A DNA stretch of 64,000 bases from an uncultured Roseobacter sp. (GTDB lineage Bacteria > Pseudomonadota > Alphaproteobacteria > Rhodobacterales > Rhodobacteraceae), in the NCBI RefSeq assembly GCF_947495275.1, contig NZ_CANLYL010000001.1, positions 62,001-126,000 on the forward strand, in the 5' to 3' direction. Numbering within the stretch: position 1 is the stretch's first letter; every line of letters starts with the position of its first letter. This document shows positions 1 to 64,000 of the stretch, one piece after another. The notes below the pieces were generated by a model. That model saw only the letters and a list, made by a program, of their open reading frames with translations. It was not told where the DNA came from and made no database searches. The position numbers and the translations under genes are program-made.

Positions 1-331
1 ACACAGTGACTTTGTTTTTCTTCATCAGATGACCGATGCCACCCGAGAGCTGCCCTGCGACTTTCCGCGACCGTTTTACAACCGCGTCGAGATCGTAGCC
101 GACGTTGTCGGCCTTCAGCCCAAACTCCTTGGCGCGGTGCATCAGGTGGAAGACCTCGGAAGACCGCAGCATTGCCTTGGTCGGAATACATCCCCAGTTG
201 AGGCAAATGCCCCCCAGATGTTCCCGCTCGACAATGGCAACAGACATCCCCAATTGCGCACCACGGATGGCCGCAACGTAGCCCCCCGGGCCCGCACCAA
301 TCACAATAAGATCGAAGGATTTTGCAGCCAT
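1..331 (-). CDS. lpdA: Dihydrolipoyl dehydrogenase (E3), N-terminal part, runs off window
   Basis: Only the first 110 residues are inside the window; the gene continues past base 1. The E3 flavoprotein reoxidises the dihydrolipoyl arm of 2-oxoacid dehydrogenase complexes using NAD+. Visible are the FAD dinucleotide fold (Gly12, Gly14, Gly17) and the redox-active disulfide in GGICLNWGCIPTK (Cys43 and Cys48). The ATG at 331 has GAGGA about 8 nt upstream. A palindrome at 361-384 lies just upstream and is shared with pdhA at 15.9 kb, which supports an assignment to the pyruvate complex rather than only 2-oxoglutarate or branched-chain complexes. That specificity is inference; the enzyme family is clear. 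Confidence 0.95.
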   Translation of the reverse strand, partial: MAAKSFDLIVIGAGPGGYVAAIRGAQLGMSVAIVEREHLGGICLNWGCIPTKAMLRSSEVFHLMHRAKEFGLKADNVGYDLDAVVKRSRKVAGQLSGGIGHLMKKNKVTV

Positions 332-360
332 GTCACGTCCTCGCAGAAGGGATAAGGAAA

Positions 361-384
361 ATATAGTTTACCGTTAAACTATAT
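361..384. promoter_or_regulatory. Palindromic operator candidate upstream of lpdA
   Basis: Perfect 10-bp arms (ATATAGTTTA and TAAACTATAT) flank a 4-bp spacer, 29 bp before the lpdA start. Read in the lpdA direction the 20-bp core is ATAGTTTA-ACGG-TAAACTAT. The pdhA upstream region (15858-15877) has ATAGTTTA-ACGC-TAAACTAT in the same gene-relative orientation. The length and symmetry fit a dimeric repressor or activator site. The regulator is unknown. Confidence 0.75.
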
Positions 385-454
385 TGAACCCAGCGGCAAC
401 ATGCTGCACGGCGCGACATTTGCGCGCCGTGGTCTCGAAACGTCAGCGTTTCTT

Positions 455-1039
455 TCAGGCGGCTTTTGCCGCCTGCAGGCTCCGGATCATCTCTCCGTAA
501 CCTCCACGAGCGAGAAATTCCTGCTCGGCTTTCGTATGAGGCCGGTCCAGCGCTTCATTGCGGGTCGGGAAGCGCCCAAACTGGCGAATAACAGCGCGGT
601 GGGCCTGCGCATGCAGAAGGTGCTCAGCACCACCCGCAGGCATCCGCTCGCACATCAGCCGCACACAGCGGTCCTGATCACAAAGATTTTCAGAATGCAT
701 GAGCGGGAGGTAGAAAAACTGCCGCGCGGGCTCATTAATCCGAATATCCCAACCCTTGTCGATGGCTGATTTCGCCGCCGCCAAAGCGGCACGGTCACTC
801 GCAAACGCCTGCCCTGTATCACGGAACATATTGCGAGAGAACTGATCCATCAGAATTGTGTAGGCCAAGGCCCCCGAGGGATATGTGAGCCAAAGCGAAA
901 ACCGCCCCTCACAGGCGCCATGCCAAGTCTCTTCAAATTTCGTCCGGATCGCTGCATCGAGCGCATCGGACTGCTTGTACCAACCTTCGGGGTCTATTTC
1001 ATCCAACCAAAAGCTTAAAATTTCTTGCGGATCAACCAT
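455..1039 (-). CDS. DUF924 family protein
   Basis: A 194-residue protein of the DUF924 family, a helical family with no established biochemical role. The family pattern is visible: an opening VDPQEILSFWLDE, then LILDQFSRN-type sequence (here ILMDQFSRNMFRDTGQAF) near residues 60-78, and a later FFYLPLMHSE block. The start at 1039 is chosen because GGAGA lies about 9 nt upstream; a longer frame to 1069 lacks a ribosome binding site. It is a monocistronic-looking minus-strand gene between lpdA and an MFS permease. Family assignment is confident; function is unknown. Confidence 0.85.
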   Translation of the reverse strand: MVDPQEILSFWLDEIDPEGWYKQSDALDAAIRTKFEETWHGACEGRFSLWLTYPSGALAYTILMDQFSRNMFRDTGQAFASDRAALAAAKSAIDKGWDIRINEPARQFFYLPLMHSENLCDQDRCVRLMCERMPAGGAEHLLHAQAHRAVIRQFGRFPTRNEALDRPHTKAEQEFLARGGYGEMIRSLQAAKAA

Positions 1040-1130
1040 TACTACAGTCTCCAAATAAACAAACCACATTCATAGGTTAAGGTCTGTTCACGTTAATTTC
1101 CTAGTCACTTTTTGCATCATTACGACACAT

Positions 1131-2396
1131 TCAATTTGTGGTTGAGGTGTTTTCGTCGCTGAGCTCCGTTTCGATGGCATATTCCTGTGCATATTCCAGT
1201 GCAACCGACGTGTAGGACGGTGCCACTGCCACATAAGCGCCCGTCTCGTCGACGGGAATAGATTTCCGCACCGTTGAGCGATATCCCGCGTATGCGACCA
1301 GCAAGGCAAAGAGCGCGCCTGTGAAGAGGTAGAACCCGCCCGGCCCAACAAAGTCCATCATGTAGCCTGTGATGATCGGCCCGAGGATGGCCCCGAGACC
1401 ATTGATAAAGATCAGCCCGCCCGAAGCCGCAGCCATATCCTCGTGCTCCAGGAAGTCGTTGGTATGCGCAATTAGCAGCGAATAAAGCGGATTTGACATC
1501 CCTCCCACGACGAAGGCGGACGCCAGCAGCAACGTGAACTCGCCGCCCAGCAACAGTCCGAGCACCGATCCCGCGACACCAACCGCCGAGACGATCAGGA
1601 TCAGAAAACGTCTGTCCATCCGGTCCGATATCCATCCAATCGGGTATTGCAACAGGACCGCGCCCACAAAGAACATCGCCACGAAAGTTGAAATCTGGGC
1701 GACGCTCAGACCCGCCTTAGCGCCAAAAACCGAGGCCATGCCGAACTGGGCGGAAAAGATACCGCCCAGCAAGAACATGCCCACGCATCCCATCGGGGAA
1801 TAGCCAGCCAGCTCTCTCAGGCTCATGGGTTTGGTGGCCTCAAAGGCAGGTGTCGGACTGATCGACAGCAAAATCGGCGTCACCGCGATGGAAACCAGCA
1901 CTGATGGGATGACAAAAAGCACGTAGCCGGAGGGGTCCGCCGTCAACAACAGCGCCTGGCTGAGCACGATGCCCGCGGTCTGAACGATCATGTAAAGCGA
2001 CAGGGCCTGTCCGCGGTTTTCATTTGTCGCGGCATTGTTCAGCCAGCTTTCGGCAGTCACGTAAACGGCGGAAAAACAAAACCCGATCAGCACGCGACCC
2101 AAGGTCCAGACCCAGACCTCTGTCAGGGTCGGGTAAATGATCATGACAGCGGAGATCAACGACGCAAGGGCCGCGAAAACCCGCACGTGCCCCACGCGCC
2201 GGATCATCCCGGGTGCCATGCGCGAGCCACCCAGGAATCCCACGAAATAGGCGGACATGACAATCGACATCTCCAATGTGGAGAACCCTTCGATTTCACC
2301 GCGAATGCCCAGCAGGGTCCCCTGCATGCCATTGCCAACCATCAGCAGGGACATGCCCAGCAAGAGCGCCCAAGCGCTTGATAAAACCTGCAGCAT
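1131..2396 (-). CDS. MFS transporter, YcaD-like
   Basis: A 421-residue inner-membrane protein with about twelve hydrophobic segments, of the major facilitator superfamily. It opens with WALLLGMSLLMVGNGMQGTLLGIRG and carries the loop 2-3 type sequence GSRMAPGMIRRVGHVRVF and the N/C-half linker SISPTPAFEATKPMSL. This resembles the YcaD-type subgroup, whose substrates are unknown. The start at 2396 has GGAG 7 nt upstream; in-frame starts at 2408 or 2498 are possible but have poorer upstream context. The C-terminus ends in an acidic, Thr/Ser-rich tail. It lies 110 bp after queA in the same orientation. Substrate cannot be inferred. Confidence 0.85.
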   Translation of the reverse strand: MLQVLSSAWALLLGMSLLMVGNGMQGTLLGIRGEIEGFSTLEMSIVMSAYFVGFLGGSRMAPGMIRRVGHVRVFAALASLISAVMIIYPTLTEVWVWTLGRVLIGFCFSAVYVTAESWLNNAATNENRGQALSLYMIVQTAGIVLSQALLLTADPSGYVLFVIPSVLVSIAVTPILLSISPTPAFEATKPMSLRELAGYSPMGCVGMFLLGGIFSAQFGMASVFGAKAGLSVAQISTFVAMFFVGAVLLQYPIGWISDRMDRRFLILIVSAVGVAGSVLGLLLGGEFTLLLASAFVVGGMSNPLYSLLIAHTNDFLEHEDMAAASGGLIFINGLGAILGPIITGYMMDFVGPGGFYLFTGALFALLVAYAGYRSTVRKSIPVDETGAYVAVAPSYTSVALEYAQEYAIETELSDENTSTTN

Positions 2397-2506
2397 CTGG
2401 ATCTCCATTCGGTCGTTGGGAGGGACGACAACCCCACATAGACTCAGACAAATTGCCCGGTCCGGCCCAAGTGCGACTTTGCAGGTCGCTTTGCGCACTT
2501 GAAGCG

Positions 2507-3556
2507 TTATTTTGGAAAGAGAAGCGACGCGTCTCCATATGAAAAGAAACGATACTGCGCAGCGATGGCGTGATCGTAAATGCCGCGCACGGTCTGCTGG
2601 CCCATCAGTGCCGAGACCAGCATCATCAGCGTTGATTTGGGCAAATGGAAATTGGTCATCAGCCCGTCCGCGACCTGAAAATCAAAGCCGGGGTAGATGA
2701 AAATATCCGTGTCCCCCTGCCACACCCCGAATTCGCCGCGTTGCGCCGCCGTTTCAATTAGGCGCAAAGCTGTTGTACCAACCGGGATGACCCGCCCGCC
2801 GGAGGCTTTGGTCGCTGCAATCTCAGAGGCCGCGCGATCACTCACCTGCCCCCATTCTGAATGCATCTTGTGCGTGGTCACGTCATCCACCTTGACGGGC
2901 AGAAATGTTCCGGCCCCGACATGCAGCGTTACATGGGTGAAATCGACGCCCATGTCAGCCAGCTGCGCCAGCAGCGCCGCATCAAAATGCAAGGAGGCGG
3001 TTGGCGCCGCCACGGCCCCTTTTTTTCGCGCAAAGACGGTTTGGTAATCCTGCTTGTCCTGCGCATCTGCCGGTCGTTTGGCTGCGATATAGGGCGGCAG
3101 GGGCATCGCACCCGCGGCGTTCAGCGCCACATCAAAATCGTGCCCCGTCAGGTTGAAGGCCAGGACGCCTTGCCCGTCGATGACATCCTGCAAGGTCGCG
3201 GATAGATCTGCATTGAATACGACATCTTCGCCGCGTTTCAGCTTTTTCAACGGCTTGATCAGAGCGGTCCAGACGCCATCGCCACGGGGTTCCAGCAATG
3301 TGACCTCGATCCGCGCACTGGTCTGACCCTGCGCACCTGTGCGATGTCGCTGACCGGTCAGTCGCGCCGGAATGACCTTGGTGTCATTCAGCACCAACCG
3401 GTCGCCGCGGCGCAGGAATTGCGCAAGCTCTGACACGCGGGCATCGGTAATCTCGTCCCCTCGTGCCACAAGCAGGCGGGCAGAGGTGCGCGGTACCGCC
3501 GGGCGGGTCGCAATCAGATGATCGGGCAGATCGAAATCGAAGTCACTGAGTTTCAT
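2507..3556 (-). CDS. queA: tRNA S-adenosylmethionine ribosyltransferase-isomerase
   Basis: A 349-residue protein that transfers and isomerises the ribosyl moiety of SAM onto 7-aminomethyl-deazaguanine in tRNA, making epoxyqueuosine. The length is normal for the family. The N-terminus [23 protein letters not shown] and the blocks [26 protein letters not shown] and [27 protein letters not shown] are diagnostic. The start at 3556 gives the canonical N-terminus; an upstream in-frame extension to 3622 overlaps the preceding gene and is rejected. The stop of the AsmA-like gene is 10 bp upstream, so the two are probably cotranscribed. Confidence 0.97.
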
Positions 3557-3566
3557 GGCGCTGCCC

Positions 3567-6500
3567 CTAGCGCTCCTGCCCCTCGATATCAAGCGGCGCG
3601 CGGCGTTTGGGCGGCGGCGCACGTGTTTCCCCCTCAGCCAGAGGCACGTCGGGTTTTGGTGCCCGGAACAGGTCCCGGATACCTCCCGGCGTCAAAGCGG
3701 TCAGCGGGTTCACAAACACATCGGGATTTTTGGCCGTCCCGGTGATCGAATAATTGAACGCAAACAACCCCTCGCCCTTTCGGGTGAAAATGCTGCCAAT
3801 ACCGTTGAGCAGATAAACCGGCGTGATGACGCCCTGCATTTGCAGCCGCCCCGTGTCTGTGGCCAGCACGCCGTCCATTGAAATCCCCATCGACGATCCG
3901 ACGGCACTGCCTTCACGCAGGGTAATCCGTGAGGGTGACAGGCGGAAATCGGCGTTCACTTCGGAGAAATAAAGGCTGCCACCCCCCTCCACATTGAAGA
4001 GACCCACGATGCTGACGGCATTCAGCAACGCCGCCATAGCCGGAGCATCCACGACGCTCGTGTCCAGCACGCGCAGGGTTCCATCAAAGGCGCCCCCTGT
4101 ACCCACCGGCAGCAGTACCAGTTCAAGCTTGCCGCCGCGCCCTTGTTTCATCACGCCTGCGGATGCGAAAACCGCCCCTGCATCATTGGCCGTCAGACGA
4201 ATGGCGCTGCGCCCGCCTTGTGGAATGACCCGGCCCGTCACGGGTGCGCCGCCGTTGACGCGGCCCCGGAATGTTCCGTCGAGCCCTGCCCCCGTCGTGA
4301 AGTCGCCCCGCATATCGTTTATTGATATGCTGTCTGTTACCTTGAGCGTGTCCAGCGCCACAGTCAGCGGCGCGGAAGCGGTGGCGCTGCTAGTGCTGCC
4401 GGGCAGATTGGCTCGGCTGAGATCGACCCGCCCGCCCCGCACGACAATGCCCACCGGCTGCCCGGCGCCGCGCCCGACCAGATCAACCGGCGCGTCCAGC
4501 CAGTTCGAAATCTGCACCTTTGTCAGGCTCACACGATCAAGCTTGCCATCTTCGTCCAGCAGCACGGTGCCTTTGGCGGCAAGTCCGGGGGCCTCCAAAG
4601 AGATGCCCTCGACATCCGGCACATCGCCCAGCTGCGCGGAAACAAGCAGGGTCGCCGGGGTTGCGGGGGCCTTGGACCACCCAAGCGGCGGGATGGCCAG
4701 ACCAATGCCACGAAGATCGGAGCGCAGTTGAAGGTCCGGCGGGGTGCCTTTGACAAGTGCAACATTGATGTCAGCACGACCCTTTCCAGTAACATACCTG
4801 TCAGGCAGCGAGATTTTGAATGTGTCGAGCGCTTGCGGCGTTATTTCCACCTGACCGGTGACTTTTCCCGGTGTTCCCGGGGCGCCCAGCGGTTGCGCCC
4901 AGACAACGTCAAACGGCACGCCGCTGAGATCGCCCTGTCCTTGCAGCTGCACTTCTGCCTCCGAGGCTGTCAGCGCCAGAGCGGGCGCGCTCAAGACATA
5001 GTTCTTGACCAGAATATCGCTGCGCACACTCTCAATGCGACCAGAGACATCGAATTCGACCTCATCCACTTTGGTTTTCTTTTTAAGCGGCAAAGCAAGA
5101 GTGCCCGACAGCAAGGCCCGGCCTTCCGCCAATGCAACAGGCAAAGCCGCCTTCTGCATGACATTCAGCGGCGGCTGATCGAGCATCGACAAAACGGCCG
5201 TGACGGTGGAATTCGTAAGCAGCCGCACGACCGCCGGCGTTTCCTCCTTTGCCTTTACGTCCGGGATGATGAACGAAGAACCTGTGATCGTAACGGGCCC
5301 TCCTTCGGGCGCGATTACCTCGCCGTCATCTATGACCAGCACGAAACGATCGCGCAGCAAAGATGCATGTCCCTTGCCACCCTTGATCAGGGGCATTTCT
5401 TTCAGAAATCGCACATCGGCCTCGGCAAAATCAAAACCGAGGTAGGTCTCCGGTGCCTGACCGGCAGACCACCGCAAAGCGGCAGTGGCATCATGCAATT
5501 TTCCCGCGAAGACATTTTCCGACAACCACGTTCGGGTTTTGGGCTTCACCGCTTCCGGCCAAAGCTCCATCAGGCGCCCGGTATCCAACCTGTTCATTTC
5601 CGCATCAAGTGCGATATCCCAGCCGTTGGCATCTGCCCCCAACGTCCCTTTGGCCGTCAGCCTGTTTCCTTGATCAAGGATGTCCAAACGACCCACCTTC
5701 AGCGAAAATGGCCTCAAGGACAGTCGAAAATCCAGCTCTGCCTCGGCAATCGACACCGGTTCCTTATAGAAATCCGCAGGGTCGATCTTGAGATCTGTCA
5801 GCCTGAATTGGCCCACCAGATCCTCCAGGCGCTGGGTCTCATCCGCATTCAACGCGGCACTGCCTTCAAGTCGGCCGCTGACCCATTTGCTCTGAACCGA
5901 AAGCTCGTCAAAGCGCAGCACCCTCTCTGCCGGCTGATAGCTGAAATAACTGCGCGCACCGTCGATGGGAATTGGCAGAGATTGCGCGGTCGGCTGGATC
6001 ACACCAGCGCCGATCTGCAGGGTCGCGTTCAGCGGATTGATGCTGCTGTCCTCATTCACACCGCCCCGCAGCGATCCAGAGATTGGCGCATCCAGCACGC
6101 CGAGCCAGGCAAAGGCAGGGCCTTGAGCGGCAATGTCTCCGGCAGCCACATTTGCAAATGTCACGCCGAATTCCGAAGCTTGCTCCCCGATGCGGCCTGC
6201 GTAGTTGGCCGCGACAGTTGCCACCTGCGCCCCGCCTCCCAAGACCGCCAGATCAACTGCAAAGCGAAGATCGTCCTCTTCGCGCACCAGAGAAATTCTT
6301 CCACCGTCAATGGTCCAGCCGCGGCTGGCGCGGGCGTCTTCATATCTAAGCGTCAACCCCTGCAAGGTGGCGCGCGACAAACGTTCCATGAACGGGCGCA
6401 GCAGAAAATCATCCAAGTCAGAGACCAATTGCGCAAGGTTCGGCGCTTCGCGCGCTACCGAAGCCGTACCGATCCCGCCTTGCAGCGCTATTCGCCCTTC

Positions 6501-6914
6501 GGCGCTACGTTTGAGTGTCAGGAAAACACCGTTCAGATCGAGCGAGGTCAGTTGCAGCTTTCGCTCCAGCAGACCATTCAAGGACAGGCTGGCGCGCATC
6601 TGCGAAAAACTGATGACTTCGACGCCATCCAGTGTCGTTGCGCGAACATCTTTCACCTGCATTCTGGGCCGCCACCCCTCATCCAGAATCAGCAGCATTT
6701 CGCCATAGGTGATCCGGGCATCCGGAATGGCCCCGGCGATCCGTGTGTCCACGATTTCACGCGCCCATTCCGGCACGATGATCGTGCGATCCTTGATCCA
6801 GAAAGCACCCGCTGTCAGGGCACCCGCGATTAGCAACAGGAATGCGACCAGACCCCCCGCGAGACGGCGGCGCTTTCGACGTGGCTTTTCTGGGGCTGAT
6901 GTATCTGTTTGCAA
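3567..6914 (-). CDS. AsmA-like / DUF3971 large envelope protein
   Basis: A 1115-residue protein with a basic N-terminus (RRKRRRL, residues 12-18), one transmembrane segment (about 20-42), then a long beta-rich periplasmic region ending in an AsmA-type C-terminal domain. This is the layout of the AsmA/YhdP group, which in enterobacteria is linked to phospholipid movement between inner and outer membranes; that role here is by analogy. The only reasonable start I see is TTG at 6914; the next in-frame Met is past the membrane anchor. The C-terminal tail is Pro/Lys-rich. It is followed directly by queA and is divergent from bcp. Confidence 0.8.
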
Positions 6915-7039
6915 AACGGGCTGCGGCTTCCGACGCTTGAAGAATTCGGTTGGCTCAATTCAGGATGCAAGCCTTCCCTCTGGCCTGCGCTGCTCACTTA
7001 TGGCACTGCAGTACAAACCATAAAAGCCAAGAGAGTATC

Positions 7040-7501
7040 ATGCCAGAGATTTCAAAGCCGGCTCCCGATTTCACCCTTCCCAGCAGCGACGGTTCAGAGG
7101 TGACACTATCTGCGTTAAAAGGTAATCCCGTTGTTCTGTTTTTCTACCCGCGAGACAACACACCCGGTTGCACAAAGGAAAGTATCGGCTTTTCCGAACA
7201 CCGCGACGCTTTTGTGGCGGCGGATGCCATGGTTTTCGGAATCTCCAAGGACAGCCTGAGCAGTCACGAAAAATTCATCGCCAAACATGATCTGACCGTC
7301 CCGCTTTTGTCGGATGAGCATGGGTCGGTGTGCGAAGACTATGGGGTCTGGAAAGAAAAGAACATGTACGGCAAAAAGTTCCTCGGCATTGAACGCACAA
7401 CCGTCCTCATTGCAGCCGACGGGACGATCGCTCAGATCTGGCCCAAAGTGAAAGTCCCGGGCCATGTGGATGCGGTACTTGAAGCGGTGCGCGCCTTATG
7501 A
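7040..7501 (+). CDS. bcp: Peroxiredoxin, BCP/PrxQ type
   Basis: A 153-residue thiol peroxidase that reduces hydrogen peroxide and organic hydroperoxides in the cytoplasm. The active-site motif PRDNTPGCTKE places the peroxidatic Cys at residue 44. The resolving Cys found five residues later in E. coli Bcp is Ile49 here; another Cys lies near residue 95 (GSVCEDYGV), so the enzyme may use a different resolving partner. The start at 7040 (MPEISKPAPDF) matches the family N-terminus. The stop overlaps the start of the DUF455 gene by 4 bp (ATGA), indicating translational coupling. Confidence 0.93.
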   Translation: MPEISKPAPDFTLPSSDGSEVTLSALKGNPVVLFFYPRDNTPGCTKESIGFSEHRDAFVAADAMVFGISKDSLSSHEKFIAKHDLTVPLLSDEHGSVCEDYGVWKEKNMYGKKFLGIERTTVLIAADGTIAQIWPKVKVPGHVDAVLEAVRAL

Positions 7502-8307
7502 AGCCACTGGCTGAGATGGCCGAGGCGGTGTTGCGGACAGCGGACGGGCGCGAAAAGACGGCGCTGTCACGTCGGTTTGCGGCAGATTGGCAGGCCGCGC
7601 GACAGGAGGGTGCAACACCTGAAGTCGGCACGGCTAACCCGCCCCTGCACCCGGCGCGCCCGGAGACGCCGGAGCTTTTAAGCCCGCGCGACGTTCCTCG
7701 CCGCAGACCGGGGACACCGCAGGGACGCATCGCCCTGTTGCACGCGGTGGCCCATATAGAACTGAACGCCGTGGACCTGCATTGGGATATCATTGCGCGG
7801 TTCACGGATGTTCCGATGCCCATGGGGTTCTACGATGATTGGGTGAAAGCGGCGGATGAGGAATCAAAGCACTTCAACCTGATGTGCGATTGCCTCGAAG
7901 AACTGGGCAGCCATTACGGCGCGCTGCCCGCACATGCCGGAATGTGGCGGGCGGCCGAAGATACCGTTGAAGATTTCATGGGGCGTCTTGCGGTTGTTCC
8001 GATGGTTCTTGAGGCACGCGGGCTGGATGTCACACCGGGTATGATCGAAGTGTTTCGCAAGGCAAATGCTGCCTCCGCTGTTGCCGCGCTGGAAACGATC
8101 TATGCCGAAGAGGTGTCTCATGTTGCTTACGGGTCAAAATGGTTCCATTTTTTGTGCGGGCGTCATGACGAAGATCCCAAAGTGCGGTTCCATGCTCTCG
8201 TGCGTCAGTATTTCCACGGGGCGTTGAAACCGCCCTTCAATGAGGAAAAACGCGCCGAAGCGGGCATTCCCCCGGACTTCTACTGGCCACTGGCAGAGGC
8301 CCTCTGA
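7498..8307 (+). CDS. DUF455 ferritin-like protein
   Basis: A 269-residue member of the DUF455 family, a predicted ferritin-like four-helix protein. Candidate metal-ligand helices are visible: LLHAVAHIELNAVDLHWD (about 79-96), AADEESKHFNLM (about 118-129) and YAEEVSHVAYG (about 201-211), with repeated E and ExxH patterns as in diiron carboxylate proteins. No enzymatic activity is established for the family. Its start overlaps the bcp stop by 4 bp, so it is translated with the peroxiredoxin, which hints at an oxidative-stress or iron link (inference). Confidence 0.85.
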   Translation: MKPLAEMAEAVLRTADGREKTALSRRFAADWQAARQEGATPEVGTANPPLHPARPETPELLSPRDVPRRRPGTPQGRIALLHAVAHIELNAVDLHWDIIARFTDVPMPMGFYDDWVKAADEESKHFNLMCDCLEELGSHYGALPAHAGMWRAAEDTVEDFMGRLAVVPMVLEARGLDVTPGMIEVFRKANAASAVAALETIYAEEVSHVAYGSKWFHFLCGRHDEDPKVRFHALVRQYFHGALKPPFNEEKRAEAGIPPDFYWPLAEAL

Positions 8308-8493
8308 CCCGCTTTCGCCTTGGGAAACAAGCGATATTTTGCCGATTTGCAACAATTCAACGCGAAGTAGTACCGGGACAAGCAAACAGGGTTGCCCCCC
8401 ACACACGGCCTCATTAAGCACTCCGGGGGGAGAGGAATTCAGGCAGTCGACAACCTGCGCTCTCTCATGCGGAACGAGCAGAGAGGCACTTTT

Positions 8494-9825
8494 GTGCGGA
8501 CAAGACTGGCCATCAAAATTCACGGATTGCTGGAACAGCAGTTCCCTGAACGCCGGGTCTTTCTCAAGTCCGACACAGATACCCGCTTTATCCGCCTGCG
8601 CCCTGAAACGCAGCTGATCGCCTTTGCAAGTGGCGCCGTGCTTGTCGCCTGGACCATTGTTGCCACCGCAATTCTCTTGATGGACAGCATTGGCGCGGGG
8701 AATTTCCGCGAACAAGCAAAACGCGATCAGATGACCTATCAGGCGCGCCTCAATGAGTTGTCTGGGCAGCGCGACAGGCGCGCCAGCGAAGCGCTGGCCG
8801 CACAGGAACGTTTTAACGCGGCTCTTGATCAGATTTCTCAGATGCAATCGCAGCTTCTGGCCTCCGAAACCCGTCGCCATGAGCTTGAGACCGGTATCGA
8901 CGTGATCCAGACCACACTGCGATCAACGATGAAAGAGCGCGAAGCGGCCCGTCTGGCACTTGCCTCTTTGCAAAGTGAGGCAACCCAGGACCCGGCAGAC
9001 ACCCTTTTCGCGGCCAAGGATGCCGGTGCCCCGGTTGATTTCCTGGCTGATGCCCTCGCCCGCACAGCCGCCGAACGGGATCAGGTCGTTGCGGACGCTC
9101 AGCAGGCGCTGGACCATGCGGACGAACTGGCGCTTGAAATTGCGCTGATGAAAGAGAACAACGACCAGATTTTCCGCCAACTCGAAGAGGCGATGACGGT
9201 ATCGGTTGAGCCGCTCGACAAGATGTTCAAGGCGGCGGGCATGCCCCCCCAGCGCATCCTTGATCAGGTGCGGCGCGGCTATTCCGGTCAGGGCGGGCCC
9301 TTGACGCCCCTCTCCTTTTCCAGCCGTGGTGAAGAGCTGTCACCCGATTTTCTGCGCGCCAACCGCATCCTCGAACAGATGGATACGCTGAACCTCTACC
9401 GGATCGCCGCTGAAAAGGCGCCTTTCGCGATGCCAGTGAAGAATGCCTTCCGTTTCACCAGCAGTTACGGTTTTCGGCGTGACCCAAAAACCGGCGGTCG
9501 CCGCATGCATAAAGGGGTCGATTTCGCCGCGCCCTCCGGCACCGATCTTTTTGCAACGGCGGATGGCGTCGTGATCCACGCAGGGTGGCAATCGGGCTAT
9601 GGCCGTCTTGTCAAAATCAAGCATGACTTCGGGATTGAGACACGTTTCGCTCATCTGTCAAAAATTCGCGTCAAAGTTGGGCAAAGGGTCTCGCGCGGCG
9701 ATCACATCGGTGATATGGGTGCCTCCGGACGGGTGACCGGCGTGCACCTGCACTATGAAGTGCGTGTCGGTGGGAAAGCTGTAAACCCAATGATCTATAT
9801 CAAGGCTGCAAAAGATGTTTTCTAA
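8494..9825 (+). CDS. LytM-type M23 metallopeptidase with coiled coil
   Basis: A 443-residue cell-wall endopeptidase or LytM regulator of amidases. From the N-terminus: a cytoplasmic stretch, a transmembrane helix (about residues 40-62), a long coiled coil (about 68-240), and a C-terminal peptidase M23 domain. Zinc ligands are visible in MHKGVDFA and in VHLHYEV, with HAGWQSGYGRLVKI between them, so the domain looks catalytically complete. The GTG start at 8494 is chosen because GAGAGG precedes it by 7 nt and gives the common N-terminus (V/M)RTRL; an in-frame ATG at 8467 is the alternative. The 3' end overlaps the bactofilin gene by 11 bp. Confidence 0.88.
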   Translation: MRTRLAIKIHGLLEQQFPERRVFLKSDTDTRFIRLRPETQLIAFASGAVLVAWTIVATAILLMDSIGAGNFREQAKRDQMTYQARLNELSGQRDRRASEALAAQERFNAALDQISQMQSQLLASETRRHELETGIDVIQTTLRSTMKEREAARLALASLQSEATQDPADTLFAAKDAGAPVDFLADALARTAAERDQVVADAQQALDHADELALEIALMKENNDQIFRQLEEAMTVSVEPLDKMFKAAGMPPQRILDQVRRGYSGQGGPLTPLSFSSRGEELSPDFLRANRILEQMDTLNLYRIAAEKAPFAMPVKNAFRFTSSYGFRRDPKTGGRRMHKGVDFAAPSGTDLFATADGVVIHAGWQSGYGRLVKIKHDFGIETRFAHLSKIRVKVGQRVSRGDHIGDMGASGRVTGVHLHYEVRVGGKAVNPMIYIKAAKDVF

Positions 9826-10312
9826 GAGCAAAATCAACGAACCAGGTGCCAAACAGGCCGAATCTGACACACCAGCATCGGCGTCCTCTGCGCCGGCGAC
9901 TCCCAAGCAGACCGAATACAAGGCCAGCACACCGCCAAAAGCGAAGCCTCCTGCCTCTGTCTTGTCCTCCGATCTGCACGTGACGGGCAACATGAAGACA
10001 ACCGGCGATATCCAGGTAGAAGGCACAGTTGAAGGCGACATTCGCGCCCATTTGCTGACCATCGGGGAGACTGCCACCATCAAGGGCGAAGTTGTCGCCG
10101 ATGACGTGGTTGTCAACGGTCGCATCGTTGGCCGTGTCCGGGGCCTCAAGGTGCGTCTGACATCGACGGCACGGGTTGAGGGCGACATCATCCACAAGAC
10201 AATCGCCATCGAATCCGGTGCTCACTTCGAAGGATCGGTACAGCGTCAGGACGACCCGCTGAACCCCGGTGCAAAATCGACACCAGCGGCGAAGCCAAAC
10301 CCGGCGTCCTGA
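9815..10312 (+). CDS. Bactofilin
   Basis: A 165-residue polymer-forming cytoskeletal protein of the bactofilin family. A proline/alanine-rich N-terminal tail (about 1-48) precedes the beta-helical core (about 52-145), visible as repeated G-D-I/V and V-x-G-x-V turns such as GNMKTTGDIQVEGTVEGDI and VVVNGRIVGRVRGLKV. A short disordered tail follows. Bactofilins localise peptidoglycan enzymes in several bacteria. The 11-bp overlap with an M23 peptidase gene matches that theme, so the pair probably acts together in cell shape or division (inference). Confidence 0.95.
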   Translation: MFSKSKINEPGAKQAESDTPASASSAPATPKQTEYKASTPPKAKPPASVLSSDLHVTGNMKTTGDIQVEGTVEGDIRAHLLTIGETATIKGEVVADDVVVNGRIVGRVRGLKVRLTSTARVEGDIIHKTIAIESGAHFEGSVQRQDDPLNPGAKSTPAAKPNPAS

Positions 10313-10332
10313 AAAAGCGCTACCTGACAGAC

Positions 10333-10366
10333 AAAAAGGCGTCACGAGGTGGCGCCTTTTTTGTTT
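10333..10366 (+). terminator. Intrinsic terminator after bactofilin
   Basis: An AAAAAGGCG arm and a CGCCTTTTT arm enclose a nearly complete stem with a short loop, followed by TTTTTTGTTTTT. It lies 20 bp after the bactofilin stop and ends the M23-bactofilin transcript. The A-rich 5' flank makes it potentially bidirectional. Confidence 0.85.
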
Positions 10367-10565
10367 TTAAAACCTCTCCCCAATCCCCGAAATGCTGTTC
10401 CAAATACCGCATCTATTGATGTTTCGTATGCGGACAACGGACGAAACCGTTCTCGTGGTATTGGCGCTTGCGGCAGGCGATATGCTCAGATGCGAGCGGG
10501 GTGGATTTTGAACTAAGAACCTGCCTGACGATTGGGACCTTCTCGATCTCATGACGGGAGGTTTG

Positions 10566-10852
10566 ATGTCGGATCAATATCTTCCGACCCTGCGCCGCCG
10601 TTTGCATGAAGATATGCGGACCAAGGGGCTGCAACCGAAGACACCGAGAATGTATCTGCGGGTGATGCGCGATTTCAGGCGGTTCCTGGGGCATTCGCTG
10701 GATGCGAGCTACCGGCGTTCCAGCTCGATATGAAGGAACGGGGCGTTGGTGCGCTGACCTTCAGCAACCGGTTGACGGTGTTGGGCTTCTTTTATGCCAC
10801 GACGTACCCACGCCCGGAAATGAAGCGACACATGCGCTATCAGCGTGCCTGA
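10566..10852 (+). pseudogene. Tyrosine recombinase (IS91-associated integrase) N-terminal remnant
   Basis: The first frame starts at an ATG with GGGAGG 5 nt upstream and reads LRRRLHEDMRTKGLQPKTP, then YLRVMRDFRRFLGHSLDAS, the SAM-like core-binding domain of phage-type integrases. At about 10704-10706 the similarity jumps to the +2 frame and continues as ELPAFQLDMKERGVGALTFS, then FFYATTYPRPEMKRHMRYQR, ending at a stop at 10852. A few residues appear deleted at the junction and the whole catalytic domain (R-H-R-Y) is missing. It is inactive. Confidence 0.8.
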
Positions 10853-10879
10853 GGCGCGTCTTCGAGACAACGGGCTCGG

Positions 10880-11274
10880 CGATGATGGGCCATCCCCAGG
10901 TACACGTCATCGCGCCGAGAGGGGTACCGCCCGATGGGGCATGTTGGATCGCCTGCCGCGCGGGGTTCTTCCTGCCGGTGAGGGTGCTGTCATGGTTGTT
11001 CAGGCGCTTGGTCCTTGAAGGGTGGCTTCGATTGCACAAGACAGGCAAGCCGCGCTTCTTCAGCAATCTGCCGGGGTTTGCAGACCCGGATACCTTTGCC
11101 GCCGATCTCGCACCCCTGCGCAAAACCGACTGGGTCTTCTATACATTTGCACTGCCTGCCGTCACACAATCGCTGGCCTTGCACATCGATCACCGCAGCC
11201 GCAGCCCCCAAGCACCGAAGGCCGCCCGGCTTCCCCCTTGCCAGATTTGTCGCCGCTCCAGCTCACGCTCATAA
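10880..11274 (+). pseudogene. IS91-family transposase fragment
   Basis: The frame reads HPQVHVIAPRGVPPDGACWI, then CRAGFFLPVRVLSWLFRRLV, then KPRFFSNLPGFADPDTFAAD, then LAPLRKTDWVFY. This matches the central region of IS91 transposases, where HPHVHxIVPGGG is a hallmark; here the Gly-rich part is altered. No N-terminal zinc-binding region is found upstream, and after about residue W-V-F-Y the frame degenerates and ends at 11274 without the catalytic Tyr region. A dead remnant. Confidence 0.78.
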
Positions 11275-11452
11275 CAACCAAAAAACATAGACGAGGCTGC
11301 CATCCGTCGGCAAAGCAAAACAATATGCGCATTTATGCCGTCTGGCTGACAGAATTCGCTGACGGCTGATGCGCTGACCATAAAGTTCCCCTTTATTTGC
11401 CGATACGGCTGATCTTTAGTGATGGTCACACAACTATAAAATGGACAGGGCC

Positions 11453-12136
11453 ATGAATAAACAAGTTGCGGAATTTATTGGTACATTCACGTTGGTACTA
11501 TTCGGCTGTGGATCGGCGGTAATCGCCGGCTCAGACATTGGCCTTGCGGGGATCAGCTTTGCCTTCGGATTGGCGCTCGTCGGGATGGCCTACGCCATTG
11601 GTCCCGTATCTGGCTGCCACATCAACCCGGCCGTGTCTTTGGGAGCCGTGGCCGCGGGCCGGATGACGCTTGCCGAAGCGACCAAATACATGATTGCGCA
11701 GGTTGCGGGGGCCATTGCTGCCGCAATTGTGTTGATGTTGATCATGTCAGGTAAGGTAGACTACTCAGTGGCGGAAAACGGTCTGGGCCAGAATGGTTGG
11801 GGCGTGGGATACCTTGGCGAATATAGCCTGGTCTCCGCATTTGTGTTTGAGGTCGTGGCAACATTCTTGTTCATGACAGTGATCTTGGGAGCAACGGGCA
11901 AAGGCGCGCCAGCATCGATGGCGGGCCTTGCGATAGGCCTTGCGCTCGTGGTGATCCATTTGGTTGGCATTAACGTCACGGGCGTTTCGGTAAATCCAGC
12001 GCGGTCTATAGGCCCTGCGCTGTTCGCTGGTGGGACGGCAATTGCACAGCTTTGGTTGTTCATCGTTGCCCCGATCATCGGGGCGGTCGCAGCAGGATTG
12101 TTGTTCAAGACCGGCACGCTCGACGCCGCCAATTGA
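11453..12136 (+). CDS. aqpZ: Aquaporin Z
   Basis: A 227-residue MIP-family channel for water in the inner membrane. Both half-helix motifs are intact: SGCHINPAVSLG (about residues 58-69) and VSVNPARSIGPALF (about 181-194), with six hydrophobic helices around them. The Arg after the second NPA and the His/Cys context fit a water-selective aquaporin rather than a glycerol facilitator. The ATG at 11453 has ACAGGG a few bases upstream; an ATG at 11441 would add four residues and has no clear binding site. It follows directly on the IS91 remnant, so it may be part of an acquired segment. Confidence 0.93.
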   Translation: MNKQVAEFIGTFTLVLFGCGSAVIAGSDIGLAGISFAFGLALVGMAYAIGPVSGCHINPAVSLGAVAAGRMTLAEATKYMIAQVAGAIAAAIVLMLIMSGKVDYSVAENGLGQNGWGVGYLGEYSLVSAFVFEVVATFLFMTVILGATGKGAPASMAGLAIGLALVVIHLVGINVTGVSVNPARSIGPALFAGGTAIAQLWLFIVAPIIGAVAAGLLFKTGTLDAAN

Positions 12137-12155
12137 TCGCCAATCGACGAGCGCC

Positions 12156-12187
12156 GGAAAGCGCCTGTCTTTTGGCGGGCGCTTTCT
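12156..12187 (+). terminator. Intrinsic terminator after aqpZ
   Basis: A GAAAGCGCC arm pairs with GGCGGGCGCTTTC (one extra G) around a TGTCTTTT loop, 20 bp after the aqpZ stop, followed by a short T-containing stretch. The stem is good; the T tract is weak. The rest of the interval to 12430 shows no recognisable gene. Confidence 0.55.
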
Positions 12188-12430
12188 TCAGAGCCGCAGA
12201 TGGTGCTCGGGCCGATGAGTGCCTGTCGCTTTGAGCATATTGCTGCCCCGTCGCAAAATGCTTCCCTCAGGCATCTGAATTTTGAAAGTGATGGGCTGCA
12301 GTCAAAACCAGAGGTTCGGTTTGGATTTCGCGGGGCGTGGCAGCGGAGGCGTGCTGCTCGTCGTATTCAAAGAGACAACATCCGCGTAGCGAATATTGCG
12401 GACATTCCGGAAACCCGCCAATATCAAGAT

Positions 12431-12877
12431 ATGTCGATACGGATCGCTACTCCGGCGGATGTCGAAGGTTGGGTTGCACTGCGTGCTCAGCTTTGGGGTG
12501 ACACTTCGCTAGACCAGCATAAAAACGAAGCAGCGGCGATGCTCGCCAAATCGCCTGAAGAAGGTATCGCCTTCTTGGATGTCGTCAATGATGCCGGCAT
12601 CCGGGCGTTCGCGGAAGCGGCCTTGCGAAATGATCATGTAAACGGATGTGAGACTTCACCGGTTGCCTTCCTTGAGGGTATCTTCGTGCACCCCGATGAC
12701 CAGGGTTCAGGCATTGGCAGGCAATTATTGAGGTCGGTTCAATCATGGGCGCAAGAACGGGGCTGCTCAGAGCTTGCATCCGACGCGCATCTCGACAATG
12801 AGGCAAGCCACGCGTTTCACCGCGCCTTGGGCTTCGAAGAGACAAGCCGCGTCGTTTATTTTCGAAAACCACTATAG
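12431..12877 (+). CDS. GNAT acetyltransferase, aminoglycoside 6'-N-acetyltransferase (AAC(6')-I) like
   Basis: A 148-residue acetyl-CoA-dependent N-acetyltransferase. The sequence SIRIATPADVEGWVALRAQLW, then EAALRNDHVNGCETSPVAFL, then EGIFVHPDDQGSGIGRQLLR and ELASDAHLDNEASHAFHRAL follows the AAC(6')-I pattern: acetyl-CoA loop GSGIGRQL and the conserved CETSPVAFLEG and ELASDAxLDN blocks. The start at 12431 gives the normal length; the frame is open further upstream to 12200 but that part has no recognisable content. Chromosomal family members are often poor resistance determinants, so the real substrate is open. It sits beside the IS91 remnant and aqpZ. Confidence 0.82.
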   Translation: MSIRIATPADVEGWVALRAQLWGDTSLDQHKNEAAAMLAKSPEEGIAFLDVVNDAGIRAFAEAALRNDHVNGCETSPVAFLEGIFVHPDDQGSGIGRQLLRSVQSWAQERGCSELASDAHLDNEASHAFHRALGFEETSRVVYFRKPL

Positions 12878-12981
12878 GTCGGGTTTTTCAAGCTGCACGC
12901 ATTGGTGACGCGCGCGGCGCTCTGAGCAGAGAAAACGCAACCCATGACCGGCGTTGGCCACGGGTCGCTCAGGTCAATGCT

Positions 12982-13527
12982 TCAGTCGGTAACGGTGACC
13001 GTTTGCATCACATCCGGTGCGCCGATCACCGCACCATTTGGACCGGCACCAAGTTTGATCGCATCCAGTACCTCCAGCCCTTCGGTCACACGGCCGACAA
13101 CCGTATATTGGCCGTTCAGGAAATAGCCTTCCTGAAACATGATGAAGAACTGGCTGTTGGCACTGTCGGGGCTCTGCGCACGCGCCATGCCCACCACGCC
13201 CCGGTCAAAGGGCACATCAGAGAACTCCGCCGCAAGGTCCGGCCCTTCGGAGCCACCAGTGCCCGCGCGCCGCATGTCTTCGCCCAGCTTGCCGAACTGC
13301 ACGTCACCCGTTTGCGCCATGAAACCTTCGATCACGCGGTGAAAGACCACACCATCATAGGCCCCACTTTCAGCCAGCGCGGTGATACGTTCCACGTGAC
13401 CGGGCGCTACATCTTCGAGCAGGTCGATCTTGATGGTGCCGCTGGCCTCGCCTGCGACTTCGATCTCGATACCGGTGGCCATTGCCGGGCCAGCCAGCAT
13501 AAGCGATGCAACAAGCGCCTTATGCAT
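12982..13527 (-). CDS. Exported peptidyl-prolyl cis-trans isomerase (cyclophilin)
   Basis: A 181-residue cyclophilin with an N-terminal signal peptide (MHKALVASLMLAGPAMA, cleavage after about residue 17), so it works in the periplasm. The core motifs are intact: FHRVIEGFMAQTGDV carries the catalytic Arg, with SANSQFFIMF and LNGQYTVVGRV following. It catalyses proline isomerisation during folding. Its start overlaps the stop of the upstream cytoplasmic cyclophilin by 8 bp, so the two are translated from one mRNA. Confidence 0.92.
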   Translation of the reverse strand: MHKALVASLMLAGPAMATGIEIEVAGEASGTIKIDLLEDVAPGHVERITALAESGAYDGVVFHRVIEGFMAQTGDVQFGKLGEDMRRAGTGGSEGPDLAAEFSDVPFDRGVVGMARAQSPDSANSQFFIMFQEGYFLNGQYTVVGRVTEGLEVLDAIKLGAGPNGAVIGAPDVMQTVTVTD

Positions 13528-14026
13528 CGGCAGCCACCTTGACCGAGATCATCCGGTCCGGTTCCGCTGGCGGCTCGCCCCGGGTGATGGCATCAACATG
13601 TTCCATACCGGACGTCACCTGCCCGTAGACGGTGTATTGACCGTTCAGGAAATCATTATCCTTGAAATTGATAAAAAACTGGCTGTTGGCGCTGTCGGGG
13701 TTTTGCGACCGCGCGGCCCCGATGGAGCCCCGGGCGTGCGGGATCTTGGAGAACTCGGCAGGCACATTCGGCAGATCAGAACCACCGGTTCCCGCCATGG
13801 ACAGATTGAAACCGTCTTCCATATCGCCGTGCTGCACGTCGCCGGTTTGCGCCATGAAACCGTCAATCACACGATGAAACGCCACATTGTCGTATTGTCC
13901 TGAACGGGCAAGTTCCTTCATGCGTTCAACGTGTTTCGGGGCAACATCGGGCAGCAATTCGATGGTGACAGTCCCCCCCTTGAGTTCCATCAGGATCGTG
14001 TTTTCAGGGTCTTTGATTTCAGCCAT
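13520..14026 (-). CDS. Cytoplasmic peptidyl-prolyl cis-trans isomerase (cyclophilin)
   Basis: A 168-residue cyclophilin with no signal peptide. FHRVIDGFMAQTGDVQHGDM, SANSQFFINF and LNGQYTVYGQV are the catalytic and substrate-binding blocks. The ATG at 14026 is preceded by AAGGAG at ideal spacing. It is the first gene of a two-gene unit with the exported cyclophilin at 12982-13527 and is divergent from pgk. The two proteins are similar throughout, which points to duplication followed by different targeting. Confidence 0.93.
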   Translation of the reverse strand: MAEIKDPENTILMELKGGTVTIELLPDVAPKHVERMKELARSGQYDNVAFHRVIDGFMAQTGDVQHGDMEDGFNLSMAGTGGSDLPNVPAEFSKIPHARGSIGAARSQNPDSANSQFFINFKDNDFLNGQYTVYGQVTSGMEHVDAITRGEPPAEPDRMISVKVAADA

Positions 14027-14154
14027 CTGGCACTCCTTCACAAATTGGTTGCCGATTACCTAAGCCGTGACGGGCAGAATGCCAAGCAAGTCCATTGACG
14101 TCTGAGCAGATAAGCGCAACACACGGGGCCAGTGGGAGCTGAAAGGAAAAGGTG

Positions 14155-15342
14155 ATGGGCTGGAAAACACTCGATGACATGGATTTGGCCGGAAAACGTG
14201 TACTTGTGCGTGTCGACATCAATGTTCCCGTCGAAGATGGCCGCGTCACAGATACCACGCGGATCGATCGCATCGTGCCAACGGTCAAGGACATTCTGAA
14301 GGGCGGCGGCATGCCCATCCTGCTGGCCCATTTCGGGCGTCCAAAGGGGCAATATGTCCCCGAGATGTCGTTGCGCGTGACCCTGCCCGCCCTGGAGGCA
14401 GCACTAGGTCAGGCCGTGATCTTTGTCGAACGCCCCGATCCGGACATGCTGGCGGCACTGCCCGCTGGTAGCGTCGTGCTGGTCGAAAACACCCGCTTTG
14501 CCGCAGGCGAGGAAGCCAATGATCCCGGCATGGCGCGGTTTCTCGCCAGCCTTGGCGACATCTTCTGCAACGACGCATTTTCCGCCGCCCACCGGGCCCA
14601 TGCCTCCACAACCGGGGTAGCGGAGCTCTTGCCTTCCTGCGCGGGGCGCTTAATGCAGGCGGAGCTCTCCGCGCTGGAAGCAGCACTGTCACATCCAACA
14701 CGCCCCGTAGGTGCCGTTGTGGGCGGTGCCAAGGTTTCAACCAAGATCGCCCTGCTGGAAAACCTCGTCGGGCGGCTGGACCTTCTCGTCATCGGTGGCG
14801 GAATGGCAAATACGTTTCTCACCGCCCAGGGCGCGCAGCTTGGCGCATCGCTTCGGGAACCGGATTTTATCGACACGGCCAAAACAATCATGGCGCGTGC
14901 CCAAAAAGAAGGATGCCGCATCCTGCTGCCTGTTGATGGGTTGGTGGCGCGCGAATTCAAATCCGGTGCAGACCATGAAGTCATTGCTCTTGGACCAGAG
15001 ACGATCCTCGCAGACGATCAGATGGTGCTGGATGCCGGGCCGGAGAGCGCGCAGGCCGTTGCCGATGCATTCAATGATCTAAAAACGCTGATCTGGAACG
15101 GCCCCCTGGGTGCTTTTGAAATCAGCCCCTTTGATCGGGCCACAAATGTTGCCGCCGCCGCGGCCGCAGGTCTCTCCGAAGCGGGAAGTCTGATTTCTGT
15201 TGCCGGAGGCGGCGACACCGTCGCGGCTCTCAATCAGGCCGGCGCGTCGGATGATTTCACCTATATCTCGACGGCAGGGGGTGCCTTTCTGGAATGGATG
15301 GAAGGCAAGGAACTTCCCGGGGTCGCGGCTCTCGAACATTGA
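14155..15342 (+). CDS. pgk: Phosphoglycerate kinase
   Basis: A 395-residue glycolytic kinase that interconverts 1,3-bisphosphoglycerate + ADP and 3-phosphoglycerate + ATP. Signature [11 protein letters not shown], the AHFGRPKG loop and [17 protein letters not shown] are intact, as is the Gly-rich nucleotide loop near the C-terminus ([13 protein letters not shown]). Length is normal. The ATG at 14155 follows an AAAGGA-type site; a GTG one codon earlier is also possible. It stands alone on the plus strand, with the ftsB-like gene 127 bp downstream. Confidence 0.97.
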
Positions 15343-15469
15343 TCATATCGCCTTTCTTTGGCAAAAATGCCCGCTTTTCAGTGTTTTGCAATCAGAGGGG
15401 ATTCCCAGATAGCGCCAAGTGTGTCATAGTCTGATCACGCCCGCCAAGAGGCGACCAAGAGGCACGACC

Positions 15470-15769
15470 ATGACCCGCAGTTCACGCCCCGCTCTGGGAA
15501 CCTTTATCTTCTTTGCCCTGTCTTTGGGATTGGCGACCTATTTTACCTTCGCGGCGGTTCAGGGGGATTTCGGGTTGTTTCGGCGCGCCGAGATCGTTGC
15601 TGAGGCAGACGCGTTGCAGGTGCAGCTGGAAGACGTTCGGGGCGCTGTTGTACGCATGGAAAACCTTACGCAGAGGCTGTCCGACGACTACCTGGACCTC
15701 GATCTTCTTGATGAACAGGCACGCTCCGTTCTGGGAATGATCAGGGCTGACGAGATCGTTATTCGCTGA
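15470..15769 (+). CDS. FtsB/DivIC-like septum formation initiator
   Basis: A 99-residue bitopic membrane protein: a short cytoplasmic N-terminus, one transmembrane helix (about residues 10-30), a coiled coil (about 40-75) and an acidic tail with LDLLDEQARSVLG, the usual end of alphaproteobacterial FtsB-like proteins. Such proteins bridge FtsL and FtsQ at the division site. The start at 15470 gives the canonical short N-terminus; RBS is weak (AAGAGG at about 12 nt). Placement just before pdhA is common in alphaproteobacteria. Confidence 0.85.
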   Translation: MTRSSRPALGTFIFFALSLGLATYFTFAAVQGDFGLFRRAEIVAEADALQVQLEDVRGAVVRMENLTQRLSDDYLDLDLLDEQARSVLGMIRADEIVIR

Positions 15770-15857
15770 TCCAAAACCCTGAAACCAACCCATCTGGCTT
15801 GCCGATTGACCGCGCGTCATATTGCCTCTCGCATTGCCCTAACGAATCCGATAAAGA

Positions 15858-15877
15858 ATAGTTTAACGCTAAACTAT
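15858..15877. promoter_or_regulatory. Palindromic operator candidate upstream of pdhA
   Basis: Perfect 8-bp arms ATAGTTTA and TAAACTAT are separated by ACGC, 38 bp before pdhA. In gene-relative orientation this differs by a single base from the 20-bp core of the site upstream of lpdA (361-384). It lies inside the most AT-rich part of the intergenic region, where a core promoter is expected. Confidence 0.75.
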
Positions 15878-15915
15878 CTGCCCGGAGCCGGGCCCGATGA
15901 GGGAGGATTGCCAGA

Positions 15916-16920
15916 ATGGCACCGCGTAAATCTGCCAAAAAACCTAATGTGTCCGCGGAGGAGCTGAAGGCCTATTACCGCGATATGTTATTGATCCGAC
16001 GGTTCGAAGAAAAAGCGGGCCAGCTCTATGGCATGGGTCTTATTGGCGGGTTTTGCCACCTTTATATCGGTCAGGAGGCAGTTGTTGTCGGTCTCGAAGC
16101 TGCCGCCGAAGAAGGCGACAAACGCATCACTTCATATCGTGATCACGGGCACATGCTGGCCTGTGGTATGGACCCCAACGGTGTTATGGCCGAACTGACC
16201 GGACGCGAAGGTGGGTATTCCAAGGGCAAGGGTGGCTCCATGCACATGTTCTCGAAAGAGAAACATTTCTATGGGGGTCACGGCATTGTCGCAGCACAGG
16301 TTCCCCTGGGCGCAGGTCTTGCCTTTTCCGATAAATACAAGGGCAACGACCGCGTGACATTCACCTATTTCGGGGACGGCGCGGCAAACCAGGGTCAAGT
16401 CTATGAGGCCTATAACATGGCCGAAATCTGGAATCTGCCAGTGGTTTTTGTGATTGAAAACAATCAGTACGCCATGGGCACTTCGACCAAGCGGTCCACC
16501 CACTCTCCAAGTTACTGGGAGCGCGGGGCGGCCTACGGCATCAAGGGCGAAGAAGTCGACGGCATGGATGTCTTGGCTGTGAAAGCAGCAGGTCAGAAGG
16601 CGGTTGAAACCTGTCGCGCGGGCAAGGGCCCCTATATTCTCGAAATCAAAACCTACCGGTATCGCGGCCATTCGATGTCCGATCCGGCGAAGTACCGAAC
16701 CCGCGAAGAAGTGCAGAAGATGCGTGACGAGCGCGACCCGATCGAGAATGTACGCTCGATGCTGCTGACAGGCAAACATGCCACCGAAGACGACCTCAAG
16801 GCGATCGACAAGGAAATCAAGACCATCGTGAACGAAAGCGCCGAGTTCGCAAAAACATCACCTGAGCCCGCTCTTGAGGAGCTCTGGACCGATATCTACG
16901 CAGAAGTCGAGGAGGCTTGA
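15916..16920 (+). CDS. pdhA: Pyruvate dehydrogenase E1 component, alpha subunit
   Basis: A 334-residue E1-alpha that, with PdhB, decarboxylates pyruvate on thiamine diphosphate. The ThDP motif is visible as FGDGAANQGQVYEA starting near residue 154 and ending at VIENNQYAMG (GDG...NN). The phosphorylation-loop type sequence YRGHSMSDPAKYR is present, as in pyruvate-specific E1. It has a clear upstream GAGGA and is first in pdhA-pdhB-pdhC with 3 and 12 bp gaps. E3 (lpdA) is 15 kb away but shares the upstream palindrome. Confidence 0.97.
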   Translation: MAPRKSAKKPNVSAEELKAYYRDMLLIRRFEEKAGQLYGMGLIGGFCHLYIGQEAVVVGLEAAAEEGDKRITSYRDHGHMLACGMDPNGVMAELTGREGGYSKGKGGSMHMFSKEKHFYGGHGIVAAQVPLGAGLAFSDKYKGNDRVTFTYFGDGAANQGQVYEAYNMAEIWNLPVVFVIENNQYAMGTSTKRSTHSPSYWERGAAYGIKGEEVDGMDVLAVKAAGQKAVETCRAGKGPYILEIKTYRYRGHSMSDPAKYRTREEVQKMRDERDPIENVRSMLLTGKHATEDDLKAIDKEIKTIVNESAEFAKTSPEPALEELWTDIYAEVEEA

Positions 16921-16923
16921 TCC

Positions 16924-18309
16924 ATGGCAACTGAAATTCTCATGCCCGCGCTGAGCCCGACCATGGAAGAAGGCACATTGGCCAAATGGCTGGTCAAGGA
17001 GGGCGACACGGTCGCTTCCGGCGACATCATGGCCGAGATTGAAACCGACAAAGCCACGATGGAATTCGAGGCCGTTGACGAAGGCACCATCGGCAAGATT
17101 CTGATCGCCGAAGGCACCGAGGGCGTCAAGGTCAACACCGCTATTGCGATCCTGCTGGAAGATGGTGAAAGCGTCGACGATATCGATACCTCAGCCGCGA
17201 CGCCGGAGGCAGCGCCCGCTGCCGACGCGGGCAACGAGGCGGCCCCTGCGGCCACCGAGGCGCCCGCCTCCGCCCCCCCGGCAGCGCCTCAAACCGATAC
17301 CTCACCGGATTGGCCCGAAGGCACTGCTCTCAAGGAACAGACCGTGCGCGAAGCATTGCGCGATGGCATGGCAGAGGAAATGCGCCGCGATGATAGCGTT
17401 TTTCTGATGGGCGAAGAAGTCGCCGAATATCAAGGCGCCTACAAGATTTCTCAGGGCATGCTGGATGAATTCGGCGCCAAACGCGTGATCGACACGCCGA
17501 TCACCGAACACGGCTTTGCGGGGATCGCAACCGGAGCGGCCTTCGGTGGCCTGCGGCCCATCGTGGAATTCATGACCTTCAATTTCGCCATGCAGGCCAT
17601 TGACCAGATCATCAATTCCGCAGCCAAAACCCTCTACATGTCCGGCGGCCAGATGGGCGCGCCCATGGTCTTTCGCGGACCCAACGGGGCTGCTGCCCGC
17701 GTCGGCGCGCAACACTCACAGGACTACGCCGCCTGGTACATGCAAGTGCCGGGTCTCAAGGTTGCGATGCCCTACTCCGCCTCCGATTACAAAGGCCTGA
17801 TGAAAACCGCAATCCGCGACCCCAATCCGGTGATTTTCCTCGAAAACGAAATTCTTTACGGCCGCAGTTTCGATGTCCCTGAGCTCGATGACTATACGGT
17901 GCCGTTTGGGAAGGCACGTATCTGGCGCGAAGGATCTGACGTGTCCATCGTCAGCTTCGGCATTGGCATGAGCTACGCACTGGCAGCAGCCGATCGACTG
18001 GCCGAAGAGGGCATATCTGCCGAGGTTATCGACCTACGCACCCTGCGCCCCATGGACACAGGCAGCATCATCAAATCGGTGATGAAGACCAACCGCTGTG
18101 TCACGGTTGAGGAAGGCTGGCCACAAGGTTCGGTCGGCAACTACATCTCGTCGGTGATCATGCAGGAGGCGTTCGACTACCTCGACGCGCCGGTGATCAA
18201 CTGTACCGGCAAGGATGTACCGATGCCCTATGCAGCAAATCTCGAGAAGCTGGCGTTGGTCACGACGGACGAGGTTGTCGCCGCCGTTAAACAAGTCACC
18301 TACAAATAA
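16924..18309 (+). CDS. pdhB: Pyruvate dehydrogenase E1 component, beta subunit with N-terminal lipoyl domain
   Basis: A 461-residue protein made of a lipoyl domain (residues 1-80; lipoylated Lys43 in [10 protein letters not shown]), an Ala/Pro-rich flexible linker (about 95-128) and an E1-beta transketolase-type domain (about 137-461). The extra lipoyl domain is a known feature of PDH E1-beta in many alphaproteobacteria. Its lipoyl-coding DNA is about 91% identical to that of pdhC downstream by my count. RBS is GGAGG overlapping the pdhA end. Confidence 0.97.
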
Positions 18310-18321
18310 GGAGCGCGCAAG

Positions 18322-19629
18322 ATGCCTACAGAAATTCTCATGCCCGCCCTGAGCCCGACCATGGAAGAAGGCACATTGGCCAAATGGCACGTCAAGGAGG
18401 GCGACACGGTGTCGTCCGGCGACATCATGGCCGAGATCGAAACCGACAAGGCCACGATGGAATTCGAGGCGGTTGACGAAGGCACCATCGGCAAGATTCT
18501 GATCGCGGAAGGCACCGAAGGTGTTAAGGTTAACACCGCTATTGCGATCCTGCTCGAAGATGGTGAGAGCGCGGATGATATCGATACATCCGCGCCTGCG
18601 CCGGAGGCCGCACCGGCGGCTGACGCGGCCGCTGAGGCGGCTCCGGCAGAGAGCCCCGAAAAGGCCGCTCCTGCCCCCGCTGCTACAAAGGGTGCTGACG
18701 GCAACCGCATCTTTGCCTCGCCTCTCGCCCGTCGCATCGCGGCAGACAAGGGCGTCGATCTTGCAACGATCAAAGGTTCAGGCCCGCATGGCCGCATCGT
18801 CAAGGCAGATGTGGAAGGGCTCAGCACCTCCGCCGCACCTCAAGCGGCGACCGCGGCTCCCGCCGCAGCATCTGCCCCTGCCAAGGCTCCCGCCGCTGGC
18901 CCAGCCGCCGACGCCGTCATGGCCATGTACGAAGGTCGCGAATATGAGGAAATCAGCCTCAACGGCATGCGCAAAACCATCGCCGCGCGCCTGACGGAAG
19001 CCAAACAGTCGATCCCGCACTTCTACCTGCGCCGGGACATCGAGCTGGACGCCCTACTGAAATTCAGGGGCGAGTTGAACAAGCAGCTCGAATCCCGAGG
19101 CGTGAAGCTGTCGGTCAATGATTTCATCATCAAGGCCTGCGCGCTGGCGCTGCAATCCGTCCCGGATGCCAATGCCGTTTGGGCCGGTGACCGCATGCTG
19201 AAATTGAAACCCTCTGACGTAGCCGTCGCCGTCGCCATCGAGGGCGGGCTCTTCACGCCAGTTCTGAAAGACGCAGAGATGAAGTCACTCTCGGCCCTTT
19301 CAGCAGAGATGAAAGACCTCGCAAGCCGCGCTCGCGACCGAAAACTGGCACCGCACGAATACCAGGGCGGCAGCTTCGCAATCTCAAATCTGGGAATGTT
19401 CGGCATCGACAATTTCGACGCGGTGATCAACCCGCCGCATGGTGCGATCCTCGCAGTGGGTGCCGGTGTGAAGAAGCCGGTTGTTGGCAAGGATGGTGAA
19501 TTGGGTATTGCAACGGTTATGTCTGCCACGCTCTCGGTAGATCACCGCGTTATTGATGGCGCTCTGGGCGCGCAACTCCTTCAGGCAATCAAGGACAACC
19601 TTGAAAATCCAATGACGATGCTCGCCTGA
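18322..19629 (+). CDS. pdhC: Dihydrolipoamide acetyltransferase (E2 of PDH)
   Basis: A 435-residue E2 core enzyme. Order: lipoyl domain (1-80, Lys43), Ala/Pro-rich linker, E3/E1-binding domain (about 131-166, [18 protein letters not shown]), second linker, and catalytic domain (about 210-435) with the active-site motif [10 protein letters not shown]. It transfers the acetyl group to CoA. AAGGAG precedes the start. It closes the operon and is followed by a strong terminator. Confidence 0.97.
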
Positions 19630-19651
19630 CGCACTTGGCGTTGGAATCAAT

Positions 19652-19680
19652 AAGGCCGGGATTATGATCCCGGCCTTTGC
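19652..19680 (+). terminator. Intrinsic terminator after pdhC
   Basis: A perfect 11-bp stem, AAGGCCGGGAT and ATCCCGGCCTT, with a 4-nt loop, 22 bp after the pdhC stop. Convergent with cysE, so it may serve both strands. Confidence 0.85.
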
Positions 19681-19698
19681 ATTCTCATAAAATTGGAC

Positions 19699-20508
19699 TT
19701 AGCTCTCAGGTCCAAACATATGGTTCATCGAGATCGAAGGTTGATCGCATCCCGCTTCACCAACGATCCGGGCCGGAATCCCAGCCACGGTTTTGCACTC
19801 AGGCACTTCTTCCAGTACCACCGAGCCTGCGGCAATCCGGCTGCAATGACCAACCTTGATGTTTCCAAGCACTTTCGCGCCGGCACCGATCAGAACCCCG
19901 TTGCCGATCTTGGGATGGCGATCTTCTTCTTCCTTGCCCGTCCCGCCAAGCGTTACCGAATGCAACATCGAGACGTTATCTCCAACGACCGCTGTTTCAC
20001 CGATAACGATTGAATGCGCATGATCAATCATGATCCCCTGGCCAATTTGAGCGGCCGGGTGAATATCAACGCCAAAAATCTCTGAAACACGCATTTGCAC
20101 GAAATAAGCCAAATCGCGATGGCCTTTGGTCCAAAGATGATGGCCTACACGGTAGGCCTGCATGGCCTGGTACCCTTTAAAGTACAAAATCGGCTGCAAT
20201 AACCGGTGGCAAGCAGGGTCGCGCTCGTAAATCGCAGCCAGATCTGCCCGGGCAGCCTGAACCAGGGACGGGTTTTGGGCGTAGGCCTCTTCGACCATTT
20301 CGCGCACCACCACCATTGACATCTCATTGGACGCCAATTTTGCGGCAATTCGGTAAGACAAAGCCTTTTCGATGCTCTTATGGTGCAGAATACAGGCGTG
20401 CAGGAACCCGCCCATTAACGGCTCATCCAGCGCAGCTTGCCGTGCTTCTGTGCAAATCTGATCCCAAACAGGATCCAATTTCGCGATGTTTGGTCTTGGT
20501 TCGGCCAT
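19699..20508 (-). CDS. cysE: Serine O-acetyltransferase
   Basis: A 269-residue enzyme making O-acetylserine from serine and acetyl-CoA, the first committed step of cysteine synthesis. An N-terminal helical region (1-145) is followed by left-handed beta-helix hexapeptides, visible as DIHPAAQIGQGIMIDHAHSI, VIGETAVVGDNVSMLHSVTL and KIGNGVLIGAGAKVLGNIKV. The catalytic DHxH-type His residues are present. AAGGAC lies upstream of the ATG. A perfect inverted repeat at 20530-20548 lies 21 bp upstream of the start. Confidence 0.97.
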   Translation of the reverse strand: MAEPRPNIAKLDPVWDQICTEARQAALDEPLMGGFLHACILHHKSIEKALSYRIAAKLASNEMSMVVVREMVEEAYAQNPSLVQAARADLAAIYERDPACHRLLQPILYFKGYQAMQAYRVGHHLWTKGHRDLAYFVQMRVSEIFGVDIHPAAQIGQGIMIDHAHSIVIGETAVVGDNVSMLHSVTLGGTGKEEEDRHPKIGNGVLIGAGAKVLGNIKVGHCSRIAAGSVVLEEVPECKTVAGIPARIVGEAGCDQPSISMNHMFGPES

Positions 20509-20529
20509 GGCGAATGTCCTTTTTTTCGA

Positions 20530-20548
20530 TTCTTACCCTATGTAAGAA
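20530..20548. promoter_or_regulatory. Inverted repeat in the cysE promoter region
   Basis: TTCTTAC-CCTAT-GTAAGAA, perfect 7-bp arms with 5-bp spacing, 21 bp upstream of cysE. It lies where the -10 element would be expected, so binding should affect transcription. I cannot assign a regulator. The rest of 20549-20728 shows no gene. Confidence 0.55.
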
Positions 20549-20728
20549 CCAATTCACAAACGCAAACCCGTGATGACCTCCATTCAGGAATGAAATGGCT
20601 GTCGGTTTGAGATTTCAGGACATTTGTCCGCATAGGATGGGCTTGCACGATTGATTTCCCGCACGATATCGAAAACAGATCATCGCGATATGTATCGAAG
20701 CAAGACACCGATACCGATAAGTGAGCCG

Positions 20729-23700
20729 TCAATAAACGATCAGATCACGGGTTGAGCCAACGCCGTAGACGGCTGAAATCTGCCCAACCTGCACCGTGAA
20801 TGGGTTTACGATGTCATCCTCGATCTGCTGCTGCAAGGCGTATTGCCACTGCGGTTGCGCGGTTGTTTCCTCGCGTACAACCAGATCATTTTTGATCACT
20901 CGGACGAGATAGGCTTCTTTTTCTTCCCCAAGTGGGACTTCGGGGATGTCCCAGCTGTCCCCGTCAACCCGTGTTCGGCGAATCCAGTCAACCAACAGTG
21001 AGCCATCGCTTTGTCGTTTCGCATGCAAATGCACAGGCGCATAAGGGCGCAACCCATTCCCATCGAAACTCTGTTTTTCTTGGATAAAAGATGCATCATC
21101 AACAGGTCTACGTGCAGGTCCAATACGGTAGGTTTGTTCAACACGTCGCAGATTCCGGCTCAGGTCAATTTGCGATGGCAAACCATTTAAGAGAACAAAT
21201 GATGAGCCAGCCGGCCAACTTTCGGGCATGTTGCCATCCGTACCCAACTGGCCCCGCAACCTTTCGCTGAGCCGATAGGTTTTTTCCCCAATCAATTCGG
21301 CATGCCTGAATTGGAACACTTCCCAATTGTTGGGGTGTCCGTCACCAATCGCCGCCAGATTTGCCCCACTCAATGCCGCATGAAGGTCGACCGAACTGAG
21401 CGACCCGCTGGCCAGTGTCACTTCCAATGGCGCCCCACGGTCCAATCGTCCCGCCGACGCTGCGCGTAACTCGGTTTGCGTCGTCCCCACGATTGACCGT
21501 GCGGACACCTGACTCAACAGCTTGAAATCACTATCGGTGGAGGACTGGTAGACCGCCACCGATCCGGGCCAGGGTTGTGCCGTGACTGCAATATGAGGGG
21601 CATAAGGATTTTCATCCCCCGTGATGAGTGGCAAATCTAGGAACAGTGAATCAACCGGAACAGGCGGGACCACGGGGCGCGCGCTTGGCGCCTCGTCCGT
21701 CATCGTTGAGGGTGTGTAGACATCCGGCTCAATTCGCACCGCCTCGACAATCTGCAACATGCCCTGTTCGACCCGATCAATTCGGTAGAGTGCTTTTCCG
21801 CCGGTCTGTTCACCACCCAACTCAACAATATCACCGGCACCCACAGTCAAACACGAAGGCGGCAGCGCGAACCGAATGGCGTCCCGCGCAATGCGCGCTT
21901 CGGTCAACCACCGCTCTGCGACTTGACGTCCCTCGACCCGGGTCAAGGCAATAGGCATCTCTGACGTCGAAACTGAGTGGGTTTGCTCATCGGCCAGCAC
22001 AGCTTCCTCTGCCAACACATCAAATTCAGCGTCAGCCTGAACAAACCTCAGTCGGACACGACCGGCCATTTCAGCCTGTGCAGCGCGCGATTGTTCGACG
22101 GCACCGTCCATTTCATTGCTCAATGCCAACATGTTGTGATCCAGGGTAACGGCGCCCCGCCCGTCCCGCATCTTGAACGTGAGCGTTCCGTCCCGCTCCA
22201 CCGCATCAAATGAGTAGCGCAACATCAAAGGCTGGAGAGAGGCGCGTGCATCGTTTACATCGTCCACCAGATATCCGCGAACAGTCCCATAGAGTTTACT
22301 GGCATCAAAATCGGTCAACCCCGCCTTTGTGCAAACCTCGGCGACCACAGATGCAAGCGAACGCGCAGACGTTCGCCCATTCAGCCAATGACCCCGGCCA
22401 TAGTTTTCTGAATCGCTCCACAACGAGGATGTGTTTGGGAAATATGGATAGGGACGCGCATCCCATGCCCAGACAAACGCCCGGTCCATATCAATCATTG
22501 GCCCCCCATAAAGGCCGGACGAGGGATTGTTCTCAGAGGCACCCCAGTAGGTTACCATCGCTTTCAAGTATTGAGCCTGCATGAAGTCATCGCGCGCGCC
22601 GTTGGAGTATTTCGGCAAGCTACTTTCGGACGATTTGGCGTCCACGAACTTGTTGGGCTCATTGGTGCCCTTGTCGATGGCAGCACAGCCCATTTCAGTG
22701 AACCAAATTGGTTTGGATCCAGGTACCCAGGCCGTCGGGGATAAAGACCGTTGACCGTCAACCCGCTCGTGATGGGGGTTTGACCACCAGTTTCGAATGT
22801 CCTTGTAACGATAAATCCACGGCTCACCGTGCGCTATGTCCTCAATGGGCGTGCGTACCTGGTTGTCCTGATCCTCCTGCGACGCGTAGTACCAGTCATA
22901 CCCCTCGCCGCCAGCGACGTTTCCTTGCAAATACTCTATGTCGTAGATCGAGCCTACATCAGCATCAAGGTGGTCCTCTCCGTCTCGCCAATCCGACAAA
23001 GGCATGTAATTGTCGATCCCGATGAAATCGATATTGGGATCCGCCCAGAGCGGGTCCAGATGAAAAAACCGGTCGTTGGAGCCGTCTTGCGGTTGGTAGC
23101 CGAAATACTCGCTCCAGTCCGCCGCGTAGCTGATCTTCGTGTCTGGTCCCAGTATGCTACGGACTTGCGCTGCCAGCGCCCGCAACCGTTCAACCGCCAC
23201 GAACGTATTTCCGGGCCCTCTGATCTGTGTAAGGCCCCGCATTTCAGAACTGATGCAAAACGCTTCGACACCGCCTGCGAGTTTACATAGCGCCGCGTAG
23301 TGCAACACAAAGCGCGACAAGGTCCATTCCTGCGGGCCGGAGTAGCTAACCTGCCCACCGGCAATTGAGTAATGTGCTGCAACTGCCGAGCCAAAAAACG
23401 CATTCACTTCGGCTTCAGCGCTTGCCGTACCGTCCGGTGAACCCTCAACGCCGGGTGCAATGGAAAGAGTGATCCTGCCGCGCCACGGCAGCCGTGGCTG
23501 TGTCGCCTCCGGGTCGTACGGGTTCTGCAAGGCGTTGTCAGACAACTGATCCATCAAGATGAACGGATAAAACATCACTTCCTTGCCAGCGGCATGCATG
23601 GCCTGAATAGCCTGAATAACGGATTGGTCTGTTGGAGTGCCGCCGTAAATCGGACGTCCGTCCTCTTGCGCCATTGCTCCGGCCGTCGCTCGGCTGAGCC

Positions 23701-24664
23701 CCGCGACCGACCAGGGCATATTCTCGCCCTCGAACTGCTTCTTTTCGACCTTGGGCTGAAGGCTGCAATTCCCGCAGCGTAGGTCATTTCCGAACCATGA
23801 CACCACCAAAGAGGCCGCCTGACAATTTGGCAACTCTTCGACCAACGCATCCAGAGAGACACAAAAATCCGGTTTTTCTGCCGGGGTGTTCACGTTCGCA
23901 CTCCACCGACTTCCCGGCCCGTTTGTATAGTGAACTGGCGTGGTTGCGAGAGAATATTCTCCGGTACCGGGAATCAAGGCGACGCTGCGGACACCGTAGG
24001 TGAGCGATTGATCCGCATCAGTTTCTTCCACCTGTTCCGGGCGGGAGACTTCAAACGAGAACTGCGGAACGCGGTTACCAAAGCGATCAAGATTGAGATT
24101 TTCGATCACCACGTAGGCCGTGCCACGATATGCGGGCACCATTCCGGCACCTTCAATTGCCTCCATCAAGGGGTCAGGGAGTTGATCGGCATTCCCTTTG
24201 TAGATGCGCAAATTCAGGTCATCAGGCGCGATTTCTTCGCCATTTGCCCAAATTCGGCCAATCCGGGTGATCTCACCTTCGCAAATCGCCAACGCCAGAT
24301 TGACTGAGTAGGAATAGCTGCGCGTTTGTGGCTGGCTCGGTGCCCCTTTGCCGCCGCCACCGCCACCGCCTGTAACGGTCACCGTTTCTGCAAAATCTGA
24401 GGCCCATATCACCTGCCCGCCAAGCCGCATCCGTCCATAGACCTGAGAAATTGCTTCCCCCTCGCCAACGCCAGACAGTCGAAAGCGATCAACACGCCCC
24501 GTTGACACCGCTTCAGACCCCTGCCCGAGCAGTTTTTGGTCTATCACCTTGCCGAGGGTTGCCCCAACAGCGCGACCAATAACGGCTGTGGAAAGCCCGG
24601 CCACGGACCCTCCAATGGAACCACCAACTGCGGCACCAACCGCCGAAAGAACTATCGTTGCCAT
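20729..24664 (-). CDS. GTA gp15: tail host-specificity / baseplate hub megaprotein
   Basis: A 1311-residue tail-tip protein of the Rhodobacter-type gene transfer agent, the last and largest gene of the cluster. N-terminal glycine-rich membrane-like segment (about 5-45), a seven-Gly run (99-105), a central TIM-barrel-like domain (about 430-730, with FCISSEMRGLTQIRGPGNTF and PIWFTEMGCAAIDKGTNEPN) and a phage-tail domain after it. The TIM-barrel part is known in GTA gp15 and resembles glycoside hydrolases, so it may act on the cell surface. It follows gp14 with a 1-bp TGATG overlap. No frameshift is present. Confidence 0.95.
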   Translation of the reverse strand: MATIVLSAVGAAVGGSIGGSVAGLSTAVIGRAVGATLGKVIDQKLLGQGSEAVSTGRVDRFRLSGVGEGEAISQVYGRMRLGGQVIWASDFAETVTVTGGGGGGGKGAPSQPQTRSYSYSVNLALAICEGEITRIGRIWANGEEIAPDDLNLRIYKGNADQLPDPLMEAIEGAGMVPAYRGTAYVVIENLNLDRFGNRVPQFSFEVSRPEQVEETDADQSLTYGVRSVALIPGTGEYSLATTPVHYTNGPGSRWSANVNTPAEKPDFCVSLDALVEELPNCQAASLVVSWFGNDLRCGNCSLQPKVEKKQFEGENMPWSVAGLSRATAGAMAQEDGRPIYGGTPTDQSVIQAIQAMHAAGKEVMFYPFILMDQLSDNALQNPYDPEATQPRLPWRGRITLSIAPGVEGSPDGTASAEAEVNAFFGSAVAAHYSIAGGQVSYSGPQEWTLSRFVLHYAALCKLAGGVEAFCISSEMRGLTQIRGPGNTFVAVERLRALAAQVRSILGPDTKISYAADWSEYFGYQPQDGSNDRFFHLDPLWADPNIDFIGIDNYMPLSDWRDGEDHLDADVGSIYDIEYLQGNVAGGEGYDWYYASQEDQDNQVRTPIEDIAHGEPWIYRYKDIRNWWSNPHHERVDGQRSLSPTAWVPGSKPIWFTEMGCAAIDKGTNEPNKFVDAKSSESSLPKYSNGARDDFMQAQYLKAMVTYWGASENNPSSGLYGGPMIDMDRAFVWAWDARPYPYFPNTSSLWSDSENYGRGHWLNGRTSARSLASVVAEVCTKAGLTDFDASKLYGTVRGYLVDDVNDARASLQPLMLRYSFDAVERDGTLTFKMRDGRGAVTLDHNMLALSNEMDGAVEQSRAAQAEMAGRVRLRFVQADAEFDVLAEEAVLADEQTHSVSTSEMPIALTRVEGRQVAERWLTEARIARDAIRFALPPSCLTVGAGDIVELGGEQTGGKALYRIDRVEQGMLQIVEAVRIEPDVYTPSTMTDEAPSARPVVPPVPVDSLFLDLPLITGDENPYAPHIAVTAQPWPGSVAVYQSSTDSDFKLLSQVSARSIVGTTQTELRAASAGRLDRGAPLEVTLASGSLSSVDLHAALSGANLAAIGDGHPNNWEVFQFRHAELIGEKTYRLSERLRGQLGTDGNMPESWPAGSSFVLLNGLPSQIDLSRNLRRVEQTYRIGPARRPVDDASFIQEKQSFDGNGLRPYAPVHLHAKRQSDGSLLVDWIRRTRVDGDSWDIPEVPLGEEKEAYLVRVIKNDLVVREETTAQPQWQYALQQQIEDDIVNPFTVQVGQISAVYGVGSTRDLIVY

Positions 24665-25110
24665 CAGCTGACCTCCTCAGGGAATTTAAAACGAGCCACA
24701 ATTCTCCGCCGCCAAGGCAAACTTAACGGGCTCTCGGTGACGCAATGCCCCGAATACGCATGAATGAAACTGGCACGAGCACCGACGCGACCGGCAACCC
24801 CGAGATGTTTGGCGACAGCGCCCGCGCGCATCCGAAAGAGCAAAACATCGCCCGGCGCCTCATCATCCAAGTGCTTCCTGTGCAAGTGACGCAAAGCTGC
24901 CTGCCAAAGCTGTTCATCGCCCTGAACCTCCGACCAATCAAACGAATATGCGGGTACCTCTTCGGGTTCCGCCCCGTGTAGTTCGCGCCAAATGCCACGC
25001 AACAGGCCCAGGCAATCACTTCCAGCGCCTCGTAGCGAAGACTGATGGACATAAGGGGTCCCAATCCAGGAGCGCGCGGTTTGAACCACTCGATCTTGTA
25101 AATCGGTCAT
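24664..25110 (-). CDS. GTA gp14: NlpC/P60-type cell wall peptidase
   Basis: A 148-residue papain-like peptidase. The catalytic Cys is Cys33 in GAGSDCLGLLRG, and His102 in AVAKHLGVAG is the likely catalytic His. In GTA particles this protein sits at the tail tip and helps cross the peptidoglycan of the recipient. It overlaps gp13 by 4 bp and gp15 by 1 bp. The catalytic pair is intact, which argues that the cluster is maintained. Confidence 0.95.
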   Translation of the reverse strand: MTDLQDRVVQTARSWIGTPYVHQSSLRGAGSDCLGLLRGIWRELHGAEPEEVPAYSFDWSEVQGDEQLWQAALRHLHRKHLDDEAPGDVLLFRMRAGAVAKHLGVAGRVGARASFIHAYSGHCVTESPLSLPWRRRIVARFKFPEEVS

Positions 25111-25994
25111 CTTCGACTGCCACCGGTGTTCGCGCCGGTTGATTTGGGCACGGCGAGCATCCAGTCTTCGCCCGGAACATCTGGAAATCCTTGAAAATTG
25201 GCAAAGTTTGCGAATTTGAGACGGCAGGTTTCGCTGCGCTTGTCACAACCCGCGATCAACCTCACGGTCGCCCCTGGTACGATTTCTGCGCGTATCGGCT
25301 CCCATAGCTCGATGACCCGCCTGGCACCTTCGAAACGGTCGTGTTTGATCATGCCCCACAATCCAGCAGCATCGCCGGAGAGAAGCTCCAGCCGCCCGCG
25401 GGCAAACCACCCTGCATCAAACCCAGTGAAATCAGACCAACTCAGGATACGCGATTGCTGGCTCTGCTCCACGGGCAGGTCAATGAAATTCCCGGGCGCG
25501 GTCAGATCCACGCCGCAACTTCTATCTCCTAGAACCGCCGTGCAGGGTTTTTGAAAAACCCGCCCTAACGGTCGATTCAATGCCTCAGTCAACCCTCGCA
25601 ACTCGGCCTGAAACCCACCATCCGCCCGCCGAAGCTCTCCGATCATGCCGCGGAACTGCAACCATCGCTGCGATGTATCCGTCCAATTGACCAGCCATGC
25701 GCGGACTTGCGCTTCATCAAATCGACCTTGCTCGATTTCATCCTCACGGATGGAAATATCACTGAGCGCGCCCAGAGCTTCGGTGTTATCCACCGAGAGG
25801 CCTGTGCTTTGTGACAATGCGAGTGCGCTCAACCCGGTATCAGCCCGAAAGGTGATCCCATCGAAACTCAATTCCCGATCATGATCGGTAAATCCCATCA
25901 CTACGCCATCTTTTCGCGTGATCGCCCAAGCGTGCGCGACCGTCGTAAGTCCGCTTTCAAGATGCGCCTTTAGGTCATCGTTCATACCAGCCAT
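25107..25994 (-). CDS. GTA gp13: DUF2163 tail protein
   Basis: A 295-residue protein of the DUF2163/phage BR0599-type family found in GTA and related tails. It opens LKAHLESGLTTVAHAWAITR and has the conserved FTDHDRELSFDGITFRAD stretch near residues 36-53. The C-terminal half carries Cys residues in LGDRSCGVDL and IAGCDKRSETCRL that resemble the cluster-binding Cys pattern of the phage hub protein family. The ATG at 25994 overlaps the gp12 stop by one base. Confidence 0.93.
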   Translation of the reverse strand: MAGMNDDLKAHLESGLTTVAHAWAITRKDGVVMGFTDHDRELSFDGITFRADTGLSALALSQSTGLSVDNTEALGALSDISIREDEIEQGRFDEAQVRAWLVNWTDTSQRWLQFRGMIGELRRADGGFQAELRGLTEALNRPLGRVFQKPCTAVLGDRSCGVDLTAPGNFIDLPVEQSQQSRILSWSDFTGFDAGWFARGRLELLSGDAAGLWGMIKHDRFEGARRVIELWEPIRAEIVPGATVRLIAGCDKRSETCRLKFANFANFQGFPDVPGEDWMLAVPKSTGANTGGSRR

Positions 25995-26626
25995 CAGATC
26001 CGTACCTCGACAATTGGCACATTCGGAACTTCACCCGCCTGAAAGCTGGCGATGCTGGTCTGGATGCGATCTGTATCAAAACGGACTGGAACATCGAACT
26101 CGAAACCGGCGGTGACAATGGCCCCTGCAGCCGGAGCCACATTGAATGTAATGACACCGGTTGCAGCGTCGGCGGTATAATCTACCGTGTCCTGCATTTC
26201 GCTTCCCGCAACGCCTATACGGATGGTATCGACAACCGGCTTATTGATCGGCCTCACATAGTTATAGGCCCCAGAAGTATAGGTCTTGAGCAACTGAAAT
26301 TCAGTTTGAACCCCGTCTCCCGTACCGATTTCCTGATCAAATGCAGTGACGTCCAGGGAGGGCTTGCTGGATCGGTAATCGGACCAGTCCTTCCAGCGAA
26401 ACGCAAAGAGCTGTCCATACCGGGCTTCAAAAAAAGCAATCATGGTCTCAACATCGTCAAGTGATCGCATCCCCATGCCTGCATCATAGCGTCTGCGGGA
26501 ATGCGCCCAGGGTGAGTTGCGCTCTTCGAAACCGTTGCTGATTGTAACCACATCCGTGCGTCGCTCGGGGCCGCCTACGGATCCAAAACTTAGCGTTGCC
26601 GGAAATCTGACTTCGTGAAACTGCAT
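25994..26626 (-). CDS. GTA gp12: DUF2460 distal tail protein
   Basis: A 210-residue DUF2460 protein, the distal tail component of GTA. It opens MQFHEVRFPATLSFGSVGGPERRTD and carries the family block RSLDDVETMIAFFEARYGQLFAFRWKDWSDYRS. The ATG at 26626 is preceded by GGGAAG; a GTG one codon upstream is the alternative. Stop overlaps the gp13 start. Confidence 0.93.
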   Translation of the reverse strand: MQFHEVRFPATLSFGSVGGPERRTDVVTISNGFEERNSPWAHSRRRYDAGMGMRSLDDVETMIAFFEARYGQLFAFRWKDWSDYRSSKPSLDVTAFDQEIGTGDGVQTEFQLLKTYTSGAYNYVRPINKPVVDTIRIGVAGSEMQDTVDYTADAATGVITFNVAPAAGAIVTAGFEFDVPVRFDTDRIQTSIASFQAGEVPNVPIVEVRI

Positions 26627-26644
26627 CACTTGCTTCCCTCAATG

Positions 26645-27304
26645 TTACCGATTGCGTTGTCCGCGCCCCAAAGCGCGTGACATCTGTGCGGCGATCTGGC
26701 CCTGGCTGCGTTGAAACCCCTGAACGTCTGGCGTGGTGATGTTCATGACCACGGTCTGACCGCCCCCGCCAGCACCTCTGACGCCGAGCTTCCCGTCCGG
26801 ACCCCTTGCCAACGGCATGATTGCTTCGGGCCCGGCTTCACCCATGATGCCCATGCCGCCACGCATACCAAAGGGCGTCGCACCGCTGACAATTCCGCCG
26901 GTGGCAAAGGGCATTACACGGCCCTGACTGAAAGGCGCGCCATCTGCAAAAGGCAGAATGCTACCCACCAGCCCATCAACGCCCTGTGCCAGCAAACCGC
27001 CAACATGCTTTGTCACCGGACTGATCGCCGCGTTGTATGACGTGTTGATCATGCTCTCAGCGAGCGTCTCCAATGCATCAGACAGGTTCAGACCGTCAAA
27101 GATCACCCCATCAAAGGCGCGCTTTAGCCCGCGGCTCAGACCACGCTCTAACACGGCGATATCTCTGCCCGTTGCCTCTAGAGAGGTCTTCATCCGACGT
27201 AACTCACTGTCGAAGCCGGTGACCAGAACGCTGGTCTGGGCGAGCGTGTCGTTCAGCCCTTCCGCGCGGTCTTCAAAATCGTCGAAACTGCTATCATCAG
27301 TCAT
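26645..27304 (-). CDS. GTA gp11: tape measure protein (short)
   Basis: A 219-residue protein matching the GTA gp11 tape measure family. A helical N-terminal half (SSFDDFEDRAEG through KTSLEATGRDIAVLERGLSR) precedes a Gly-rich C-terminal half, FATGGIVSGATPFGMRGGMG then IMGEAGPEAIMPLARGPDGK, typical of lambda-type tape measure C-termini. Tape measure length sets tail length, so this predicts a short tail, as known for GTA. The ATG at 27304 has AAGGA about 10 nt upstream and overlaps gp10.1 by 8 bp. Confidence 0.9.
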   Translation of the reverse strand: MTDDSSFDDFEDRAEGLNDTLAQTSVLVTGFDSELRRMKTSLEATGRDIAVLERGLSRGLKRAFDGVIFDGLNLSDALETLAESMINTSYNAAISPVTKHVGGLLAQGVDGLVGSILPFADGAPFSQGRVMPFATGGIVSGATPFGMRGGMGIMGEAGPEAIMPLARGPDGKLGVRGAGGGGQTVVMNITTPDVQGFQRSQGQIAAQMSRALGRGQRNR

Positions 27305-27503
27305 CGCGCTCATCCTTATTCGTTTTGTCCGGATAGGCTGCCATCAAGGCTTCCAGACCACTGCCCAGCAAGGGCCCGGATTTCGACGGGTCGCCCACCA
27401 TGATCTGCAATTCCGCAGGCGTAAGATTCCAGAAGGCCTCTGGTGACAATCCGCATCCGCGATAGGCCACCCGCATCAAGGAGGGCCAGTCCAGACCGCT
27501 CAT
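27297..27503 (-). CDS. GTA gp10.1: small tail assembly chaperone-like protein
   Basis: A 68-residue protein of the GTA gp10.1 group (phage tail assembly chaperone, DUF2376-like). The sequence LSPEAFWNLTPAELQIMVGD is characteristic. It overlaps gp10 by 4 bp and gp11 by 8 bp. In many phages the slot between major tail protein and tape measure encodes chaperones by frameshift; here it is a separate in-frame gene. Confidence 0.9.
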   Translation of the reverse strand: MSGLDWPSLMRVAYRGCGLSPEAFWNLTPAELQIMVGDPSKSGPLLGSGLEALMAAYPDKTNKDERDD

Positions 27504-27817
27504 GTCCCCGCTACCGTGAACGCCCTTGCCAGCAATTCGGCAGCTGCTCTTGCAGCCGCAATCGGGCCGCCGGCAATAGTGCCGTGGTAAAGCGCGTCAT
27601 CCTCGATGTCGCATTTGCCGCCACGCAGCCCCGCCTGGAGCAGATCCAGAACATCCTGGCTGGTGAACTGGTTGCTTTCAAAGCGTTCAACCAGCGCCAT
27701 TAGAGAAGGCTCCTCCAATGAGTTCTCCAACTCGGCCAATGCTCCCAGCGTCAAACGCATGACATGGGTCTGCCCGTCGATTTCCAAGGCCACATCGCCC
27801 CTCCAGGGATTTGCCAT
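27500..27817 (-). CDS. GTA gp10: gene transfer agent family protein
   Basis: A 105-residue GTA gp10 family protein, also placed with tail assembly chaperones. It opens MANPWRGDVALEIDGQTHVM with the following RLTLGALAELE block, the family signature. It starts 2 bp after the gp9 stop and ends overlapping gp10.1. Its role is assumed to be tail assembly from position and family. Confidence 0.9.
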   Translation of the reverse strand: MANPWRGDVALEIDGQTHVMRLTLGALAELENSLEEPSLMALVERFESNQFTSQDVLDLLQAGLRGGKCDIEDDALYHGTIAGGPIAAARAAAELLARAFTVAGT

Positions 27818-27819
27818 GA

Positions 27820-28233
27820 TCAGATTGCCGTGAAGCTCAGTGAACCGGCACTGGCCAAAGACAACTCGTAGGTTGCTTCACCGTTATGGCTGCCGCCGTA
27901 TTCGATTGCGGTGACCTGAAACGGCCCTTCAACAATGCCGAAATCAGGGATAACCACCTGGAAATTCGGCGCCTCACCATCGAAAAACAACTGGCGCGCG
28001 CGCTCGTCCGTCGCCGCGTCGCGGAAGACACCGGAACCGCTGATCGACACGGAGCGTACGCCGGCACCAGAAAGCAGTTCGCGCCAGCCCCCCTGGCTTT
28101 CGAGACTTGTGACATCAATGGTTTCAGCATTGAAACTGACGCGCGTCGCGCGCAAGCCTGCCAAAGTTGTAAACTGGCCGTCGGCCGCCATATCGACCTT
28201 GATCAGAAGGTCTTTTCCGTTTTGAGCACCCAT
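27820..28233 (-). CDS. GTA gp9: major tail protein (TP901-1 type)
   Basis: A 137-residue tail tube protein. The start at 28233 gives MGAQNGKDLLIKVDMAADGQ and is preceded by AGGAGA. GVRSVSISGSGVFRDAATDE and the final ATYELSLASAGSLSFTAI are typical of the TP901-1/lambda major tail fold. Its place after gp8 and before the chaperones matches the usual GTA order. Confidence 0.93.
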   Translation of the reverse strand: MGAQNGKDLLIKVDMAADGQFTTLAGLRATRVSFNAETIDVTSLESQGGWRELLSGAGVRSVSISGSGVFRDAATDERARQLFFDGEAPNFQVVIPDFGIVEGPFQVTAIEYGGSHNGEATYELSLASAGSLSFTAI

Positions 28234-28260
28234 CGGTAATCTCCTGTTTGAATTCAAAAG

Positions 28261-28671
28261 TTATTGGTCTTCGACCCTTGCGCGGAAACGCAGCCGGATT
28301 TCCCGACCCGCATTCTTGTCAATGCGTCTGGCGTCAGCGCGCGAGAAACGCAGGTAAACGAGGCGACCACGCGTCAACGTCAGATCCGCGTTTTGCAATG
28401 CATCCGAAACGGCGGTGGCGACCTGTTTTGCCCCAGCAAAACCTGGTTGCGTCGTGATCACCGAAATATCGATGGTGTGCAGAGCGCCATCACCCGTCTG
28501 ATCGGAGGCGTCTTTCACCTGCTCACGACCCAAACTCACGTAGGTTTCAGGCAGATTACCGCCTGGCACAGCATCGTAGATGTCACTACCCACCAGCGCC
28601 GTCAGCGCGGCATTAGTGGTGAGAGCCTCGTAGATGGCGGCCTGAAGTGCGCCCGACATGGCATAGCTCAT
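28261..28671 (-). CDS. GTA gp8: DUF3168 tail completion protein
   Basis: A 136-residue DUF3168 protein, a tail terminator or completion protein in GTA and siphophages. The start MSYAMSGALQAAIYEALTTN followed by ALTALVGSDIYDAVP is diagnostic. It overlaps gp7 by 4 bp. Confidence 0.93.
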   Translation of the reverse strand: MSYAMSGALQAAIYEALTTNAALTALVGSDIYDAVPGGNLPETYVSLGREQVKDASDQTGDGALHTIDISVITTQPGFAGAKQVATAVSDALQNADLTLTRGRLVYLRFSRADARRIDKNAGREIRLRFRARVEDQ

Positions 28672-29006
28672 ACAACGACCTCCTCTGTGGCAAAGCAGGT
28701 GATGTAGCGCCCGTCAGGATCTTCATCTGCGACCGCCTGAACGAGATAATACCGTGCACCTTCCCGAAATCGCTGTTCTGGTTTCGGTCGGTCCGGTGCT
28801 CCAAATGGGGCGCCCCGAACCACGATACGGTAACTCGTCGCCGAAATCGGCGCGCCGGATTGGGCTGCCTCTTTTCCGGTACGTGCGGTGACCTGCGCCC
28901 AGAGGGTTCCCAAGGGGTGCCAGGTTTCAACGTAGCCGCCTGCCCCATCCGAATCCCTCATCGGGCTCTCGAGCACGAGTTTCCGGTTCAGTCGCGGCGT
29001 CTTCAT
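28668..29006 (-). CDS. GTA gp7: head-tail adaptor (head closure)
   Basis: A 112-residue phage head-tail adaptor protein of the SPP1 gp16-like family. PRLNRKLVLESPMRDSDGAG followed by GYVETWHPLGTLWAQV is the usual N-terminal pattern (tag with W, G and A residues). It overlaps gp6 and gp8 by 4 bp on each side. Confidence 0.93.
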   Translation of the reverse strand: MKTPRLNRKLVLESPMRDSDGAGGYVETWHPLGTLWAQVTARTGKEAAQSGAPISATSYRIVVRGAPFGAPDRPKPEQRFREGARYYLVQAVADEDPDGRYITCFATEEVVV

Positions 29007-29602
29007 CGGATCGCTCCAGGTCCCAGTCGCAGGACCTTGTAGCGCTCAATCAGGCTGGTCACGCCGAAGGGCATGCAGCCATCGCTCAACGACGTTTCAT
29101 GCCGGTATTCGTAATAGTGTGAAGCCAATAGCATGACGGCCTGACGCAGATCTGCCGGCATATCCGCCCAAGCGGTCCCGTACCCGGCTTCGAATTCAAT
29201 CAAAGCGGACCCCCCTTGCGGGATAACAGGCAAGCAGGCCCCGGTGGACCTCAATCTCGGGCGCTGGCCATCACGCTCCAACCAGTATTGACCGGCATCC
29301 ACTTCGTCCTGAGAGCCGTCTCTCGCGACGGTCCAGACATGGCTTAGTGCCGACACCGGGGCCACCGGCAGCACCTGAGCATCGCGATCTCGCCAGAACG
29401 TCAACGACCAGCTGAAAGGGCGTGTCATCAAGACTTTCCCGGTGCGCGCTTCGATGGCAGCCATCGCGGCACGCAAAAACCCACTTAACACTTCATCCTG
29501 TGCGCTATCTTGACCAAAGCTGGTGCCCAGCCGCAGATGCGCTTTGAATTCTTCGACGGGTAATGCCGCATCAGGCACTGTCGTCTCTTCGATCAACATC
29601 AT
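29003..29602 (-). CDS. GTA gp6: head-tail connector
   Basis: A 199-residue phage connector protein (gp6-like head-tail connector family). LPVEEFKAHLRLGTSFGQDS and the helix LRQAVMLLASHYYEYRHE are typical. The ATG pair at 29602/29599 is preceded by GGAGAC; the longer open frame to 29662 has no binding site. It is separated from the capsid gene by about 160 bp that contain a perfect hairpin (29721-29747). Confidence 0.92.
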   Translation of the reverse strand: MMLIEETTVPDAALPVEEFKAHLRLGTSFGQDSAQDEVLSGFLRAAMAAIEARTGKVLMTRPFSWSLTFWRDRDAQVLPVAPVSALSHVWTVARDGSQDEVDAGQYWLERDGQRPRLRSTGACLPVIPQGGSALIEFEAGYGTAWADMPADLRQAVMLLASHYYEYRHETSLSDGCMPFGVTSLIERYKVLRLGPGAIR

Positions 29603-29720
29603 GGAATGTCTCCAATTACTCGCTCCCGTCTTTTCAGGAGCCGGGCGCGCACCCATCCGCATTGCTCGGTCGGAGGGGAGCAGCTAGACAACGCAAATGA
29701 TGCCGGCGCGCACCCGGCCC

Positions 29721-29747
29721 CGATGCGAGGGCGGAACCCTCGCATCG
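29721..29747. promoter_or_regulatory. Perfect hairpin between capsid gene gp5 and gp6
   Basis: An 11-bp perfect stem, CGATGCGAGGG and CCCTCGCATCG, with a 5-nt loop, 16 bp after the capsid stop. In the transcribed (minus) direction no T tract follows, so it is unlikely to be an efficient intrinsic terminator. It more likely protects the 3' end of a capsid-bearing mRNA or causes partial termination; this is inference. Confidence 0.65.
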
Positions 29748-29763
29748 GTTTCGTCACTCCTGT

Positions 29764-30942
29764 TTAGGAAGTGCCGAATTTCAGCAGTTTGATGGCTGCA
29801 AAGTCGCTCACATCACCGCCCACGCGCTTGGTCGCATAGAACAGGACGTGTGGCTTGGCGCTGAACGGGTCACGCAGGACGCGCAGATCAGGACGTTCGG
29901 CGATCGTATAACCCGTAGCGAAATCACCAAAGGCAATCGCAGTCGCATCGGTTGCCGCATCGGGCATATCTTCAGCGATCAGGACTGGGTAACCCATCAG
30001 ACGTGCCGGTTCAGCAGCGGCCAAGCCATCGGACCAAAGGAAACGACCGTCATTGTCTTTCAACTTGCGAACAAGGCCGGCTGTCTTCGAGTTCAGCACA
30101 AATGTTGCGTTGGCGCGGTATTCCGCTCCCAGCGCATAGACCAGATCAATGATCGAATCTGCTGTGACATCGCCGTTTTGTCCTGTTGGCACGTAGCCAA
30201 GATTTCCCCAGGCCCAGACATCATTATCGACCATTGCGTGGTTCAAGAAGCCGCGTGGCTTGTCAGTACCGTCACCGTTGACAAATGCAGAGGCTTCGGC
30301 CCGCGCAAACTTGTCGGCAATACGACCCGCCAGCCAGTTTTCGATATCGAATGCACTGTCATCCAGCAGGCGCTGCGAGGCCTTGGGCAATGCGCTCAAC
30401 TCATGCAGCGGAATGGTGATGCGGTCAAGCTGAGGTGTGTCAGTCTCTACCGTCGATGCCGTTTCGGTGGCCCAACCTGCGCCCACATCGGTGTGGTCAA
30501 CAAGAACATCAAAGGACGTGGCCTCAACATTGACCACTGCGGCAATGGAACGGATGGACGCCGTTGCGTTCAACACGGAATTGACAGAATCAGATGTCTG
30601 CGGATCAACCAGATACCCACCATCAGAATTTACCGCAGTGGAAAGGGATTTTGCATCCAGTTCCAGCCCACGCAACCCATCGTCATCGCCCGAACGCAGA
30701 TACGCGTTGAAGGCTTTCTGATGCGGTGCGCCTGCATCGGTGGCTCCGCCAAGCGGGGTACGTTGTGGGATGTGTGTCTTTCGGTCCAGCATGGTCAGTC
30801 GCTCTTCTGTTTGTTGCAGTTTTGATTCAATATCGGTTTGGAAGCTTTTGAAATCAGTGACAAAGCCGGTCACGGCCTGTCTGACGTCCTCAGCGGGGGA
30901 CAAACCTTCCCCGCCCGCCGTCTTGCGTTCGGTCTTGCTCAT
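29764..30942 (-). CDS. GTA gp5: major capsid protein (HK97 fold)
   Basis: A 392-residue HK97-type capsid protein. The N-terminal part (about 1-85) is charged and helical (a delta-like scaffold region), with TDFKSFQTDIESKLQQTEER, then the HK97 core from about residue 105 including SDGGYLVDPQTSDSVNSVLN, then FVNGDGTDKPRGFLNHAM, then GYPVLIAEDMPD. The ATG at 30942 follows GAGGAAC. GTA capsid maturation removes the N-terminus through the gp4 protease encoded upstream. It is followed by a perfect hairpin. Confidence 0.96.
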   Translation of the reverse strand: MSKTERKTAGGEGLSPAEDVRQAVTGFVTDFKSFQTDIESKLQQTEERLTMLDRKTHIPQRTPLGGATDAGAPHQKAFNAYLRSGDDDGLRGLELDAKSLSTAVNSDGGYLVDPQTSDSVNSVLNATASIRSIAAVVNVEATSFDVLVDHTDVGAGWATETASTVETDTPQLDRITIPLHELSALPKASQRLLDDSAFDIENWLAGRIADKFARAEASAFVNGDGTDKPRGFLNHAMVDNDVWAWGNLGYVPTGQNGDVTADSIIDLVYALGAEYRANATFVLNSKTAGLVRKLKDNDGRFLWSDGLAAAEPARLMGYPVLIAEDMPDAATDATAIAFGDFATGYTIAERPDLRVLRDPFSAKPHVLFYATKRVGGDVSDFAAIKLLKFGTS

Positions 30943-31008
30943 GGGCAGTTCCTCAATGTGGTGGTGTTGAAGCCGCATATGGAATGCAGCTGTGACGACA
31001 GGTGCGCG

Positions 31009-31578
31009 TTAGCGGCGCGCCAGATCAGCGCGCGCGCCTGCAAAGACGGCGGCCATGTCACGCAAGGAGCGGTCCAGGTCGGTTTCCTCCGACTTTCCCG
31101 CAACCCGCGCACTGGGCAACATTGGAAACGTCACCAAAGACACTTCCCAAAGCTCCAGTTCTTTCAAGAGCCGTTGGCCCTTTGAATTCTTGGTGGCCTT
31201 CGTTGTGCGATACCCGATTGACAGTCCATCAATCGCGCCCGCTTCGATCAGGACAGCCGCTTCACGTCCCTTGGCGACATTGTCCAAGAGGCGTCCCTTG
31301 ACCCACAGGCCTTTGGCGTCCTCGCGCACCTCATCCCAAATGCCAATGGGCTGGGTCGGATCGTGCTGCCAAAGCATCTTGACCTTGGTGCCCTTGGCAG
31401 ACAAGGCCTTCAGCGAGTTGGCATAGGCTCCGGCCTCGACCACATCATTGCCCTGATCCACATCTCCGAAAAGACTGGCGTAGCCGCTGATCACATGACC
31501 GTCCTCGACCTCCAGCGCCTCGCCGAAACGGGCGAACTTGCGTTCCAGCCCGGTTTCCGGTCCTGTATCGATGCCCAT
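31009..31578 (-). CDS. GTA gp4: prohead protease
   Basis: A 189-residue HK97 family prohead protease (U35-like) that cleaves the capsid N-terminus. HVISGYASLFGDVDQGNDVV, KMLWQHDPTQPIGIWDEVRE and the catalytic-type block DGLSIGYRTTKAT are typical. Two starts compete: ATG at 31578 with AGGAGA seven bases upstream, chosen here, and ATG at 31620 that overlaps the gp3.5 stop by 4 bp (ATGA) but lacks a binding site. The gene sits between gp3.5 and the capsid gene. Confidence 0.9.
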   Translation of the reverse strand: MGIDTGPETGLERKFARFGEALEVEDGHVISGYASLFGDVDQGNDVVEAGAYANSLKALSAKGTKVKMLWQHDPTQPIGIWDEVREDAKGLWVKGRLLDNVAKGREAAVLIEAGAIDGLSIGYRTTKATKNSKGQRLLKELELWEVSLVTFPMLPSARVAGKSEETDLDRSLRDMAAVFAGARADLARR

Positions 31579-31616
31579 GGCTTCTCTCCTCATACTCTCA
31601 ATAGTGTTCTGCTCGT

Positions 31617-31838
31617 TCATGGCACGGCCACCAGAACCGATTGCAACGCCTCTGCCAGGATCATGGCAACGATCCCGTAGACCGTCAGCCACAGCCGCTT
31701 CTCCAGCCGCTCCATCATCTCTTCGACGCGGTCGAGCCTGCGCATAAGATTGGCGTGTTGGATTTCGGCAATCTTTTCATGGGCTTGCAATCGCAAACCC
31801 GGTGCGCATTCAAAGCGTTCCACAATGGCCTCACTCAT
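31617..31838 (-). CDS. GTA gp3.5: small head-formation protein
   Basis: A 73-residue protein in the gp3.5 slot between portal and protease. A charged helical region (EKIAEIQHANLMRRLDRVEE followed by MMERLEKR) precedes a C-terminal hydrophobic helix (LWLTVYGIVAMILAEALQSV). This layout matches the GTA gp3.5 family; a function in head formation is reported for the R. capsulatus counterpart, and its detail is unclear to me. The ATG at 31838 overlaps the portal stop by 8 bp. Confidence 0.85.
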   Translation of the reverse strand: MSEAIVERFECAPGLRLQAHEKIAEIQHANLMRRLDRVEEMMERLEKRLWLTVYGIVAMILAEALQSVLVAVP

Positions 31839-33009
31839 CCGCACTCAATGCTGGTAGTCCCAGCAGTGCCCGTTTTTCCGCCTGACTGAGGAAATCGGCC
31901 TGCGCGACCCTGTTCCACTGCGCGTCCCGTTCAGTGGCCAGTGCTGGCACCTGATCAAGATCGGGTTTCAGTGCCAGTGGCTCGCCGGTATAGCCCTCCA
32001 GCCAATTGGCCAGCGCCGCTGTCACCCGGGTCGCCAATGGCAGCACAGTCAACCGGTAAAAGGCGCGGTGCGCTTCTTGATAGTTCGCATAAGTGGCGTC
32101 ACCCTGAATCCCCAGAAGCATTGGCGGGACACCAAAGGCGAGCGCAATCTCCCGTGCCGCTGCCTCCTTGGTCTTCTGGAACTCCATGTCAGAGGGCGAA
32201 AAGCCCATCGGTTTCCAATCCAACCCGCCTTCCAGCAGCATCGGACGACCTGCGTTACGCGCGCCCTGATGGTGGCTTTCCATTTCGCTCACCAAGCGCT
32301 CATATTGATCCGTTGCCATGGTTCCCTGGCCTTCGGCCCCGCGGTAGACAATGGCACCAGACGGGCGGGCAGCGTTGTCGAGCAGAGCCTTTGACCACCG
32401 GCTGGCAGAATTATGAACATCCACCGCCATGGCTGCCGCCTGCATCGGGCTGAATCCGTAGTGATCGTCCTGGGGGTGGAAACTCTTGATGTGGCAAATC
32501 GGCGTGACCGCACCACTTGCGTCAAAACGATGCTTGCGTCCGCCCACGGCGTATTCATAAGCGATCGGCCAACCGTCGCCACCCGGCACAACGCTCATGC
32601 GATCAGATCGCAAGACATGTAGCTCGACAGGCGTTGCGGCATCATCTGCCACGGCTTCGACGTAGCCGTTTCCGGTCAACAGCAGCTGCGCGTAAAGTGC
32701 TTCCAGCAACTCCGCCCGGCCCTGCATCGGGTTGGGGCGCGACACCAGTTCCAGCAGCGGATGGGTCTGATAACGCTGTTCGGCGTCCTGCAGAACCAAA
32801 GGTAATGCGGCGGCGGCTTCGGCAATCAATTTTACCGACCGAAACCCGACCGGGTTGCCGGAAAAGCCGGTGCGGGTCAGAGACACCGCGTCTCGCGGGC
32901 TCCAGGCCACGCGACCGGAGCTTTGATATGCCACAACCGGCCCGGTAGCGCTGGCCTTCTGCTCTGGCGCCTCCGTTGGCACGTCGCGCTTTAGAAACTC
33001 AAAAACCAT
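31831..33009 (-). CDS. GTA gp3: portal protein (HK97 family)
   Basis: A 392-residue phage portal. Blocks AVSLTRTGFSGNPVGFRSVK, ALYAQLLLTGNGYVEAVADD, SFHPQDDHYGFSPMQAAAMA and ALAFGVPPMLLGIQGDATYA are typical of the HK97 portal family. It opens MVFEFLKRDVPTEAPEQKAS after an AGGAGC site. It lies 176 bp after gp2, an unusually large gap inside this otherwise tightly packed cluster. Confidence 0.96.
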   Translation of the reverse strand: MVFEFLKRDVPTEAPEQKASATGPVVAYQSSGRVAWSPRDAVSLTRTGFSGNPVGFRSVKLIAEAAAALPLVLQDAEQRYQTHPLLELVSRPNPMQGRAELLEALYAQLLLTGNGYVEAVADDAATPVELHVLRSDRMSVVPGGDGWPIAYEYAVGGRKHRFDASGAVTPICHIKSFHPQDDHYGFSPMQAAAMAVDVHNSASRWSKALLDNAARPSGAIVYRGAEGQGTMATDQYERLVSEMESHHQGARNAGRPMLLEGGLDWKPMGFSPSDMEFQKTKEAAAREIALAFGVPPMLLGIQGDATYANYQEAHRAFYRLTVLPLATRVTAALANWLEGYTGEPLALKPDLDQVPALATERDAQWNRVAQADFLSQAEKRALLGLPALSADE

Positions 33010-33185
33010 GTCGTTTGCTCCTCATATGATCGCTGGCATGCCAAATCGCCCGCACCTCTTGAACGGTGCCTGGGTCCCGATCTTGTTGCCTCATTTGTGT
33101 CGAATTTTATTTACAAAGGTCTGAAAGCACCGTGCGCTGCTTTCGTTCTGGTAAAACCGCTATATTTTGTTGGTGAATCAGCGAT
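33010..33185. promoter_or_regulatory. AT-rich gp2-gp3 intergenic segment with stem-loop
   Basis: This 176-bp gap between terminase and portal genes holds a perfect 7-bp inverted repeat (GAAAGCA at 33123-33129 and TGCTTTC at 33138-33144) with an 8-nt loop, and a 10-bp direct repeat of ATTTACAAAG (33109-33118 and 33184-33193). I see no convincing gene. It may modulate expression of head genes relative to packaging genes (inference). Confidence 0.4.
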
Positions 33186-34523
33186 TTACAAAGAGCGCAC
33201 CCGGGGCGCGCGCCACTTGGCGGCGGGTTCGATCATCAATTCATGCAGGGCCCAGACGAGCGCATCCACCCGGTCCGGAGATCCCTTGCCCTCAAATCCC
33301 TGAAGGGTCATTTTGCACATCTGGTCCTCAAGGTCGTCGAGACCCGGCATGTGTTTCACCCGGCCCTGTTCATAAAGCGCTGCAACCGGCTCTGCGCGTG
33401 CCACCTTGCCTCGGCTCGCGTGAACGCCCTTGTAGGGCACCAGTGGGTCGACCTGACGGATCACCTCCGCAACCATCTGCCCCCCCTGATTGACTTCGGC
33501 TACCAGCCGATCCGCCCCGAATTGCTCCATCGCGGCAATGGCGGCCTTCGCCCAGGCAGCGGGTGATGCCGCTGTGACCGTGCAGTCCGCCAAAACCACG
33601 GCGCGCCAATCCTGCGGTGGCCCCGTCATTTTGACACCTGCTACGACGATCCCGCATTCATCCGACGCAGACCCTCCTGTGGTCGCGGGATCGACCGCCA
33701 CCACAATGCGGTCCAGATCAGGGGTTTTGCGGATGCGGTGCGCCTCTATCCCGGTCGAGGTCCAAAGCGCGCCTTCCGCGTCTTCCAGCAAAACGCCATC
33801 CAGTTCCTGACGCCCGAGACGCGTGCCTTTGTAGCGCGCGCGGACCTCTTCCAGGAAGGACGCCGCCAGATTTGCCGCGTTTGCCTCGGTGGGCGCCTGT
33901 GTCAGCACCGTTGACGGCGATTTCAGTAACGCCTTCAAGACACCGACGTTGCGCGGGGTCGTGGTCACACAGACCTGGGGTTTATCCCCCAGCCGCAAGG
34001 CGAATTGCAGCATGTCCCACGTCTCTTCGGCCTTTTTCCATTTGGCCATCTCATCCACCCAGGCCGCATCGAATTGCGGTCCACGCAGCCCTTCGGGATC
34101 GAAAGCCGAATGGATCGATGCGACGGCCCCGTTTGGCCAGACAAGTCTCTTGCGACCGGCCTCCCAATCCGGTCGCCTGTCAGGCGGCGAACAGGCCAGA
34201 ATGCCGCTGTCGCCAAAGATCATGACCTCACGGACCTGATCAATCGTTTCTCCCACGAGGGCCACACGTTTGGCGCGCCCCTCGTCTGTTGGTCTTGGCC
34301 CTTCTACCTGAGCACGCACCCATTCGGCACCTGCCCGCGTCTTTCCGGCCCCCCGGCCTCCCATGATCACCCATGCGCGCCAGTCTCCCTCTGGCGGCAA
34401 TTGGTGTTCCATGGCCCAAAATTCGAACAGGTAAGGGAGAGCCAGAAGCTCTCCCTCGTTCAGTTCATTCAGAAATTGTTCCTGTAGGTCGCGTGCAGCG
34501 GAGCCGAGCCAGCTTGCACCCAA
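33186..34523 (-). CDS. GTA gp2: terminase large subunit
   Basis: A 445-residue DNA packaging motor. The ATPase Walker A motif is GGRGAGKT (residues 55-62), followed by the nuclease domain after about residue 270 with VVAVDPATTGGSASDECGIV (acidic cluster) and DRVDALVWALHEL. GTA packages random host DNA by headful filling. The start is uncertain: TTG at 34523 gives the usual short N-terminus before LLALPYLFEFWA and overlaps gp1 by 59 bp; an ATG at 34631 would overlap gp1 by 167 bp and is less likely. Confidence 0.93.
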   Translation of the reverse strand: MGASWLGSAARDLQEQFLNELNEGELLALPYLFEFWAMEHQLPPEGDWRAWVIMGGRGAGKTRAGAEWVRAQVEGPRPTDEGRAKRVALVGETIDQVREVMIFGDSGILACSPPDRRPDWEAGRKRLVWPNGAVASIHSAFDPEGLRGPQFDAAWVDEMAKWKKAEETWDMLQFALRLGDKPQVCVTTTPRNVGVLKALLKSPSTVLTQAPTEANAANLAASFLEEVRARYKGTRLGRQELDGVLLEDAEGALWTSTGIEAHRIRKTPDLDRIVVAVDPATTGGSASDECGIVVAGVKMTGPPQDWRAVVLADCTVTAASPAAWAKAAIAAMEQFGADRLVAEVNQGGQMVAEVIRQVDPLVPYKGVHASRGKVARAEPVAALYEQGRVKHMPGLDDLEDQMCKMTLQGFEGKGSPDRVDALVWALHELMIEPAAKWRAPRVRSL

Positions 34524-34809
34524 TCTCAGCCCGTGCTCTTTCGAGATCGAGGGCGTAGCCCCCACGGGCAATACCTGCGTGTTTGCTGCGGCATTCGACA
34601 AGGCGGTTCTCCACTTTCTGGCATGTTTCAAGCAGCGACACGGCTTGCGTCACTGTCTTGTTGCCCTGCACAGTCTGCTCTCCATCTGTTGCGCGGACCC
34701 GTTCTCTCAGGTCTTCAAGTTCATTGCGCAAATCCTGGATGGATCCGATGACCGAATTCAGAAGGTCTTCGGTTTGCGACTCTACGAGCTCTGGGGTGAT
34801 TAAAGTCAT
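34465..34809 (-). CDS. GTA gp1: terminase small subunit
   Basis: A 114-residue helical protein matching GTA gp1, now regarded as the small terminase. IGSIQDLRNELEDLRERVRA and CQKVENRLVECRSKHAGIAR are typical; the N-terminus TLITPELVESQTEDLLNSVI is conserved in the group. It is the first gene of the cluster; GAGAGG lies about 10 nt before ATG. A terminator hairpin and a promoter lie immediately upstream. Confidence 0.9.
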   Translation of the reverse strand: MTLITPELVESQTEDLLNSVIGSIQDLRNELEDLRERVRATDGEQTVQGNKTVTQAVSLLETCQKVENRLVECRSKHAGIARGGYALDLERARAEIGCKLARLRCTRPTGTISE

Positions 34810-34854
34810 TCAGGTTCTACCTCTCATGCGCGTAGTCTCCGCACGAGAGAAACG

Positions 34855-34891
34855 AAAAAACGACCCGTCGGGATCACTCCCGGGGTCGTTT
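34855..34891 (-). terminator. Strong intrinsic terminator upstream of the GTA cluster
   Basis: On the minus strand AAACGACCC-CGGGA, loop GTGA, TCCCG, a 2-nt bulge AC, and GGGTCGTTT form a 14-bp stem whose 3' arm runs into six Ts. The shape is that of an efficient rho-independent terminator. It lies 45 bp before gp1, and downstream of a sigma70-like promoter (34917-34945). It could end the mltG operon or act as a leader terminator for the GTA genes. Confidence 0.85.
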
Positions 34892-34916
34892 GCCCACTTC
34901 TTCTAGCATGTCACAA

Positions 34917-34945
34917 GGTATACGTGTAACCGTTCGCAAAGTCAA
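34917..34945 (-). promoter_or_regulatory. Sigma70-like promoter directed at the GTA cluster
   Basis: On the minus strand TTGACT (34945-34940), a 17-bp spacer and TATACC (34922-34917) fit the consensus well. The predicted start is near 34910, about 20 nt before the terminator stem begins. No other equally good promoter is visible between mltG and gp1. Prediction only. Confidence 0.6.
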
Positions 34946-35087
34946 GGAAAATCAAATTGTCGTAATCCTCTAACCGTACGGTGCCATTAATAAATTTCTT
35001 AACACAACACACGCATAGAGGTATTCGAGGCTGGCTTGCCAATACCGCTAATTCAGGGAAGTCCGCAGCTTTCAAGCGGTTCCGAGC

Positions 35088-36242
35088 CTATTGATTTGCG
35101 CGCTCTGCTTCAATCTCACGCCACTTGGCAACATTGCGATTGTGCTCCTCAAGCGTCTTGGCAAAGGCGTGGCCGCCGGTGCCATCCGCTACAAAGAAAA
35201 CGAAATCTGTCTCCAATGGTCGCGCCGCTGCCTGTAAACTTGCGGCACCGGGATTGGCGATGGGCGTGGGCGGCAAACCTTCGATCACATAGGTGTTCCA
35301 GGGCGTGGCGGCGCGCAACTCGCTCTGGCGCAAGCCCCTGCCCAGAACACCCTGCCCCTTGGTCACGCCGTAGATGACCGTCGGGTCCGTCTGAAGTCGC
35401 ATACCGCGGTTAAGTCGGTTCACAAAGACGCTGGCGACCTGACCGCGCTCTTCTGCAACACCGGTTTCTTTTTCAACGATGGATGCCAGTACCAACAGTT
35501 CTTCAGGCGTCTCAACCGGCAGGTCATCCGAGCGGTTTTGCCAGGCCTGGGCGACGCGCAATTCCTGGGCCGCCTGCATCTGTTGGATAATGTCGTTGCG
35601 ATCATCACCGGGGCGTAGCTCATAGCTGTCGGGTGCCAACGACCCTTCTGGCGGCAGTTCAGCTACGCTGCCCTCCAGCACATCCATTGATTTCAGGCTT
35701 TCAACAACCTGCCAGGAGGTCACACCTTCGGCCAGCGCGACGCGGAACCGCGTGTCGGCCTGTGCTTTCTTTTCAGTGTAGATTTCGGGCGTCTCTTCTT
35801 CAGCGGGCGTGAACGCCACCCGTTCTTCGAACCGGTTCGTCTCCGGATCAAGCTCGCGCACCTGCACGCCCAGACGGTTTACACCAATCCTGTAAACGAC
35901 TTCGGTGCCGCATGTGCTCGCCCCGCCGCGGGTCACGATATCGACGATTTCGGCCATCGATGCACCGGGGCCGACAAGATAACTACCAGCCTTGAGTTGC
36001 GATGTTTTTTCCGCGTAGTCCGCGCCTACCCGGAAAATGGTCGCGGAACTCACCGCGCCCTGATCCTCCAGCGACCGGCTGACCCGGCGCATGTTGGTGC
36101 CGCGTTCGACCTGGAGACAGATCGCCTGATCCAGCGGCCCGACGGCATCATACTGCCCCTTCCCCCAGAGGATCACGCCGCCCATCAGAAACAGCAGCAC
36201 AATCAGCATGGTCACCGCGTTAGACGCGATATGTCGCCACAT
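35088..36242 (-). CDS. mltG: Endolytic peptidoglycan transglycosylase MltG
   Basis: A 384-residue YceG-family protein that cleaves nascent glycan strands at the inner membrane. One transmembrane helix (about residues 10-28) anchors a periplasmic YceG domain. The catalytic region ELLVLASIVEKETGVAEERG carries the catalytic Glu, followed by VASVFVNRLNRGMRLQTDPT and VIYGV. The start overlaps the fabF stop by one base (TGATG). MltG directly before GTA gp1 is a common arrangement. Confidence 0.95.
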   Translation of the reverse strand: MWRHIASNAVTMLIVLLFLMGGVILWGKGQYDAVGPLDQAICLQVERGTNMRRVSRSLEDQGAVSSATIFRVGADYAEKTSQLKAGSYLVGPGASMAEIVDIVTRGGASTCGTEVVYRIGVNRLGVQVRELDPETNRFEERVAFTPAEEETPEIYTEKKAQADTRFRVALAEGVTSWQVVESLKSMDVLEGSVAELPPEGSLAPDSYELRPGDDRNDIIQQMQAAQELRVAQAWQNRSDDLPVETPEELLVLASIVEKETGVAEERGQVASVFVNRLNRGMRLQTDPTVIYGVTKGQGVLGRGLRQSELRAATPWNTYVIEGLPPTPIANPGAASLQAAARPLETDFVFFVADGTGGHAFAKTLEEHNRNVAKWREIEAERANQ

Positions 36243-37501
36243 CAGCTGGTTTTCCCAAAGATCACGCTGGCGTTGGTGCCACCGAAGCCAAAGGAATTCG
36301 ACAGCGCCACATCCACTTTGCGTTCACGCTTGGCATTAGGAGCAAGGTCCAGCTTTGTTTCTACGGCAGGGTTATCGAGATTGATCGTCGGAGGTGCCAC
36401 CTGATCACGGATCGCAAGGATGGAGAAAATCGCCTCAATCGCGCCCGCAGCCCCCAGCAGATGGCCGGTCGACGATTTGGTCGAGGACATGGTCACGTTG
36501 CCCGCGTGATCCCCCAGCATCCGCTCGACGGCACCCAGCTCGATTGTGTCCGCCATGGTCGATGTGCCGTGCGCGTTGATATAGTCGATATCTTTCGGCT
36601 CCAGCCCTGCATTGTTGAGCGCGGCACGCATGGCCCGCTCTGCACCGTCGCCATCTTCCGCCGGGGCGGTAATGTGATAGGCATCTCCGGAAAGACCGTA
36701 ACCCAGCACTTCGGCGTATATCTTGGCACCGCGCGCCTTGGCGTGCTCGTATTCCTCAAGCACCACAATGCCCGCGCCTTCGCCCATGACAAACCCGTCG
36801 CGATCCGCGTCATAGGGGCGGCTGGCTTTCTGCGGCTCATCCCCACGCTTGGTGCTGAGCGCCTTGCAGGCGTTGAAACCGGCGATACCGATCTCACAGA
36901 TCGCCGCCTCTGCACCACCCGCGATCATCACATCCGCATCCCCATGCTGGATCAGGCGACTGGCATCGCCAATGGCATGCGCACCGGTGGAGCAGGCCGT
37001 GACAACCGAATGGTTCGGGCCGCGAAACCCGTATTTGATCGAAACCTGACCCGAGATCAGGTTGATCAGCGCGCCGGGCACAAAGAACGGGGAGACGCGA
37101 CGCGGGCCTTTCTCATTCATCATGATCGCAGTATTGGCGATGGAATTCAGCCCACCGATGCCTGACCCGATCAGCACGCCGGTACGCTCAAGGCTTTCGC
37201 GGTCTTCCGGCTGCCAACCTGCGTCCTGCACCGCCTGTTGGGCAGCGGCCAATCCAAACAGGATGAAAGTGTCCACTTTGCGTTGGTCTTTTGGCTCCAT
37301 GTAGGTGTCGGCATTGAAGGTGCCGTCCGACCCATCACCCAAAGGCACTTCGCAGGCGTATTGTGTAACCAGTTTACTGGGATCAAAACCCGTGATCGGC
37401 CCCGCCCCGGATTGGCCGTCGAGAATACGAGACCAACTTGCCTCAACGCCATCCGCCAGTGGTGTGACCAGGCCCAGGCCTGTGACAACTACTCTCCGCA
37501 T
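36242..37501 (-). CDS. fabF: Beta-ketoacyl-ACP synthase II
   Basis: A 419-residue condensing enzyme elongating acyl-ACP with malonyl-ACP. The Cys-His-His triad is visible in VTACSTGAHAIG, NAHGTSTMADTIELGAVERM and SSTKSSTGHLLGAAGA. The N-terminus MRRVVVTGLGLVTPLADGVE is canonical; a GAGAGGGG site precedes 37501. It couples to mltG downstream by a 1-bp overlap. Confidence 0.97.
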   Translation of the reverse strand: MRRVVVTGLGLVTPLADGVEASWSRILDGQSGAGPITGFDPSKLVTQYACEVPLGDGSDGTFNADTYMEPKDQRKVDTFILFGLAAAQQAVQDAGWQPEDRESLERTGVLIGSGIGGLNSIANTAIMMNEKGPRRVSPFFVPGALINLISGQVSIKYGFRGPNHSVVTACSTGAHAIGDASRLIQHGDADVMIAGGAEAAICEIGIAGFNACKALSTKRGDEPQKASRPYDADRDGFVMGEGAGIVVLEEYEHAKARGAKIYAEVLGYGLSGDAYHITAPAEDGDGAERAMRAALNNAGLEPKDIDYINAHGTSTMADTIELGAVERMLGDHAGNVTMSSTKSSTGHLLGAAGAIEAIFSILAIRDQVAPPTINLDNPAVETKLDLAPNAKRERKVDVALSNSFGFGGTNASVIFGKTS

Positions 37502-37590
37502 CGTAATGCCCCTCTCAATTTCGTCCCCCCCATACAGTGCGGAGAGGTTTTTGTGCAAGTGCGCAGACGGCACTGCGGTCTGACCGGATT

Positions 37591-38124
37591 CTATTGCGGC
37601 GGACCTTTGCGTGCCAGTAACTTAACGGCACTTTCTTCATATTCAGCGTCGCGAAGGGCTTCATATCCCAATGCCTCGGCAATTTTCAGCGATGCGCTGT
37701 GCTCCGGGGCGATCATGCAGACCAGCCGTCCGGTAACGACCCGGTCAAACCAGTCATGGGCGGCGCGCACAGCCTCGATACCCAAACCCTGTCCGTGTGC
37801 TTCCGGTGACAACACCCAACCCGCTTCAGGGAAATCATCAAAATCCTCTCCCAGATTACGTTTGGCGTAGAAGAACCCGACCTGTCCGGAAATTTCTGGT
37901 TCCCGGTGCCGCTGGATTGCCCATTGGCCAAATCCGGTGATCTGCCAATGCCCGGCATTGCGCAAAAAGCCGTCCCAAGCCTTACTGCGGGACCAGGGTT
38001 CCCCATTTATGTGTTCCACCACTTCTGGTGTCGACCATATTTCGGCATAGCGGCTGAAGTCTTCGGCGCGCATACCGCGCAAGGTCAGCCGCGACGTGTT
38101 GATTGTGGGTATCGTGCGCGACAT
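37591..38124 (-). CDS. RimJ/RimL-like GNAT acetyltransferase
   Basis: A 177-residue GNAT protein. TSRLTLRGMRAEDFSRYAEI, AGWVLSPEAHGQGLGIEAVR (acetyl-CoA loop, QGLGIEA) and SLKIAEALGYEALRDAEYEE are the family blocks. Substrate unknown; relatives acetylate ribosomal protein N-termini or small molecules. It lies between acpP and fabF in the same orientation, an insertion into what is often an adjacent pair. Confidence 0.88.
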   Translation of the reverse strand: MSRTIPTINTSRLTLRGMRAEDFSRYAEIWSTPEVVEHINGEPWSRSKAWDGFLRNAGHWQITGFGQWAIQRHREPEISGQVGFFYAKRNLGEDFDDFPEAGWVLSPEAHGQGLGIEAVRAAHDWFDRVVTGRLVCMIAPEHSASLKIAEALGYEALRDAEYEESAVKLLARKGPPQ

Positions 38125-38222
38125 TTCGCAGCCTCTGCTCTGTTTGCGGGGTTTGGCGCCCTCTTTGGCCAGATTTGCGCAAGAGCCGCCCTAAATTCAA
38201 CCCCTCCGCGAAATATCATAGC

Positions 38223-38258
38223 AAAAGGCGCCCCTCCTCGCGGAAAGACGCCCTTTTA
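38223..38258 (-). terminator. Possible terminator after acpP
   Basis: In the minus direction AAAAGGGCG and GGCGCCTTTT form an imperfect stem with a one-base bulge, with a small inner TCC-GGA pairing, ending in TTTTG. It lies about 30 bp after the acpP stop, so acpP may be expressed at a higher level than the genes beyond it. Confidence 0.45.
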
Positions 38259-38289
38259 AAATACATCGCCGGGCACCCCCGGCGCGCCA

Positions 38290-38523
38290 TCAGGAGGCTT
38301 CGCTAATGAACTTCACCGCGTCGCCAAATGTTTGAATGGTTTCGGCGGCGTCATCGGGGATTTCGATGCCAAACTCTTCTTCGAATGCCATCACCAACTC
38401 AACAGTGTCGAGGCTGTCTGCACCAAGATCGTCGATGAAAGAGGCATTTTCCGCCACTTTGTCTTCTTCAACACCAAGGTGCTCAACAACGATTTTCTTA
38501 ACGCGATCTGCGATGTCGCTCAT
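38290..38523 (-). CDS. acpP: Acyl carrier protein
   Basis: A 77-residue acidic carrier of fatty acid intermediates. Ser37 in [10 protein letters not shown] is the phosphopantetheine attachment site. Length and sequence are canonical. It has its own 250-bp upstream region (38524-38775) in which I see no gene, and a possible terminator after it, in line with high expression. Confidence 0.98.
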
Positions 38524-38775
38524 AATAGTCCCTCATTCGTTCGGGCCATACTGGCCCCTTTCGGTTGTCCGCTCAAACCGGTGATTCCGGCCAGGTCGAA
38601 CGTTTGCCCCAAAGGGGCGGCTCTATCCGGTTCAGCGTAGCGTCCGCCCCGCCTCAATCGGTTCGATCAACATGCTTCATGTCACATGCCGGGTCAAAAC
38701 TGCGCCCCCTTTAGCACAAGCGGCCCAGATGGCAAACGCATTGTGCACACTCTTTGAGCGAGGCGCAAATCTGAC

Positions 38776-39513
38776 CTACAACATGGCCATGCCGCCGTTT
38801 ACATGCAAGGTGGTACCAGTCACATACCCCCCTTCCTCGCTGGAAAGATAAAGGACGGCGTTGCTGATATCTGCCGGTGTTCCCATACGTCCGGCGGGAA
38901 TTTGCCCCATGATTCCCGCTTTTTGATCATCTGTCAGCTTGTCGGTCATCGCCGTTTCGATAAATCCGGGGGCCACAGCGTTCACCGTGATTCCGCGGCT
39001 CGCGACTTCATAGGCCAGACTTTTCGACATGCCGACCATGCCCGCCTTGGACGCGGCGTAATTGGCCTGGCCGGGGTTGCCGGTGGCACCCACGACGCTT
39101 GAAATATTCACGATCCGGCCCCAGCGCGCCTTCATCATGCCGCGCATAACCCCTTTGCAAAGCTTGAACGTTGCCGTGAGGTTCACGTTCAATACGGACT
39201 GCCATTCATCGTCAGACATGCGCATGAAAAGATTATCGCGGGTGATGCCCGCGTTGTTGATCAGGATATCGACGGCACCCATCGCCTCGATTGCCTGTTT
39301 GGGCAACGCTTCCACGGCGTCGAAATCACTCAGGTTGCACGGCAGAACATGGGCGCGTTCCGCCAGTTCAGCGGCAAGCGCCTCCAACGGTTCAACCCGC
39401 GTCCCCGAGAGACCAACCGTTGCGCCCGCAGCATGCAATGTGCGCGCAATCTCCGCGCCAATGCCGCCCGATGCGCCCGTCACCAGCGCGGATTTCCCTG
39501 TCAAATCGAACAT
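38776..39513 (-). CDS. fabG: 3-oxoacyl-ACP reductase
   Basis: A 245-residue short-chain dehydrogenase reducing beta-ketoacyl-ACP with NADPH. The nucleotide motif TGASGGIG (residues 13-20), NAG (about 87-89), catalytic Ser in NISSVVG and YAASKAG (Tyr-x-x-x-Lys) are all present. It follows fabD by 88 bp in the same orientation. Confidence 0.97.
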   Translation of the reverse strand: MFDLTGKSALVTGASGGIGAEIARTLHAAGATVGLSGTRVEPLEALAAELAERAHVLPCNLSDFDAVEALPKQAIEAMGAVDILINNAGITRDNLFMRMSDDEWQSVLNVNLTATFKLCKGVMRGMMKARWGRIVNISSVVGATGNPGQANYAASKAGMVGMSKSLAYEVASRGITVNAVAPGFIETAMTDKLTDDQKAGIMGQIPAGRMGTPADISNAVLYLSSEEGGYVTGTTLHVNGGMAML

Positions 39514-39601
39514 TCAAGCTCTCCCAAAGTCAAAGTTTTGCGCCGAAGTGCCACGACCGCTGACCAAGTTCAACCGAAGGTTGGCAGCGAAAGGCCAAAG
39601 C

Positions 39602-40537
39602 CTAGGCGGCGTCCAGCACGGCCCGGATATCATCAGGTGCCCCGATATTGCGCTGCGTGCTCTCCTTGGCAATCCGGCGGATCATGCCGCTGAGCGCCTT
39701 GCCCGCCCCAATCTCCCAAAACGCCGTCACCCCCTGCTCGGCCATCCATTCAACGGATGTTTTCCACCGCACCTGGCCCGTCACCTGATCCACCAGCAAA
39801 GAACGGATCGCGGATGTGTCCGAAACCGAGGCCGCCAGCACATTCGACACAAGAGGTACCTGAGGACGTTGCATATCAACGTCATCCAGTGCGCGCGCCA
39901 TTTCGGCGGCAGCGGGTGCCATCAATGAACAGTGGAAAGGGGCGGAGACCGGCAGCAGCAAGGCCCGCTTGGCACCCGCCGCTTTCGCCAGATCAATCGC
40001 ACGTTCAACCGCCGACTTGCTGCCCGACAATACGTTCTGGGCGGGATCATTTTCATTGGCGACCTGACAGACGTCGCCCTGTGCAGCCTCTTCGGCCACC
40101 TTCTCAGCAGCGTCAAAATCAAGCCCCAGTACCGCGGCCATTGCGCCCTCACCCACCGGAACGGCCTGTTGCATAGCCTTCCCGCGGGTTCGCAGCAACC
40201 GGGCCGTGTCTGCGATCGTGAAGGTTCCCGCCGCGGCGAGCGCCGAATACTCCCCAAGCGAATGGCCGGCAACAAAGGTCGCCTGGTCCAAACCGATACC
40301 TTCGGCTTGAAGCGCGCGCATCGCGGCCAGGGACGTCGCCATCAACGCTGGCTGTGCGTTTTCCGTCAGTGTCAGCGTCTCAATATCGCCGTCCCAGATC
40401 AGAGCGCTAAGCTTTTCGCCCAAGGCCTCGTCCACCTCATCAAAAACCGCCCGCGCTGCCGGATAGACTTCTGCCAGTGCTTTACCCATGCCGATGGTTT
40501 GCGCACCCTGACCGGGAAAGACAAATGCGTTGCTCAT
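39602..40537 (-). CDS. fabD: Malonyl-CoA:ACP transacylase
   Basis: A 311-residue enzyme loading malonyl groups onto ACP. FVFPGQGAQTIGMGKAL and the nucleophile motif AGHSLGEYSALAAAG are intact; the His in APFHCSLM completes the pair. The start at 40537 has GAGGGG upstream; the longer open frame to 40612 is unsupported. It is divergent from the cytochrome b561-YceI gene. Confidence 0.97.
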   Translation of the reverse strand: MSNAFVFPGQGAQTIGMGKALAEVYPAARAVFDEVDEALGEKLSALIWDGDIETLTLTENAQPALMATSLAAMRALQAEGIGLDQATFVAGHSLGEYSALAAAGTFTIADTARLLRTRGKAMQQAVPVGEGAMAAVLGLDFDAAEKVAEEAAQGDVCQVANENDPAQNVLSGSKSAVERAIDLAKAAGAKRALLLPVSAPFHCSLMAPAAAEMARALDDVDMQRPQVPLVSNVLAASVSDTSAIRSLLVDQVTGQVRWKTSVEWMAEQGVTAFWEIGAGKALSGMIRRIAKESTQRNIGAPDDIRAVLDAA

Positions 40538-40762
40538 GAAAACGGCCCCTCTTTCTATGTTCCTTGGAACCGGCTTAGCCTGCACAAGCGGTTGAGGCAA
40601 CGGCAGAACCATCGCGCATCCGGATTGTCGGCTTCAGCGATCAGCCCGTCGCGGATTTTGCAAATTGCTCGCTGACGCGCAAGCCTTGTGCGGCCGCGAC
40701 CATTGCGTCCCTCTTCTTACCCGTTACATGTTGTCCATCGTGGCAAAGCCCTGAGGTTTATG

Positions 40763-41962
40763 ATGTCCCTTACCAATACCGCAACGCATTACGGCGCGAT
40801 CACCAAGGTTTTTCATTGGCTGACAGCCCTGCTGATCCTCACGCTGATCCCCTTGGGCATCTACGCCAATGGCCTGCCTTATGAGACTTCGGAACAGCTG
40901 GCCCAAAAGGCGTGGATGTTCTCACTGCACAAAACGCTCGGCGTGACCGTTTTTTTCGTCGCGCTGGCACGCATTTTCTGGGCATTCAGTCAAGAAAAGC
41001 CCGGGCTGCTTCACCCGGATCGTAAGATCGAAAGCCTTGCCGCCGAGACCGTGCACTGGCTGCTCTATGGATCGTTGATGCTGGTGCCGCTTGCCGGCTG
41101 GATCCACCACGCCGCCACCGATGGCTTTGCACCGATCTGGTGGCCCTTGGGTCAATCCCTGCCGCTTGTGCCCAAATCCGAGGCCGTGGCCTCCGTGTCC
41201 GCAGGACTTCACATCGTCTTTGAACGCGTGCTGGCCGCTTCGATCTTCTTGCATATCGCGGGTGCCCTCAAACATCACCTGATCGACAAGGACGCCACAC
41301 TGCGGCGTATACTGCCCGGTCGTCCGGAGGTGGCAAAGGCAGGTGGTGGTCACCGGCTTGTGGCCCCCTTGCTGGTTGCGGTCGCGGTCTGGGTCGGCGC
41401 GCTTGCCATCGGAAATACCCTTGGTCTTTACGCGGCCCACGGGCCGACAATCACGGCTGCCGCCTTGGAAGATGTGCAATCGGACTGGCAGGTGCAGGAG
41501 GGCGAGATCACTATCGCCGTGCGCCAACTGGGGTCCGACGTTGAGGGTAGTTTCGCGGAATGGACGTCAGCGATCTCGTTTGATGAAAGCGTCACGGAGG
41601 GCAAAGCGGGATCGGTCGAAACAACCATCTCAATCGGATCACTAACACTGGGATCGGTGACGAGCCAAGCTTTGGGGGCGGATTTCTTCAATGCGGAGGC
41701 CTTCCCGACAGCCGTGTTCGCCGCGGACATCGTAAAACTGGAGGAGGACTACGAGGCCCAGGGCACATTGACGCTGAAAGAGGCGGCCATGCCGGTCACC
41801 CTGCCCTTCACGCTCGAAATCACAGAGGGGATTGCGACCATGTCAGGCAGCACAACCCTCGACCGTCGCGACTACGGGATCGGAGATAATCAGAAAGATG
41901 AAGCGTCGCTGGGGTTCACCGTCGCCGTGCAGATTTCACTGACGGCCGCGCGCGCGGAATAA
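40763..41962 (+). CDS. Cytochrome b561-YceI domain fusion
   Basis: A 399-residue membrane protein. Residues about 5-180 are a cytochrome b561 domain with four hydrophobic helices and candidate heme His in FHWLTALLIL, FSLHKTLGV, MLVPLAGWIHHAATDG and LHIAGALKHHLIDK. Another membrane helix (about 200-220) leads to a periplasmic YceI domain (about 230-399, lipocalin-like, polyisoprenoid binding in the solved family). It may move electrons between a membrane quinone and a bound isoprenoid (inference). GAGG lies 6 nt before the ATG at 40763. Confidence 0.88.
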   Translation: MSLTNTATHYGAITKVFHWLTALLILTLIPLGIYANGLPYETSEQLAQKAWMFSLHKTLGVTVFFVALARIFWAFSQEKPGLLHPDRKIESLAAETVHWLLYGSLMLVPLAGWIHHAATDGFAPIWWPLGQSLPLVPKSEAVASVSAGLHIVFERVLAASIFLHIAGALKHHLIDKDATLRRILPGRPEVAKAGGGHRLVAPLLVAVAVWVGALAIGNTLGLYAAHGPTITAAALEDVQSDWQVQEGEITIAVRQLGSDVEGSFAEWTSAISFDESVTEGKAGSVETTISIGSLTLGSVTSQALGADFFNAEAFPTAVFAADIVKLEEDYEAQGTLTLKEAAMPVTLPFTLEITEGIATMSGSTTLDRRDYGIGDNQKDEASLGFTVAVQISLTAARAE

Positions 41963-41982
41963 TTTCAGCCTCTGGACAGACA

Positions 41983-42015
41983 AAAAAAGCCGCGCCCTGG
42001 TCGGCGCGGCTTTTT
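41983..42015. terminator. Bidirectional terminator between the two YceI genes
   Basis: AAAAAAAGCCGCGCC and GGCGCGGCTTTTT form a perfect 8-bp GC stem with a 6-nt loop, flanked by A and T runs on either side. It sits between two convergent genes and can end both. Confidence 0.9.
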
Positions 42016-42035
42016 CACAGCTTTGACGGAAAAGC

Positions 42036-42608
42036 TTATTCCGCCTTCATCGCTTCAATCGAGATTTTGATCTCAACTTCATCACTCACATAAGGCGCGA
42101 AGGCCCCGAGATTGAAATCGGATCGCAAGACAGTTGCGGACGCATCAAACCCCGCCCAGGGCTTGCCCGCTTGGGGGTGATCGCCGGTCTGGTTCAGCTT
42201 GGCATCCAGCACAACCGATTTTGTCACATCGTTCATTGTCAGATCGCCAGTGATCTTGGCTGTATCATCGCCCGTCAACTCAATGGCCGTGGATGAAAAG
42301 GTGATCATGTCGCCTTCTTCTGCACCAAAGAAATCCCCGGACATGAAATGCCCTTCGCGTTTTTCCCACCCGGTGAACATGCTCATCACCGGCATCGCCA
42401 CGTTTACCGATGAGGCCGCGGGATCGGCTTGATCAAACATGATCTCGCCTTCAAACCCGGAGAACATCCCGTAGGTGGTCGAAAATCCCAGGTGATTGTA
42501 GCTGAACAACACCTGACTATGGCTGGCATCAAGTACATATTTTTCAGCGGCGGCTGACGCCATGCCTGCCGTTGCGGCCAATGCGGCGGCGAGAATAAGT
42601 GATTTCAT
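42036..42608 (-). CDS. Secreted YceI family protein
   Basis: A 190-residue protein with a signal peptide (MKSLILAAALAATAGMASA, cleavage after about residue 19) and one YceI domain: KYVLDASHSQVLFSYNHLGF and DLTMNDVTKSVVLDAKLNQT are the typical blocks. YceI proteins bind isoprenoid lipids in a beta-barrel. AGGAGG precedes the ATG at 42608. It is convergent with a gene whose C-terminus carries a second YceI domain. Confidence 0.93.
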   Translation of the reverse strand: MKSLILAAALAATAGMASAAAEKYVLDASHSQVLFSYNHLGFSTTYGMFSGFEGEIMFDQADPAASSVNVAMPVMSMFTGWEKREGHFMSGDFFGAEEGDMITFSSTAIELTGDDTAKITGDLTMNDVTKSVVLDAKLNQTGDHPQAGKPWAGFDASATVLRSDFNLGAFAPYVSDEVEIKISIEAMKAE

Positions 42609-42737
42609 TGGGGAACCTCCTGAAGATAAATCCATGGGGGTTATGTGGCACTGTCGGCCCATAAAGCAATTGCGCAGACCTCAACAGAAATTGCGCGCTG
42701 GCGAACAGCGCGCTTTTTCGCCGATCTGAAGGGATGA

Positions 42738-43226
42738 TCAGAGTTTGCCAGCAACCCGCAAGGCGGTCACAAGACTGCGGTGCGCCACGCGGTCACTTGC
42801 GGCTACCTCGGCCAGTAACGCATCGTTCTTGCCCCAGAGCTTCACGTAAGTGCCGGAGTTTTCGACGTTGGTCAGATCCTTGAAGGCACATCTGTCCAGG
42901 ACGAAACGGTCCTTGCCCCGTGTTCGCACCAGCCGCACCTCATGACGGATTGTATCCACCTCGACCCTGGGCGCCGCCGGGCGCACGAACCCTTGCAACA
43001 ATGCTATCCCGGCCATGCCGCCTACGGCAGAGGCCAAGAGTTTGAAAAGCATCAATTCGTGATCCCAACTCGCGCCTGGCGCAAACCACAAACCCAGCGC
43101 TGTGAGGATCAACGCAGCACCGATCACACCCTGCGCGCTGCGCATCAGCATCCGGCTACCGTCAGTGGTTCGCACCGGTTGCGGTGCAATGGACTCAAAG
43201 CTGACTGGATCGACTGTGCTGGACAT
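42738..43226 (-). CDS. Hypothetical two-helix membrane protein
   Basis: A 162-residue protein of unknown function. A polar N-terminus (about 1-30) is followed by two hydrophobic helices (about 33-51 and 62-81) and a C-terminal globular region with VDTIRHEVRLVRTRGKDRFV and NSGTYVKLWGKNDALLAEVA. That part alternates strand-like stretches but I cannot assign a family. AGAGAGGAAA precedes the ATG at 43226. It is divergent from the rpsF operon. Confidence 0.7.
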   Translation of the reverse strand: MSSTVDPVSFESIAPQPVRTTDGSRMLMRSAQGVIGAALILTALGLWFAPGASWDHELMLFKLLASAVGGMAGIALLQGFVRPAAPRVEVDTIRHEVRLVRTRGKDRFVLDRCAFKDLTNVENSGTYVKLWGKNDALLAEVAASDRVAHRSLVTALRVAGKL

Positions 43227-43359
43227 GCGCTTTCCTCTCTTGGTTAACGAGCAAAGAAACGCGCAATCAAGACGCAAATAAGACAGCTTTCGGGCACCGT
43301 CAGGGCCATTTCGTGGAGCATCGCGCGAATGCCGCTTATATCATCCCGGCCATGCAGGC

Positions 43360-43387
43360 TTGCGTGCTCCGTCAAAGCGTGTATATC
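43360..43387 (+). promoter_or_regulatory. Candidate promoter of rpsF-rpsR-rplI
   Basis: TTGCGT (43360-43365), a 16-bp spacer and TATATC (43382-43387), about 110 bp before rpsF. A sequence-based guess; a leader hairpin follows. Confidence 0.4.
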
Positions 43388-43433
43388 GGCGCTTCCTTTT
43401 GCAAAACGATTTAACCGCGCAGTCTCTCGTGGC

Positions 43434-43459
43434 GGGGCCGCAAAAGGAGTAACGGCCTC
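43434..43459 (+). promoter_or_regulatory. Leader hairpin upstream of rpsF
   Basis: GGGGCCG (43434-43440) and CGGCCTC (43453-43459) pair with one G-U wobble around a 12-nt loop, 38 bp before the rpsF start. Many rpsF leaders bind the S6:S18 dimer for autoregulation; this hairpin is a candidate for such a site, but I could not match the motif base by base. Confidence 0.35.
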
Positions 43460-43497
43460 ACCTTTGAAATGCGCCTTGATATAAATGAGGAAGCTAC

Positions 43498-43851
43498 ATG
43501 CCTAAATATGAGCATGTTATGATCGCGCGTCAGGACCTGTCCAACACGCAAGCCGAAGGGCTGATCGAACATTTTGGCGCCGTCCTGTCCGACAACGGCG
43601 GCGCACTCGTGGATCACGAGTACTGGGGCGTCAAAACGATGGCCTATAAGATCAACAAGAACCGCAAGGGCCACTACGCCTTCCTACGTTCGGATGCTCC
43701 GGCACCGGCCGTTCAGGAAATGGAACGCCTGATGCGCCTGCATGATGATGTGATGCGCGTGCTGACCATCAAAGTCGATGAGCACGCCGAACTGCCGTCG
43801 GTACAGATGCAGAAACGTGACGAGCGTGAAGGCCGTCGCGAGCGCCGTTGA
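43498..43851 (+). CDS. rpsF: 30S ribosomal protein S6
   Basis: A 117-residue S6, which pairs with S18 on the platform of the small subunit. MPKYEHVMIARQDLSNTQAE and WGVKTMAYKINKNRKGHYAF are typical. A GAGGAA site precedes it. First gene of the S6-S18-L9 operon. C-terminus is charged (KRDEREGRRERR), common for alphaproteobacterial S6. Confidence 0.98.
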   Translation: MPKYEHVMIARQDLSNTQAEGLIEHFGAVLSDNGGALVDHEYWGVKTMAYKINKNRKGHYAFLRSDAPAPAVQEMERLMRLHDDVMRVLTIKVDEHAELPSVQMQKRDEREGRRERR

Positions 43852-43877
43852 TCAACTTTAGGACAAGGACATAACCC

Positions 43878-44105
43878 ATGGCCGCTAAACCATTTTTCCG
43901 CCGTCGCAAGGTCTGCCCCTTCTCGGGCGACAACGCACCCAAAATCGACTACAAAGACACCCGTCTGCTACAGCGCTACATCTCTGAGCGTGGCAAGATC
44001 GTGCCGTCCCGTATCACCGCAGTCTCTGCCAAGAAGCAACGCGAACTGGCCCGTGCCATCAAACGCGCCCGTTTCCTGGCCCTGCTGCCCTACGCTGTGA
44101 AGTAA
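43878..44105 (+). CDS. rpsR: 30S ribosomal protein S18
   Basis: A 75-residue S18: [20 protein letters not shown] and [14 protein letters not shown]-like sequence (here [20 protein letters not shown]) are canonical. It lies 26 bp after rpsF and 10 bp before rplI, with AGGACA upstream. Confidence 0.98.
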
Positions 44106-44115
44106 GGAGACAGAC

Positions 44116-44745
44116 ATGCAAGTTATCCTTCTCGAACGCGTCGCAAAACTGGGCCAGATGGGCGAAGTCGTCGATGTGAAACCCGGCTATGCGCGCAACT
44201 TCCTGCTGCCGCAGGGCAAGGCACTTTCCGCGTCGAAATCCAACATCGAAGCCTTCGAGCAGCAAAAAGCGCAGCTTGAAGCCCGCAATCTGGAAACCAA
44301 GAAAGAAGCAGAATCGCTGGCAGAGAAACTCGACGGACAGCAGTTCATCGTGATTCGCTCCGCCTCCGATGCTGGCGCGCTTTATGGTTCCGTCACAACA
44401 CGTGACGCAGCCGAAGCTGCAACCGAAGCCGGTTTCTCAGTTGACCGCAAACAGGTTGTTCTGGCGCCGATCAAGGAGCTGGGTCTGCACGAGGTGCAAA
44501 TCGTTCTGCACCCCGAGGTTGACGCGACAATCGAACTGAACGTGGCACGCTCCGCTGAAGAAGCCGAGCTGCAAGCTGCCGGTAAATCCATTCAGGAACT
44601 GGCTGCCGAAGAAGAAGCCGCGGCTGAATTCGAAATCGCGGAACTTTTTGAAGACATCGGAGCCGCCACGTCTGAGGATGAAGATCTGGCCGAAGCGGTT
44701 GCCGAGCCTTCCGAGGACGATCAGGACGACGCAAGCAAAGCCTGA
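44116..44745 (+). CDS. rplI: 50S ribosomal protein L9 with acidic tail
   Basis: A 209-residue L9. The N-terminal domain [20 protein letters not shown] followed by [16 protein letters not shown] is canonical, with the connecting helix and C-terminal domain up to about residue 150. Residues about 155-209 are an extra tail dominated by Glu, Asp and Ala, longer than the about 150 residues of E. coli L9. AAGGAG precedes it and a terminator follows. Confidence 0.97.
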
Positions 44746-44767
44746 TCCGCGTTCTTCGCTTCAAAGA

Positions 44768-44804
44768 GAAAGCCGGGTGCCGCAAAGGGACCCGGCTTTT
44801 TCAT
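44768..44804 (+). terminator. Intrinsic terminator after rplI
   Basis: AAAGCCGGGT and ACCCGGCTTT form a 10-bp stem with an 11-nt loop, followed by TTTTTCATTTT. Ends the ribosomal protein operon. Confidence 0.92.
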
Positions 44805-44853
44805 TTTCAACTCTGATGTGTTAGGCCACGGTCATGGCACACCATGGAATCTC

Positions 44854-45381
44854 ATGAACAACCGCGTCCTGATCTCCGGATGTTCCGGCGGCGGCAAATC
44901 GAGTTTGATTGACGCATTGCACGACCGTGGTTACCCGGTGGTTGCGGAACCCGGTCGTCGTGTGATTGCAAGCGAAGAGGCGCAAGGCGGCTCAGCCTTT
45001 CCCTGGACCGACATGCCCGCCTTTCTGGACAAGGCATTGCAGATGGCCTGGCAGGATCTGACCACACTTCAGGAAACGGCGGATTGGGCTTTTTTCGACC
45101 GGGGCGTGATCGACGCGGTGTCAGCACAGGCACATTTCCTGAATCGCCCCATTGATCAGAGGGTGCTGACCACGCAGATTTACCACCACACCGTTTTCCT
45201 CGTACCGCCGTGGCCGGAAATTTACCGCACCGACGCCGCAAGGCGTCATGACCTGAAAGACGCCATTGCCGAGCACGACCGGCTTTCAAAGGTTTTGGTG
45301 AAAATGCGTTACCGGGTTGTGAGTATTCCAAAGATGACCATCGCTGAGCGCGCTGATTTCATTCTGGATCAATTGGCCTGA
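44854..45381 (+). CDS. AAA family P-loop ATPase/kinase-like protein
   Basis: A 175-residue single-domain P-loop protein of the AAA_28 type. Walker A is SGCSGGGKSSLIDAL (residues 8-22) and the Walker B-like stretch is ADWAFFDRGVIDAV (about 87-100). The C-terminal LID-like region is basic (RTDAARRHDLKD). This resembles small nucleotide or sugar kinases, but the substrate is unknown. Start at 44854 gives MNNRVLISG, canonical for the family. Confidence 0.8.
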   Translation: MNNRVLISGCSGGGKSSLIDALHDRGYPVVAEPGRRVIASEEAQGGSAFPWTDMPAFLDKALQMAWQDLTTLQETADWAFFDRGVIDAVSAQAHFLNRPIDQRVLTTQIYHHTVFLVPPWPEIYRTDAARRHDLKDAIAEHDRLSKVLVKMRYRVVSIPKMTIAERADFILDQLA

Positions 45382-45493
45382 CAAACCGGTACCACATGTC
45401 AGCGGCCTGCCGCGCATCTCGTTGAAAACTGCTTGCGCTGGCCTTGGCCTGCGTCACACTCGCCAGATCGTTCAATGAGCCGAAAGCGCTGTC

Positions 45494-45961
45494 ATGACAT
45501 TACAATCCCGCCGCTTGTTTCTCGCCCTGTCCGGCGCGTCCTTGCTATCGGCCTGCGCCGGATCACCACCAACGCCCTCCGAGCCGCCGCTTTATCCCAA
45601 TGAAACGCCCGAACTGCGCCGCCTGATCAATCAATACGCCGATTTTTACGAACTGCCCCGCCCGCTGGTGCACAAACTGGCCATTCGTGAAAGCACGCAC
45701 CGTCCCTGGGCACGCAACGGGCCCTATTACGGATTGCTCCAGATACTGCCGGAAACCGCCCGCACCATGGGGTTTCGCGGACAACCTGATGATCTACTCG
45801 ATGCCGAAACCAATCTGAAATACGCTGGCAAATATCTGCGCGGGGCCTGGCTGTTGTCGGATGGCGATCAGGACACAGCGATCATGTGGTATGCGCGCGG
45901 CTATTACTATGAGGCCAAACGGCGCGGATTACTGGTCGAAACAGGTCTGCGCCCCGGCTGA
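45494..45961 (+). CDS. Lipoprotein lytic transglycosylase (SLT)
   Basis: A 155-residue lytic murein transglycosylase. The signal ends with a lipobox (SLLSAC, Cys21), so it is likely an envelope lipoprotein. The catalytic Glu is in LAIRESTHRPWARNGPYYGL, followed by LLQILPETARTMGF and the typical NLKYAGKYLRGAWLL. It cleaves glycan strands to 1,6-anhydro products. It is short, essentially one SLT domain. Confidence 0.92.
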   Translation: MTLQSRRLFLALSGASLLSACAGSPPTPSEPPLYPNETPELRRLINQYADFYELPRPLVHKLAIRESTHRPWARNGPYYGLLQILPETARTMGFRGQPDDLLDAETNLKYAGKYLRGAWLLSDGDQDTAIMWYARGYYYEAKRRGLLVETGLRPG

Positions 45962-46087
45962 GCGTACCACCTGTGCGCGAAACTTGCGCTTGACGGAAAT
46001 CCGACGGCAGATAATCCTGACAGTCATGATGCTGTGATCTGCCTGCGGCATGCCCCTACCCAACCCAAAACCAAAAGGATCCCCACC

Positions 46088-48046
46088 ATGACCCTTCGCC
46101 TCTCCCGCCGTTCTTTTATTGCCGGTAGCGCCGGTCTTCTGGCCGTGCATCCTTTTTCGGTGCATGCGGCAGCGGGGCAAGCGCATTTGCGATTGATGGA
46201 AACCACCGATCTGCACGTGCACGTTTTTCCCTACGACTACTACGCGGACAAACCGCGTGACACGGTCGGGCTGGCGCGCACGGCCTCCATCGTGAGCGAT
46301 ATCCGTGCCGAGGCGACAAACTCCCTGCTATTGGACAACGGCGATTTCCTGCAAGGCAATCCGATGGGCGACTACATCGCCTATGAGCGCGGTATGAAAG
46401 ACGGTGACATGCATCCGGTCATCGCGGCAATGAATGCGGTGGGGTTTGACGCCTCCACCCTGGGCAATCACGAGTTCAACTATGGCCTTGATTTTCTGAT
46501 GAAATCTCTGGCGGGCGCAGACTTCCCCTTGGTTTCCGCCAATGTGGTTAAGGAAATGGGGGCCACTCCCACCGCCGATACCACGCTGATCAAACCCTAT
46601 ACGATCATTGAACGCAGCCTGACGGATGGCGTAGGTGAAACCCATTCCGTCAAGATCGGTCTGATTGGGTTTGTGCCGCCGCAGATCATGAATTGGGACC
46701 GGCGCCACCTCGAAGGCAAAGTGCAGGCCCGCGACATCCTGCAAGCCGCCCGCGCCTACGTGCCGCAAATGAAGGAAGAAGGCGCGGACATCATCATCGC
46801 GCTATCGCATTCCGGCATTGGGTCCGCTGACGAAAGCGAGATGATGGAAAATGCTTCTGTCCCGCTGGCCGCCGTGCCGGGGATCGACGCGATCCTGACC
46901 GGGCACAGCCATCTGGTCTTCCCCTCCGGCACTTATCAGGACTACGCCGCCGTGGATGCCGGTGCGGGTACGATCCACGGCAAACCGGCCACCATGGGTG
47001 GGTTCTGGGGCAGTCACCTTGGGCTGATCGACCTGATGCTGGAACGCGATGGCAGCGGCTGGCGCATCGCCGGTCATGCCTCCGAAGCACGGCCCATTTC
47101 AAAGCGCAACGAAGACCGCTCCATCACCGCGCTGGTGGAAAGCGATGATGCCGTGCTCGCCAGTGTTCAACAGCAGCATGACGAGACGCTGACCTATGTG
47201 CGGCGCGCGGTTGGCAAAACGGATGCAAACCTGCACAGCTATTTTGCGCTGGTTGCCGACGATCCTTCGGTGCAGATCGTGTCCAACGCACAAACTTGGT
47301 ACATAAAGGAAATGCTGCAAGGCACTGAATATGAAGGACTTCCTGTTCTGTCAGCCGCTGCCCCGTTCAAGGCTGGCGGGCGTGGTGGGCCGGAGTACTA
47401 TACCGACGTGCCAAAAGGCGATGTGGCGATCAAGAATGTCTCTGATCTCTACCTCTACCCCAATACCGCCCGCGCCGTTCTGGTCACGGGTGCCGAGGTC
47501 AAGGACTGGCTGGAGCGGTCTGCGGGTATCTTCAATCAGGTCACGCCCGGCCAGGCTGATCAACCCCTGATCAATGAGAATTTCCCGTCCTACAATTTTG
47601 ATGTCATGGACGGGGTGACCTATCAGATCGACCTCAGCCAGCCGTCGAAATTCGACCCCAAGGGCGCGTTGATCAATGCGGAGGCGAACCGGATCGTTGA
47701 TCTGAAGTACAACGGTGAACCCCTTGACCTCGAACAGAAATTCATCATCGCGACGAATAATTACCGCGCGGGCGGCGGCGGCGATTTCCCCGGTGCCAAA
47801 GGTGACAGCATTGTCTTTGAAGGACCGGACACCAACCGGGATGTGATCGTGCGCTACATTGTGCAAAACGGCACCGTGAGCCCCAAGGCGGATGCAAACT
47901 GGACCTTCAAACCGCTCGACGGTGCGTCGGTTCTGTTCGACACTGGCCCCAAGGCGGAGGATTATGTGGATGACGTCAAAGGCATGACCGTAGCGCCTGC
48001 TGGCGAAGGCGCGGACGGTTTTGCGCGGTTCCGCATCCAGCTCTAG
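46088..48046 (+). CDS. cpdB: 2',3'-cyclic-nucleotide 2'-phosphodiesterase/3'-nucleotidase
   Basis: A 652-residue periplasmic metallophosphoesterase that degrades cyclic nucleotides and 3'-nucleotides for phosphate and nucleoside salvage. A Tat-type signal is present (LSRRSFIAGSAGLLAVHPFS, residues 4-23 and on to VHA). Metal ligands appear in METTDLHVHVFPYDYY, LLDNGDFLQGNPMGDY, STLGNHEFNYGLDFL and AILTGHSHLVFPSG. The C-terminal 5'-nucleotidase domain begins near residue 380. Start at 46088 precedes the Tat motif; the longer frame to 46034 is not needed. Confidence 0.94.
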   Translation: MTLRLSRRSFIAGSAGLLAVHPFSVHAAAGQAHLRLMETTDLHVHVFPYDYYADKPRDTVGLARTASIVSDIRAEATNSLLLDNGDFLQGNPMGDYIAYERGMKDGDMHPVIAAMNAVGFDASTLGNHEFNYGLDFLMKSLAGADFPLVSANVVKEMGATPTADTTLIKPYTIIERSLTDGVGETHSVKIGLIGFVPPQIMNWDRRHLEGKVQARDILQAARAYVPQMKEEGADIIIALSHSGIGSADESEMMENASVPLAAVPGIDAILTGHSHLVFPSGTYQDYAAVDAGAGTIHGKPATMGGFWGSHLGLIDLMLERDGSGWRIAGHASEARPISKRNEDRSITALVESDDAVLASVQQQHDETLTYVRRAVGKTDANLHSYFALVADDPSVQIVSNAQTWYIKEMLQGTEYEGLPVLSAAAPFKAGGRGGPEYYTDVPKGDVAIKNVSDLYLYPNTARAVLVTGAEVKDWLERSAGIFNQVTPGQADQPLINENFPSYNFDVMDGVTYQIDLSQPSKFDPKGALINAEANRIVDLKYNGEPLDLEQKFIIATNNYRAGGGGDFPGAKGDSIVFEGPDTNRDVIVRYIVQNGTVSPKADANWTFKPLDGASVLFDTGPKAEDYVDDVKGMTVAPAGEGADGFARFRIQL

Positions 48047-48060
48047 GAACCGATCCAAAT

Positions 48061-48096
48061 AAAAAGGGCCGCAGCAGAAATGCGCGGCCCTCCCTT
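48061..48096. terminator. Terminator between cpdB and tig
   Basis: AGGGCCGC (48065-48072) and GCGGCCCT (48084-48091) form an 8-bp stem with an 11-nt loop. An A-rich 5' flank gives a T run on the minus strand for tig; a T-containing flank serves cpdB. Bidirectional. Confidence 0.8.
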
Positions 48097-48114
48097 AACG
48101 GATCGAAGACAGAT

Positions 48115-49446
48115 TTATTCGTCTTCCAGGGCCTCGACAGCCTTTTGCAGGTCGTCCTTGGAAATTTCTTTTTCCGTGACCGACGCTTGTTCAAACACGT
48201 GATCGACAACCTTGTCTTCAAACAGGGGCGCGCGCATCTGTTGCTGCATCTGCTGGTTTTGCTGAACAAATTCAAAGAACTGGCGTTCCTGACCGGGGTA
48301 CTGGCGCGCCTGCGCCATGATTGCCTGTGTCATTTCAGCGTCCGTCACTTCCACTTCCGCCTTCTGACCGATCTCGGCCAGCAACAGACCCAGACGCACG
48401 CGACGTGTCGCCAGAGCGCTGTGCTCATCCGTGGTCTCGATTTCCGGATGATCGTGGCCTTCAACTTCGGGGTTTTCTTCGTGCCACAACTGGTGCGCGA
48501 TCTGTTTGGCTTCGGCTTCGACCAATGAAGGTGGCAGGTCAAAATCAACCAATCCGTCCAGCGCGTCCAGAAGACCCCGCTTCATGACCGCACGTGCCGC
48601 GCCCGCGTATTCCGCCTCAAGACGTTCGGCGATCTGCGTCTTCAGTGCAGCCAGGTCTTCGGCACCGAATTTGGTGGCCAGCTCATCGTTGATTTCTGCG
48701 GCGACCGGCTCTTTGACTTCCTTGATCGTGCAATCAAAGGTCGCTTCCTTCCCCTTCAGGTTTTCGGCCTGATAGTCTTCAGGGAACGAAACATTCACCA
48801 GTTTCTCTTCACCCACTTTCACACCGACCAGCTGCTCTTCGAATCCGGGAATGAATGAATTGGAGCCCAGCACCAGCGGGTAATCCTCGGCGGAGCCGCC
48901 ATCAAAGGCTTCGCCGTCCACTTTTCCGACAAAGTTCATGACCACCTGATCGCCATCCTTGGCCTTCGACCCTTTTTTGCGGGCCTTAAAGTCCTGAGCC
49001 GTTTCGGCCAAGTTGGCCAAGGCTTCGTCAATGGCCTCATCTTCCGCCTTCACAACCAGCTTTTCGAGCTCGATCTTGGCATAGTCGATTTCCGGAATTT
49101 CCGGCAGCGCCTCATATGACATCGACACTTCGACGTCATCGCCCTCTTTCCAGTCTTCATTGGTCATTTTGACTTCCGGCTGCAACGCCGGGCGGTCGCC
49201 GGATTTCTCGAAATGATCACTCATGGCACCGTCGATGCTCTCCTGCATCGCTTCGCCCATCACGCGCTGACCAAACTGCTTTTTCAGCAGAGCCATGGGC
49301 ACCTTGCCTTTGCGGAAGCCTTTCATTTCAACGTCCGGCTGGGCTTCGGCCAGTTTTTCGTTAACCTTGGCCTCCAGTTCAGTCGCAGTGACCGTGATGG
49401 CGTAGCCGCGTTTCAGACCTTCGTTAAGCGTCTCGGTGACCTGCAT
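48115..49446 (-). CDS. tig: Trigger factor
   Basis: A 443-residue ribosome-associated chaperone and prolyl isomerase. N-terminal ribosome-binding signature ([20 protein letters not shown], about residues 34-53), FKBP-type domain (about 160-245, [20 protein letters not shown]) and the helical C-terminal chaperone domain. The ATG at 49446 gives [19 protein letters not shown], canonical; the open frame extends upstream to 49542 without support. Confidence 0.97.
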
Positions 49447-49595
49447 GTGTGCTCCATGTAAAAAAGGCGCGCCGAACAGGCGCGGGGCATAAATTTCCGC
49501 CCTTCTAAGTGGCCAGAGAGCAAGGTGCAAGAGGGCGATCACGTCAAAGCGATCGGTTCTGGCGTGGCGTCAGGATCAACCCGTCTTGGGTTTAC

Positions 49596-49681
49596 TGGTG
49601 CGGGCGGTGGGACTCGAACCCACACGGCCATACGGCCTCCAGATTTTAAGTCTGGTATGTCTACCATTCCATCACGCCCGC
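49596..49681 (-). tRNA. tRNA-Leu (anticodon TAA)
   Basis: On the minus strand the acceptor stem GCGGGCG/CGCCCGC, a long variable arm, the anticodon stem-loop CCAGA-CTTAAAA-TCTGG (anticodon TAA) and the T loop GGTTCGAGTCC form a class II tRNA of 86 nt with encoded CCA (TGG at 49596-49598 on the plus strand). It reads UUA leucine codons. Confidence 0.96.
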
Positions 49682-49866
49682 AACATGGCGCCAATGCATC
49701 GGGCTCGACCTCTCGAATGTTCCGGCGGAAACGCAGGTCAGGCAAAACGCATCGTATCGCAAGCGGCCTTTGGCCCTGGATCAGCGGTCGTCCGACCCGT
49801 TCATCCAACCGAAGTCGCTTGCGGCACGCCGCGCACCATAGCGCAGCAATTGCCAGTGTAAACGGG

Positions 49867-50421
49867 TCAGATATCTTTTCCGGGCAATGCCAAGGGGCCG
49901 CCATCAGCTAACAGGAAACGCTCCGAAAGCCAGGGGTTATTTTTCAGCGCTTCGAGCAATTGCGCCCGCGCCTCGTCTATCCGCCCCAGGTTCATCAAGG
50001 TAAGCGCACGTCCGGACTGGGCGGGCACATGGGTCGGCGACAACATCAGCGCTTTATCCAGATCAACCAGAGCCTTGGCATAGTCCTCGCGTAAAAAATG
50101 AATGTAGGCCCGTTGGTTGAACCCTTCCGCATAAGTCGGGCAGTAGCTTGCAAGCCGATCAAATTCCTTGAGAGCGCCCGCAAAATCGTAACTGTCTCGC
50201 CGTTTCAGGCCGTTATTCAAAACCTCTTGAGCAGCCTCATTCGGCGCGCGCAACCATACCTGCCACATCTTGCCAGATATTTCCCGGCCCGCACGATCAT
50301 TGGTTGCCGCGCGCGCCGCGTCAAACAAGCCCTCCAATTCCATCGAATGATCCTCGGGTGCGGGGCAATCGGCAAAAACAGGGCTGGCGACAAAAGCGGC
50401 TGCGAATAGGAGTTTTTTCAT
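49867..50421 (-). CDS. Exported TPR-repeat protein
   Basis: A 184-residue protein with a signal peptide (MKKLLFAAAFVASPVFA) and three tetratricopeptide-like helices: AGALKEFDRLASYCPTYAEG, YAKALVDLDKALMLSPTHVP and IDEARAQLLEALKNNPWLSE, so a protein-interaction module in the periplasm. Two Cys (CPAPE after the signal, and SYCPTY) might form a disulfide. AGAGG precedes the ATG at 50421. Function unknown. Confidence 0.85.
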   Translation of the reverse strand: MKKLLFAAAFVASPVFADCPAPEDHSMELEGLFDAARAATNDRAGREISGKMWQVWLRAPNEAAQEVLNNGLKRRDSYDFAGALKEFDRLASYCPTYAEGFNQRAYIHFLREDYAKALVDLDKALMLSPTHVPAQSGRALTLMNLGRIDEARAQLLEALKNNPWLSERFLLADGGPLALPGKDI

Positions 50422-50452
50422 AACCTCTATTCTGAATTCAAAATCGCGGCGG

Positions 50453-50953
50453 TCAAGACGTGTCCGCCAACATCGTTTCCTTGACAGCTTCCATTGCCAC
50501 ATAGGTGGATGTGCCGGCAACATGGGGCAATGTCGATATCGTGTCCCCCAGAAACTGCCGGTATTGTGACATATCGCTCGTCCGCACCTTCAGGAGGTAG
50601 TCAAAACTGCCCGCGATCATATGGGCCTGTTCAATTTCCGGCACCCGCACAACTGCGGCATTGAACGCGGTCAAGGCTTTCTCGCGCGTGTCACTCAGGC
50701 GCACCTCGACAAAAGCAACGTGATCCAACCCCAGCTGAATCGGGTCCAACAAGGCGCGGTAACCGATGATCACCCCGGTTTGCTCCAGCCGTCTGAGCCG
50801 CGCCTGCGTCGGAGATTTGGACAAACCAATGCGTTTTGCGAGATCGGTGATGCTGATGCGCCCGTCTTCTGCAAGTACCGATAGAATCGCCCGATCGAAC
50901 CGGTCCAGATCCAGTTGCGCATTCTGTTCGTCTTTACTTGAATATTTTATCAT
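50453..50953 (-). CDS. putR: Lrp/AsnC family regulator, likely PutR
   Basis: A 166-residue Lrp-type regulator: N-terminal HTH (LDRFDRAILSVLAEDGRISI then TDLAKRIGLSKSPTQARLRR) and a C-terminal RAM effector domain (AFVEVRLSDT..., SFDYLLKVRT). It is divergent from putA with an 85-bp shared promoter region; in Rhodobacter-type bacteria an Lrp family PutR activates putA in response to proline. The start at 50953 has GGAGG upstream. The name is inference from position and family. Confidence 0.88.
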   Translation of the reverse strand: MIKYSSKDEQNAQLDLDRFDRAILSVLAEDGRISITDLAKRIGLSKSPTQARLRRLEQTGVIIGYRALLDPIQLGLDHVAFVEVRLSDTREKALTAFNAAVVRVPEIEQAHMIAGSFDYLLKVRTSDMSQYRQFLGDTISTLPHVAGTSTYVAMEAVKETMLADTS

Positions 50954-51038
50954 TCTGCCTCCCAAACATCCCCTATTTGGTCATTATGACTTCGAAACAT
51001 CATATAGACTATAACAAGTTTCCAATGGAGTTTGTGAA

Positions 51039-54000
51039 ATGGCTCGCGATATCTCGCTCTCTCTGCGCCATCAGATCGATTCTGGCACATACGCTGATCA
51101 AAATACCGTTTTACAGAAGTTGATGGCCTCCGCCGCGCTCAGCGCTGACGCGCGCCAGGAGATCAGCAACAACGCGGCACAGTTGGTGCGGGATATTCGC
51201 GGCGCCACCGCCCCCGGCATGATGGAGGTTTTTCTGGCTGAATACGGCCTGTCAACCGATGAAGGGGTCGCCCTGATGTGCCTTGCAGAGGCGTTGCTGC
51301 GCGTACCGGATGCCGACACCATCGACGCCTTGATCGAAGATAAAATTGCGCCCTCCGATTGGGGACGCCATCTGGGCCATTCCACCTCCAGCCTCGTGAA
51401 CGCATCGACTTGGGCCTTGATGCTGACGGGCCGTGTTCTGGATGACGAACAGCCCGGACCTGTCCGGCATTTGCGCGCCGCGATCAAGCGACTTGGCGAG
51501 CCGGTGATCAGAACCGCCGTCAGCCGCGCGATGAAGGAAATGGGGCGTCAGTTCGTATTGGGAGAGGACATTAACTCCGCGATGCAACGCGCCGCAAACA
51601 TGGAGAAAAAAGGATATACATATTCCTATGATATGTTGGGGGAAGCGGCGCGCACCGAAGCTGACGCCAAGCGGTATCACCTGAGCTATTCGCGGGCGAT
51701 CTCGGCCATTGCAACGGCCTGCACGTCGGACGACATTCGGCGCAACCCCGGTATTTCCGTCAAGCTTTCGGCGCTGCATCCACGCTATGAGGTCGCACAG
51801 GAAGAGGCGGTGATGACCGATCTGGTGCCGCGTCTGCGGGCGCTGGCGCTGCTGGCCAAATCCGCAGGGATGGGGCTGAACGTGGACGCCGAAGAAGCGG
51901 ACCGCCTGGCCCTGTCGCTGGAGGTGATCGACCGCGTCATGTCCGAACCTGCGCTTGCGGGTTGGGACGGCTTTGGCATCGTGGTTCAGGCTTACGGCCC
52001 GCGCGCGGGCACCGTTATCCAGACGCTTTACGACATGGCCGTGCGGCATGATCGCAAGATCATGGTGCGGCTGGTCAAGGGCGCTTATTGGGATACGGAA
52101 ATCAAACGCGCCCAAGTCGAAGGCATCGACGGCTTTCCGGTTTTCGCCCAAAAGGCCGCGACCGATGTGTCCTATATCTGCAATGCTCGGACCCTGTTGG
52201 GCATGACCGACCGCATTTATCCGCAATTCGCAACGCATAACGCCCACACCGTGGCGGCCATTCTGCATATGGCAGACGATCCGGAGCTTTATGAGTTCCA
52301 GCGTCTGCACGGTATGGGCGAGACGTTACACGGTCTGGTCATGGCGCAGAACAAGACGCGCTGCCGGATTTACGCCCCCGTCGGCGCGCACCGCGACCTG
52401 CTGGCCTATCTGGTGCGGCGTTTGCTGGAAAACGGCGCAAACTCAAGCTTCGTCAACCAGATTGTGGATGAGGATGTTCCGCCCGAGGTGGTTGCCGCCG
52501 ATCCGTTCGACACGCTCCGGGCCGCGACGGGTGCAAACATTCCAACGGGTCCGGAAATTTTCCTGCCGGTGCGGGCAAATGCAAAGGGCTTTGACCTTGC
52601 GCATGCACAGACGCTGGACGCCATTGATGCCGCGCGCGCGCCTTTTGCCAAACATGCATGGGCCGCGACACCACTGTTGGCCGGGCCGCTCGATGACGCG
52701 GGCGGTGCGGTCAATGTGGCCAACCCCGCAGATCCGGACGACAGTCCCGGCACGGTGCAAAATGCCACCGCTAAGGATGTCGCGACAGCCTTTGATGCAG
52801 CCGCCCCATGGTCTGCACCCCTGACCGAACGTCGAACCGTTCTCCTGCGCGCGGCTGATCTGATGGAGGACCGTTACGGCGAGATTTTTGCGCTGCTGGT
52901 GCGGGAGGCCGGAAAAGGCCTGCCGGATTGCGTCGCAGAGTTGCGCGAAGGGGTGGATTTTCTGCGCTACTATGCGGCCCAGGCCACAAATACGCCCGCA
53001 GCCGGTATTTTCACCTGTGTTTCCCCGTGGAACTTCCCCTTTGCGATCTTTTGCGGTCAGGTGACAGCAGCCCTCGCGGCAGGCAATGCGGTCCTGGCAA
53101 AACCGGCCGAACAGACGCCGCTGACCGCCTATCTGGCGGTGTCGATTCTGCATGAGGCGGGTGTGCCACGTACGGCGCTGCAACTCCTGCCCGGTGGCGG
53201 TGACATCGGTGCGCTGGTGACATCGGACGCGCGTGTAGGCGGCGTGGCCTTCACCGGCTCCACCGCAACGGCGCAGCGTATCCGCGCGGCCATGGCCGAG
53301 CATTGCGCACCCGGCACACCGCTGATTGCGGAAACGGGCGGCTTGAACGCCATGATCGTGGACAGTACAGCGCTGCCCGAACAGGCCGTTCAGGCGGTGA
53401 TCGAAAGCGCCTTCCAGTCGGCAGGCCAAAGATGTTCCGCGCTGCGCTGCCTCTATGTGCAGGAAGACATCGCCGAAGATTTCACCAAGATGCTGATCGG
53501 TGCGATGCAAGCGCTGCGTCTGGGCGCGCCCTGGCAGATATCCACCGATGTGGGGCCCGTCATTGACGAGGCCGCGCGCAAAAGCATCGCGGATCACATC
53601 GCCACGGCGCGCGCCGATGGTCGGGTTATCGCGGAGTTGAAAGCGCCGGAGACGGGGTGCTTCATCGCGCCCACCCTGATCAAAATTGATGGCATTCACG
53701 CACTGGAGCGCGAGATTTTCGGACCGGTGTTGCATCTGGCGCGATTCAAATCCGGCGATCTGGACCGGGTGATCGATGCGATCAACGCCACCGGTTACGG
53801 CCTGACATTCGGATTGCATACGCGGATCGACGACCGCGTGCAGCATATCTCGGAACGTATCGAGGCCGGGAACATCTATATCAACCGCAACCAGATCGGC
53901 GCCATTGTGGGCAGCCAGCCCTTTGGCGGCGAAGGGCTGTCCGGCACCGGGCCAAAGGCGGGCGGGCCGAATTATCTGCCGCGCTTTGCCGAAGCTGACC

Positions 54001-54464
54001 GCGAAACCCGCGAAGGCAGTTGGGACACTGAAATGACCGCCCTGCCCCAGGTGACTACACCCCCCGCTCAGCCGTTGTCGACGCAAAGCCTGCCGGGGCC
54101 TACGGGCGAATCCAACCGTCTCAGCACCCTGCCACGGGCTGCCCTGCTGTGCATGGGACCGGGTGCCGAGACCGCAAGAGCGCAGGCCCGCGCGGTGGAA
54201 GCTCTGGGCGGTGTCGCCGTGCTGGCCACCGGTTCCATTGACCCCGCGGCCCTGACGGAGGGCCCCGCATACGGCGGCGTTCTATGGTGGGGGGATGACG
54301 CGACTGGCCGCGCCATCGAAAAAGCCCTCGCCCAACGCAGCGGACCCATCATTCCGCTGATCCCCGGCCTGCCGGACACGGCGCGCGTCAGGGCTGAGCG
54401 CCACGTCTGCGTTGACACCACGGCTTCGGGCGGCAATGCAGCCCTGCTGGGTGCCGCCACGTAA
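51039..54464 (+). CDS. putA: Bifunctional proline dehydrogenase/P5C dehydrogenase
   Basis: An 1141-residue enzyme oxidising proline to glutamate. The FAD proline dehydrogenase barrel (about 75-480, with RYHLSYSRAISAIATACTS and RLVKGAYWDTEIKRAQVEGI) is followed by the P5C dehydrogenase (about 540-1000), with SPWNFPFAIFCGQVTAAL, Glu in IAETGGLNAMIVDSTALPEQ and the catalytic Cys in SAGQRCSALRCLYVQ. A C-terminal domain ends the chain. There is no N-terminal ribbon-helix-helix DNA-binding domain, so regulation is by the divergent Lrp protein. GGAG lies 11 nt before the ATG. Confidence 0.97.
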   Translation: MARDISLSLRHQIDSGTYADQNTVLQKLMASAALSADARQEISNNAAQLVRDIRGATAPGMMEVFLAEYGLSTDEGVALMCLAEALLRVPDADTIDALIEDKIAPSDWGRHLGHSTSSLVNASTWALMLTGRVLDDEQPGPVRHLRAAIKRLGEPVIRTAVSRAMKEMGRQFVLGEDINSAMQRAANMEKKGYTYSYDMLGEAARTEADAKRYHLSYSRAISAIATACTSDDIRRNPGISVKLSALHPRYEVAQEEAVMTDLVPRLRALALLAKSAGMGLNVDAEEADRLALSLEVIDRVMSEPALAGWDGFGIVVQAYGPRAGTVIQTLYDMAVRHDRKIMVRLVKGAYWDTEIKRAQVEGIDGFPVFAQKAATDVSYICNARTLLGMTDRIYPQFATHNAHTVAAILHMADDPELYEFQRLHGMGETLHGLVMAQNKTRCRIYAPVGAHRDLLAYLVRRLLENGANSSFVNQIVDEDVPPEVVAADPFDTLRAATGANIPTGPEIFLPVRANAKGFDLAHAQTLDAIDAARAPFAKHAWAATPLLAGPLDDAGGAVNVANPADPDDSPGTVQNATAKDVATAFDAAAPWSAPLTERRTVLLRAADLMEDRYGEIFALLVREAGKGLPDCVAELREGVDFLRYYAAQATNTPAAGIFTCVSPWNFPFAIFCGQVTAALAAGNAVLAKPAEQTPLTAYLAVSILHEAGVPRTALQLLPGGGDIGALVTSDARVGGVAFTGSTATAQRIRAAMAEHCAPGTPLIAETGGLNAMIVDSTALPEQAVQAVIESAFQSAGQRCSALRCLYVQEDIAEDFTKMLIGAMQALRLGAPWQISTDVGPVIDEAARKSIADHIATARADGRVIAELKAPETGCFIAPTLIKIDGIHALEREIFGPVLHLARFKSGDLDRVIDAINATGYGLTFGLHTRIDDRVQHISERIEAGNIYINRNQIGAIVGSQPFGGEGLSGTGPKAGGPNYLPRFAEADRETREGSWDTEMTALPQVTTPPAQPLSTQSLPGPTGESNRLSTLPRAALLCMGPGAETARAQARAVEALGGVAVLATGSIDPAALTEGPAYGGVLWWGDDATGRAIEKALAQRSGPIIPLIPGLPDTARVRAERHVCVDTTASGGNAALLGAAT

Positions 54465-54535
54465 AACAGCCCGCCCCGGCAAATCTTGCGTCGGGGCGGC
54501 TTGACGCCACCGGGTCAATCGCCCAGCCTGCCGCC

Positions 54536-55297
54536 ATGTTTCCTATTCGCGACCACAACCCGTCCGGCAGAACACCCTATGTGACCTACTTTCTGATGGC
54601 GGCCAACATCGGGATTTTCCTCAGCTATTTTGGCATTATGGAAGACGCGCGCCAGATCAATGCGTTCTGGCTGGATTGGGCGCTGATCCCTGCCCGGCTC
54701 GATGACGGGCAAGGCAGCTATACGCTGGTGTCGTCGATGTTCCTGCACGGCGGGTGGTGGCATCTGGCGGGCAACATGCTGTTTTTGTACATTTTTGGCG
54801 ACAATATCGAAGATGAAATGGGACCACTTGGCTATGGTCTGTTCTATCTTGCGGCCGGGGTGGCAGCGGGCTGGACGCAGTATTTTTCTGCGCCACTCTC
54901 GACCGTTCCGACCGTTGGTGCGTCAGGTGCCATTGCCGGTGTGATGGGCGCCTACCTGCTGCTCTATCCCAAGGCCAAGGTCGACATCCTGATCATCTTT
55001 ATCGTGTTCTTCCGCATCTTTCCCATACCCGCCTGGATCATCCTGGCGGTGTGGTTCGCGATGCAGTTTGCAGGCGGCGTGGGCTCCGACCCCGATGCCG
55101 GTGGCGTGGCCTATTGGGCCCATGCGGGCGGGTTTGTGGCAGGGCTGATATTGGCGATCCCTGTCTGGCTGAAACGCGGTGGCCCTGGCTATTGGCAGCG
55201 GACAGAAGGCCACCCACCGCACCCTGAAGCACATTACAAGCTGGCCGCAAGCCGCATCCCGAAGATATCCAGACGCAGGCGTGGGCCCTGGAACTGA
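54536..55297 (+). CDS. Rhomboid family intramembrane serine protease
   Basis: A 253-residue membrane protein with about six or seven helices. HGGWWHLAGNMLFLYIFGDN, the catalytic Ser in VGASGAIAGVMGAYLL and the catalytic His in YWAHAGGFVAGLIL are intact. It cleaves transmembrane substrates, which are unknown here. A GC-rich inverted repeat without T tract (54472-54502) separates it from putA. Confidence 0.92.
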   Translation: MFPIRDHNPSGRTPYVTYFLMAANIGIFLSYFGIMEDARQINAFWLDWALIPARLDDGQGSYTLVSSMFLHGGWWHLAGNMLFLYIFGDNIEDEMGPLGYGLFYLAAGVAAGWTQYFSAPLSTVPTVGASGAIAGVMGAYLLLYPKAKVDILIIFIVFFRIFPIPAWIILAVWFAMQFAGGVGSDPDAGGVAYWAHAGGFVAGLILAIPVWLKRGGPGYWQRTEGHPPHPEAHYKLAASRIPKISRRRRGPWN

Positions 55298-55310
55298 CGG
55301 TCAGGTTTTC

Positions 55311-56096
55311 TCAGCCGCGCACCAGTTTGGCCAGCGGCGAAAAAAGCGGCTCATTGGCACAGATGATCGTCCCGTCATCGACAATATTTCCCGCCGGGTC
55401 CATCGGTTCCGCCAGCCCGCCGGCTTCGCGCACGATGATCAACCCTGCGGCCAGATCCCACGCGTTGAGGCGGCGCTCCCAGAAACCATCATACCGGCCC
55501 GCCGCGACATAGGCGATGTCGAGCGCAGCAGCGCCCCAGCGACGGATACCCGAACAGGCAGGCGCCACGCGCGCCATTTCCTTCAATGTGTCCGGCAGAT
55601 CGGAACGCCCGCCAAAGGGCAATCCTGTCGAAAACAGACTTTCGATCATCTTGGTCCGCCCCGAAACGCGCAAACGGCTTTCGTTCATCCAGGCGCCGGT
55701 GCCTTTTTCAGCAAAGAACATCTCGTCCTTTGCCGGATCAAAAACCACCCCTGCTACAATCTGCCCTTTGTGTTGCAACGCAATGGAGACCGCCCAATGA
55801 GGCAACCCGTGCAAGAAGTTGGTTGTCCCATCAAGCGGGTCCACGATCCAGCGCCGCGTGGGGTCCTGACCCTCTTCTCCGCCACCCTCTTCACCCAGCC
55901 AACCATAGGTGGGGCGCGCGGCCATCAGGTCTTCCTTGATGATCTTTTCGGCATTGATATCCGCGCGGCTGACAAAATCGCCCGCCCCTTTCATCGAGAC
56001 CTGCAGGTTTTCGACTTCGCGGAAGTCCTTGACGAGTGATCGACCCGCACGGCGTGCAGCTTTGATCATGATATTTAGGTTTGCGCTGCCGACCAT
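55311..56096 (-). CDS. suhB: Inositol monophosphatase family protein
   Basis: A 261-residue Mg-dependent phosphatase. Metal ligands are in LGEEGGGEEG (Glu) and IVDPLDGTTNFLHGLPHWAV (Asp/Asp), with WDLAAGLIIVREAGG near the end. The family includes IMPase and the SuhB regulator; which role applies is not clear from sequence. The N-terminus contains MIKAARRAGRSLVKDF, typical of SuhB. It is convergent with rhomboid. Confidence 0.92.
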   Translation of the reverse strand: MVGSANLNIMIKAARRAGRSLVKDFREVENLQVSMKGAGDFVSRADINAEKIIKEDLMAARPTYGWLGEEGGGEEGQDPTRRWIVDPLDGTTNFLHGLPHWAVSIALQHKGQIVAGVVFDPAKDEMFFAEKGTGAWMNESRLRVSGRTKMIESLFSTGLPFGGRSDLPDTLKEMARVAPACSGIRRWGAAALDIAYVAAGRYDGFWERRLNAWDLAAGLIIVREAGGLAEPMDPAGNIVDDGTIICANEPLFSPLAKLVRG

Positions 56097-56227
56097 TTTC
56101 CGGGCTCCGATGAGGGATCAGGCTGCGCGTATAAGTGCTGGCGAGCGGCTTGCCAAGGGGGAGGATGTGCAAAGACAATCGTGCCGCCGCATGGCAGCGA
56201 TGCGCTTCGCGCAAAGGTTCGGATAAA

Positions 56228-57013
56228 CTACGGCAAATGAGCCCACTGAGCGACGCCGCCCACAAGCTCAGGCCGGAAATAGGCGATCATGCGGCCATCT
56301 GCGGAGGCCGTCGCCCCGGCGGCCCATGGCGCCACCCCGTGTAACGCCAGGCGATGGATCAGATAGGCACTGCCGGGTTCGCCATGCACCTGCACGCGGG
56401 CGCAGCGCTCGAAGGCCTCACGCCGCGCATTCTGGTAGATTTCGGTCACGTCCACGTCGGACAGGTCGGCCTCTGCGTATCCCTCAAAGGCGCGCTGCAT
56501 GGCCGCCTGAATGATCTTGTGGCTGCCTTCCCAGACAACCAGCGGCGCGGCTCCGACATCCGCTTGTGACAGCGGCAAGCCCAGAACAAACGCATGTGGT
56601 TCCTTCACAAACCGCCTTTTCGGCGTGCCCAGACCGATGATCCCGTCGACATGCGCTGCATCCCGGTCAACACGGTAGCGAAACGCAGCAGCACTTTCCC
56701 CCGCTCGCGCCCGTGGATACCCGGGATAGGTGACCGAAATCTGCGCCCGGTGCAGGGTCGGCCATCCCCCGCAATGCCGCGTCGCAAAATCCACGGCGCG
56801 CCCCGCGAGCGGCGGGCTATCTCCCACGCGCCCCACCGCGTCGTTTTCCAATGCATCAAGCCCCACGAACCATGTCCCGTCGCATTGCAGAAGATGGCTG
56901 TTTTCCGGTGCTGCAACGGCGCGTCGTGCATATTTCAGAGCATGCTGCGCCCATTCCCTGACCACGCGTTCCGGCGGAAAGGCCCCCCAGCCCCTGTCAA
57001 AAAAACGCGTCAC
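56228..57013 (-). CDS. Uncharacterised protein, possible 2-oxoglutarate/Fe(II) oxygenase-like fold
   Basis: A 261-residue protein I do not recognise with certainty. It has features reminiscent of phytanoyl-CoA-type dioxygenases: an H-x-D pair (AAHVDGIIGLGTPKRR), a later His in HRLALHGVAPW and an Arg ten to fifteen residues on (DGRMIAYFRPE). The N-terminal stretch WAQHALKYARRAVAAPENSH and the TWFVGLDALENDAVG block are not from any family I know. It overlaps the TauE/SafE permease gene by 4 bp, so its substrate might be a sulfur compound or organic acid (inference). Confidence 0.6.
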   Translation of the reverse strand: MTRFFDRGWGAFPPERVVREWAQHALKYARRAVAAPENSHLLQCDGTWFVGLDALENDAVGRVGDSPPLAGRAVDFATRHCGGWPTLHRAQISVTYPGYPRARAGESAAAFRYRVDRDAAHVDGIIGLGTPKRRFVKEPHAFVLGLPLSQADVGAAPLVVWEGSHKIIQAAMQRAFEGYAEADLSDVDVTEIYQNARREAFERCARVQVHGEPGSAYLIHRLALHGVAPWAAGATASADGRMIAYFRPELVGGVAQWAHLP

Positions 57014-57834
57014 CAGCCCGCAGCCTTTCGGATCATGTTGCCAGCAACCAACAGCAGGAATACCGCGAACACCCGCCTGAGCGGTTTGGGGTCGAGCGCG
57101 TGCGCCAGACGCGCGCCCAGGGGCGTTGTGAAAAGCGTCATGGAGATGGTCAGCCCGAAGGCAATGAGGTTGACGGATCCCACCGTCGCCGGAGGGCGCA
57201 GGTCATCCGAGACAGGCGAAAACAGGAAACCCAGCACCGCAGGCACCGCGATCAACAGGCCAAAACCCGCGGCGGTTGCCACGGCGCGATGAATGGCAAC
57301 GCCGAAAAGGCTCATCAAAGGCACGCCAAAGCTGCCACCGCCGACCCCCATCAGAACGGACAGAAAACCCACTGTCGGGGATAAAATACCACGCGTTACG
57401 CCGCGGGGCATCTCAGCGCCCAGACGCCATGTGCTGCGCCCGAACGCCATATATAGCCCCACGCTCATGGCTAATCCTCCAAAAATGAATTGAAGGATCA
57501 CGGTTCGCAATTGCGCCACAACCAGCATGCCTGCAAAAGCGCCGAGCATGATCCCCGGGGCCCATTTGCGCAGGATACTCCAGTCCACCGCTCCCTTTTT
57601 GTGATGACTGTGTACCGATCGCGCGGATGTGACGATGATTGTCGCCAGAGAGGTGGCCACGCATATCTGCATGAGCTGAGAGCTGTGAAATCCGAGGGTT
57701 TGAAATGCGTAGAAATACGCAGGCACCAGAACGATGCCACCGCCGACGCCCAAAAGGCCCGCCAGCACGCCCGCAAAAGCGCCGATAACCAGCAGCACTC
57801 CCAACATTTGCATCAGCAGAACGGGATCAGACAT
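57010..57834 (-). CDS. TauE/SafE (TSUP) family permease
   Basis: A 274-residue membrane protein of the sulfite exporter TauE/SafE family with about eight helices. The repeated Gly-rich motifs are GLLGVGGGIVLVPAYFYAFQ (near the N-terminus) and LMGVGGGSFGVPLMSLFGVA. Family members move sulfite, sulfoacetate or similar anions; the substrate here is not evident. It is first of a two-gene unit with the uncharacterised gene downstream (4-bp overlap). Confidence 0.9.
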   Translation of the reverse strand: MSDPVLLMQMLGVLLVIGAFAGVLAGLLGVGGGIVLVPAYFYAFQTLGFHSSQLMQICVATSLATIIVTSARSVHSHHKKGAVDWSILRKWAPGIMLGAFAGMLVVAQLRTVILQFIFGGLAMSVGLYMAFGRSTWRLGAEMPRGVTRGILSPTVGFLSVLMGVGGGSFGVPLMSLFGVAIHRAVATAAGFGLLIAVPAVLGFLFSPVSDDLRPPATVGSVNLIAFGLTISMTLFTTPLGARLAHALDPKPLRRVFAVFLLLVAGNMIRKAAGW

Positions 57835-57859
57835 GCAGGTTACTCGGCATCATGGGCAC

Positions 57860-58849
57860 TCAAGCAGCGTCGCGCTGCAGGATGTGGGTCAAGGCCTGCT
57901 CCACAAGTTCCGGTCCGGCATTTGCACGATGCGCCCCTTCTGACAGAACACGTCGCCACGCGCGCGCGCCCGGGCGCCCCGTAAAGAGACCCAGCATATG
58001 CCGGGTGACCTGCCCCAACTTACCCCCCTGTTTCAGATGGCTTTCGATGTAGGGAAGCATTTGCAACACGGCCTCTTCCGGTGCAGATTGGCCTTCACAG
58101 CCGAAAATGACCTGATCGGCTTTGCACAGGATCGCTGCCGGGTCGTGATATGCCGCGCGTCCGATCATCACACCGTCAAGCCCCGCTTCCAGAAACGCCT
58201 GCGCCTGCGTCAGTGACGTGATCCCGCCATTGATGGATATGTCCAGGTTCGGAAACAGCCCCTTCATCCGCATCACCAGATCATAGTTCAGCGGCGGGAT
58301 ATCACGGTTTTCCTTGGGGCTCAGCCCCTGCAACCAGGCTTTGCGGGCGTGAATCGACACCCGTTCACATCCTGCGCCCACAATACGCGCCAGAAATTCG
58401 GGCAAAATCTCTTCGGGGTCCTGATCGTCCACACCGATGCGGCATTTGACCGTCACGGGAACGGAGACATGCGCCTGCATCTCGGCCACACAGTCTGCCA
58501 CCAATGCCGGTTGCTCCATCAGTATGGCCCCGAATGAGCCCGATTGCACACGGTCAGACGGACACCCCACATTCAGATTGATCTCACAATACCCCGCCGC
58601 CTGTCCCAGTTTTGCGGCCTGCGCCAGTTCCGCAGGCTCCGAGCCGCCCAATTGCAGAGCGACGGGATATTCGGCGTCAGAGTGCTCCAACAGGTGCGAT
58701 GCCCCTCCCCGGATCAGAGCTGCCGATGTCACCATCTCGGTATACAGCAGGGTCCGTTTGCTCAACAATCGGTGCAGGTACCGACAGTGCCGATCCGTCC
58801 AATCCATCATCGGGGCGACGGAGAGCCTATGCGCGGGAAAACTATTCAC
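57860..58849 (-). CDS. dusA: tRNA-dihydrouridine synthase A
   Basis: A 329-residue FMN enzyme reducing uridines in the tRNA D loop. RLSVAPMMDWTDRHCRYLHR opens the chain, the catalytic Cys lies in INLNVGCPSDRVQSGSFGAI, and FMN contacts are in ISINGGITSLTQAQAFLEAG. The HARKAWLQGLSPKENRDIPP block is specific to DusA. Length is normal. Confidence 0.96.
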   Translation of the reverse strand: MNSFPAHRLSVAPMMDWTDRHCRYLHRLLSKRTLLYTEMVTSAALIRGGASHLLEHSDAEYPVALQLGGSEPAELAQAAKLGQAAGYCEINLNVGCPSDRVQSGSFGAILMEQPALVADCVAEMQAHVSVPVTVKCRIGVDDQDPEEILPEFLARIVGAGCERVSIHARKAWLQGLSPKENRDIPPLNYDLVMRMKGLFPNLDISINGGITSLTQAQAFLEAGLDGVMIGRAAYHDPAAILCKADQVIFGCEGQSAPEEAVLQMLPYIESHLKQGGKLGQVTRHMLGLFTGRPGARAWRRVLSEGAHRANAGPELVEQALTHILQRDAA

Positions 58850-58969
58850 GAGTGGTATCTTGCAAGGGACTCATACGGTGTCTGAAAATCAACTGTGTCG
58901 CCTTTGTCAGGCGATGGATTCGCGCTCTCTTATCGTAGCTAAGGCAACTCGGCCATCGTAATATCAGTG

Positions 58970-59659
58970 TCATCGCAGGGCACCGATCACTTCGGTGAGA
59001 AACTGGCGCTCTCCCTGCCTGGTGAAAGTAACCACGCGGCTGCCAGCGGTGCGCCTTGCCCAACCCAGATCCTCGAACCGTGTCAGCAAGGCCCGCCCGA
59101 CGCTGCCCGCCAGATGCGAGCGCCGCGCGCTCCAATCTAGGCACTCCCTGCACAAAGGCGCTTTGGCGCGCCGCAACCCATCCAGGTCAACGCCGAAACG
59201 ACGCATGAAATCTTCCCCCATAGGTGACAGTTCCAGCGCCTCGCCTGTTGTCCGGAGATACCCCTGCGCGATAAAGGCGTCGAACATCCTTGTGCCCATA
59301 TCACCGGCAAGGTGATTGTAACAAACCCGGGCCTTGCGCAGAGGCGCATCTTTTGGACCGGTTCGTGTCCGCAAATGTCCCGTCTTTGCGGCGAGGCCCA
59401 TGAGCCCCTCCAGAACAGTTGCCACGTCATCGTTGGCCAATGAAAAATACTTGTGGCGCCCCTGCTTGCGCACCCTCAAGAGGCCGCCGTCATCCATCTT
59501 GCTCAAGTGAGAACTGGCTGTCTGCCCGGTGATCCCCGCTTCGGCTGCGAGTTCGGTTGCGGTCAGAGCCTTGCCTGTCATCAACGCGGTCAGCATGTTG
59601 GCGCGTGCCGGATCCCCGATCAGGGCAGCAATGCGGGCGATGTCTGGTCCTTCTTTCAT
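58970..59659 (-). CDS. ArsR family HTH regulator with C-terminal extension
   Basis: A 229-residue winged-helix regulator. Residues 1-95 are an ArsR domain ([40 protein letters not shown]). The remaining 130 residues carry a second region with three Cys ([23 protein letters not shown]) not in the classical metal-binding ArsR positions. It is divergent from the NIPSNAP-ABM pair with 72 bp between starts, so it probably regulates that pair (inference). Similar long ArsR proteins respond to unknown ligands. Confidence 0.85.
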
Positions 59660-59731
59660 ACTTCGACCATAGCCGAAGCATCCGCGGCGATCAATCCTGT
59701 AGAGGGATCACAGCAACACGAGGAGTTTACT

Positions 59732-60055
59732 ATGCTGACCTGCATTATCCGCTATCAGATTGACCCGACCCAAAAGGAGAACTTTGCGCAATATGCCCGT
59801 AACTGGGGACAGGCGATCCCGCGCTGCGGTGCCGACCTGATCGGGTATTTCGCACCGCATGAAGGATCAAGTACCCTCGCCTACGGGATTTACAATATTC
59901 CCAGTCTTGCGGCCTATGAGACTTACCGCCAGAAACTGGCCAGCGATCCATTGGGCCGCGAGAATTACGCTTTTGCGCAGGCACAGAAATTCCTGCTGCG
60001 CGAAGATCGAACCTTTTTAAAATTGGCCTCTGCGCCACATGGGAGCCCTGAATGA
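59732..60055 (+). CDS. NIPSNAP family protein
   Basis: A 107-residue alpha/beta (ferredoxin-like fold) protein of the NIPSNAP family: [20 protein letters not shown] and [20 protein letters not shown] are diagnostic. AGGAG precedes the ATG at 59732. The stop overlaps the next gene start (ATGA). Bacterial members have no established activity. Its neighbour has the same type of fold, and the pair sits under an ArsR regulator. Confidence 0.87.
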
Positions 60056-60414
60056 TTGCCGTAATTTTTGAAGTTGAGCCTGCCGAGGGACGTAAAGAAG
60101 AATATCTCGATATCGCCGCAAAGATGCGCCCCATGCTGAGCGAAGTCGAGGGGTTCATCTCCGTTGAGCGGTTCCAAAGCCTCACGGATCCGAAGAAAAT
60201 ACTGTCGTTGTCCTTTTTCGAAGACGAAGAAGCCGTGGCGAGATGGCGCAATCTCAGCGCTCACCGAGGGGCGCAAACGGCCGGACGCGGCGGTGTGTTC
60301 GCGGGATACCGGTTGCGCGTGACCAGTGTGATCCGGGACTACGGCATGTTCGAACGCGCCGAAGCCCCAGATGACAGCAATGTGGCACACCGCTCCAGTG
60401 ACCGCAGCCGCTGA
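60052..60414 (+). CDS. Antibiotic biosynthesis monooxygenase (ABM) domain protein
   Basis: A 120-residue protein with an ABM/dimeric alpha-beta barrel: [40 protein letters not shown] and [14 protein letters not shown]. These small proteins can be monooxygenases, heme-degrading enzymes or binding proteins; the catalytic residues cannot be assigned. It overlaps the NIPSNAP gene by 4 bp and is expected to be in the same transcript. Confidence 0.87.
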
Positions 60415-60432
60415 TATCAAATGCCCGAAATT

Positions 60433-60446
60433 TAGGATTAATCCTA
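60433..60446. promoter_or_regulatory. Perfect palindrome upstream of the MHYT-GGDEF-EAL gene
   Basis: TAGGATTAATCCTA, a 14-bp perfect palindrome, about 100 bp before the gene start and 19 bp after the ABM stop. It may be an operator; equally it could be a chance repeat in an AT-rich spacer. Confidence 0.35.
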
Positions 60447-60544
60447 TTCAAATGCCGCAGCTAATTGTGAGCGTTTGTATCAAAATCTTTACTGGTTTCA
60501 TGACACCCAGACCCATCGTTTTTTGGTGATCTGCAGGGTTCTCA

Positions 60545-62590
60545 ATGTACCGCGTAATCGAATGTCTTACACAAGAGCACGACTACGGTCTGGTCGCGGT
60601 TGCGGCATTGGTCTGCATCATCGGATCATCCCTGACGGCCCTGATGTCGCTTCGATTGATCAAATCCCATGGCTCTCGAAAGCTCGTGCAGCTGTGCCTG
60701 ACAAGCCTGATCGCGGGTGCCACTATCTGGTCCACCCACTTCATTGCAATGCTCGCGTATGAACCCGGTTTTGCCCATGGCTATGAACCCTTCACGACCG
60801 GCATGTCACTCGCAATCGCCGTTTTCGGCCTCATCGTCGCCAACGCGATCCTTGCCTATTCAAAGAACTGGTATTTCGCGCTGCTCAGCGGGTCGGTTTT
60901 CGGCCTGACGGTATCTGCCATGCACTATACGGGCATGTCGGCGTATCTGCTTCCCGGACAGCTGGTATGGGACCCAGCACGGGTACACGCCTCAGTGCTG
61001 ATGGGCGCGGCTCTGGGCGCGCTGGCACATCACCGCATTGCTGTGCCGGTCACGCGCTATTGCTGGATCGGCGGCGCCATATTTATGGTTGTAGCCATCT
61101 GCTCGATGCATTTCACAGCCATGAGCGCCTTTACAATCGAATTCAGCCCCTTGGTGCAGGTGCCACCACAGGTGATTTCAGATCAGACCCTTGGCGTCAT
61201 AATTCTGAGCGTCACATTTTTGATCCTTTTGGTTGGCTTTGCATCTTTCAGCATTGAAACCAATCTGGAACATCAGGCGCGCGACCAGCTGCACCGCGCA
61301 GCCCTGCGTGACCCCCTGACCAACCTGCCAAACCGCATGCATCTCAATCAGCGGATGACGGAATTGGCCGCGAGGATGGAAAGAGACGAGACAGAGCGCG
61401 TGGCTGTTCTGACGATTGATCTCAATCTCTTCAAGGAGGTCAACGACCTTTATGGCCATGCGACGGGTGACATCGTGTTGCAATCGGTTGCCACCCGCTT
61501 GTCTGCTTCGCTTGAGAAACACGAGTTTGTTGCCCGCGCGGGCGGAGACGAATTCGTAGCGCTCAAGAGCAATTTTCGCCGGGTGGATCAGGTCATGGCT
61601 TTTGCTGAACGCCTGCACGCTCTCATCATTGATCCCATCGTCGCCGGAGATGTCTCCGTATCGGTTGGCGCATCCATCGGTATCTCAACCAGCATAGATG
61701 ATGGCCGCGAGTTGCGTGTCCTGCTGCATAACTCTGATCTCGCCATGTACCGCGCCAAAGCCGAGCCAGAACGCCACATTTGCCTTTTCAACGTAGAGAT
61801 GGACCAGCAAAGCCGCGAAAAGCTGCTGATGATTCACGATCTGCGTCAGGCGTGTGACAACGATGAATTTGAGCTCGTCTATCAACTGCAAAATGATCTG
61901 CAAACTCTGGATCCGGTGGGTTTCGAAGTGCTGTTGCGCTGGAACCATCCGACCCGCGGCGGGGTATCACCGGCCACGTTCATCCCAATTGCAGAAGAAA
62001 CCGGCCTGATCCGCGACATTGGCCTTTGGGTGCTGCGAACCGCCTGCAAGGAGGCCATGTCCTGGCCGGAACCCTATAGCATCGCCGTGAACGTGGCGCC
62101 CCAGCAACTGGTTCAGCCTTCCTTCCTGGAGCATGTCTCGGACATTTTGATTGAGACGCGGCTACCGCCGGAACGGCTGGAACTGGAGGTCACGGAGGCG
62201 AGCATCATTGATGATCAGGCCCATACGCTCACAGTGATGCACAAACTGAAAAAGATGGGCATTCGTATTGCCATGGATGATTTTGGGACCGGATACTCAT
62301 CCCTTGCGACCTTGCAAACCTTCCCTTTCGACAAGATCAAGATCGATCGCAGCTTCATTCAGGACGTGCACAAAGACCAACAACGCGCCGCGATCGTTCG
62401 ATCAACGCTTCTGTTGGGCGCAGCTTTGGACATTCCCGTTCTCGCCGAAGGGGTCGAGATGGAGGACGAGCTGACTTTCCTCAGGTCCGAAAACTGCAAC
62501 GCCGTCCAGGGTTTTTATTTTGGCAAGCCAATGAACCGGGATCAGGTGCATCAGACGTTCAAGAAACCGTTTCCAAAAACAGGCTCGTGA
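60545..62590 (+). CDS. MHYT-GGDEF-EAL membrane protein (c-di-GMP turnover)
   Basis: A 681-residue protein. N-terminal MHYT sensor with about seven helices (1-235), carrying motifs THFIAML, MHYTGMS and MHFTAMS that are thought to bind copper or a gas. Then GGDEF (about 255-415; ARAGGDEFVAL intact, so cyclase active is possible) and EAL (about 425-670). The EAL signature itself is EVLLRW, with NVAP, ELEVTEASI, DDFGTGYSSLATL, KIKIDRSFI and LAEGVEME conserved, so a phosphodiesterase is also possible. Substrate: cyclic di-GMP. Confidence 0.93.
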   Translation: MYRVIECLTQEHDYGLVAVAALVCIIGSSLTALMSLRLIKSHGSRKLVQLCLTSLIAGATIWSTHFIAMLAYEPGFAHGYEPFTTGMSLAIAVFGLIVANAILAYSKNWYFALLSGSVFGLTVSAMHYTGMSAYLLPGQLVWDPARVHASVLMGAALGALAHHRIAVPVTRYCWIGGAIFMVVAICSMHFTAMSAFTIEFSPLVQVPPQVISDQTLGVIILSVTFLILLVGFASFSIETNLEHQARDQLHRAALRDPLTNLPNRMHLNQRMTELAARMERDETERVAVLTIDLNLFKEVNDLYGHATGDIVLQSVATRLSASLEKHEFVARAGGDEFVALKSNFRRVDQVMAFAERLHALIIDPIVAGDVSVSVGASIGISTSIDDGRELRVLLHNSDLAMYRAKAEPERHICLFNVEMDQQSREKLLMIHDLRQACDNDEFELVYQLQNDLQTLDPVGFEVLLRWNHPTRGGVSPATFIPIAEETGLIRDIGLWVLRTACKEAMSWPEPYSIAVNVAPQQLVQPSFLEHVSDILIETRLPPERLELEVTEASIIDDQAHTLTVMHKLKKMGIRIAMDDFGTGYSSLATLQTFPFDKIKIDRSFIQDVHKDQQRAAIVRSTLLLGAALDIPVLAEGVEMEDELTFLRSENCNAVQGFYFGKPMNRDQVHQTFKKPFPKTGS

Positions 62591-62641
62591 CGCCCGAGAT
62601 GCGGCTGTTCAACGCAAGTGGCTAATCGCGCGAAACTGCGT

Positions 62642-64000
62642 TCAACCCGCCAGCGAAGGCAAGAACAGGACAATGCCCGGAAACGCCACCAGCAATGCAA
62701 TGGTGATGCCATCGGCTATGAAAAAAGGTGTCACCCCTTTGAACACATCCTGAACCGTCAAGTCATCCCGGACACCCGCCACCACGAAACAGTTGAGACC
62801 AATCGGCGGTGTAATCAGGCAGAACTCTGCCATTTTCACCACCAATATGCCGAACCAGATCGCGCACATGGGGCCTGACATGCCAAAGGCGCTGTCGGCC
62901 GCACTGACAAGCTCGCCGCCATTCAGAGCCATGACCGCCGGATAGACCACGGGAAGCGTCAGGAGCAGCATACCGATGGCATCCATGAACATCCCCAAAA
63001 CCGCATAGGCCAACAGGATGCAGATGAGGATCAGCATAGGCGACATTTCCAGGCTGGTGATCCAATCGGCAAAGGCCTCGGGAAGTTCGGCGAAGCCAAG
63101 AAAACGCACGTAGATCAGAACCCCCCAGATGATCGAAAATATCATCACCGTCAGCTTGGCAGTATCCAGCAACGCGTCCTTGAGCTGTGACCAGCGCATG
63201 CCCCGATAAAGGGCCATCAGAAAAATGATGAAAGCGCCGATGGCTCCCCCTTCTGTCGGCGTGCCCCATGCATCGCCGAAGGGATTGTAGACAAAGAAAA
63301 TGATGATCACGACGACCGCAAGAATTGGCAGCGCAGGCGGAAGGGACTCAAATCTTTCGCGCCACGAAAATCCACCTACCGGCGGCCCTACTGTTTTGAA
63401 AATCAATGCAATTCCGATGATCAGGGCGGCGTAAACAACGGCTGAAAAGGCACCCGGGAGAAAACCCGCGAGCAGCAGCTTGCCCACGTCCTGTTCCACG
63501 ATGATCGCATAAATTACCAAAATGGCCGACGGTGGTATCAACGATGCCAGCGTACCGCCAGCGGCCACCACGCCTGCTGCGAACTGCTTGTTGTACCCGA
63601 TCTTCAACATCTCTGGAATGGCGATACGGGCGAAGACGGCAGCGGTTGCCACGGATGCGCCCGACACCGCAGCAAATCCCGCCGTTGCAAAGACGGTAGA
63701 GACGGCAAGCCCCCCCGGCACCCAGGCAATCCAGCGCTTGGCTGCTGTGAAAAGCGCTGTCGTTAGTTTCGCGTAATACGCCAGATAGCCGATCAGGATG
63801 AAAACCGGGATCAGGCTGAGCACCTGTGCGGAAACCTTTGAATGCGGTGTCAGACCGGCGATCTTGACACTGATCTGAAACGCCTTCCAAAAGCGTTCCG
63901 GATCATAGTCGAACCCGTTCCAGCGCAGCCAGACCAACCCCACGAACCCGGCCAGACCGGCGGCAAAGGCGACCCGCATGCCCAACACGACGAACACAAG
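62642..64000 (-). CDS. dctM: TRAP transporter large permease (DctM family), runs off window
   Basis: At least 452 residues of a DctM-type permease; the start lies beyond base 64000, because an open frame continues to the edge and the visible GTG at 63997 is inside a hydrophobic segment. About twelve helices of the DctM/DcuC fold, with FATAGFAAVSGASVATAAVF, then IGYNKQFAAGVVAAGGTLAS, then LIPPSAILVIYAII, and the C-terminal VYPAVMALNGGELVSAADS. TRAP systems import carboxylates with a periplasmic protein; the substrate is unknown and the partner genes are outside. Confidence 0.93.
   Translation of the reverse strand, partial: LVFVVLGMRVAFAAGLAGFVGLVWLRWNGFDYDPERFWKAFQISVKIAGLTPHSKVSAQVLSLIPVFILIGYLAYYAKLTTALFTAAKRWIAWVPGGLAVSTVFATAGFAAVSGASVATAAVFARIAIPEMLKIGYNKQFAAGVVAAGGTLASLIPPSAILVIYAIIVEQDVGKLLLAGFLPGAFSAVVYAALIIGIALIFKTVGPPVGGFSWRERFESLPPALPILAVVVIIIFFVYNPFGDAWGTPTEGGAIGAFIIFLMALYRGMRWSQLKDALLDTAKLTVMIFSIIWGVLIYVRFLGFAELPEAFADWITSLEMSPMLILICILLAYAVLGMFMDAIGMLLLTLPVVYPAVMALNGGELVSAADSAFGMSGPMCAIWFGILVVKMAEFCLITPPIGLNCFVVAGVRDDLTVQDVFKGVTPFFIADGITIALLVAFPGIVLFLPSLAG

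Follow-up and report, generated by a model that had tools for sequence, protein, structure and literature searches.

A candidate palindromic operator shared by the separate pyruvate dehydrogenase, dihydrolipoyl dehydrogenase and malic enzyme loci of Rhodobacteraceae

How can the genes of a single enzyme complex be controlled in concert when they do not form one operon? The question is raised by a 64,000-nucleotide stretch of DNA from an uncultured Roseobacter sp. (henceforth the window, by which the whole stretch analysed is meant), in which lpdA, encoding the E3 component, and the pdhABC operon, encoding E1 and E2 of pyruvate dehydrogenase (PDH), lie apart from each other and are preceded by almost the same palindrome. 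The features concerned are listed below.

361..384, minus strand: 24-bp palindrome upstream of lpdA, ATATAGTTTA-ACGG-TAAACTATAT in gene orientation, core at 363-382
15858..15877, plus strand: putative operator upstream of the pdhABC operon, ATAGTTTA-ACGC-TAAACTAT
1..331, minus strand: lpdA, dihydrolipoyl dehydrogenase (E3), 464 aa, extending past the window (L007:5938-7332); TIGR01350, 566 bits
15916..16920, plus strand: pdhA, pyruvate dehydrogenase E1 alpha; TIGR03182, 513.5 bits
16924..18309, plus strand: pdhB, E1 beta with an N-terminal lipoyl domain (Biotin_lipoyl, PF00364); PRK11892, 835.9 bits
18322..19629, plus strand: pdhC, E2 dihydrolipoamide acetyltransferase; TIGR01349, 536.3 bits

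The HMM family models bear out the identities that the first-pass annotation had proposed for lpdA and pdhABC from the letters and open reading frames. The pattern ATAGTTTA-N4-TAAACTAT occurs exactly at 363-382 and 15858-15877; 29 bases separate the palindrome edge at 361 from the lpdA start (331, minus strand), 38 bases lie between the second site and the pdhA start (15916), and in gene orientation the cores ATAGTTTA-ACGG-TAAACTAT (lpdA) and ATAGTTTA-ACGC-TAAACTAT (pdhA) differ in a single spacer base, all of which had been read correctly at first pass. With up to 3 mismatches allowed the window holds 2 copies, compared with a mean of 0.02 in 100 shuffled versions, none of which (0/100) reached 2; a chance origin of the pair is excluded. 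The segment between the two loci also carries a Y2-type transposase-like gene (PF04986, window 10702-11274), and the lipoyl-domain starts of pdhB (16924-17200) and pdhC (18322-18600) appear by eye near-identical in DNA, as if by gene conversion.

The earlier statement that there is no third copy holds for the window at up to 3 mismatches and fails for the genome. At up to 1 mismatch the genome contains three places, against 0 for the reversed pattern, and at up to 3 mismatches five, against 6 for the reversed pattern. The five are the lpdA and pdhA sites, a one-mismatch site before maeB, and two three-mismatch sites (L004 and L005), alongside which none of the eight compared proteins was found. 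The maeB site, which reads GTAGTTTA-ATGC-TAAACTAT in the direction of the gene, is placed 22 bases 5' of a gene for an NADP-type malic enzyme with a phosphotransacetylase-like part (PRK12861, 1007 bits, under the curated cut-off of 1178). Its inclusion makes metabolic sense, because the conversions of malate to pyruvate and of pyruvate to acetyl-CoA are consecutive steps.

Conservation of the palindrome was followed from the genus outwards. Each of the 19 genomes sampled from the genus, the present one among them, carries 2-3 sites at up to 1 mismatch and 0 matches to the reversed pattern. In the order sample (121 genomes, all belonging to one family) a site at this threshold is found in 89, compared with 4 for the reversed pattern, and 31 of the remaining 32 genomes have a weaker copy upstream of pdhA: 18 with 2 mismatches, 10 with 3, and one each with 4, 5 and 6, the five- and six-mismatch forms being GTTCAACGTTGAAC. 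One genome (G125) has no copy in its pdhA upstream stretch. In the class sample the exact pattern is present in 4/4 genomes of the family and in 2 of the 285 others, 3 of which are matched by the reversed pattern. The same boundary appears in the pdhA upstream test, which used loci from 30 of the 149 genomes with a pdhA match: the three family members have the site with 0, 0 and 1 mismatches, and it is absent from all 27 upstream regions from outside the family, or from 24 on the safe count, since three of the loci (L194, L200 and L215) are truncated and the gene position may be misplaced in them. The best score outside the family (L195, 4 mismatches) was equalled by 5 of 100 shuffles. Comparison with relatives, one of the checks named in the first-pass annotation, therefore revealed a site conserved both in the genus (19/19) and in the family.

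The targets of the site were assessed in 117 fetched loci, i.e. the matches listed from the genus and order scans, taken one per place, together with six from the class scan; there are close relatives among the genomes, so not all of these sites are independent. Among these listed matches, 112 precede pdhA (62), lpdA (31) or maeB (19). The 113th, in genome G019, has the palindrome (L058:1501-1520) 40 bases before aceE (from 1561), a gene for the homodimeric pyruvate dehydrogenase E1, of which the first 486 codons match TIGR00759 with 782 bits (the whole-protein cut-off is 860) before the locus ends. The same genome also retains pdhA with a one-mismatch site (L189). Two further fetched sites, L056 and L057, lie outside the family. 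The other two belong to the family but have no plausible target. One (L052:1501-1520) sits between convergent genes in the neighbourhood of a UspA-like ORF; the other (L244:1301-1320) is some 175 bases 5' of a MaoC-like ORF, a greater distance than at any of the accepted sites (both ORFs were named by eye). When the species collection was scanned with ATAGTTTAACGNTAAACTAT, the picture was similar, with 109 of the 116 matches listed preceding pdhA (87), maeB (14) or lpdA (8); the seven others comprise three at a locus edge (L295, L331, L340), one Balneolaceae and one Prevotella record, and L369 and L372. As most sites were gathered by the N8 pattern itself, this purity of targets speaks for the strong sites. 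The genome-wide search recommended at first pass, which might have returned many unrelated copies, yielded few strong ones, nearly all at the same genes.

A shared operator for the separate PDH genes is thus strongly supported at the level of sequence, because the site is conserved throughout the genus and in the family, and the mirror-image sequence very probably lets a single control protein switch these genes together. The predicted regulon is a small one, leading from malate through pyruvate to acetyl-CoA, with pdhABC, lpdA and maeB at separate loci. The first-pass annotation had envisaged a single regulator for the whole PDH complex; its shared operator stands, but its scope was too narrow, since the site also regularly precedes the malic enzyme gene and, in one genome, aceE. 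A single regulator for all these sites is our inference.

Is the palindrome read as DNA or as RNA? The 112 sites before pdhA, lpdA and maeB were aligned with 30 of the weaker pdhA upstream copies, and the frame GTT-N8-AAC proved invariant in all 142. A stem-loop at the 5' end of the mRNA, with an 8-bp stem and a 4-base loop, could be folded in both leaders of the window; counting G-U, the pairs are kept in 112 to 142 of the 142 sites, depending on the pair, and the spacer, read in the direction of the gene, lacks symmetry (A at position 9 in 107/112 sites, T at position 12 in 27/112), as an RNA element would allow. We nevertheless regard the stem-loop as very improbable. Pair 7-14 is C-A in 15 of the 142 sites and C-G in only 2, though it is G-U in 22 and standard in 126 in all; pair 8-13 is A-C in 6, and the folding scores (z of -0.49 and -1.13) are no better than those of shuffled sequences. 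Moreover, 60 of the 85 varied sites are altered in one half only, in place of the compensatory, pair-keeping changes expected of a stem, and such mostly independent variation of the halves fits DNA recognition better. A search of window positions 1-20500 against Rfam gave no match at the gathering score. The asymmetry of the spacer, whose centre is CG in 66 of the 112 N8 sites, finds no explanation in a symmetric dimer; an overlapping transcription start is one option.

The sites lie close to the genes, at median distances of 36 (pdhA), 29 (lpdA) and 24 (maeB) bases from the start codon and within a range of 14 to 131 bases among the accepted sites. At such a distance the site must overlap or follow the core promoter, which suggests that the bound protein represses. 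A scan for sigma-70 consensus promoters found none at either site in the window, so the case for repression rests on the spacing to the start codon; mapping of -10 and -35 elements revealed conserved blocks, but with inconsistent promoter spacing, and the exact start site is left unclaimed. Among the sequences 5' of the palindrome that are conserved as well are ATTGCC-N-CTCGCATT before pdhA (window 15821-15857) and the words GCGC and TGTTGC before lpdA (window 385-445). Or perhaps the palindrome could itself be a shared element of the core promoter and no regulator's operator? It is placed where a promoter must be, and both of its halves contain TAnnnT, which resembles a -10 hexamer. Its distance from the start codon varies, however, over the range given above, and a promoter element would be expected at many genes, not at the three places found in the present genome at up to 1 mismatch; to our knowledge, a two-fold symmetric word would also be unusual as a promoter signature. 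We give this alternative hardly any credence.

The explanation that we favour, and consider likely as a whole, is that a single DNA-binding regulator, acting as a dimer, recognises the palindrome as its operator. This protein would control pdhABC (E1/E2), lpdA (E3) and maeB (malic enzyme), as well as aceE in the one genome with the homodimeric enzyme, and would thereby set the amount of malate and pyruvate turned into acetyl-CoA. When bound it would probably repress, and it would probably be released by a metabolite of the pyruvate/acetyl-CoA node.

Which protein could be the binder? The genes around the sites offer no candidate: a Pfam scan of thirteen ORFs, twelve from the interval between lpdA and pdhA and one from past pdhC (a set to which 14152-15342, for instance, did not belong) detected no transcription factor, and among the 45 largest clusters of neighbours from the 116 listed loci and from L006 and L007 no recurrent regulator-like gene was seen by eye. 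The PdhR protein of gammaproteobacteria (GntR/FadR family) offers the analogy of one regulator for the pyruvate dehydrogenase genes. Its operator is TGGT-N3-ACCA. This sequence is absent from the present sites as read, just as the first-pass annotation had maintained, and a PdhR-type binder is ruled out by the operator sequence. The genetic arrangement differs too, since lpdA is reported to belong there to an aceEF-lpdA operon, whereas here E3 is encoded elsewhere and malic enzyme is added. In Rhodobacter capsulatus, RedB is reported to exert an indirect repression on maeB2, pdhB and lpdA1 alike (PMC9603517). This gene set resembles ours, in that the RedB/FnrL mutants (CRP/FNR family) described there alter pdhB, lpdA1 and maeB2 (RedB) or pdhA and maeB2 (FnrL); but the effects are reported there as indirect and the RedB motif as a 12-bp non-palindrome, so neither protein explains the palindrome directly.

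The known regulator closest to the present sites bears the names RSP_1663, GapR and CceR, which we take, in part by assumption, to denote one protein. CceR is described as a LacI-family regulator of central carbon metabolism and a reported sensor of 6-phosphogluconate. In the regulatory network of Rhodobacter sphaeroides (Imam et al. 2015, PMC4344238) lpd, pdhAB and malic enzyme are assigned to the LacI-family protein RSP_1663, with the motif [AGT]GTT-N6-8-AAC[ACT]; the predicted targets include the malic enzyme RSP_1593, RSP_2968 and RSP_4047-4050, and spacer length is said to divide the targets into two clusters. RSP_2968 is named elsewhere as a possible E3 gene (PMC12632250). The present sites correspond to the N8 form of this motif, which GTT and AAC satisfy at N8 in 142/142 cases, although the outer bases vary slightly beyond it. 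It could therefore be that CceR itself binds the palindrome in a second, wider mode, with GTT-N8-AAC instead of GTT-N6-AAC, a reading to which we attach a somewhat less than even chance.

Several observations agree with this proposal. GapR, identified with RSP_1663, occurs in each of the 13 Rhodobacteraceae that Ravcheev et al. 2014 (PMC4052901) covered, and has been described as divergent to the GAPDH gene. We take L064 as the CceR orthologue of the present genome, because its LacI group is the only one that recurs in almost every genome compared, and because the member in G029 is divergent to the GAPDH gene; a match to L064 is found in 79 of 80 family genomes, which makes CceR as widespread as the sites. 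Two genomes, G132 and G029, carry the site together with a single LacI-domain match (PF00356, E 1e-3) that falls in the CceR group, with 77 and 57% identity, though these come from 15 genomes picked mostly for small size, in which a degenerate LacI domain could escape. A second LacI protein is accordingly not needed as the binder. The GAPDH-gene site of the present genome has one half, AGTTTAAC, identical to an N8 half, and the N8 sites have a median score of 8.2 under the CceR matrix, which exceeds the 99% level of background windows (-4.2) but not the 99.9% level (17.0).

The two kinds of site differ nonetheless when they are compared base by base. In 30 loci of the GAPDH gene, a listed type of GapR target (gapB or gapA), a CceR-type site at up to 3 mismatches precedes the gene in 28, of which the weaker ones may be due to chance; the symmetrised consensus, TGTTAGCGCTAACA, is one base off in register per half relative to the N8 sites. 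C occupies centre+6 in 27 of the 28 right halves before GAPDH genes and in 0/142 N8 sites, and centre+7 in 0/28 versus 142/142, although 112 of these 142 were found by a pattern that favours +7. As judged from these alignments, the CceR-type GAPDH-gene sites and the N8 sites are different classes that do not overlap at the tested base. LacI-type operators usually keep a central CG. In the N8 sites it is kept in only the 66 of 112 mentioned above, which also speaks against CceR. The GapR regulon lists neither pdh, lpd nor maeB in the portion of Ravcheev et al. 2014 available (PMC4052901), and in Paracoccus denitrificans a cceR deletion leads to less MaeB, not more (PMC11323563), which, if CceR acts there through the palindrome, would mean activation, opposite to the repression geometry of the present sites. 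In genome G036 (rated 100% complete) the pdhA site is perfect, yet CceR has no match there at E 1e-60; since CceR-type sites are retained, one of them before an apparent scrK (fructokinase), the absence of cceR may be no more than an assembly gap. In many genomes the pattern GTTNNCGCTAACA did not outperform its reversed control, and its counts were set aside.

Two further groups of sites were seen in the present genome. The GAPDH-gene site CCAAAGTTTAACGCTAACACTTGG (L087:1496-1519, about position 46072 of contig C1) combines a half resembling the pdhA operator with one resembling CceR sites, and four GTTANCGNTAAC sites (C16:102592-106673; L084-L086) lie in an apparent sugar-acid cluster near the LacI gene L065, where they perhaps mark a local gluconate-type regulon.

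We conclude that the operator is real and specific. Its protein would be either CceR in an unusual mode or a regulator other than CceR, and we slightly prefer the second option, rating its chance as marginally better than even. In its fullest form, to which we would give even odds, this reading holds that a non-LacI regulator found throughout the Rhodobacteraceae serves only to govern how malate and pyruvate become acetyl-CoA. It would act at three regular targets and, where the enzyme is the differently built AceE, would accompany the function there; the published network would have conflated it with CceR because both operators contain the core TTA-NCGN-TAA.

A search of the open-licence literature in PubMed Central found no paper on the present operator, the nearest being Imam et al. 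2015 (PMC4344238). As the sites are the N8 form of the motif given there, the gene set and the motif had already been predicted in that paper for R. sphaeroides. What goes beyond print, as found, is malic enzyme as a regular member of the regulon, an operator defined to the base, and a class of sites separable from that of CceR.

Rhodobacteraceae rank among the major consumers of dissolved organic matter in seawater, and whether carbon goes into biomass or is burnt depends in part on the step from pyruvate to acetyl-CoA. The compact palindromic operator may be of use for laboratory work in Rhodobacteraceae, and it puts the published CceR assignment to the test. With a clean operator and three regular targets across the family, the regulator of the step from pyruvate to acetyl-CoA should be findable.
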